From Oceanospirillaceae bacterium (GTDB lineage Bacteria; Pseudomonadota; Gammaproteobacteria; Pseudomonadales; Balneatricaceae): a stretch of 38,663 nt of DNA. The DNA lies in assembly GCA_013373575.1 (NCBI GenBank), contig JABXHP010000182.1, positions 1 to 38,663 of the forward strand. The letters run 5' to 3'. The notes beneath the pieces were generated by a model, which was not told the origin of the DNA, did no database searches, and saw nothing but the letters and a program-made list of their open reading frames with translations. Position numbers and translations under genes: made by a program. Of the stretch, positions 1 through 38,663 are shown piece by piece. The stretch's first letter is position 1. Every line of letters starts with the position of its first letter.

Positions 1-32
1 CTAGGAGATCGTCGAAATAGTCAGGTGTATTC

Positions 33-62
33 ATGTACTAGTACACTAGCAGGCTAGTACAT
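33..62. repeat. Perfect 9-bp inverted repeat (ATGTACTAG / CTAGTACAT, 12-nt loop) just outside the left transposon end
   Basis: ATGTACTAG at 33-41 and CTAGTACAT at 54-62. Confidence 0.8.
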
Positions 63-82
63 CTGGGTCAATACTGAACTTA

Positions 83-124
83 TGTTGTTTCCGATTTCAT
101 TTGAAATCGTTCCAATGAAATCGG
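83..124. repeat. Left transposon end with an 11-bp inverted repeat, candidate TnsB-binding sites
   Basis: CCGATTTCATT at 91-101 is the exact inverse of AATGAAATCGG at 114-124; the core recurs at the right end. Confidence 0.7.
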
Positions 125-424
125 ACAAAGTTTAGCTAACTTATTGAAATTTCGTTCGACATTCGAGCCCGCTACAGAAAATCGCTAAAAAGCTCGTGGA
201 GCAGTTTGCTTGCGATTGGGAGCGCATTTATTAATTAGCGTTCCTGTGCCTGTCACTCAAATGTGTAGCTAGATAAAAACTCTTGGCTCAACAAAGGATA
301 TCGACGGTTAAACATAGCCAAGCACACCTCTGATTTTGGGAGGGCGTTACTATCAACATAGTGGCAATTGCCATCAACCTTCCCAGCTCTCCCCATGATT
401 TGTACTTGAAAAGCAACGGACAAA

Positions 425-444
425 TACTGTATAAATATACAGTT
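425..444. promoter_or_regulatory. LexA (SOS) box
   Basis: TACTGTATAAATATACAGTT; core CTG-N10-CAG at 427-442, close to the gammaproteobacterial consensus TACTGTATATATATACAGTA. A TATAAT-like sequence follows. Confidence 0.85.
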
Positions 445-474
445 ATAATTTTGAAAGGCCCGCCTACAAAAAGT

Positions 475-720
475 ATGGGAACGATCATCTACCTAAATAA
501 GCGGTATGGCGTGAACGCAGATTCGCTCACAGACGCTGAAATCCGTGGAGTGATAGGCCTGCTTGATGACAAGTTAAGTAGCAACAAAGCTGCTGTGGAC
601 GAGCTATGGAAGCAAAACAGAGCCCTTCAACGGCAGAAGACATGGCTTGAGGAAATTTTGATAAAACGCTCAAGACTGGTTAAGAGGATGTGGCATGAAA
701 ACAGTGAATCTGACCCCTAG
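475..720 (+). CDS. Small hypothetical protein with a coiled-coil-like C-terminus, putatively SOS-regulated
   Basis: ORF 361-720; the internal ATG at 475 is preferred because the LexA box lies at 425-444. Confidence 0.6.
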   Translation: MGTIIYLNKRYGVNADSLTDAEIRGVIGLLDDKLSSNKAAVDELWKQNRALQRQKTWLEEILIKRSRLVKRMWHENSESDP

Positions 721-955
721 AACCTATGGTCTCGTACTTGTTGACGGTACTGCAATGCTTGAGACTTTTTGGCTTGGAAACCTGGAATGCAGGGAAGCCT
801 TTACTCGTATCGAAGTTTATAGCGATGTAGTCGATTTGCTGAATGCGGGCGGGGTAGTGCATTCATTTGGGAAGGATGTTGAGCCCTACATATGCGAATT
901 TGCTGAGCAGAATTTGATCGACCTTGATCACAAGCAATACGGCTTGCCATTCTGA
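695..955 (+). CDS. Small hypothetical protein (86 aa), second gene of the putative SOS operon
   Basis: ATG start overlapping the end of the upstream ORF; intact reading frame. Confidence 0.6.
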   Translation: MKTVNLTPRTYGLVLVDGTAMLETFWLGNLECREAFTRIEVYSDVVDLLNAGGVVHSFGKDVEPYICEFAEQNLIDLDHKQYGLPF

Positions 956-1110
956 ACTCAGCTTATCCCAATAGCTATTTGAGACCTTCTGAAATAGTCG
1001 TAGTACGACTTTGTCCAAGATCGGTTTCATCGTTGACGCTGACTGGCAGTCCTAGAAATCAGTGCTAGGGTTAAATGTACAAGGACGAAAACATAGAAAG
1101 GAGATCTATC

Positions 1111-1281
1111 ATGCTTGTACTTACACTTGACCACAAAAACGCCATTGAACTCGACGGCGGCATTCGCATTGAACTCATTGAAGGCAAAAACGGCCAATCT
1201 CGATTGGGGATTGTTGCACCCAAAGCAGTAGCTATTTCGAGAGTTCGACGTGATGGAAGGCCCTTAAGAAGCGCTAGATAG
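1111..1281 (+). CDS. csrA: CsrA/RsmA-family carbon storage regulator-like protein
   Basis: MLVLTLDHKNAIELDGGIRIELIEGKNGQSRLGIVAPKAVAISR resembles CsrA (MLVLTRR...I.I.V....G..VRIGI.APKEV.V.R). AAAGGAG RBS at 1097-1103. Confidence 0.85.
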   Translation: MLVLTLDHKNAIELDGGIRIELIEGKNGQSRLGIVAPKAVAISRVRRDGRPLRSAR

Positions 1282-1300
1282 GGCCGAACATCGATCCTTT

Positions 1301-1320
1301 GGGGTGGAGTTGACCACCCC
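1301..1320. terminator. Hairpin downstream of csrA-like gene
   Basis: GGGGTGG-agttga-CCACCCC, perfect 7-bp stem; no strong U-tract. Confidence 0.5.
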
Positions 1321-1342
1321 ATAACATAGTGCTCGTTAGAAG

Positions 1343-2101
1343 CTAGTCAATGCGTCTCAAACTGACATCCGTGGAAAGAAGCTCGTAGTCGAATACGCTT
1401 GACGAATAGACTCCATGCTTAAAGTAAAAACGTTTAGAGTGCATAAAATCTTCTGCTTCGACATCAGGCTCGTAGGCGCCTGCGATTACCTCCTCTCCAC
1501 CTAGATATACTGTCACGTAGAAGTGCTCATTTCCTTTGAATTCAACTTGCACCTTAAAGTGGTGTTCACTTCCGTCGCGAGGAAAGTCGATCCGCGATCT
1601 CGACGAGTATCCCCTCTCCGTGTCATACAGATTCCTCGCTAGGCAGATACCTTTACCGTCATCGCCTTTAAGCTTGTATGCGCTAGCAAGCAGTATGTGA
1701 TTAGGAGAGACTTCCACAGATAGCGGGGGACTGCAGCCATCCAGCGTTGCATCGTGTACTTGAAAGATTTTTGCGGGCGTGTAGGAGTCGCTGGTGAAAC
1801 GTAATTTGGACTCAAAAATATAGGTAGAGTTGCTGTTTCGAGAGAACGGTTGGGTATTGATCTCGTTGCGCTGGTTATAGGTACCAGTGATCTTGCCGTT
1901 CTTGGTGCAGGTGTTGGGGTTGGTTACAAACTTGAAGCCACCATCAATTCTCTCGACCTTTGAATCGCAACTGACTCGCCAACTCAAACCGCCACTCCCA
2001 GGTGCTATGATTTTGGTATCCTTCCGCATTTGGCCGCTGACGCAGCCTCCTAATACAGCGGTAGAGAAAATTAGAACAATTGGCTTAACCCAAATTTTCA
2101 T
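1343..2101 (-). CDS. Lipoprotein resembling polysaccharide lyase (heparin-lyase-like, PF14099-type)
   Basis: Lipobox VLGGC near the N-terminus; FESKLRFTSD...KIFQVHD and HHFKVQVEFKGNEHFYVTVYLGGE resemble the lyase beta-jelly-roll family. Confidence 0.55.
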   Translation of the reverse strand: MKIWVKPIVLIFSTAVLGGCVSGQMRKDTKIIAPGSGGLSWRVSCDSKVERIDGGFKFVTNPNTCTKNGKITGTYNQRNEINTQPFSRNSNSTYIFESKLRFTSDSYTPAKIFQVHDATLDGCSPPLSVEVSPNHILLASAYKLKGDDGKGICLARNLYDTERGYSSRSRIDFPRDGSEHHFKVQVEFKGNEHFYVTVYLGGEEVIAGAYEPDVEAEDFMHSKRFYFKHGVYSSSVFDYELLSTDVSLRRID

Positions 2102-2232
2102 AGAAGGTCACCCTTTAAGTTAAAATTTCAAACATAGGTGACTGAGGGTATCTCAGAAAACATCACCGCTTAGTTGTTTAATGATAGGGTTGTTTTCGTA
2201 AAGTTACCTATCGAAGAGCTGACGGCAGACTC

Positions 2233-5200
2233 TTAATCATCGGCCACTTCGATACCCAAAATCTCGACCCTAACCTCTTGGTTACCGTGCGGATAGCTAT
2301 TTATCTCTCCGACTTCGGCTCCCTCTACAGCTTCGCCAAGTGGACTGTCATTGCCGACGGTTGTGTACCCATCTAAGTGATAACTCGGGTCATTGGTTTG
2401 TTGTTGGAACCAAAACTTTGCAACCGCTCCAGCTCGCGGTCCATCGAGATAGCGCAGAGAGAACTTGGTGCCAATTTTTATGTAGGGTTCGTCATCTATA
2501 GGGTCACGGGGCTGTTGATCCTCAGTATCTGTATCCGTTATTGACGTGGTCTCCCCATCAAGGAATACAGGTGTTTCTGCGTCCAAGTCGGCAGGGTGCA
2601 CATAGCCCTCTGGAATTTCTTCAATGACTTTAGCCAAGCGGTCATCTAGGTATTCTTTTAAGAGCTCCCTGCATGCCAGTGGATCTCTAAACCAGTCAGT
2701 TGACCATATTCGGTATAAATCCCAGCCAAGACGGTTAAGTACTTCCTCACGTAATCTATCTCTATCACGGGCGCTTTTCGAGCTGTGATAAGAGGCCCCA
2801 TCGCACTCAATTCCGCAGATGTAGCCGAGAGGATAGGTTGGATGCTTTACTCCAATATCAATGAAATACGAGGAGACTCCGACCTGCGGAACGGCCTCGT
2901 ATCCGAGTGATTTGACCGCTTCTATTACGTGATCTTCAAACGGGCTATCCGTGTGGCCAGCTCGGTCATGTGAGTGGCTAATTTCACCTAGTCGTTTGGT
3001 CGCTGAGAATTCGAGCCAGCGTCGAAGAAGTGTTGCACCCTCGTTGGTCGGTGATGGATTGAAGTCGCTCAATGGAATTGAAGAGAATGTGACTATTTGC
3101 TCTTTAGCTCTTGAAAATAGAACGTTGAGGCGACGCTTTCCTGCTGGACCATTTATCGGACCGAATCGTTGATAGAATTTGCCCTGAGGGTCTCGACCAT
3201 AGACAGTCCCGATAAACATTACGTCACGCTCGTCGCCCTGAACGTTTTCAAGGTTTTTAACGAAGAATTTTTCTAGGCCTTCCCGTTCTGTCGACCATTT
3301 CTCTAAATATGCTGTAACGGCCTTGTTCGATTCAGCTTCCCTCAGAACCATAGTCTCAAGTTGTTCCATTTGGCTTTGGTTCATTACTGCCACACCAAGA
3401 GAGCGCTCTGGCGTAGTTTTCATGAACTGGACGATAGCATCCAACATAACTTGGGCCTCTGCGGGATTTACACCCCTCTGGAACGTGCCATTAACTTGAA
3501 CCAAGCTAATGCCCAGCCCTTCTGTTGTAGGATTCGGTGAGGGGAAAATTACCAGTTCACTGTCGTAGACATAGTGATTTGAGAAGGCTATCAGGTCCTC
3601 ATGTCGAGAGCGGTAGTGCCATAGCAAGCGGTGCTTAGGGTGGAACTGTATATTTGCTAACTCAAGTATTGACTCTTCAGTTGTGGAGACATCCTCATCT
3701 TCGTCCTCGTCATTCGATAGTCCCTTGAAGAAGTTGGTAGGAGGAAGCTGGTTTGTATCGCCTGCTATAAGGGCATTTTTTCCCCGCATTAGCGCGCTGA
3801 TCGAGTTCTCAGGAGTCATCTGTGACGCTTCGTCAATGATAACAAGATCAAAAATAGGTCCGCGACCGAGGTGTTGAGCCACAGCGGTGGGTACCATCAT
3901 CCAACATGGGAATAATTCTAACAGTGCATTTCTGGCACGTTTCAGTACTTTGCGTGGAGGGGTACGACGCTGTTTTTGAAGTTCATGTTTAAGCAGAGCG
4001 CTCTCAGTAAATTCGGACTTCCGTCCATAGGAGTTACCCTCGGGTGGGTTCGCATTTCTCAAAGCATTGGCGGTAACCTCTGACGGTGAGATCTCGATAA
4101 TTCTTCGATCAAGTTGCTGTAGTAACTTTCTGGCAGAGGTAAGCGATGTACCGTCGAATTCAAGTAGCTTTGCCCCAAAATCTCTATGGACACAGTCAAC
4201 TAGACTCGAAATTATTCCTGCTTTCGCCAACTCTCGCAGCGGTTGCGCGCTTGATAATTTGCCTAGTTTCCTGAGTAGTTCCCCGAAACCCAGCGATTTT
4301 GCTTCGGAGAAAATTGCGCGCCGCGTGATAAGGTTATTGAGTCCTGCTTGGTCTTGACGGTGTTTTTCCAGTAAGTAGATGCAGCGCGACAGATTGATTG
4401 GATTCGAATCATCAGTAGCTGCGGCTTTGGCCTTAAGCAGCGTACGCGCACAGTTATTAATTTGCTCCAGAGACTGTCGGTGTTGAGATAGAAGCGTTAG
4501 AACAACATGTCCGCTCGTACTGAAAGTTAGCGCTTTCGCTGTTTCTGACATCGATGTGTAGTTTTTGAAAGCTTCATAGAGAGAATAAATGTCCCTCTCA
4601 TCTGCTGCTCCTTGGAATACCTTGATATTTTCGCGACGCCGCGACAACAGCATGTCTGCTTGCTTACTAACCTCTATCAGTTCAGGAAGATCAACTGCCT
4701 TCTCGTGCTTCAGTTCTGCAACCAACTGTTCGGCTTTTTCCAAAGCGCTTAAGGTATGTTTGAGCTCCTCCAATTGGGTGTCTATATCGTTGTCCAGAGT
4801 TCGTAGGGCATCCCACGATAGATCCCTGGTTTTTACTTTGCTTATGAAGTCAGTAACCTCAGCAAGTGCCTCATAACCAAGGAGTTTGATCGCAACAGAT
4901 TCAGGCAAATTATGTTTGGAGTTAAGTGCAGTAGTTTCTTCGATAGATACTAAAAAATCGCTCATCAACTGATCGACAGTTCCATCGAGTTGCTCAAAGT
5001 GGTCTGAAAGCTCTAATACGCTCCACTGTTTTAGGATACCAAGCGCCTCATCGATTGCATCGAGCATACGATTTTTGGGATCTTTCGGGTTTATATCTTG
5101 AAGCAAATCCGCAATCGACAAACGAGCATTCTTGATATCGGATGACAAGAAAGAGAAAAAGCCTGCGCCTTGAATTGTATCCCGCAGCTTCTTCAACTGA

Positions 5201-7638
5201 CCTTGCGGCGCTAGCTGATTTTCACGGAACGTTTGCTTAACCTTTCTAAAGATGGTCCTCGCATTGCGAATCTCACCTTCGGCTCCCGAAAAACCTTTGA
5301 CTCGCAGGTAGTCGCGGAAACGAATGAATGGTTCCTGCTTATCAAGCAGCGATCGATAATCAAGGGCAGTTGCAGGCGATATCTCGGTCCCGACAGCAGA
5401 GGACAGATGTTCCTCATAACCAAGTAGTTTCTTCAGCGCGAATGAGCGACTCGACAAAACATCCAACGTTTTGCTAGCAAGCCCGATCGAGCATTTGGTT
5501 AATTTATATTGCTCACAAAAATCGCGTAACAACTCAAGTTCTGAAGTGCTTTCGCTGAGATTTGAAAGCTGCTGGTCACCGATTTTCAACTGAGTTTTGA
5601 AAACGCCTAGCTCATCAATCACTGCTATGAGAATTTCAAGGGAAGAGCCAATTTTGTCCTCACCGTGTTTCTCAATCAGGGAGTTTACAGACTTTAGGTT
5701 TTCGTCTGCGTCGGCTTTGACCAATTCTGTGAGTAAGTCTTCGAACGTATTCTCAAGGTAAAGTTTTAGGAGTGTTTTCGACTGCTCATCAAGTGTTTGT
5801 ATTGAGCCAGCGAAGGCAAGTAGAGGTTGTTTCGATTCAACCAGTGCTGTGTTGATTTCGTCGGTGTTTATAATGCTGGCGTCGGTTCCGTACCATATGC
5901 TTTCTTCGGGAATCTGAGACTGCTGAAGACGTTTGCACCACTCTTCAATCTGCTCACTAGCGCTTTCTAGATCTTGTTGTCCGAAGTTGGATGCATAATT
6001 CGAGGGGGTTATATCAACTGCTTTGAGTTCCAGTGGAAGCTTTTTTATCAAATTATCATTAGCAATCGATAAGCCCAGTACCTGATGCACCGACATTCCT
6101 GAGCCAGGAACAGGCTTGGTCAAAACGTCGATATAGGCTGCTAGCTTATCTCGTTGGAGTTCGAATTTCCGCTTGAGAGTTGCGAGATCTTGAGAGCTGC
6201 GCGGTGCCTCCAACTCCAATCTGTTTTTGACAGCTTCGTAGAAGTCTTCAGTACTTCCATAGCCACCCATCATCGGAAGTACGAAGTGCTCTAGGCCAAG
6301 CGATTGTAAGCGAGAGAAAACGACCTCCAACGCCGTAACTTTCTGAGCAACGAAGAGAACGCGCTTACCGCTATAAATAGCGTTGGCGATAGCATTAACG
6401 ATCGTCTGGCTTTTACCAGAACCTGGAGGTCCCTCCAGAGCAACATTTTCATCGTTAGCTACTTTGAGTAGCGCAATGAATTGAGAAGAGTCTGCGTCTA
6501 GTACCGTATGAGGAACCAGAGCTTGTCCTAATTCAGATTCAACATCCTCCTCTGAGAAAGCTCCTGAGGCAGAATCTCCATTTGGGCCTTTGCCGAGCAT
6601 TAACTCAGAAACGATTGGGAACTCTGAGAAGTCACATTCAGTCGTATCAAGGTCATAGAAAAGCTCAATTCCCTGAAACGGGTAAACGCCAAAAGAAGCC
6701 TCGCGTAGGACCGACCACTGCATGTTTCGCGGCTTTAGTTCCGCAACTCTTCCAAAGAGATTTTCTATATCAAGGTTGGATTGGCTGGAAAGCTCGTGTA
6801 TTTCAGATAGGTCGATACCAGCTTCTGCACTCAATTTATGAGCAAGAGAAGGATTGAAGATCGGCTCTCCTAGCTTTCTAACTGTATAGATTTCACCGTC
6901 TGTCGATTTGGATTTTGTTAGTGAGACAGGTAGCAAAATAAGAGGTGATTTGAACTCATCTTGCTTCTCCGCGTTAGGAAGAGTCCATTTCAGGTAACCG
7001 AGTACGATATAGACGACATCAAGTCCTCGCTCCTCTTGGTACATCCGAGCCTTACTGAGAATGCGAGACAACCTTGATTGGAATGTCTTTGGCAGCAACA
7101 GCGTTTGGAGTGCATCGTCGTCGAATCGGTCATCATCCGCTACGGCATTCGGTGATGGAAGAATACTTGAGGGATTTATTCCATGTGATTTTGCATGGTT
7201 GATGAGATCGGAAAACTGCTCGCTCTGGGGACGCGGCGGCATGTCGAGCATTTCTCTAATGCGGTCCTTAAGCTCCCGATCAGCTCGCTCTTGTTTGTCG
7301 GGCGCCTTCTCGTCGTACTCAAAATCGATTTCTTCGATTTTTTTTAGATGCTTCTCATCTGTAGCCTGAGCACTCTGAAAGGCATTTCTAAACTCCGTTG
7401 TGTCTTCATCAGGTGGATCGAGATCGACGGGAGGCAGGGGTACAAGCCGCATTGAACCACTGTCGTTTTCCACAATGCTTTTGAGAATGCTTTGCGGCTT
7501 TTCGTCGACGATACGCACGAAAGACGCTGATTTTGCGCTCAAAACATTGTTAATAAGCGGATTTCGACGAGTCGTATCCTGAAGTTTCGGGCGCAAGGCC
7601 TCTATGCGGTCATTAATTAGTCCAGAGTAGTCGTTCAT
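2233..7638 (-). CDS. Giant DUF4011/Upf1-like SF1 helicase with a C-terminal Vsr-like (MTES_1575-type) nuclease and GreA/GreB-like C-terminal domain
   Basis: Walker A EGPPGSGKSQT; Walker B DLVIIDEASQMTPE; helicase C-terminal motifs NVQGDERDVMFIGTVYG and RRLNVLFSRAKEQ; nuclease ICGIECDGASYHSSKSARDRDRLREEVLNRLGWDLYRIWSTDW; Gre-like tail SPLGEAVEGAEVGEINSYPHGNQEVRVEILGIE. Confidence 0.88.
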   Translation of the reverse strand: MNDYSGLINDRIEALRPKLQDTTRRNPLINNVLSAKSASFVRIVDEKPQSILKSIVENDSGSMRLVPLPPVDLDPPDEDTTEFRNAFQSAQATDEKHLKKIEEIDFEYDEKAPDKQERADRELKDRIREMLDMPPRPQSEQFSDLINHAKSHGINPSSILPSPNAVADDDRFDDDALQTLLLPKTFQSRLSRILSKARMYQEERGLDVVYIVLGYLKWTLPNAEKQDEFKSPLILLPVSLTKSKSTDGEIYTVRKLGEPIFNPSLAHKLSAEAGIDLSEIHELSSQSNLDIENLFGRVAELKPRNMQWSVLREASFGVYPFQGIELFYDLDTTECDFSEFPIVSELMLGKGPNGDSASGAFSEEDVESELGQALVPHTVLDADSSQFIALLKVANDENVALEGPPGSGKSQTIVNAIANAIYSGKRVLFVAQKVTALEVVFSRLQSLGLEHFVLPMMGGYGSTEDFYEAVKNRLELEAPRSSQDLATLKRKFELQRDKLAAYIDVLTKPVPGSGMSVHQVLGLSIANDNLIKKLPLELKAVDITPSNYASNFGQQDLESASEQIEEWCKRLQQSQIPEESIWYGTDASIINTDEINTALVESKQPLLAFAGSIQTLDEQSKTLLKLYLENTFEDLLTELVKADADENLKSVNSLIEKHGEDKIGSSLEILIAVIDELGVFKTQLKIGDQQLSNLSESTSELELLRDFCEQYKLTKCSIGLASKTLDVLSSRSFALKKLLGYEEHLSSAVGTEISPATALDYRSLLDKQEPFIRFRDYLRVKGFSGAEGEIRNARTIFRKVKQTFRENQLAPQGQLKKLRDTIQGAGFFSFLSSDIKNARLSIADLLQDINPKDPKNRMLDAIDEALGILKQWSVLELSDHFEQLDGTVDQLMSDFLVSIEETTALNSKHNLPESVAIKLLGYEALAEVTDFISKVKTRDLSWDALRTLDNDIDTQLEELKHTLSALEKAEQLVAELKHEKAVDLPELIEVSKQADMLLSRRRENIKVFQGAADERDIYSLYEAFKNYTSMSETAKALTFSTSGHVVLTLLSQHRQSLEQINNCARTLLKAKAAATDDSNPINLSRCIYLLEKHRQDQAGLNNLITRRAIFSEAKSLGFGELLRKLGKLSSAQPLRELAKAGIISSLVDCVHRDFGAKLLEFDGTSLTSARKLLQQLDRRIIEISPSEVTANALRNANPPEGNSYGRKSEFTESALLKHELQKQRRTPPRKVLKRARNALLELFPCWMMVPTAVAQHLGRGPIFDLVIIDEASQMTPENSISALMRGKNALIAGDTNQLPPTNFFKGLSNDEDEDEDVSTTEESILELANIQFHPKHRLLWHYRSRHEDLIAFSNHYVYDSELVIFPSPNPTTEGLGISLVQVNGTFQRGVNPAEAQVMLDAIVQFMKTTPERSLGVAVMNQSQMEQLETMVLREAESNKAVTAYLEKWSTEREGLEKFFVKNLENVQGDERDVMFIGTVYGRDPQGKFYQRFGPINGPAGKRRLNVLFSRAKEQIVTFSSIPLSDFNPSPTNEGATLLRRWLEFSATKRLGEISHSHDRAGHTDSPFEDHVIEAVKSLGYEAVPQVGVSSYFIDIGVKHPTYPLGYICGIECDGASYHSSKSARDRDRLREEVLNRLGWDLYRIWSTDWFRDPLACRELLKEYLDDRLAKVIEEIPEGYVHPADLDAETPVFLDGETTSITDTDTEDQQPRDPIDDEPYIKIGTKFSLRYLDGPRAGAVAKFWFQQQTNDPSYHLDGYTTVGNDSPLGEAVEGAEVGEINSYPHGNQEVRVEILGIEVADD

Positions 7639-7672
7639 GCCGCGATTCTGATCCCGATGCTATTTTTTAAGT

Positions 7673-7915
7673 CTATAAGCTAAAACATAAACTGCTCAAT
7701 CGCGGTAAGCAACCTAGCAGCAGTCCCCCATCAACTAAGCTTTTCACATAGGTCACTACGCTCGCGGAATCTGGTCCACGATCGATCAAGTCTCCAAGAA
7801 AAACAAATTGCGTGGAAGTGTCTAAATTCCATGGATCCAATCCAATCTTTTTGATCAGTCTAATCAGTGTGTCGTAATGGCCGTGAACGTCTCCGAAGAC
7901 AATCTTACGCGTCAT
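7673..7915 (-). pseudogene. Truncated PPP-family metallophosphoesterase remnant
   Basis: MTRKIVFGDVHGHYDTLIRLIKKIG...FVFLGDLIDRGPDSASVV carries the GDxHG and GDxxDRG motifs, but the GNHE and downstream motifs are missing. Confidence 0.75.
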
Positions 7916-8103
7916 CTGTGTACTCCGCGTTGGTATGAGAAGTGCGAAGAGGGACTGAAAGTTTAGTGACGTATTGTTTGAAGTTGCCACTGGAGGGCGA
8001 TGCGGGATTAAAAACCATATTGAACCCCAAGGGTGGTCATATCTCTGGGCTGAAAGTTATGCAGACATCGTAGATTAGTTTTTAACATACTGATTTCCGA
8101 CCT

Positions 8104-8523
8104 TTAAAAACGCAGTTTGGGTTCCCTAGCTCGCTCAAATATCGCATCCGCCAGTGCCCCAGCTACGTTGCTGTACCACTGATCCACATATTCACTAATC
8201 ATCTCTTGCACCTCTTGAAGGCTGAAGTGCATTGCATGCTCATGGATATCTCGAGAAATTCGGTCCATCTCAGTGTCTACAGTTTCCGCCAGATCTTTAC
8301 TCAATATGGCATACCAATCGACCCCATCATATTCAACAAGAAAATAAAAGTAGTCATAGATCGCCTCGTCCCAATATGTTGGGAGTAGGTCCTTGGTATC
8401 CGTGTCTTCAAAAAAGTATTGGCATACTGCATTAACGATCACTCGGCCAGCATCCGACTGCTCCATCAGTAACCAATCAAGAATGTGGCTTCGTTCAAGT
8501 GTCGCGATATCGCCCTGGGCCAT
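8104..8523 (-). CDS. Hypothetical acidic protein, divergent from hsdM
   Basis: 139-aa ORF rich in D/E; no family recognised. Confidence 0.6.
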   Translation of the reverse strand: MAQGDIATLERSHILDWLLMEQSDAGRVIVNAVCQYFFEDTDTKDLLPTYWDEAIYDYFYFLVEYDGVDWYAILSKDLAETVDTEMDRISRDIHEHAMHFSLQEVQEMISEYVDQWYSNVAGALADAIFERAREPKLRF

Positions 8524-8698
8524 CTGAATGCCTCGCTACTTTTGGTGCTCCGCCCCGTTACAGTAAAACCGACTACCAATTTAGAATAGTTATCATTGGA
8601 CTTAATTTCCAAACGACTAAGTAAGAGACTTCAACTTCTATCGCTGAATGCTATTGTTAAGTATCTGTATTAATTCACTGATTTAGGATTGCCAATCA

Positions 8699-10681
8699 AT
8701 GTCCGCGGAACAAAAAAGCCAAGTTAGTTCACTATCGTCTTTCATCTGGAGTATCGCTGATGAGCTTTGGGGTGACTTCAAGCACACGGACTTTGCTCGC
8801 ATAATCATTCCACTGTTGCTGTTACGCCGTCTTGAGTGCGTCTTGGAGCCAAGCAAAGAGAAGGTTCTAGAGTTCTATGATAAAGAGAAGAGCAGCGGCA
8901 TGGATATGGAGCTTGTGCTGCCAACCATTGCAGGGTTCCAGTTCTACAACACCTCTCGTTATACGCTGAGCAACCTTGGTTCCAATCATACGGCTGCAAA
9001 CCTTGAAGATTACGTCAGCAAGATGTCTCCAAACGTTCGTACGGTCTTTGAAGAATTTGGGTTCTCCAACACCATTGATGAGCTGGATCGTGCGAAATTG
9101 CTGTACCGAATCGTCAGTCGCTTTGCGTCTATCGATCTCCATCCAGAGACCGTTTCTAATCGCGTACTGTCTAATGCTTATGAAGAGCTAATTCGTAAGT
9201 TCGCTGCCTCAATTAATGAGAAGGCTGGGGAATTTATGACACCCAAGGACGTGGTACACCTCACCACCAAATTAGTTCTGTCACCAGATGAGCAGGTCTT
9301 TACCGATAGTGGTGTAATCCGATCTATCTACGACCCAACCTGCGGTATCTTGGGCTTCATTACGGATGGAATGGATTTGATCCACGAGTTTAATCCGACG
9401 GCGAAGATCGTTCCGTTTGGGCAAGAGTTAGATCCCAAAACCCACGCAATGGCACTCACGCTGATGCTTATTCAGGGCTTTGATGCCAAAAACGTACAGC
9501 AAGGCAATACGTTATCTGACGATAAGTTTAGCGACAAAAAATTCCACTATGGCTTGGCAAATCCGCCTTTTGGTATCAAATGGGATAAAGCCAAGGCTGC
9601 TGTAGAGCGCGAGCATAATAACCTTGGTTATGCAGGTCGCTTCGGCCCAGGTTTGCCCCGTGTGTCTGACGGTTCGATGCTCTTCTTGATGCACCTTGTA
9701 TCCAAAATGGAAGATCCCCAAAACGGCGGTGGTCGTGTAGGTATCGTTCTATCGGGTTCGCCACTATTCACGGGTGATGCGGGTTCTGGTGAATCTGAGA
9801 TCCGTCGTTGGTTGCTTGAAGAGGATATGGTTGAAGCGATCATTGCTTTGCCTACCGATATGTTCTTCAACACAGGCATCGGTACCTATGTATGGATTCT
9901 AACGAACAAGAAGGAAATCCATCGTAAGGGTAAGGTTCAACTCATCAATCTGGCTGACACTTGGACTTCAATGCGCAAGTCTGAGGGCACGAAACGACGC
10001 TACCTGACTGAAGAGCAGATCGATGATGTCGTCCGTGAATACGAATCCTTTGCGGAATCTGAGCGAACTAAGATCTTTGACACCAAAGACTTCGGCTACC
10101 GCAAAGTTGCCGTCAAACGTCCACTCAAAGGCAAGCTGGTTGTCACCAAAGAAGCGATTGCTTCACTTTCTGAAGGCAAGAACTTCCAGAAGCTGGATGA
10201 AGCTCAACAGGCTGCTTGGATTGGTTTCTTTGAAGCCAACTTGGGTGAACATGACTATGGCTGGGCGCAGTCACTCATGACTACACATAAGGGCAAAACT
10301 GCGTTCGGTAAGACAGGGAAGCCACTGGGTACTGAGTTCACCAATGCGTTCTTCGTACGTGATGAAGATGCTGAGCCTGTTCTTGATAACAAGGGACAGG
10401 TCATCCCTGATACCTCACTCAACGACAACGAAAGCATCCCGCTTGGGCAGGATATCGAAGAATACATGGGATCTGAGGTATGGCCTCATGTGCCTGATGC
10501 GTTCATCGACCACAGTGTTCGTGATGCTAAGGACGGTCAGACAGGCATCGTTGGTTATGAGATCAACTTTAACCGCTACTTCTACAAGTACGTTCCGCCA
10601 CGCCCTCTAGAAGAAATCGATGCCGATTTGAAGGCAACAGAGGCACGTATTCAGGCGCTATTGAGTGAGGTGGCAGAATGA
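8699..10681 (+). CDS. hsdM: Type I restriction-modification system methyltransferase subunit
   Basis: N-terminal HsdM-type region, EFMTPKDVVHLTTKLV, SAM motif YDPTCGILGF, catalytic NPPFG, GIVLSGSPLFTGDAGSGESEIRRWLLE. Confidence 0.95.
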   Translation: MSAEQKSQVSSLSSFIWSIADELWGDFKHTDFARIIIPLLLLRRLECVLEPSKEKVLEFYDKEKSSGMDMELVLPTIAGFQFYNTSRYTLSNLGSNHTAANLEDYVSKMSPNVRTVFEEFGFSNTIDELDRAKLLYRIVSRFASIDLHPETVSNRVLSNAYEELIRKFAASINEKAGEFMTPKDVVHLTTKLVLSPDEQVFTDSGVIRSIYDPTCGILGFITDGMDLIHEFNPTAKIVPFGQELDPKTHAMALTLMLIQGFDAKNVQQGNTLSDDKFSDKKFHYGLANPPFGIKWDKAKAAVEREHNNLGYAGRFGPGLPRVSDGSMLFLMHLVSKMEDPQNGGGRVGIVLSGSPLFTGDAGSGESEIRRWLLEEDMVEAIIALPTDMFFNTGIGTYVWILTNKKEIHRKGKVQLINLADTWTSMRKSEGTKRRYLTEEQIDDVVREYESFAESERTKIFDTKDFGYRKVAVKRPLKGKLVVTKEAIASLSEGKNFQKLDEAQQAAWIGFFEANLGEHDYGWAQSLMTTHKGKTAFGKTGKPLGTEFTNAFFVRDEDAEPVLDNKGQVIPDTSLNDNESIPLGQDIEEYMGSEVWPHVPDAFIDHSVRDAKDGQTGIVGYEINFNRYFYKYVPPRPLEEIDADLKATEARIQALLSEVAE

Positions 10682-11982
10682 ATGCTCCTTATCCCGAATA
10701 TAAAGACTCGACAGTATTGTGGGCGGGAAAAATTCCCAAACACTGGAGTGATTCAAGAATAAAATTCGTATCCACATGCCTTGATGGAAAGCGGATTCCT
10801 TTAAACGCTGAGCAAAGGGGTGAAATGCCTGGTGACTATCCTTACTGGGGAGCCAATGGAGTAGTTGATCATATAGATCAATATCTATTTGACGAAGATT
10901 TAGTGCTGCTTGGTGAGGATGGTGCTCCTTTTTTCGATTCTTTAAAAGACGTGGCATTTAATGTGTCGGGAAAGGTTTGGGTTAACAACCATGCTCATAT
11001 CCTTCGTCCAGTAATCGATAAGATCGAGAACAGATTTCTACGCCACGTTCTAAATTCTGTTTCATACAAGCTTTATATCAATGGGAGTACAAGAGACAAG
11101 CTGACTCAAGCTGAAATGAACGATATCGCTTTCCCTCTTCCACCAGTTGATGAGCAAGAGACTATTTCTGAATACCTGGATTCAGAGACCAGTAGAATCG
11201 ATTCCCTAATCTCCGAAAAACAACGCTTCATCGAACTCCTTAAAGAGAAGCGCCAAGCGTTGATCTCCCATGTTGTCACCAAAGGGCTTGATGCCAATGT
11301 GGAGATGAAGGATAGCGGGGTTGAGTGGATTGGGGTGATTCCAAAGCACTGGATTATTCGTCGCTTGAAGCATTCCAGCGTGATTCAGTCAGGCATAGCA
11401 AAGGGCAAAGATGTAGTCGGAAAAGAGACAATTGCAGTGCCTATGCTGCGGGTTGCTAATGTTCAAGATGGATACTTGGATCTTAACGATGTTCATATGA
11501 TTGATATTGAACCAAGAGAGCTTGAACGATACTCCTTGCGTGAAGGAGATCTACTTATGAATGAGGGTGGAGATAATGATAAGTTAGGTAGAGGTACATT
11601 ATGGACAGGCTCTATTTCTCCATGTATTCATCAAAACCACGTTTTTGCCATACGCATATTAGACCTCCCAGCGGAGTGGGTCGCTATGTTAACCCGTGCA
11701 TCGTATGCCAAATTTCATTTCTATAGGTCTTCGAAACAGAGTACTAATTTAGCCTCAATTTCTTCCTCAAATATTAAGTTGACCCCGCTGGTGGTGCCAC
11801 CAATTGAGGAAATCAATAACATCTTAAAATATCTGGAATCAGAATTAAGTAAGATAGACTCTCTAATCGATGAAGTAGGCAGCTCTGCGGAATTGCTTAA
11901 AGAACACCGCTCAGCCCTGATCAACGCAGCCGTTACAGGGAAGATTGATGTGCGTGGGTTTGACAACAAGGGAGCGGCGTAG
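10678..11982 (+). CDS. hsdS: Type I restriction-modification specificity subunit
   Basis: Two TRD halves beginning IPKHW, with conserved regions PLPPVDEQETISEYLDSETSRIDSLI and VPPIEEINNILKYLESELSKIDSLI; overlaps hsdM by 4 nt. Confidence 0.95.
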   Translation: MNAPYPEYKDSTVLWAGKIPKHWSDSRIKFVSTCLDGKRIPLNAEQRGEMPGDYPYWGANGVVDHIDQYLFDEDLVLLGEDGAPFFDSLKDVAFNVSGKVWVNNHAHILRPVIDKIENRFLRHVLNSVSYKLYINGSTRDKLTQAEMNDIAFPLPPVDEQETISEYLDSETSRIDSLISEKQRFIELLKEKRQALISHVVTKGLDANVEMKDSGVEWIGVIPKHWIIRRLKHSSVIQSGIAKGKDVVGKETIAVPMLRVANVQDGYLDLNDVHMIDIEPRELERYSLREGDLLMNEGGDNDKLGRGTLWTGSISPCIHQNHVFAIRILDLPAEWVAMLTRASYAKFHFYRSSKQSTNLASISSSNIKLTPLVVPPIEEINNILKYLESELSKIDSLIDEVGSSAELLKEHRSALINAAVTGKIDVRGFDNKGAA

Positions 11983-12899
11983 TGTCAGGAAAATCTATCC
12001 GACTCTTTCTTGTCGACGGTGACTACAATGGCCTCATTACTGCTGAGTTAGTGAACTGGACAGGACATACTTTAGCAGGCCCAAGATCTGAACTGCCTAA
12101 CCTACTGGCCCGTGAGGAGTGTCATCAGAGAACGGGTATCTATTTTCTTGTCAGCAGAGAATCGTCTGACTCAGGATTGTCGGTATATATCGGGGAGTCT
12201 GATGATATCGCTAAGCGGCTAAAGCAACACAGTAGGCCTGAATCTTCAGGTGGTAAGGACTTTTGGGATTATGTGGTTGTGATCACTTCCAAGGATGGCA
12301 ATCTAACAAAGGCCCACGTGAAATATCTGGAAAGTAGGCTGATTAGAATTACCAAGGATGTTGGTCGCTGTTCCCTCATTAATAGTGTTACCCCTGAGTT
12401 CACTTCGCTGCCTGAATCGGATAGTTCTGATATGGAGTTCTTTATCGAACAGGTTCAGATGGTAGTTCCTGCGATTGGATTCACCTTCCTAAAGCCAGTT
12501 AAAAAATCCGTAGACTCAGGATCAGGAGATTCTGTTATCTATCTGCTGGAGTCGCCGAAACATCGATTAAGAGCCAGAGCAACCGAAGATGGCGCAGACT
12601 TTATTGTTCTCAAAGGCTCCGATTCTATAGGGAAGTGGAACGGTAAAAACGGGGGATACGGTCGTCTATACAGAGAGCTTTGCGACAGAGGCGTGCTTGA
12701 GGAGACCCAAAATGGAAGACGTGTTTTCACAAAGGATTACGCTTTCTCTAGTCCAAGCGCAGCCGCTGCTACTGTATATGGCCGAAGCACAAATGGCCGC
12801 CAGGCATGGATTGTTGAGGGTACAGGTCAAACCTACCACCTATATCAATCGGCAAAAATAGCTGAAGTGCTACCCGACAACGAAACGTCAGAGGTCTAA
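11982..12899 (+). CDS. GIY-YIG nuclease-family protein with DUF4357-like C-terminus
   Basis: TGIYFLV...VYIGESDDIAKRLKQH; C-terminal FSSPSAAAATVYGRSTNGRQAWIVEGTGQTY resembles DUF4357. GTG start overlaps the hsdS stop. Confidence 0.88.
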   Translation: MSGKSIRLFLVDGDYNGLITAELVNWTGHTLAGPRSELPNLLAREECHQRTGIYFLVSRESSDSGLSVYIGESDDIAKRLKQHSRPESSGGKDFWDYVVVITSKDGNLTKAHVKYLESRLIRITKDVGRCSLINSVTPEFTSLPESDSSDMEFFIEQVQMVVPAIGFTFLKPVKKSVDSGSGDSVIYLLESPKHRLRARATEDGADFIVLKGSDSIGKWNGKNGGYGRLYRELCDRGVLEETQNGRRVFTKDYAFSSPSAAAATVYGRSTNGRQAWIVEGTGQTYHLYQSAKIAEVLPDNETSEV

Positions 12900-12900
12900 A

Positions 12901-15900
12901 GTGAGCCAAGCACATCACGAGATCAAGTTTGAGGAATATGTAACCCAGAAGCTGGTTGAAGGCGGCTGGGTTGAGGGCGATCCAACTAAGTACGACAAAG
13001 AGCGTGCGCTATACCCTGAGGATGTCGTTTCTTGGGTTCAATCCACGCAGCCTGAAGCCTGGGCAAAGCTCACCCGCTTGAACGGTGAAGGTGCAGGCAC
13101 GGTTCTACTTGATCGCTTGGTGAAGGAGCTGGCAGCGGGTACGGGTGGTACTGCTCAAGTTGTCCGCAATGGAATTCAGATCGCAGGCGCGGGCCGCATC
13201 AAGATGAGCGAGTCTGCGCCTGAAGATAAGAACAATGAGAAGCTGATTGATCGTTACCAGAAGAACATTCTGCGTGTAGTGCGTCAGGTTAAATACTGTC
13301 CGACCCGTGAGTGGTCGATTGACCTTGTTCTGTTCATCAATGGCATTCCTGTTGCCACTGTTGAACTCAAAACGGACTTCACCCAGTCCATCGATGATGC
13401 GATAGAGCAATACAAGAAAGACCGTCTTCCTAGTGATCCCAACACCAAACGCAAAGAGCCGCTACTAACCTTTAAGCGTGGTGCAGTCGTCCATTTTGCG
13501 ATGTCTGATTCAGAGATTGCGATGACCACAAAGCTAGATGGAGACGGAACCTTCTTCCTTCCATTTAACAAGGGGAACAATGGTCATGCTGGTAATGCGG
13601 TTCGTGCCGATGGAGAATATCCTGTTGCTTACTTTTGGGAAGAGGTCGCAACCTGGGAAAACTGGCTACGCATATTCCATAGTTTCGTCTTTGTTGAGAA
13701 GGCCCAGAAGGTCGACAAGCATGGAAACCCTTACATCAAAGAGACGCTGATCTTCCCACGCTACCACCAGCTTGAAGCGGTCAATCGTATGATTTCTGAT
13801 GTGAAGGCGAACGGCCCAGGTCTTCAATATCTCAATGAGCACAGTGCTGGATCAGGCAAAACGAACACTATTGCATGGACAGCTCATGACCTCATTAAGC
13901 TCCGTTATGATGATGGTAAGCCTTACTTCAACTCTGTAATTGTCGTTACAGATAGAACGGTTCTAGACGCTCAGTTACAGGATGCGATAGGTCAAATTGA
14001 CGCAAACTTTGGTGTCGTAGCTAACATCGAACGTTCTAAAAGCTCTAAATCCAAATCAGAGCAACTAGCCGAAGCGATGCTGAACGGATCACCAATTATT
14101 GTGGTAACGCTGCAAACGTTCCCATTTGCGATGGAGGCAATCCTCACCGATAAAAAACTTCTCGATAAAAGTTTCTCCGTCATCGTTGATGAAGCTCACA
14201 CAAGCCAAACAGGGTCTAGCGCTCAAGCGCTAAGCCATGTCTTAGGAATGAAAAGTTCTACAGACTTGAGCGCCATGGACATTGACGATTTACTGCTGGC
14301 GATCCAGAGCATGCGGGTAAGGCCAAAGAATGTGTCATATTTTGCATTCACAGCCACGCCTAAACATTCGACTATGATGCTATTTGGGCGCCCGCAAGAT
14401 CCATCTCAGCCTGTTTCAGATGAAAATCCACCAGTATCGTTCTCGAAGTACACTCAGCGTCAGGCGATTGAAGAGGGCTTTATTCTGGATGTGCTCCAGA
14501 ACTATACGCCCTATAAAGAGGCTTATCGCTTAGGCAGCCACCTTGACCACGATGAACGGGTAGATAAGAAGTTGGCGAACCGTGCCCTTGCACGATGGAA
14601 ATCTCTTCACCCGACCAACGTCCATCAGAAGATCGAATTCATCATTAACCACTTCATGATGACCATACATCCATTGCTTGAAGGTGAAGCTAAGGCGATG
14701 GTGGTTACCAGTGGTCGCCCGCAAGCGGTGAAGTACAAGATGGCTTTCGACAAGTATATCGAGAAGCATGGTCTTCAGGGCGTAAAAGCCTTAGTAGCAT
14801 TCTCGGGCAAAGTTACTGGCGATCTGTTAGGTGATGATGACCCTGCTGACCCAATAGGCTTTGACCCAGAGGGCGAGTACACGGAATACAGTCTCAATCC
14901 AGGCGCTGACAGTTCTGACCTGCGCCATGTATTCGATCAAACCGAGTACAACGTCATGATCGTTGCCAACAAATTCCAGACAGGCTTCAATCAGCCAAAG
15001 CTTGTCGCTATGTACTTAGACAAGCGTTTAAGTGGTGTTGAAGCAGTCCAGACACTTTCCCGTCTAAACCGCACTTACCCTGGTAAAGACACAACTTACG
15101 TTATCGACTTCGTGAATGAACCAAAGGTAATTCTGGACTCTTTCAAGCAATACGACGATGGTGCTGAGATTGAGGAAGTTCAGGACTTAGACGTTGTATA
15201 TGACCAGAAAGCTAAGTTGGATGAGCTTGGTATATATAACAGTGCTGATCTGGTTAAGTTCAAGGACGCCCGTGGAAAATTCTTCATGGGTAAGCACAAA
15301 CCAAGCGAGCTCCATAAGAAGCTCTATGCGGCTACACAGCGTCCTACAGATGTATTCAACGCCCAGATGAATCAGTTGAATGAGACTATCAAGCATTGGG
15401 ACCAAGCATTCGATAAAGCTAAGACGTCCAACGATGAGAAAGGTATGGAATATGCCGAATCTCAGCGCTCTGAGTACAGCAAGCAGCGTGAGTTGCTGAA
15501 TGTATTCAAGTCAGGTTTGGGTAAGTTTGTACGCACCTATAACTACATCGCTCAGTTGGTAGAGCTGGCTGATGCAGAGCTTGAGAACTTCGCCGCCTTT
15601 GCCAAACTCCTTGCCCGTCGTCTCCAGGGCGTGCCTGTTGAGCAGATTGATCTCACAGGTATTGTGATGACCCATTTTGAGATCAAAGAGAGAGAGTTTG
15701 ATGGTGAAGGTGAAGCGTCCCCGTTGAACCCTGTTGGTTCAGGCATCGAAGAAGGCAGAGACCGCGAGAAGGAATTTCTATCTCAGATCATTGCACGAAT
15801 GAACGATATTTTCGGCGACGTATCTGACCAAGAGAGTCGTGAGCACTTTACCAACCATATCGTCGGGCTTACTCAGTCCAATGAGGTTGTGAAAGAGCAA

Positions 15901-16107
15901 ATTGAGAAAAACACCAAGCAGCAGGCTCTAAATGGAGACTTGCCTGCAGAGGTAAACGCTGCCATTGTAAGAGCTATGACCTCACATGGAGAGCTTTCAA
16001 GAGTCTTACTTCAAGATCCACAAAGTATGTCAGCATTTGTCTCGCTGGTGTACGACATCGCGAAATCTAACCAATCTGATTCATCAAGACAGAGCGGATT
16101 TGGCTAA
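12901..16107 (+). CDS. hsdR: Type I restriction endonuclease subunit R
   Basis: GTG start; Walker A HSAGSGKTNTIAW, DEAHTSQTG, FAFTATPK, nuclease-like SIDLVLFINGIPVATVELK. Confidence 0.95.
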   Translation: MSQAHHEIKFEEYVTQKLVEGGWVEGDPTKYDKERALYPEDVVSWVQSTQPEAWAKLTRLNGEGAGTVLLDRLVKELAAGTGGTAQVVRNGIQIAGAGRIKMSESAPEDKNNEKLIDRYQKNILRVVRQVKYCPTREWSIDLVLFINGIPVATVELKTDFTQSIDDAIEQYKKDRLPSDPNTKRKEPLLTFKRGAVVHFAMSDSEIAMTTKLDGDGTFFLPFNKGNNGHAGNAVRADGEYPVAYFWEEVATWENWLRIFHSFVFVEKAQKVDKHGNPYIKETLIFPRYHQLEAVNRMISDVKANGPGLQYLNEHSAGSGKTNTIAWTAHDLIKLRYDDGKPYFNSVIVVTDRTVLDAQLQDAIGQIDANFGVVANIERSKSSKSKSEQLAEAMLNGSPIIVVTLQTFPFAMEAILTDKKLLDKSFSVIVDEAHTSQTGSSAQALSHVLGMKSSTDLSAMDIDDLLLAIQSMRVRPKNVSYFAFTATPKHSTMMLFGRPQDPSQPVSDENPPVSFSKYTQRQAIEEGFILDVLQNYTPYKEAYRLGSHLDHDERVDKKLANRALARWKSLHPTNVHQKIEFIINHFMMTIHPLLEGEAKAMVVTSGRPQAVKYKMAFDKYIEKHGLQGVKALVAFSGKVTGDLLGDDDPADPIGFDPEGEYTEYSLNPGADSSDLRHVFDQTEYNVMIVANKFQTGFNQPKLVAMYLDKRLSGVEAVQTLSRLNRTYPGKDTTYVIDFVNEPKVILDSFKQYDDGAEIEEVQDLDVVYDQKAKLDELGIYNSADLVKFKDARGKFFMGKHKPSELHKKLYAATQRPTDVFNAQMNQLNETIKHWDQAFDKAKTSNDEKGMEYAESQRSEYSKQRELLNVFKSGLGKFVRTYNYIAQLVELADAELENFAAFAKLLARRLQGVPVEQIDLTGIVMTHFEIKEREFDGEGEASPLNPVGSGIEEGRDREKEFLSQIIARMNDIFGDVSDQESREHFTNHIVGLTQSNEVVKEQIEKNTKQQALNGDLPAEVNAAIVRAMTSHGELSRVLLQDPQSMSAFVSLVYDIAKSNQSDSSRQSGFG

Positions 16108-16153
16108 GCTTCGCTCGGTATTTTGCCATTAAGATAGGAGCTCGTTTGGTTCG

Positions 16154-17848
16154 ATGAAACTTTTAGATGTTACAAACGACGGTCGTTACCTCTACATTCA
16201 CACTGACGAAGGAACGAGACGCCAATCTCTTAATTGGAGCGGGGTGGCAGAACTAGAGAAGCAATGTCGTGAAGCAATAGGCCAAACTATTATTACTTCT
16301 ACGTGGGGCGACTGGGATCCTAGCGTTTGGTTCCAATCCATAAAAGTCGTCGGCTTAGAAACGGTAACTAACACTGAGCCAAGCCCGAGCTTGGACAACA
16401 TAGACTCATCTATCCCCACGGGAAGAATTTGGGAAACAAAAGATTCTCAGCGAATCTACGGCCCCCCTGGCACTGGAAAAACAACTACATTAATTGAAAC
16501 AGTTGTGTCTGCTGTTCAAAGCGGTATGAAGCCCGAACACATAGGCTACTTTGCGTTTACCAATGTAGCTGCTGACGAGGCGAGAGAGAGAATTTCGTCT
16601 GAATCCTCTGTAAGTGCTTCTAGTTTTTCTAACTTTTCTACACTTCACAGTCTCGCTACTCGTATTGGTGGCGCGTTGGGAAACGCATTGTGCAACAACG
16701 AAAATCTTGACCGATTCGATTCTAATATTGTTTTTTCGGAAGAGTGGTTGAAAGCTGGAGACTCATCCACAATCGTTTCGAGACCGTTCCATCCCGTACT
16801 AGATCTCTACAGCCTGAGAATCAATACGAAAGCACCATTTCTGGATTGGACAAACTCTAGGGAAGATAAGGCTCGGCTAGTTTTAGAGAAATTTTTTAAT
16901 AAAAAGATAGACTCGAGTGAGGTTCGGCAAGCTGCGTCCGAGTACTATAAAACTTACGTTGCCTTTAAAAAGGCTAACAATCTCGCGGATTACAACGACG
17001 TTATCGTAAACGTTGTGGATCCCTCATTTCCAGACAAGAACATCCCGACCTTTGAACTTCTCATCATAGACGAGGCTCAGGACTTGAGCGCGCTTATGTG
17101 GGATTTCGTTGAAAAATTAGCCTCTAAAGCAAAGTACACAATACTGGCGGGCGATGACGATCAGGCGATAATGGAGGCGTTCGGGGCAGCACCCAAACTG
17201 TTTAATCAGTTCCCGACTACGATACCAGATCAGCAACTTACTGAATCATATCGCCTACCTGGAAATTTAAAGGCATTCATCGACATCAACTTTTCAAATG
17301 AGATTTGGGCAGGCTTGTATCCAAACCGTAAAGCAAAAAGTTGGACAGCACGCCAGGGTAGTGAGGAACACGGGACAATAATCAGTCATCGGTTGGTGGA
17401 GGTAAAAAACGGCGAATCCCGCGATCTGTCTGCTCAACAGCTCAATTTTGACGATGTTGTTCGGTTTGTTGCCAAAAACTCTACAGAAGAATGGTTGATT
17501 ATGGCGCCAACCAAAGCTACATGCCGAAAGTTCTCGGCTGCTTTGAAGGCTCTAAACGTGCCCCATTTCTTGCAGCGTCGAGACGTTCTGAGCAAGTCAA
17601 ACAGGATTCAAATCCAAACTGTTCACACTTCCAAGGGCATGGGTTGCGATAACGTGGTTGTTCTGTGTGACCCGAAATCTCGAGGGGACAAGTTCATGTT
17701 CGAGCAGGACCGTAGGCTGCTCTATGTGGCTTTAACACGGTCAAAGAGCCGCTTAATTACCGTCGGGCTTAGCGTTCTTGGTGTTAACCAAGGCGAGCGC
17801 TCCTATGTGGCTGAGCCAGGGGAGTTCGATTATGTTCAAAAATTTTAA
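16154..17848 (+). CDS. UvrD/Rep-like SF1 helicase
   Basis: YGPPGTGKTTTLIETV, LLIIDEAQDLS, LAGDDDQAIMEAFGA, TVHTSKGMGCDNVVVLCD, RLLYVALTRSKSRL. Confidence 0.9.
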   Translation: MKLLDVTNDGRYLYIHTDEGTRRQSLNWSGVAELEKQCREAIGQTIITSTWGDWDPSVWFQSIKVVGLETVTNTEPSPSLDNIDSSIPTGRIWETKDSQRIYGPPGTGKTTTLIETVVSAVQSGMKPEHIGYFAFTNVAADEARERISSESSVSASSFSNFSTLHSLATRIGGALGNALCNNENLDRFDSNIVFSEEWLKAGDSSTIVSRPFHPVLDLYSLRINTKAPFLDWTNSREDKARLVLEKFFNKKIDSSEVRQAASEYYKTYVAFKKANNLADYNDVIVNVVDPSFPDKNIPTFELLIIDEAQDLSALMWDFVEKLASKAKYTILAGDDDQAIMEAFGAAPKLFNQFPTTIPDQQLTESYRLPGNLKAFIDINFSNEIWAGLYPNRKAKSWTARQGSEEHGTIISHRLVEVKNGESRDLSAQQLNFDDVVRFVAKNSTEEWLIMAPTKATCRKFSAALKALNVPHFLQRRDVLSKSNRIQIQTVHTSKGMGCDNVVVLCDPKSRGDKFMFEQDRRLLYVALTRSKSRLITVGLSVLGVNQGERSYVAEPGEFDYVQKF

Positions 17849-17910
17849 CGGTTCAGACAACTGAGTCGATCTAACTACCTATGCAAAACTATGACGTTTC
17901 AGTGACTGAC

Positions 17911-18456
17911 ATGATCACCACGCTAATCCAGTTCTTGTCTCGCTCTGTCGTATTAGCAAGTCTGGTTTTTGCAGGCCCTGCAAGTGCGATTTGCCTCCCT
18001 TCAAATGAAATTCTTTCGATGTGTAGGTATGAAACTGGCGACTCATGGTGCGCCGAAAATGATGCGGCTAATCGATTTGCGTATAAAGATGGCTGCCTTG
18101 CTAAATTGACTCTCCCCTCAGTGGCCGAAAACTCTGATCAACTCAGTAAGTTAAGGCAGAACATGAGTTACTCAGCAGCCAGAGCGTTGATTCTGTCAGA
18201 GGGTTGGCAATCTGCAGGGACGCCGTGGGGAATGTTGAGCTCAACTATGGAACTCGATATTCACTTTAAGAATGGTTGGCGAGAACTGGTTTCGTGCGCG
18301 GGGACAGGTCTCAGTCCTTGCCGATATGAGTTCTCCAATATAAGAGGAGAAACATTGGTAGCCATAACTGAGGGTGAGTGCCACAACGATAAACTCGAGT
18401 CGCTGAAGGCGGTTCAAATTTGCGATTTGCCTCTGGTTAGATGGTTTTTAGAGTAG
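17911..18456 (+). CDS. Hypothetical secreted Cys-containing protein
   Basis: Signal-peptide-like N-terminus RSVVLASLVFAGPASA and multiple Cys. Start chosen at the internal ATG 17911. Confidence 0.6.
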   Translation: MITTLIQFLSRSVVLASLVFAGPASAICLPSNEILSMCRYETGDSWCAENDAANRFAYKDGCLAKLTLPSVAENSDQLSKLRQNMSYSAARALILSEGWQSAGTPWGMLSSTMELDIHFKNGWRELVSCAGTGLSPCRYEFSNIRGETLVAITEGECHNDKLESLKAVQICDLPLVRWFLE

Positions 18457-18490
18457 GTAATAGCTATTTCTTTGTCGGGGGGAGTAACAG

Positions 18491-18898
18491 ATGAATCGCT
18501 TAAACTCACTTCTTGTGCTGGTGGCTTTGCATGTGCCGAGTACGGCATTAGTCTTGAAAGACTCTTTCGAGTTAGCTGCGTGTAAGCTGAACGACTAGCC
18601 TTTGCTTTCCGTGGGTGTCACATCCAATGTGATTGTAGGAAGCAATATCTCAATCTCATGCCCAAATGCAGAAATTGATCGCCGCTTGATGGAGGGTATA
18701 CCAGACCCCGTGATTGGGTCAGAAATTAGAAGAAACCTCGATGTCACTGCAGGTTCTTACGGTCGCGCGATTCAGGGTATCCGAAGAGAAATCATTACCT
18801 ATGAGGCTCTCGGTTGTGGAACCTTGGAAAGTTATGTGTATGAGGGGGTATGCGATGGAAGTCTTGGAAAAAGTTATCAAGCCGTTTGGACAGTATGA
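18491..18898 (+). pseudogene. Secreted-protein gene interrupted by an in-frame amber codon
   Basis: ATG at 18491 with GGGGGAG RBS opens MNRLNSLLVLVALHVPSTALVLKDSFELAACKLND; TAG at 18596-18598; the same frame continues to 18898 (PLLSVGVTSNVIVGSNISISCPNAEIDRR...). Confidence 0.65.
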
Positions 18899-18933
18899 GC
18901 GCTAACATTATGGAAGTTATCGGAAAAAAGTCT

Positions 18934-18954
18934 TATCTTTAAAACTTAAAGATA
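18934..18954. promoter_or_regulatory. AT-rich 9-bp inverted repeat upstream of the dprA-like operon, candidate operator
   Basis: TATCTTTAA-aac-TTAAAGATA, 19 nt before the ATG at 18973. Confidence 0.5.
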
Positions 18955-18972
18955 TTTATTTCAGAGGCTTAG

Positions 18973-19947
18973 ATGGAACTTGTAGATTCAATCGTACTCA
19001 AAGGTCTGAGGGGAGTTGGCGACGGAACCGTAACAAAACTCCTAGAATTTAGTCTAAGAAATGATATCTCAACGCTAGAAGAGTTGGCATATGTTCCAGT
19101 AGAAAACCTTCCGTTGAGGCGTGTCCCAGAGTCACTTGAAGAATTCCTAATAGCTGGCGATTTTGAAGTTGCGAGGCTTGCTGTTGATGACAACCTACGA
19201 GATTGGGCAAATAAAGGAATAACGGTTATCAGCCGAAGCTCGCCGCAATACCCCTCTCGTCTGCTCGATCTAAAAGACCCCCCTCCCTTTCTCTTCTGCA
19301 AAGGAAATCTTGCGTTACTGGACGACTCGAAAGCGATAGCCGTAGTAGGAACGAGAAATAACACGCAGAGGGGTAAACTAATTGCGACCAAAACGGTTGA
19401 GGCGTTCAATTCTCACGGGTTTGTAGTCGTGAGTGGTCTTGCCATCGGTATAGATACAATAGCCCACAGAGCAGCTTTGGATTGCGGGGCGCCTACGATT
19501 GCTGTCTTAGTTGATCTCTTGAAGATATCTCCATCACAAAACAAATTATTAGCTCAGGAAATATTGGAGAAGGGTGGTCTTCTGGTGGCAGAGAATCCTC
19601 CAGGCACATCAACAATTGCAGCACTCTTTGCGAAGCGTGACCGCATTCAGTCTGGACTATCTACTGCAGTTTTTGCTGTCGAGACTTCCAAAGGTGGCGG
19701 AACCATGCATGCTGTGAGGGCTGCAGTTCAATTATCACGACCTGTATTTGTCCCAGACCCCATTGCAGCGCGATATGATGATCTCTCATTAGATGCTATT
19801 GAAGGAACACAGCATCTAATATCCGAGCAGATAGCTCGAGCATATACAGGGCAGTCATATGAGGCTATCAGCCAAGAGTTAACCGCTGTAGCTGATCGAA
19901 TAGAAAATCCCCGAATTCCAGAATTACAGGGAGGTCTAGGTCTATGA
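18973..19947 (+). CDS. DprA/Smf-like (SLOG superfamily) DNA-processing protein
   Basis: AIAVVGTRNNTQRG, VVSGLAIGIDTIAHRAALD, EILEKGGLLVAENPPGT, FAKRDRIQSGLSTAVFAVE; helix-hairpin-helix-like N-terminus. Confidence 0.9.
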   Translation: MELVDSIVLKGLRGVGDGTVTKLLEFSLRNDISTLEELAYVPVENLPLRRVPESLEEFLIAGDFEVARLAVDDNLRDWANKGITVISRSSPQYPSRLLDLKDPPPFLFCKGNLALLDDSKAIAVVGTRNNTQRGKLIATKTVEAFNSHGFVVVSGLAIGIDTIAHRAALDCGAPTIAVLVDLLKISPSQNKLLAQEILEKGGLLVAENPPGTSTIAALFAKRDRIQSGLSTAVFAVETSKGGGTMHAVRAAVQLSRPVFVPDPIAARYDDLSLDAIEGTQHLISEQIARAYTGQSYEAISQELTAVADRIENPRIPELQGGLGL

Positions 19948-22900
19948 TAAAGGTCATTATTCTAGACCTTGATGACACTCTAATTGACACGAGGGCACTA
20001 GAACCACTACGCCAAGCAGGACGATGGCGAGATGTGCGCAATCACCTGAAGCATTGCAGCGTAAACGAGGATGTTCTAGGTCTGCTTACAACTGCAAGGT
20101 CCGCAGGGATTAAAACTGCCTTATTCACCAATGCTCCTTCAAACTATGTTCAGGAACTGCTAAGGCATTTTGATATCACGGTCGACACTGTGGTCGCATA
20201 CCACGATGTCAAACAGCACAAGCCTTCGGCAGAAGGCGTTCATAAAATACTGGAGCTATTCTCAGCAGCTCCCCATGAGGTTTTGTATCTTGGCGATAGT
20301 GAACTCGACAGAGGGGCTGCCGACAGTGCGGGGGTAGAGTTTTTTGCTGTGGAGTGGGGGAACGTCGCTAATATCGACGCCGCCCATCAAGGTGTCGTTA
20401 AATTATCTGAGTTAATTGGCGCCAGATTAGCAAATGAGAATCCGAATCAGTCACGTTCAGAATTAGTGATAGATGGCAACAAAATATACCTTGGCTACTA
20501 TCTAGAAGGGATAAAGCAAGAGGTATGGGCCTTTAAAGATGGTTCCATTTCAGCCGTTGATAGGTGGGTCTCGAAAGCAACCGAGCTATCAAGTCTCTTC
20601 CCCGAAATAGACTTCGTTGTCAGAGCTCTCGGACATGCAGAACTCGCACCAGAGGGTAGGGATAAACCGTTAGATAGATTAAGCAATGCATTGGCTCAGT
20701 CGTTGGATGCACGATATGTCCCAGAAGCACTGATCAAAAAACGGGCGTTACAGAAGTCTACTGGTATCACTGCTGTAGAGCGTTCGGAGCAAGTCCGCGG
20801 CGCATATTCGCTCAAACGAGATGCCGCAATTTCAAGTTTTAACCAGCCAAGGTTTTTGGTTGTTGACGACGTGTTTACATCAGGTGCAACAACAGGGGAG
20901 ATTCAAAGAGCAATTACGGAAGCATATCCGACAGCTCAAGTCTTCGTATTCACATTGGTCAAAACGCTTTATAGGTCTGCGGCCAATCGAGCTAGCCTAG
21001 AGTTGCAGCATAATAATCAGCTCTTTACTGATCTTTTCCGCCAACAAATTGCGACTCATGATGGTGAGGCGGAGCATTCTCCTCACAACCCAAGTAAGCG
21101 TCGCCTGGTTTCGAAGAAATTCACCGCCAATTACACAAACACAAATCACAACTTCGTTGCTCACAACTTACCGTTCTACTCTATTGCGTCAGAGGCAAAC
21201 TCTGAGCAGCTTTACGCTTCTCTCCAAATTCTGAAGAACATACTTCAGAGAGGAAAGCCGACCATAGCCTCTCGACGTTTGCGAAACTCATTTGGACTAG
21301 CTGTTGATGAAACTGGATTAAATCTCGAGCCGTTACCACTGATTTCCTCCCAGCCAGTTAGCTGGAAACGAATGATCAGGGGAGATCAAAAGTCAGGAAA
21401 TTATCCTGCAAAGTTTTTCTTCGAGGAGTTGTTTGAGAAGCATTTGGGAAAATATGGGTTCATAAAACAGCTGACGGTACCTGAAGTCCAGATTTTTGAC
21501 ATGACGCAGGTGTATGTCGATCAATTTCAGAATAGGCAGGTCGACTTCTACATTCCTCAAGTCGGTGTAATTATTGAAATAGATGGAGCCCAGCATCATA
21601 GTTCAGCAGACATTGATAGACTTCGCGATGACTTCGCCTCATCGCTGGGACTAAGAACATTCAGGTTCACGGCTGCAGAAGTATCTGTTGAGAGTGATGC
21701 CTTCATCGATAAAATGAAGGAACTCATTCGCTACATAGAGCTTATTGATCATCAGGAGCAAGATGGAACTTTAGCACCTCCAAATGGCATAACTATTCGT
21801 GACTACGCCGAACACTATGCCCAATCGACTCGTTGCGATACAGATCAACGTTTCCAGCTGACCGCGTCCTGCAGGTTTCAGGTTTTGTTACTTGAGCTGA
21901 TTGAGCGGGGGGTTATCAGGTTGGGGCAGTCTTCCAAAGTTAAGTTGGTGAATCAGGATCAAATAGATTTTGTTAAGGAAGCGGTTGACGATCTTAATGA
22001 GCTAATTGCGAATATATTTTGCCTACAAGGGTTGGATCTCGGAGCACTAAAACTCGAAATCGAGGAGCTAGATAGACTCCCCACCGATCGCGATAGCGAT
22101 TCGCTGTTTATTGATTTTAGTATTCGAGAACGGTTCGATGATCGGCATCAAGTAAATCAGGATGTGATATTCGTCAGAACAGATTACTTCGATTTTTATC
22201 GTGTCTTCCCGAGTGGGGATTCATCGTCAATTGAGAACCTTCTTCTCGAAGACTATGACCATTTTAAATTGTCGTGCGCTAAACCCATAGAATACGAGCT
22301 GGACTTGAGTCCAGCGAGCGCCCAGCGAGAGTCTTTACGGTACTTCCTCAGTAATCTGTTTCTACCTCTGCTAGATGATGTGGATTTCAGAGAAGGGCAA
22401 GTTGGAATTATCGGGTCGGCCCTCTCGCGTCATAGTACGATAGGGCTTCTCCCCACAGGCTCGGGTAAATCAATTTGCTACCAACTTTCTGCAGTGTTGC
22501 AGCCCGCCGTTAGCTTTGTTGTTTGCCCGATTAAGAGCCTGATGTATGACCAAAAAGCAGATCTTGACGCCATCGGTTTCAATCGCAGTAACTACATTAC
22601 AAGCGAACTCAGCGCTGGCGAAAAAGCGCGCGTACAAAGAGACTTCGGGCGCGGCAAATACTTCTATGTATTCATCTCACCAGAAAGATTCCAAACGCAT
22701 GCGTTTAGGAGAGAAATGTCCTCAATCGGACTAGATCTTGCGTTCGCTTACGCGGTGATTGATGAAGCGCACTGTCTCTCTGAGTGGGGTCATGATTTCC
22801 GCACGTCTTACTTGAACTTGGCTAACACCATAGAAAAATTTGCTCCGTCCGCCAGTTATATAGGTTTGACAGCCACGGCCTCGGTGAACGTGTTAAAAGA

Positions 22901-24626
22901 TATCCAAACTGAATTCAGCATACCTGATGAGTACATTAGAACTCCTCTCAATTTCACACGGGATGAACTAGCATTTCACGTCATCGATGATGAGGGACGT
23001 AAGGCCGATGTCATAGTCGATCTTGTTTCTAAAATGGAGGCAAAATGGAACGTAACAGAAGAGGATTCAAGCGGCAAAGCAGGCATTATTTTTACGTCGA
23101 CAGTTAATGGAAACAAAGGCTGCCACAGCCTCTCGGGACGTTTATCAACGTTACTAAATATGGATGTGCGTTACTTCTCTGGGTCAGCTCCTAAAGGAGG
23201 CGGGCTGCATGGGGAGGCCTTCGATCGTTACAAGCGACAGGTACAAGACGATTTTAAAGACAACAAATATCATCTGCTAGCTGCTACGAAAGCTTTTGGC
23301 ATGGGCGTTAACAAAGGTAACGTTGCATACACAATTCACTACGGCATTCCTGGATCGATGGAGGCGCTTTATCAAGAGGCAGGCCGTGCAGGCCGCGATA
23401 AACGTTTGTTCCAGAGTACGCCCGCGGATTGTTTCGTGTTGCTTACAAAGGAAGGGGACGAGCAACTATTGGAAAAGATATGGGATCAGAGCACCAGTGT
23501 TACTGATCTGAAGAAGCATGTTAAGAGCCTGAGCCGCAATGGCGATTTAAACACCAATATGTTCTTAATGACAGCTAACCTGGATACCATCAATGACGAA
23601 TTTAAGCTTCTCGCGAACATCTATAACCATCTCTCGTCCAACCAAGAGCTTAAAACAGTCACTTTAAGCGCGCGTCAGTTCGGAGTAGAGAAAGCGAAGT
23701 TTGAAAAGGCTGTATATCGTCTATCCCAATTGGGTATAGTTTCGGACTGGGTTATAGAAGACTTTTTCAACGGGACGCTCGAAATAGAGTTCCAGTGTCC
23801 AGATATCGACACACTTGAGAGCAACATAGAAGATACGGTTCGTAAATATGACCCTGATTTCAAACTCGACGGTATTTTTTCGAGTGATAACGAGTACTAC
23901 AAGGTCATCTGTGAGAAATTGACCCGTGGCTCAATTGATAAAGCCCAGTTCATATTCTTGGTTCTGTTACTTTGGTCCTACGATCATTTCGTATACAACC
24001 GCCGTCAGTCGCAAAAGAACGTCTACGACGAGTGCGTAAAGGTCGCAGGCAAAGATGCCTCTGCTGAGGCCGATTTTAAAGCGAAACTCGAAGGTTATTT
24101 CAGGCATGACAAGTCAAGTCAGCGTCTGCTTCATTTGGCTGAAAATTCTACTGATACGGGTTTGTGGCTTTCTGTGTTCCACAAAGATGTCGACGAAGAG
24201 GGATCTAAAGAGCTGATTTCGGAAACAGAGCTAAATACCCTCAGCGCTCAAATCTCTCGTTTCCTAGAATCCTATAAAGACAATCAATGTCTGGACTACT
24301 TGAGCGGAGTAGTAAGATTAGCTGCGGATCAATTCGACGATACCGACGGTGAAGTTCGAATGTCATCATCGTTAGACAAAGTTATGTCCGCAAGTCGTGA
24401 GAGCGCACTCACTTTGATCCGTGAGACCCTCAGTCTCAGGAAGTTTTTCTCCGAGGAAGCGAGAGGCAGATTCGCACGTTTGGTCCACGAAAAATTTGGA
24501 GATCAACAAGTACTTGAGGAAATAAATCAAGAGTTTGAAGACCCTTACTCTTACCACACCCTATTGTCTCCGTTGGCAGCTCGCCTCCAGAGGCTCACAT
24601 CCAGCTATAAAGGAGTCGATTGGTGA
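19944..24626 (+). CDS. Multidomain fusion: HAD phosphatase + phosphoribosyltransferase + Vsr/DUF559-like nuclease + RecQ-family helicase
   Basis: HAD: IILDLDDTLIDTR, LYLGDSELDRGAA. PRTase: FLVVDDVFTSGATTGE. Nuclease: RQVDFYIPQVGVIIEIDGAQHHSSADIDRLRDDF. Helicase: LLPTGSGKSICYQL, DEAHCLSEWGHDFR, GLTATAS, FGMGVNKGNVAYTIHYGIPGSMEALYQEAGRAGRD. Confidence 0.92.
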   Translation: MIKVIILDLDDTLIDTRALEPLRQAGRWRDVRNHLKHCSVNEDVLGLLTTARSAGIKTALFTNAPSNYVQELLRHFDITVDTVVAYHDVKQHKPSAEGVHKILELFSAAPHEVLYLGDSELDRGAADSAGVEFFAVEWGNVANIDAAHQGVVKLSELIGARLANENPNQSRSELVIDGNKIYLGYYLEGIKQEVWAFKDGSISAVDRWVSKATELSSLFPEIDFVVRALGHAELAPEGRDKPLDRLSNALAQSLDARYVPEALIKKRALQKSTGITAVERSEQVRGAYSLKRDAAISSFNQPRFLVVDDVFTSGATTGEIQRAITEAYPTAQVFVFTLVKTLYRSAANRASLELQHNNQLFTDLFRQQIATHDGEAEHSPHNPSKRRLVSKKFTANYTNTNHNFVAHNLPFYSIASEANSEQLYASLQILKNILQRGKPTIASRRLRNSFGLAVDETGLNLEPLPLISSQPVSWKRMIRGDQKSGNYPAKFFFEELFEKHLGKYGFIKQLTVPEVQIFDMTQVYVDQFQNRQVDFYIPQVGVIIEIDGAQHHSSADIDRLRDDFASSLGLRTFRFTAAEVSVESDAFIDKMKELIRYIELIDHQEQDGTLAPPNGITIRDYAEHYAQSTRCDTDQRFQLTASCRFQVLLLELIERGVIRLGQSSKVKLVNQDQIDFVKEAVDDLNELIANIFCLQGLDLGALKLEIEELDRLPTDRDSDSLFIDFSIRERFDDRHQVNQDVIFVRTDYFDFYRVFPSGDSSSIENLLLEDYDHFKLSCAKPIEYELDLSPASAQRESLRYFLSNLFLPLLDDVDFREGQVGIIGSALSRHSTIGLLPTGSGKSICYQLSAVLQPAVSFVVCPIKSLMYDQKADLDAIGFNRSNYITSELSAGEKARVQRDFGRGKYFYVFISPERFQTHAFRREMSSIGLDLAFAYAVIDEAHCLSEWGHDFRTSYLNLANTIEKFAPSASYIGLTATASVNVLKDIQTEFSIPDEYIRTPLNFTRDELAFHVIDDEGRKADVIVDLVSKMEAKWNVTEEDSSGKAGIIFTSTVNGNKGCHSLSGRLSTLLNMDVRYFSGSAPKGGGLHGEAFDRYKRQVQDDFKDNKYHLLAATKAFGMGVNKGNVAYTIHYGIPGSMEALYQEAGRAGRDKRLFQSTPADCFVLLTKEGDEQLLEKIWDQSTSVTDLKKHVKSLSRNGDLNTNMFLMTANLDTINDEFKLLANIYNHLSSNQELKTVTLSARQFGVEKAKFEKAVYRLSQLGIVSDWVIEDFFNGTLEIEFQCPDIDTLESNIEDTVRKYDPDFKLDGIFSSDNEYYKVICEKLTRGSIDKAQFIFLVLLLWSYDHFVYNRRQSQKNVYDECVKVAGKDASAEADFKAKLEGYFRHDKSSQRLLHLAENSTDTGLWLSVFHKDVDEEGSKELISETELNTLSAQISRFLESYKDNQCLDYLSGVVRLAADQFDDTDGEVRMSSSLDKVMSASRESALTLIRETLSLRKFFSEEARGRFARLVHEKFGDQQVLEEINQEFEDPYSYHTLLSPLAARLQRLTSSYKGVDW

Positions 24627-25141
24627 GCGACATAAAAAAACTCCATAAAGTAATTGAGTCCCTTGAAGAACAATCTACTCGTGTCAGCGAGTTTAATGGT
24701 GTTTTGAAGGCGGTAAACGCAGCGAAGGCTGAGATTTCGATTGCCAAAGATTCATTCGCTGCACTAGGGGATGAACAGCAGAAGCTCGTCACCCTCAGCT
24801 ATCAAAAATTCGATGAGTTTGAAAAGCGGTTAGCTATGTTAGACCGAGCGCTTTCAGCTATTGAATCTAAAATGGTAGCTGCTGATCAATTCGAATCGGG
24901 TCGCGATAGAATTTTGCTGCGATTGTCTGAACTTAGGTTTGTGTCACCAGAGCAATTTGAACATGGCATTACTACATCAGAGAAGAATACGGCATCTCTG
25001 ATTACTGAGAACCAGGGTGAAGTGTTGAGGCTTATAGTGGCTCAACAGTCTGCGATCAAATCCCTGAAGACGACATTGATATTAGGAATGATGGTTCTAG
25101 CTGGTGGAATCGCGTTTCTCGCAAAGGATTTGGTGATGTAA
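24623..25141 (+). CDS. Coiled-coil protein with a C-terminal transmembrane helix
   Basis: GTG start overlaps the upstream TGA; long helical D/E/K-rich region followed by LKTTLILGMMVLAGGIAFLAKDLVM at the C-terminus. Confidence 0.78.
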   Translation: MSDIKKLHKVIESLEEQSTRVSEFNGVLKAVNAAKAEISIAKDSFAALGDEQQKLVTLSYQKFDEFEKRLAMLDRALSAIESKMVAADQFESGRDRILLRLSELRFVSPEQFEHGITTSEKNTASLITENQGEVLRLIVAQQSAIKSLKTTLILGMMVLAGGIAFLAKDLVM

Positions 25142-25240
25142 AAGCTGGAACCATTTTTGGTAGAGATTTCACCGCCTGAATGTTGCAACCCTTGGGCATA
25201 GCTCTTGTCCTCAAAGCACAACTTAGGAAATGATGAGTTA

Positions 25241-26242
25241 ATGGACACATCAAGTAACCTTGGACATCAATTTTTATTGCTCTACTGCAAGTCAGCTGAA
25301 GGTTTTCCGATAGGGGATGTACCGTTTTTTTCAGTAGACGATAATAGCAACAAATTCTTAGTTGTTTCGGCCCGTGGTAGCAGCCTAGAGAAAATTTTTC
25401 TCGAACAGACTTTCTATAATACCCACGATATCTGGTTTGTTCTTGATGGCGAGAATAAGCACATGAATACTCATGAATTCTATCATTATTGGGCTGCTCT
25501 AAGTGATGACGTGAGGTCTCAGATAGAGTTAAGTTGGTCAAGCACTTGGCATGAGCTCTTTCACAACACCAAATTAAATCGAGTGCTGGTACTTATAGCT
25601 TTACCCAGAGCTGAAGAACATGAGGCCGATCAAGACGAAGTAAAACGATATCTCTCATCTTTACCAGATTTCGTCGAGCGAGTTTCTGTAGGCGGTGATG
25701 AGGTTGTTATCGATTATTTAATGACACGTTATCTTTCTGAAATTCAAGATCCTATTAGTGCTGAAGATTACAGGGAAGATGATTACGAGATAACACTCAT
25801 TCGGGAAATGCTTCAGGACGACTACGGTGACAATCGATTGGGGTCGGTTAAGAGCCAAACTATATTGGGACCAAGTGACTTTAGCTATCATTGCAATCTC
25901 GAGCATCTAGAACCAAATGAATTCGATATTGAAGACGACTATAGCTACGTGCATGTGAGTCGAAATGACGACTTTTATTATAGATTCGATCATAAAAAAA
26001 TAGAGTGGCTTCGAGAGTATTTACGAATTCCCGATCCAATTGAGCAAATATTGTCTGAGGAACAATGGGGACAAATCAGGGAGGTCTACATCGAGGAAAT
26101 CGAAACCCATATCCAATCAATTCAAGAGGGAGTATTTGGTATGGAGCCGATTAAACGTAAAAGCGCAGTCCGCTATGATAGTAGTTTGAGCGATTACCTC
26201 GGTTTTAGTGGCCCGTTCTCAGACTCTGAACTCGGGGATTAG
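25241..26242 (+). CDS. Hypothetical acidic protein
   Basis: Long acidic ORF (track start 25205 is TTG; ATG at 25241 preferred); no family recognised. Confidence 0.65.
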   Translation: MDTSSNLGHQFLLLYCKSAEGFPIGDVPFFSVDDNSNKFLVVSARGSSLEKIFLEQTFYNTHDIWFVLDGENKHMNTHEFYHYWAALSDDVRSQIELSWSSTWHELFHNTKLNRVLVLIALPRAEEHEADQDEVKRYLSSLPDFVERVSVGGDEVVIDYLMTRYLSEIQDPISAEDYREDDYEITLIREMLQDDYGDNRLGSVKSQTILGPSDFSYHCNLEHLEPNEFDIEDDYSYVHVSRNDDFYYRFDHKKIEWLREYLRIPDPIEQILSEEQWGQIREVYIEEIETHIQSIQEGVFGMEPIKRKSAVRYDSSLSDYLGFSGPFSDSELGD

Positions 26243-26250
26243 CCTTTCTA

Positions 26251-26278
26251 AGGTGGATTCTTAGATTAGAATCCACCT
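26251..26278. terminator. Bidirectional hairpin between convergent genes
   Basis: AGGTGGATTCT-tagatt-AGAATCCACCT, perfect 11-bp arms between the convergent stops at 26242 and 26266. Confidence 0.7.
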
Positions 26279-27750
26279 AAAGCCTTCATGACATTCTTTA
26301 CTCTCTGCGTATCTCCTGGTCCATTGCTTTGATTTCCTGTGTGGACAGCGCAAAATTGCCGATCTAACGCTACTTGCAGATATTTATTTGAGTCCCTTTC
26401 TATTACTTTGACGAACATATCTTGAAAAATCGAATCATCATCGGTTGAGATGGATAGTTCTGTTCGAAGGGCATGATTCAGTTGGTTTATGAGATTTTTC
26501 ACTGAATTGAAGTCAAACGATCTTTTTTCCGAGCTAGAAGCTCTAGGTAACTTCCGATAGTAAATGTGAAGGCATTCATCAAATTCTGGCAAGGCTGCAC
26601 GACCCTCTGGGATTCTGACTTGGTCATAGCCGTTCAATTTTTGCTCCACAAGCAGGTAGTAGAGAGCAAATAACTGTGGTTTTAGAGTGAACCGCTGCCC
26701 ATAAATTTCGACACTTTTTTTCGCATAGATCAGTGATAGGACATCGTTACGTTTCACGGCATTTAGTGTCTCAATGAGGTCACCGCCCTGTATTTGATGT
26801 AGATGAACTATCAAGGGGATAAGCTTGCTCAGTGATTCCTCAGATTGCAGATCTTTGACTACTGTTAGCCCCTCATCTATTGAGAGTCCAGAATCTCTTA
26901 GCGTCCTGAATGCGTCTAACTGAAAGTCTTCTACTCCGTCTGCCAATCGAATAGCTCGATTGGGACTCAGCAGCTCGCTGTTAACAAAGTATTCATACCA
27001 TTTCGCCGAATATCCCCAACGTTCACGTGAAGAGATTAGTTCAGCTATTGTTTCATTCATTGAGTCTGGGGTTGTGAGAAGATAGTTGATCCATTCTTTA
27101 CCGAGACCGTCGACAAGGGTTGTTGCTGAATCCAAATCAAATCCGCGTGTATTCACAATATCTATGAGGGATTGCCTTAGAGGATCTCTGCTCAGAGATG
27201 TTTCAGCTTTCGAGTTCTGATGGTCATCATCGATTTTCTTGTTAGTTCGATTTTTGTGCGTATCGAATAGCACCACTAAGAGTGCCGATGCTAGCAACAA
27301 CAGCGGCACCGACGACTGGAGCTTTTCGGGTTTGGGCTTGTATAAGTAGACTACAGGTAGCTTTTGATTTTGACCAAATTGAACCTCGGACGAAAAATAT
27401 AGCTCTTCGTTATCGCCATTAGCTTGTTCAAAGTTGGTTTCAGAAATGCTCACTACTCGAATTGACGACACTGAAGGGAATAGTGCCTCTGACAAGGCCA
27501 AATCAATTGAAGCTTGGAGATTGATGTTGAAGCGCCTTGCAAGTGTCGCGTTTCCCGCTCTCTCATTCGAAGCGAACCACTCGAACTTAGCGCCATCCTC
27601 AATTGCTGGATTGATCGATTCCTCAATCGCGGATTCGATGTTTGCATTTAGGTTTGGTATGTAGAACAAGCTATACAGGAGAGAAACCACTACAAATGAT
27701 GTAGCTATGGATACCATCCATCTTAGAAGAAGGCGTGTCATTGTTCGCAA
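26266..27750 (-). CDS. Membrane protein with predicted periplasmic domain, two TM helices and a cytoplasmic region
   Basis: Hydrophobic N-terminal segment VSIATSFVVVSLLYSLFYI and second TM VPLLLLASALLVVLF; overlaps the upstream PhnD-like gene. Confidence 0.65.
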   Translation of the reverse strand: MRTMTRLLLRWMVSIATSFVVVSLLYSLFYIPNLNANIESAIEESINPAIEDGAKFEWFASNERAGNATLARRFNINLQASIDLALSEALFPSVSSIRVVSISETNFEQANGDNEELYFSSEVQFGQNQKLPVVYLYKPKPEKLQSSVPLLLLASALLVVLFDTHKNRTNKKIDDDHQNSKAETSLSRDPLRQSLIDIVNTRGFDLDSATTLVDGLGKEWINYLLTTPDSMNETIAELISSRERWGYSAKWYEYFVNSELLSPNRAIRLADGVEDFQLDAFRTLRDSGLSIDEGLTVVKDLQSEESLSKLIPLIVHLHQIQGGDLIETLNAVKRNDVLSLIYAKKSVEIYGQRFTLKPQLFALYYLLVEQKLNGYDQVRIPEGRAALPEFDECLHIYYRKLPRASSSEKRSFDFNSVKNLINQLNHALRTELSISTDDDSIFQDMFVKVIERDSNKYLQVALDRQFCAVHTGNQSNGPGDTQRVKNVMKALGGF

Positions 27751-28580
27751 CTCCTAAGAATATTGATGTTCTGAAAATATCGGTCCTCAGTTATCGATGC
27801 CAGGCTCTCTAAAATTGACGTGTAGATGCACGTAATGGCATGGTCAAACGTAGTTGACTGAACGAACCATTGACTTCCAACTAAACCTTCTTGTATTTCC
27901 ATTTCTCGGAATTCTGGAAACTTCTCTCGATCAGTTTCATTCCAATACGATCCAATCACATCGACTTCTCCCGATGCGAGCGCACTACGGAGGCTTGCAT
28001 GGTTTGGATAGAGTCGCAGAGCAAGGTTTTCGGGCTTCAGTCCTATTGATCGGAAATAAGCTTTTGGAACTTTATGGCCAGAGCTGCTTTCTGCATTGGC
28101 GAGAATCCCAATTTTCATCTCGGGCAATCGATCGGGATCGGTGGCAGATTTAAAAATTAAGTATGCTTTATAGACGGCGTACTCGGCGATGGCTGTGTAG
28201 CCTGATGGTATCTTTTCAGTTCCCTCAAATAGGTGTCTTCGTCCAAACGCAAGATCCCATTCAAAATCTCGGATTGAGGCTTCTAGGTCAATTTCATTTA
28301 AAGCCCAGGTGTATGAAACATCGGCATATTTTTGCTGAACGCCGCCGCTAGCACACAGGGCGCTAATCAGAGCCTGTCCCCCCCTGATATTCTCTCCATA
28401 GACATGCATTGTCGCATCGCTTGCCCAGTTACCTGTGGAGCACGATATTTCGTTCACAGGGGCAACTTGTAATGCAACACGCTCAAGGGGAGGATGTTGG
28501 AATAGAAACCCAAAAAGGATAACGCCAGCTAGTCCACTTACGAAAACAATCGTTATGTGCTGTTTCAAATTCAGGCTCAT
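27738..28580 (-). CDS. PhnD-like periplasmic substrate-binding protein
   Basis: N-terminal membrane/signal segment; YAVYKAYLIFKSATDP...MKIGILANAESSSGHKVPKAYFRSIGL...LRSALASGEVDVIGSYWNE resembles PhnD-type type-II PBPs. Confidence 0.75.
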   Translation of the reverse strand: MSLNLKQHITIVFVSGLAGVILFGFLFQHPPLERVALQVAPVNEISCSTGNWASDATMHVYGENIRGGQALISALCASGGVQQKYADVSYTWALNEIDLEASIRDFEWDLAFGRRHLFEGTEKIPSGYTAIAEYAVYKAYLIFKSATDPDRLPEMKIGILANAESSSGHKVPKAYFRSIGLKPENLALRLYPNHASLRSALASGEVDVIGSYWNETDREKFPEFREMEIQEGLVGSQWFVQSTTFDHAITCIYTSILESLASITEDRYFQNINILRSCEQ

Positions 28581-28759
28581 TTTTATTTTAAAGTGCCAAT
28601 TGAAGAATAGCCTCTGCTGGCAAACAGTGCAATCGATTCCATTATGAGCATTAAGTAACTGATTGTATTGGGTTTATTAAGTTTTTTATCCGCAATGGAT
28701 TTAGTTGACGACCTCTCGGTACCGAATTGTTTTCATGAGCTCACACGATAGATGAGGAC

Positions 28760-29026
28760 ATGAAAATGTACACAGCACACGCAGTAGAAAGAATGAACCA
28801 GCGCGGAATAAGTAGCTCAGTAATAGATCTAGTGATCGATTGGGGGCGCTGCTTTATTAGTCATGGACGCGAGGTCTACTTCATTCCAAAAAAAATGATC
28901 AGAAAACTAAATGCTCAGGGTGTTCTTACTGTCGATCCTGAACGTTTGAAGGGTGTTTATGTCGTTGTTGGTAATGGGGAGATTGTTACTGTCGCGCACA
29001 AAGCCTCGAAGAGGTTCCGAGCATGA
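28760..29026 (+). CDS. DUF4258-like protein
   Basis: AHAVERMNQRGISSSVIDLVIDWGRCF...VVVGNGEIVTVAHKASKRFR matches the DUF4258 pattern. Confidence 0.78.
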   Translation: MKMYTAHAVERMNQRGISSSVIDLVIDWGRCFISHGREVYFIPKKMIRKLNAQGVLTVDPERLKGVYVVVGNGEIVTVAHKASKRFRA

Positions 29027-29235
29027 ATCATCTTCGGATGGTGGGGGAGGCGCGTTTTTTTCTCGCCTCGCCCTTGATAGCAATAGCTAAGTTAAGCGCT
29101 TGGATAGCGACTAGGGTCGCGGGAGAGGATGTTATTTGCTTTGCCATGCGAGAGGCGACTCAAATCAATGAAGATAACCTTGCTGAAATCGCTAAAGAGA
29201 TAAATGAAATCGATAAATCTGAAAAAAGTGACTAA
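29023..29235 (+). CDS. Small hypothetical protein
   Basis: ATG overlaps the TGA of the DUF4258 gene (ATGA). Confidence 0.55.
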   Translation: MNHLRMVGEARFFLASPLIAIAKLSAWIATRVAGEDVICFAMREATQINEDNLAEIAKEINEIDKSEKSD

Positions 29236-29238
29236 AAA

Positions 29239-30099
29239 ATGAATACTTTCAAAGCAAAACTTACGAAACATGCCCAGCTAGATGCGATTCCGTTGAGATA
29301 CGGTGTGATTGCCGCTCCGATAATCACCCTAGAAGAGGCTCAGCGGGATGATATTTCGACTGAGAGGCAGAAGCCTGCAGAGATCTCGGCTGGGAATACC
29401 CACTACTTGGCTGATGCCTACGATGAGGGGGACAATTTCCTCTTTCGTGGTCGCTTCGTTCTCAAGGCTATTAATAGCGCCGAGGCTGACTACATCGTAA
29501 TTACTGTTCTAGCGATATCACAGAGTCATGCTGATAGGGCTGTTTCGGAGATTGTAAAAGCTCAGCGTGAATCGGGGGTTTGGAGTTCAGAATTCATCCG
29601 AGAAACCCTTCATCCGTTATACATTTCAGATCAGATTGGCGACAGCACTGAGCTGTTCAACAAATTGGTTGAGATGGTGTCTAGATCCGAGATTGAAGAT
29701 TCCCTAGCTGCGTTAGAACGTTTAGAGACCATCATTCTAGAACACGAAGATCGGGTACGAGAACTCGAACTAATCAACCACAAATACAGAGAGAAGATAT
29801 TTTCTCTAGAGCGGAACAAGCCAGGTTACGCCAATGAAGATCTAGAACTAACAGACGCTTTTACACTGTCTGCAGTCGATAAAATTTTCAGAACTAAACG
29901 AAATGGAGATCGGGTCGAATGCGTAAGGCTAATTTTTTCAGAGAGCGTGCCTGATCGAATAATGGATGTTGGTTTCGATCAGAATGGCGAAATTTTCTCT
30001 AAAGCGTCGGGGTTAGTGGGCTTGAAAGTGAAGACCGTGACGTGGAAGCCACATTCCTTCGCACCTATGAGGTGGTTTCGGGATGTATACCCAGCCTAA
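29239..30099 (+). CDS. Hypothetical protein with central coiled-coil-like segment
   Basis: 286-aa ORF, tightly spaced after the preceding gene. Confidence 0.65.
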   Translation: MNTFKAKLTKHAQLDAIPLRYGVIAAPIITLEEAQRDDISTERQKPAEISAGNTHYLADAYDEGDNFLFRGRFVLKAINSAEADYIVITVLAISQSHADRAVSEIVKAQRESGVWSSEFIRETLHPLYISDQIGDSTELFNKLVEMVSRSEIEDSLAALERLETIILEHEDRVRELELINHKYREKIFSLERNKPGYANEDLELTDAFTLSAVDKIFRTKRNGDRVECVRLIFSESVPDRIMDVGFDQNGEIFSKASGLVGLKVKTVTWKPHSFAPMRWFRDVYPA

Positions 30100-30125
30100 A
30101 TCAACCACAAATGGAGGGTGGCTAT

Positions 30126-30596
30126 ATGCGCCGCAATCAGTTGTTGAGCCCGTTTTTATCGACATTTTTAACTTCAGGGATTCTGTTTTCGCAGTCAGTG
30201 GTCGCTGAAGTCTGGGTTGATGAGGATGGACACCAAATAGCAGTCATCGACGAATCTAGTGTTTCTATCTATGACTCAACAGGTTATTTCTACTTCGACG
30301 AGATGTTTCGTACTGCAGTTGCGAGGCGTCCCCTCAGATTTTGCTTTGGTTACGCAAGTGGAAAGGGTATTTCCTCTGATTGTTTGGAGGGCTTATCCTA
30401 TAGGCTTGGAACGAGTGACAAAGGACGCATTCGAGGCCTGTCCATAGACCTCAGACGCTACCCTTTTACTGTTGGTTCAATCAACAGAGCGCTCGAGTCT
30501 GGTCGGTACATAAAACTCTCCATTGACGACTATGCGCTGTACACGGCGGTAACGCTCCACAAGAGCTACAGGTTAAAGGAGGCGCTATATGAATAG
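30126..30596 (+). CDS. Hypothetical secreted protein
   Basis: MRRNQLLSPFLSTFLTSGILFSQSVVAEVW is signal-peptide-like; internal ATG at 30126 chosen, with a GGAGGG sequence upstream. Confidence 0.6.
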   Translation: MRRNQLLSPFLSTFLTSGILFSQSVVAEVWVDEDGHQIAVIDESSVSIYDSTGYFYFDEMFRTAVARRPLRFCFGYASGKGISSDCLEGLSYRLGTSDKGRIRGLSIDLRRYPFTVGSINRALESGRYIKLSIDDYALYTAVTLHKSYRLKEALYE

Positions 30597-31296
30597 CTTT
30601 CTTCGTGGCATTTTCACCCTGCTAGTGGTGTTTACGTATTCTGAAACCTCATTTTCGGAGACAGTAAAATATACGAATTCAGGCATATGCCATGAATCTA
30701 GGAGTGCTTACTACTCCAGGATAAAAAACTACATACCCTACGAATCGCTGAGTGAGTGCTTGAAAGCTGGCGGTCGCATGCCGCTACTGCCAGGTGGCTC
30801 TGAGATGGTTAGTGAAAATACATCCGAATACTCGCGGGAGAAATTTGGGCATGGTTGGGCTGACACGGATGGTGATTGTCAAAATACTCGAGCCGAAATC
30901 CTCATTAAAACTTCGACGAGTACGATTCAGTACAAAGATTTGGATAACTGCTCGGTAGTAAGAGGGCGTTGGATCAGTCCTTTTACCAGCCGTATTTATT
31001 TCGAAGCTTCGAAGTTGGATGTAGATCACCTTGTGCCCCTCAAATGGGCGTGGGATAGGGGAGCTAGTGCCTGGTCGCAGACTAAAAGAGAGGCTTTTGC
31101 AAACGATCCCAGAAACCTACTTGTCGTTGAAGCCAGTCTCAATAGATCGAAAGGCGCTAAAGGCGTAGACATGTGGCTGCCTCCAAAAAACAAGTGCCAG
31201 TACGCAGCACGTTTTGTAAGGGTTGCACTCGAATACGAGCTCGAGTTACCCCAGCACTACCCAGACATTGTGGGTACCCATTGTTCCAAAGGGTGA
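30589..31296 (+). CDS. Secreted HNH (DUF1524-like) nuclease
   Basis: Signal-like N-terminus; VDHLVPLKWAWDRGASAWSQTKREAFANDPRNLLVVEASLNRSKGAKGVDMWLPP resembles the DUF1524/HNH signature. Confidence 0.82.
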   Translation: MNSFLRGIFTLLVVFTYSETSFSETVKYTNSGICHESRSAYYSRIKNYIPYESLSECLKAGGRMPLLPGGSEMVSENTSEYSREKFGHGWADTDGDCQNTRAEILIKTSTSTIQYKDLDNCSVVRGRWISPFTSRIYFEASKLDVDHLVPLKWAWDRGASAWSQTKREAFANDPRNLLVVEASLNRSKGAKGVDMWLPPKNKCQYAARFVRVALEYELELPQHYPDIVGTHCSKG

Positions 31297-31460
31297 GTTA
31301 GGCTCCCTATGGACGAATTGAGAGAGCAACGGAATTTAAATTCTTTTTAATCACTCAATGGAGACCCTATTTTCCGTCCTTCTTTGTCCCCCCTTTCTTG
31401 AGCCCAGATTCGGGCTAAATTGTCCCATCTCTCCTTACTAATCTGATAGTTAGAGCAGAC

Positions 31461-31537
31461 AATTTTAATTCCCATTTTATGTTCAAAGATAGCTATTTTT
31501 ATTCCCGATTTAAGGTCAAAGATAGCGATTTTTATTC
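31461..31537. repeat. 33-bp direct tandem repeat upstream of tnsA (two full units plus a partial third)
   Basis: Units 31461-31493 and 31494-31526 share the exact tail TCAAAGATAGC and a TTTTwATTCCC core; the third starts gATTTTTATTCC at 31527. Confidence 0.75.
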
Positions 31538-31676
31538 CTCCTTTTATTAATGTTATTTATAAGTAATATTAGTAAGTTATTGTAAACATTATAATTATTG
31601 ATTCGACTAAAGATGTATGGAACGGAATTGCCGAACTTGGATAAGGTGAGTGGCTCAAGTCGAGGAACGAGCAAAC

Positions 31677-32453
31677 ATGAACCAAGCAAACCAATCTAAG
31701 CCTTACCTGAAATCGAGCGCATCTGGAGCGTCAACGATGCGCTTTCCATGCTTCGAGGTATCGGGGGACGGTCGGCAGTGCCGTACGGTTGATCTGGCGG
31801 ATAAGGACAGCTATCAGCATCCAAACAAACATCTTCCGAAGTTGTTGGCAATGTGCTCAGGACACGGGCGGCGCATCCCTCAAGTCACAGTTGTGCGAGG
31901 ACAAAAGCTGTTTGCGAGCTCTCGTCCGAGCCATCGTGTCATGTTTGCAGAATCCTACACCGAACACTTACACCTGCTGGAGCTAGAAGCTGACCTTGCG
32001 GGAGTACTCTACTTTGATACACAGCCACTCTCCATTCTGGTGAGCGATAGGCGTTACACACCCGACATGCTTGTAGTGAAAGAGCACAGCGTGGTTCTTC
32101 AGGAAATCAAGGAGGCTTCTTTCAAGCAAACCCGCCAGTGGCTTGATCAATTCGAACGTCAGCGCAATCACTTTCGCGATCTTGGGTTTGATGACCTCGA
32201 GCTTAAACTCATCGATTGTTCCTCAATCCGCTATAAGAAGCTCTCGGCGCTGCATCGGTGGGCGAAGGAATTTTGTCCAGAGTTTCTTGAGACGATCCCA
32301 CAGGGCTATGCAGGCACAGTCAATGATCTATGGGGTGAATTCAATCGAGAGCCGAATGCACTTGGCAAAATCTATGCTTCGGTCTTTTTCGGCTTTCTGA
32401 AGTATGAGAGCACCGAAAGGTGCTGTCTTGATACCGTTGTCACCTTCGCTTAG
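31677..32453 (+). CDS. tnsA: Tn7-like transposase endonuclease subunit TnsA
   Basis: YTEHLHLLELEADLAGVLYFDTQPLSI...RRYTPDMLVV...VVLQEIKEAS matches the TnsA nuclease core. ATG at 31677 chosen; a GTG at 31650 is possible. Confidence 0.92.
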   Translation: MNQANQSKPYLKSSASGASTMRFPCFEVSGDGRQCRTVDLADKDSYQHPNKHLPKLLAMCSGHGRRIPQVTVVRGQKLFASSRPSHRVMFAESYTEHLHLLELEADLAGVLYFDTQPLSILVSDRRYTPDMLVVKEHSVVLQEIKEASFKQTRQWLDQFERQRNHFRDLGFDDLELKLIDCSSIRYKKLSALHRWAKEFCPEFLETIPQGYAGTVNDLWGEFNREPNALGKIYASVFFGFLKYESTERCCLDTVVTFA

Positions 32454-32468
32454 TGCCAGGGATCTTCA

Positions 32469-34067
32469 GTGAACCAGCGTAAGGTTGAGCGACTAATGCC
32501 GTTCATTGTGGCATTAGAGCGGGAGCCCTTTAAGCGGTCGCATCTGCGGGTGAGGCACCTGATAGAGCGAGTCAGTGAGACGACAGGGATACATGCCGAC
32601 ATAAGCTCAAGTACTCTTATGAGGCTTCATGAAGCGTTTCTAGAAGATCCATTGGGACGAGCTCATAACTCGCCAAAGCGCGGCCCCTACACCTCTGAAC
32701 TGCAGATCGATCTCTTCGTTGAGATCGTTGATGACCTTTATCTTTGCAAGAAACCGCTTTCAGGTGCGGCGCTGTATGTGGAGTTTCGTAAGCTTTTGAA
32801 GCAGTTGCATCCCGATGAAAAGGCGATAAGTCGCTCAACGTTTTATGAGTGGCTTAATCAACTCGCCGTGTTCAAAGTTTTGAATGCTCAACAGGGCTTC
32901 AAGCAGGCTCGTGCAGAATTTCGTACGTCTAAATCCCGTATGTCTGATGTTGGCTTTCTAGAGCGCGCGGAGATTGATGCGGTACACATTTCTACCTGGA
33001 TTCTGGTGGACGGAGCCCCATCGATTGTTGATTTCATCTTATACATGATGATCGAAGTCAAAACTCGGATGATCATGGGCTACCACCTGCAGAGTGGTAA
33101 AGGCGAGACAGCTCCAGGATACCGAGAGTGTATACTCAATGGCATCGGGCAAAAGTCCAATCCTGACATTTGGCCCACCTGCGGTGTGCCAAGCATACTC
33201 GTTGGCGATGCGGCTCAGGCATTTTTGAGCAGATCTCTCAAAAAACTCACAACAACCGCTGGAATAACTCATCAAACGACTCCTGCAGCAAAGCCATACC
33301 ACAAACCCTTTATCGAGCGCTTTTTTGGAACGCTTCGCAAACAGTTTTGTTTACGCTGCGCAGGATACTTAGGCACCCTTGCGAACCCTAGTGGTATCAG
33401 TCGGGCGAAGCCACCGAAAGGTTTGTTAACACTTGATGAGTTCGAATCACAACTCTTCAGTTACATCACAAGTATCTACCATAAGAACCTTCATAGCGGA
33501 CTTGGTTGCTCGCCTGAGGAGGAGTGGAAACGCCAAGTTGCACTGATTGGAGAGATCAGCGAACCCCGTAATCTGGAAAAGCTAAAAACACTTAGATGTG
33601 AAGAGCACCAACGTGTGGTCAAACAGGGATCAGTTGTTGTTGAGAACATCTATTACTTTTGTCAGGAACTTCATGACCTTTTGCTGAAGGAAGGGCGTCA
33701 CCGCAACAAAAACGAGGTGACGGTTCTTATGGACGAAGAGGATCTTGCGACAGTCACTTTAGTCTACCTATCGCGGCAAGGAGAAGTTCAGTTTGAGGCG
33801 CAAGCAACCAATCCTGTTGTGCGGGGAATGAGCATGAAACGCTGGAAGTCTTTGACCAAGTACGAACAGATACATGGTCCAGAACCAGATCAACCATCAA
33901 CTTCGCAGACAAAGAAAAAGAAACGTAAACAACGGCGACCTGCTGTAAATACTGAGGAGCTCAATCGCCATAAAGGCGTGCTCAAACGACCGATAACCAA
34001 GTCCGCATCTCCAGATGGACCAAGTGTTAGCGATCTGATCGACGAGTTTATGAAAGAGGATAAGTAA
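32469..34067 (+). CDS. tnsB: Tn7-like DDE transposase TnsB
   Basis: AEIDAVHISTWILVDG, ILVGDAAQAF and KPFIERFFGTLRKQF (DDE rve core); GTG start. Confidence 0.93.
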   Translation: MNQRKVERLMPFIVALEREPFKRSHLRVRHLIERVSETTGIHADISSSTLMRLHEAFLEDPLGRAHNSPKRGPYTSELQIDLFVEIVDDLYLCKKPLSGAALYVEFRKLLKQLHPDEKAISRSTFYEWLNQLAVFKVLNAQQGFKQARAEFRTSKSRMSDVGFLERAEIDAVHISTWILVDGAPSIVDFILYMMIEVKTRMIMGYHLQSGKGETAPGYRECILNGIGQKSNPDIWPTCGVPSILVGDAAQAFLSRSLKKLTTTAGITHQTTPAAKPYHKPFIERFFGTLRKQFCLRCAGYLGTLANPSGISRAKPPKGLLTLDEFESQLFSYITSIYHKNLHSGLGCSPEEEWKRQVALIGEISEPRNLEKLKTLRCEEHQRVVKQGSVVVENIYYFCQELHDLLLKEGRHRNKNEVTVLMDEEDLATVTLVYLSRQGEVQFEAQATNPVVRGMSMKRWKSLTKYEQIHGPEPDQPSTSQTKKKKRKQRRPAVNTEELNRHKGVLKRPITKSASPDGPSVSDLIDEFMKEDK

Positions 34068-35035
34068 TGAGCTTCCCCCCTGCCGAAATTGATGTCGAGG
34101 TTAGAGGTCGTAAAATATGTTCGTACCGACAATTTGATGCGGCACTCAATATGATACGCAAGTTGCATAGCCGTGTCGCAGATCGAAGGGGCACGGTAGG
34201 TTTTCTTATCGGTGATAGAGGTGTAGGAAAAACAACCGTTTTAGAAGCTTACATTATTGTGTACAACAGGGAACACCCACCTCAATTGGGTTCCAAATCG
34301 ATCATCAAAATTGAGTTCGTTGAGCAAACTTCCGTCAAGTCTCTGTACAAATCTATTATCGACGAGCTTGGAGGGCGGTACTCCCGAAACGCTACCCAGC
34401 ATGATTTGCAACTGATGGCAGAACGCCTCTTGATAAATCTGAAAACCTCACTGATTTTCATTGATGAGGCACAGAACCTTCTAACGGAAAAACCGAGTCA
34501 ACACAGAGCAATCTTCGACGCAATAAAGTCATTCACTAACAAAATTGATATTGCAGTCGTGCTATCAGGTTTGCCCGAGTGTATTGCGACTTTCAATAAC
34601 CTACCGAAAAAACGGCGAGATGTTGGGCATCGAGTGAGACATTGTTGCCACTTGACGGCATTTGGCTTTGAGGGATTGCAAGATTTCCACGCATACACCA
34701 CGAGTTTGCTGTCTGGTTACGATATGGATCCAGAATTCCTCTTGGTGAGCGAGTCGAAATGGTTTCTACTAGCGTTGTTCTATGCCTCCCAAGGTAATCA
34801 ATACGAACTAGATTCACTAATTCAGGAAGCACTCAGCTCAAAGTACTTCCGTGATGAAAAATTAACGTTGGACTGTTTCAGGGCTGGGTTTCAATACTAT
34901 CTTGATTCAATGTTTGATCTAAACCCAGACTATAAGCTCTTCGCCCGTGATGATAAACCATTTGATATGCCTTTAGAGGCACTGAAAGCAGCCCTCGAAC
35001 AACGTGAAAGGCTATCTCGGAAGCGGGGTAAATAG
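34067..35035 (+). CDS. tnsC: AAA+ transposition regulator TnsC
   Basis: GFLIGDRGVGKTTVLEAY (Walker A), TSLIFIDEAQNLL (Walker B); position between tnsB and tniQ. Confidence 0.93.
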   Translation: MSFPPAEIDVEVRGRKICSYRQFDAALNMIRKLHSRVADRRGTVGFLIGDRGVGKTTVLEAYIIVYNREHPPQLGSKSIIKIEFVEQTSVKSLYKSIIDELGGRYSRNATQHDLQLMAERLLINLKTSLIFIDEAQNLLTEKPSQHRAIFDAIKSFTNKIDIAVVLSGLPECIATFNNLPKKRRDVGHRVRHCCHLTAFGFEGLQDFHAYTTSLLSGYDMDPEFLLVSESKWFLLALFYASQGNQYELDSLIQEALSSKYFRDEKLTLDCFRAGFQYYLDSMFDLNPDYKLFARDDKPFDMPLEALKAALEQRERLSRKRGK

Positions 35036-35036
35036 C

Positions 35037-36611
35037 GTGGGGCTGCCCTATGTATTTCTTCCAAGGCCGCATGAGTCGATGAGGGGGTACGTTTGGAAAC
35101 TTGCGATTGAGAATGGATACCCAGACCCATCAACGATGATTTCCGTTATGGATCTTCCTTCAGCTAATTGGACAGCCGCCTCCACTCTAAAACGTTGTTT
35201 AGAGCAAACCCAAATAAAATCGTCAATAATCGATGGGTGGTTGTATAGTAGCCATGGTGGAGGTGAATGCCTCGAATTAAACGCCGCATATCCAATTAGG
35301 GATTGGTCACTTCGACAGCCTACTTTCTGTCTGAAATGCCTCGTTGAAGGTTTACCCATCCTCGAGGAGTGGTGCCTCCCCCATATCGAAGTTTGCAGAG
35401 AGCACAATGCCAAGTTGTTGCATCTATGTCCTCAGTGTGGGGCGACTCTAGAGTGGAATCATCATTTAGAGAAAGGTTGCTCAATCTGTGAGCTCCGCTG
35501 GCAAGAATATTTGTCGCCTGCAGTTGGAATTCCAGATTATCAAAATGCTTGGTATCAGGCGGATGATTTGGTGGCATTCCGAGTGAAGTTTTCAGCCGCT
35601 ATTCTGCAGGCCGCTCGCCCCAGACTAATCGATCCCGATAAGTGCTCAAGGTTTGATTTATCGTTAGAGGACCGCTCATCGCTGATGGAGGTCGCCTATT
35701 TTTTCTACAAGCATCCGAGTCTGAGTCTCGCGTACTTCGCTCGTCGCCACCCTAGCCTTTGCTATGAAAACCAATCCACGAATCACGATTCAGTTATCGA
35801 AGAAGAACTAAATTCGTTGATGAGGATGCTCGCTGATCGCAATTACTCCGTTGAAGACGTGTTTATACCTCCTGCATTCTCACCTCTACTAGCGAGCAGG
35901 TATGAAGATTCGGTAAATGCCATGACGGCAGCAAAGCTACTTGGGCTCAGCGACTACTTTGAACTGCTTGAGTTTGAACGTGGCAGTGAAAGATATGGAT
36001 CCCGCCTTAGAAAATTTGTGTCAGTTTTAGAGAAACTCGGACTTGAACAGATAGAAATGGCTCGCCGAGCCGACAGGAAACGATATCTTGTCGAGGATTT
36101 AGAGCGTTTGATCGATATTACCTTGCCCGTTAGCGCAGTGGATGCTGAAGATAATTTGGTTTGGATCGAGCCAAACTCATCAATCCTTACCTGTTTCGAA
36201 CTTGATTACATTTCGTTTCTCGATGTAGCCCTTTTTGGGCAGCAAAGCCATTCTGTTTTAAGGCAGAAAGCCCGTGGCTTAGGATGTGTGGGATTTAAGC
36301 TGGATAGTGCCAGGCAAATTTTCAGAGATAGATTGATGCGAATGGAGCAGGTTGGCATGAGTTTTACCCTGGCGGGTCGCCTGTTGGGGATGAACTATGA
36401 TCAACTAAAGTCGAAACAAGAGCGAGGTGTATTAAAACAGTTTGAGGCAATCCCAGCTCCGCAGAAAGCGAGGAAAAGGAGAACAAAAGAATTCAGCAAA
36501 CTGGACGTTGTTTCGGTTCTTTCTTACTGTGGCGAGGAAAAGCTGGATGCCTTAATCGCAGATTGGCTGCAGGGCACGGATAACGGTGTGCAGGGTTTGA
36601 TGTCAGACTAG
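35037..36611 (+). CDS. tniQ: TniQ/TnsD-family target-selection protein
   Basis: GTG start; PRPHESMRGYVWKLAIENGY, and Zn-finger-like PTFCLKCL...HIEVCREHNAKLLHLCPQCGATLEW...GCSICELRW. Confidence 0.9.
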   Translation: MGLPYVFLPRPHESMRGYVWKLAIENGYPDPSTMISVMDLPSANWTAASTLKRCLEQTQIKSSIIDGWLYSSHGGGECLELNAAYPIRDWSLRQPTFCLKCLVEGLPILEEWCLPHIEVCREHNAKLLHLCPQCGATLEWNHHLEKGCSICELRWQEYLSPAVGIPDYQNAWYQADDLVAFRVKFSAAILQAARPRLIDPDKCSRFDLSLEDRSSLMEVAYFFYKHPSLSLAYFARRHPSLCYENQSTNHDSVIEEELNSLMRMLADRNYSVEDVFIPPAFSPLLASRYEDSVNAMTAAKLLGLSDYFELLEFERGSERYGSRLRKFVSVLEKLGLEQIEMARRADRKRYLVEDLERLIDITLPVSAVDAEDNLVWIEPNSSILTCFELDYISFLDVALFGQQSHSVLRQKARGLGCVGFKLDSARQIFRDRLMRMEQVGMSFTLAGRLLGMNYDQLKSKQERGVLKQFEAIPAPQKARKRRTKEFSKLDVVSVLSYCGEEKLDALIADWLQGTDNGVQGLMSD

Positions 36612-36743
36612 GCCTTTCACCCTCTGAACTTTGCGAACCCCGCAACTACGGTGGTCCTGCCTCTCATCTTTCCTTTGGATGCATAGAAAAGGCTATTTTG
36701 TCGGTTTTTGTCTAGGCTTAAGAGAAAGTTTTGGGGCTGTGTG

Positions 36744-38165
36744 ATGAAAAACGCTAGTGTAATCGCTGCTGCGCTTCTAACTGGTTGTCAAACAACCGTT
36801 CCGTCAAGTAACTCCCCAATTACTAATCCTGTAAGTATCTACGAAACAGTCGCCCAGTTAAATCAAACGACTTCGCGTCATAAAAGAACGGGCTATGAAT
36901 GCCGAATGGCGATCGAGCCGATGCTTAAGCCTGGTCCGCTAGGACTTGATAACTTCAGGATGGATAAGGCCAACCTAGGCCATGCAGATTTGTATGGCGA
37001 TGGAACGATTGAAACGGTAGCAGGCTTCTCTGATGAGATGTACGCTGCGGAGGGAGAGAGGCACGTAGGAAACCAAGAACGAAGCCGCGAGTATTCTCAA
37101 TATATGTTCTTTAGTCCCGACAATGACTTCAGAATTCCAGACAACTCAGAGTTCATGATGGCTCGGAATATAATACCGAGTGACTTCAATGGCGACGGTA
37201 TTGACGATCTTCTATTCGTTCAGCACGGTCCAGATTATAAACCCTATGTACCTCAACCAAATTTCATTCTGATGTCCTCTGATACAGGCTACAAACGCAT
37301 TAAGTTGCCTGGCCGCAAGGCCACTCACCATGGGGGTGCTGCGGGTGATATCGATAGAGATGGTGATATCGACATCGTAGTTACCCCGAGTGATAAAAAC
37401 ATCATTGTTGCTTACATAAACGATGGGACAGGAAGCTTTACGGCGACAGATGTGATTGGTAAAGGACGGTCATGGCACCAAAATGATAGAAACTATAACG
37501 CGCAGTTATGGGACATCGATCAAGATGGCTTCTTGGATTTGATAGTCGACGGTCACGAGGAAACTACCGCTGTTTACTGGGGTCAGCGCAACGAGGGCGG
37601 TTGGAGCGGGAACTATTTTGAAACCAAGCCATCAAGGATAAATTCACTAGAGAATCAGCTCTTTCAAGATATGGAATTTGCAGATATTGACGGAGACGGC
37701 AGGTCTGAGCTGATATTTTTATCCTCTCTTAAATTGCCAGAGAGTAATCATTTCTATCAAGGCTGGGGCGTTTACTCTGTCCAAGTGAACGGCCGTAGAT
37801 TTGGCGACCTGACTACCGTCTACGAGAAAAAGGTACCCAACAAATTCATTTGGTACCCATACATTACCGCATGCGATCTAAAAAATGATGGTGACTATGA
37901 TTTGGTAGTTGAAGCATACGGGCAGCCCTACAACCCTGAGGACGAAAAAATCGACAAGTTCGTGCTTGAGAACCAAGGGAAAGGGAGTTTCAAATTCCAT
38001 AGGCTAACATCGCCGATCTATTTGGCTGGACCTCTGCATGCTGCATCGAAACAGGCAGCAAAAGAGATCGGTGTTTCAGTAGAGCGCTACGAACCAGCAC
38101 AAATCTACTACCCATCGGATAATGGCAAGCGCTATCTAAGTTGGGAACCCTGGCCTAATAACTAA
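36744..38165 (+). CDS. VCBS/FG-GAP repeat lipoprotein
   Basis: Lipobox LLTGC; Ca-binding-like repeats DFNGDGIDDLLFV, DIDRDGDIDIVV, DIDQDGFLDLIV, DIDGDGRSELIF, DLKNDGDYDLVV. Confidence 0.85.
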   Translation: MKNASVIAAALLTGCQTTVPSSNSPITNPVSIYETVAQLNQTTSRHKRTGYECRMAIEPMLKPGPLGLDNFRMDKANLGHADLYGDGTIETVAGFSDEMYAAEGERHVGNQERSREYSQYMFFSPDNDFRIPDNSEFMMARNIIPSDFNGDGIDDLLFVQHGPDYKPYVPQPNFILMSSDTGYKRIKLPGRKATHHGGAAGDIDRDGDIDIVVTPSDKNIIVAYINDGTGSFTATDVIGKGRSWHQNDRNYNAQLWDIDQDGFLDLIVDGHEETTAVYWGQRNEGGWSGNYFETKPSRINSLENQLFQDMEFADIDGDGRSELIFLSSLKLPESNHFYQGWGVYSVQVNGRRFGDLTTVYEKKVPNKFIWYPYITACDLKNDGDYDLVVEAYGQPYNPEDEKIDKFVLENQGKGSFKFHRLTSPIYLAGPLHAASKQAAKEIGVSVERYEPAQIYYPSDNGKRYLSWEPWPNN

Positions 38166-38213
38166 CCTAGCTAACCAGCTCGACTGACCTTTGAATATCT
38201 CCTAAAACCTCAA

Positions 38214-38262
38214 GGAAACAGGAAACAGGAAACAGGAAACAGGCAACGGGCAACAGGCAATT
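38214..38262. repeat. Heptamer tandem repeat (GGAAACA x4, then GGCAACG, GGCAACA, GGCAATT)
   Basis: Direct reading of the sequence between the FG-GAP gene and the right end. Confidence 0.9.
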
Positions 38263-38420
38263 TAGCAAGCACAGTTAGAATAGATAACGCATATGGTTTG
38301 GCACTGAATGCAGGGTCAGATCACCTCATTACCCCTAACTTAAAAACGAACAGAAAACCTGATCCTAGGGATATCTCCACAATCGTCAAAGCACCTCGCA
38401 ATGTGGTCAACAGAGGGAAA

Positions 38421-38523
38421 ATTTCACGAAATCGGAATTTCCTCGATTCGTTGAATTGGAAGCGCAAGTTTAACTCTCTGATACCAAACGATTATTGAGT
38501 TCCATTTGGAATCGGAAACGACA
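38421..38523. repeat. Right transposon end with candidate TnsB-binding sites
   Basis: Terminal AATCGGAAACGACA (38510-38523) and an internal site ATTTCACGAAATCGGAATTT (38421-38440) share the CCGATT core with the left end. Confidence 0.7.
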
Positions 38524-38663
38524 CTTAGCAAAGGCGAGCCCGGTACAACCCAGCCACAGACTCAGTTTTTCACCTGTTGTGAAAGAGTGTGGTGTTTACA
38601 GGTCACCAGTGCACGCCTGTTAAAGCCTTCAACTAATATTTAAGAGTTTACTGTGAATCTCGA

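Follow-up and report, generated by a model that had tools for sequence, protein, structure and literature searches.

Hhe, which has been grouped with the Upf1-like SF1 helicases (PMC10925250), and the PADLOC family PDC-S37 are the closest described counterparts of the protein reported here, with which they share a core of DUF4011, an SF1_Upf1 helicase and a nuclease, high profile scores and a defence-island setting. The same helicase and Vsr-like REase core occurs in MTES_1575 proteins with wHTH (DUF3320) tails, which were described in the HEPN survey of 2013 with no mention of GreA (PMC3710099). Further relevant systems involve RNA polymerase (RNAP). In the secondary-channel factors GreA, GreB, Rnk and Gfh1, the globular C-terminal domain (CTD) is the part that binds RNAP, and Rnk is an RNAP binder despite a coiled coil too short for the active centre (PMC4598747). 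HelD, an SF1 NTPase, grips RNAP via a Gre-like region, the globular part of which is similar to its counterpart in GreB (PMC7749165), and Kaur et al. (2021) predicted that the GreA/B-C domain of TPR-PIN conflict proteins targets hijacked RNAP (PMC8195603).

The window, by which we mean the whole analysed stretch of 38,663 nucleotides, encodes a protein of 1801 aa (2233-7638, minus strand, as are all features of this gene), in which ORF, Pfam, PADLOC and NCBIfam analyses delineate, in this order, DUF4011, an SF1/Upf1-like helicase, an MTES_1575 REase, a linker and a GreA/GreB C-terminal (Gre-C) domain. The earlier note had called it a DUF4011-type helicase-nuclease, and this assignment holds: in the full protein, DUF4011 (aa 18-269, 6832-7587; 94.9 bits, E 6.5e-27), AAA_11/AAA_12 and MTES_1575 (aa 1567-1662, 2653-2940; 114 bits, E 3.1e-33) each exceed the Pfam cut-off and follow one another in order. 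The SF1 helicase domain, as seen from the AAA_11/AAA_12 matches, is interrupted by a long insertion; its Walker A region (aa ~385-450, 6289-6486; EGPPGSGKSQT) was located by Pfam AAA_30/AAA_19 and sequence, and the part from Walker B to motif VI (aa ~1262-1517, 3088-3855; VIIDEASQ ... RRLNVLFSRAK) by AAA_11, AAA_12 and sequence. The motifs of both the helicase and the Vsr-like nuclease are intact, the acidic residues of the nuclease (FID...IECDG) are invariant in 24 relatives (alignment A4), and AlphaFold2 (AF2) models the nuclease with a pLDDT mostly >90. Judged on profile E-value, the top PADLOC model is PDC-S37 (E 1.5e-276), followed by Hhe (E 1.7e-179). The protein differs from both in that it scores 890 bits with NCBIfam Hhe_antiphage, below the equivalog cut-off of 2000, and in that Gre-C lies outside the matched profile regions, the PDC-S37 match ending before the tail at profile position 1346 of 1550.

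Between the nuclease and Gre-C (2242-2514) lies an acidic linker (2500-2568). In an AF2 model of 241 residues covering nuclease, linker and tail, residues 131-153 have a pLDDT <50 and the domains on either side are confident, which gives the layout of a tether; the ~25 residues before Gre-C are probably disordered and flexible. This nuclease and low-confidence linker stand where Gre factors carry the coiled-coil N-terminal domain (NTD) that they insert into the secondary channel, with its catalytic acidic tip; according to Pfam and AF2, this NTD is absent. The reading frame runs unbroken into the tail, and the domain order is the same in relatives on other contigs, which rules out a frameshift or chimera as the origin of the tail.

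By profile comparison and predicted structure, the last ~85 aa of the protein are a Gre-C domain. The single sequence alone gives only a sub-threshold match, since GreA_GreB (PF01272) is found with E 0.014 in the full protein and with E 3.5e-4 and 20.9 bits in the isolated tail, under the gathering score of 26.9; a phmmer search of the PDB with the lone window tail returned only noise. Relatives were therefore gathered from genome and viral collections and their C-termini extracted, and 23 distinct loci, including the window, carry a tail alignable to that of the window. Against a profile of the 22 other tails, from which it was left out, the window tail scores 33.5 bits, compared with no more than 7.7 for any of 5,000 shuffles. 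PF01272 is matched by all 20 members of the tail alignment A2 (best 2.2e-17), and the A2 profile retrieves from the PDB E. coli GreA (1grj) with E 1e-9 over the whole CTD, and after it structures of Gfh1 and of the Rnk type; across the phylum, it also picks up ordinary Gre factors from many genomes. A template-free AF2 model of the tail reaches a pLDDT of 88, and its top Foldseek matches are GreA, Gfh1, Rnk and GreB (probability 1.00, TMq 0.6-0.7), the first 14 all being these proteins or GreA/GreB-family entries. Thus, the earlier note, which had recognized a Gre-factor C-terminal pattern at 2233-2490 and expected structure prediction to yield the FKBP-like Gre-C fold, is borne out by tail profiles, PDB matches and model alike, and its limits agree with ours. 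The window tail is the most divergent of the 23, with the lowest score when the profile is built from true Gre factors only; this score is 8.6 bits, a value reached by about 3 of 5,000 shuffles, so that its link to GreA goes via the relatives.

Whether such a tail still docks on RNAP was approached by comparing residues in 59 Gre factors and 23 tails. With the CTD of GreA, GreB, Gfh1 and Rnk, tails of the window type have in common the fold, the PL(G/A)xA motif and the core positions G21, V24, G50, P57, L/I58, A/G59, A61, G68, D/E69, I/V84 and I/V87. They differ, apart from the missing NTD, in positions that are near-invariant in Gre factors and variable in tails, namely S56 (98%), R60 (98%), K65 (89%), S53 (86%) and the PxGG loop; in the window tail, the conserved Arg is replaced by E and the PxGG loop is missing. 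In Mycobacterium tuberculosis Gre, RNAP is no longer bound once the Ser in front of PLG is changed (S127E; PMC3132773); at the equivalent position, E, K or R stands in several of the natural tails and Ser in that of the window (SPLG). In E. coli GreA, binding is lost by S121P, and NTD and CTD both seem to be needed for specific RNAP binding (PMC7527559); the Ser matching S121 is not conserved in the tails. On this basis and by analogy with the known factors, docking on RNAP has, in our judgement, about an even chance of being correct for the family and a somewhat lower one for the window copy, and recruitment of the helicase-nuclease to RNAP is a reasonable inference.

The divergence at putative RNAP-contact positions alongside a preserved fold core would be expected if the Gre-C fold had been re-purposed, no longer binding RNAP but another partner, such as its own helicase or nuclease, on which it would act as an autoinhibitory lid, or a phage protein that it would sense. 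The very long branches of the window tail and of the tail at locus L005, as well as the alternation of C-terminal modules within the clade, also fit such a change of partner. Against this, the PL(G/A)xAL loop is conserved and corresponds to a segment that has been linked to RNAP binding in Gre factors, and Rnk, with its Gre-type CTD, is cited as an RNAP binder (PMC4598747), and we consider re-purposing unlikely, although deserving of serious attention.

The distribution of the tails bears on their importance for the enzyme. In a quick maximum-likelihood tree of the helicase-nuclease core (103 rows), which is not an even sample because loci were gathered by similarity to Gre-tailed queries, Gre-C occurs in 22 rows, all within one clade of 50 (support 99). 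In this clade, it is mixed with many short, tail-less forms, an FLExIPxYLR tail, two other tails and the DUF3320 tail, and the starred branches force at least six changes of tail label, a count that does not separate gains from losses. Two proteins (L033 and L039) carry both modules, with Gre-C placed between the nuclease and DUF3320; otherwise, the DUF3320-tailed proteins differ from the window protein in ending in a wHTH in place of Gre-C. At locus L151 (G509:C77), a DUF3320-tailed helicase-nuclease (3-1436) has a decayed Gre-C tail directly behind it in a different frame (1399-1710), broken by an internal TAG; this is likely the trace of a tail replacement. Apart from this decayed remnant, no stand-alone Gre-C gene was found beside tail-less copies in the loci searched. 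A tree of the tails themselves, weak with its 72 columns, places 22 of 23 together and apart from most GreA/GreB; two identical rows from divergent frames of 198-239 aa group with them, and the very long branch of L005 is placed within the Gre factors. The simplest reading of these sequence comparisons would be a single capture of Gre-C, followed by loss and replacement.

Further observations concern the range and state of the C-terminal ends. Gre-tailed copies are present on three IMG/VR contigs, viral by collection label (L140, L142 and L143). A tblastn search of plasmids with the C-terminal piece gave no match, and in the phages collection a C-terminal query from a relative matched one record, in the nuclease part only. 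Other modules follow MTES_1575 helicases at L043, L046 and L019, which, read by eye, include a BRCT-like end (L043) and a WGR-like end (L019). One Gre-tailed gene (L031) has a single in-frame stop near position 8408, just past the nuclease motif RIWSTD, and represents a pseudogene or an assembly error, and at L114 (G061:C2) the open frame that contains the GreA match is 1238 aa long and may be a product of fusion to the gene upstream or of read-through from it.

Because the tail is often missing or replaced in the clade, the core enzyme does not depend on it in every member, and it could be accessory or vestigial, of little functional weight, with the helicase-nuclease working alone. The tail-less L020 shares a genome (G046) with its Gre-tailed sister L005, L036 lacks the tail at 56% core identity to the window, and a decayed Gre-C remnant is present at L151. 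This explanation has to contend with a Gre-C that is still an open, foldable unit in most of the 23 divergent loci and whose fold is predicted with good confidence even in the most divergent copy, and we regard it as quite improbable. Still less credit is given to the idea of the tail as an anti-Gre or anti-DksA competitor, which would occupy the mouth of the secondary channel and alter transcription, with the nuclease as a second effector. It has precedents in Rnk, Gfh1 and Rv3788, which displace Gre factors and DksA from RNAP (PMC4598747), but the tail has no coiled coil for channel entry, and a very large and probably scarce protein would presumably be a poor stoichiometric competitor. A chance resemblance to Gre-C, suggested by the single-sequence score under the Pfam cut-off, is rejected as practically negligible by the leave-one-out profile, the 20 of 20 matching relatives, the PDB profile matches and the AF2 and Foldseek results.

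The genomic setting of the gene is that of defence. The window is a defence island, given its content of restriction-modification (RM), PDC-S14, helicase, DprA-like, HAD/DEAD/DUF559 and GmrSD_C genes. On the plus strand, a type I RM operon (hsdM, hsdS, hsdR; 8699-16107) holds the GIY-YIG/DUF4357 gene (PDC-S14) between hsdS and hsdR, and a large protein of 1560 aa (19944-24626) unusually combines a HAD-like hydrolase, a weak PRTase_2 match, a DUF559 nuclease-like part and DEAD/Helicase_C; the DprA-like gene (18973-19947) adjoins it, and the helicase gene of the island is UvrD-like. Upstream of the helicase-nuclease gene, a short ORF (7673-7990, minus strand) that matches only the first ~60 positions of Metallophos is probably a truncated calcineurin-like phosphoesterase. 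Other Gre-tailed genes also have defence and mobile-element genes nearby, among them type I RM, GmrSD, resolvases and integrases; across the Gre-tailed loci examined, RM genes are frequent and no neighbour is constant as a fixed partner would be. At L057 and L143, three same-strand genes sized like hsdM, hsdS and hsdR lie right behind the Gre-tailed gene. From the family and the neighbours, we infer an anti-phage activity of the window protein. The host genome has two further PF01272 genes over the cut-off and of GreA/GreB size, and the tail is therefore no replacement for the host Gre factors.

Taking sequence, model and analogy together, we favour, at roughly even confidence, a single-gene defence-island helicase-nuclease of the Hhe / PDC-S37 kind that carries an RNAP-docking tail. 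Most plausibly, Gre-C would attach, as GreA/B and Rnk do, to the beta' rim helices, which lie where the secondary channel opens; since the coiled coil is missing, it would tether only, and transcript cleavage would not be triggered. The tether would hold the helicase close to transcription complexes, where, during active transcription of invading DNA, it could load on the ssDNA of the bubble, on R-loops or on nascent RNA; cutting by the nuclease would follow. In relatives that end in a DUF3320 wHTH or some other tail, the same core would be fitted with a docking module of another kind. As Gre-C alternates in the clade with no tail, DUF3320 or other tails and survives as a broken remnant in one genome, the tail would be a swappable targeting module. 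More tentatively, and with clearly less than even confidence, we propose that a clade of defence helicase-nucleases finds invaders by riding on RNAP, the transcription of foreign DNA being the targeting cue and the dock being swapped for other C-terminal modules.

Two described architectures come close to this arrangement. HelD is likewise an SF1 ATPase with a Gre-like RNAP-docking element, and a weak Foldseek match of the tail model (probability 0.95, E 0.18), but this element lies at the N-terminus and includes a coiled coil that invades the channel, and the protein is no nuclease (PMC7749165). The TPR - GreA/B-C - PIN proteins also join GreA/B-C and a nuclease in a stand-alone conflict protein; they have TPR, a PIN nuclease and variable N-terminal effectors, whereas the window protein has an SF1 helicase, a Vsr-like REase and Gre-C at the extreme C-terminus. 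The use of Gre-C for RNAP targeting was thus already predicted (PMC8195603), and what is new, as far as the open-access literature goes, is Gre-C on a helicase-nuclease core, an architecture of which we found no description there. A Gre-tailed homologue on a Rhizobium leguminosarum plasmid is publicly annotated merely as 'DUF4011 domain-containing protein'.

To our knowledge, the way in which large helicase-nucleases of the Hhe kind recognize invaders is not established. A C-terminal Gre-C that alternates with other modules in one clade points to a concrete and readily testable recognition route via the transcription machinery for part of this family, and carries the GreA/B-C prediction beyond the TPR-PIN proteins to another, unrelated architecture, in which the enzyme may be tethered to the transcription machinery in order to find invading DNA or RNA.
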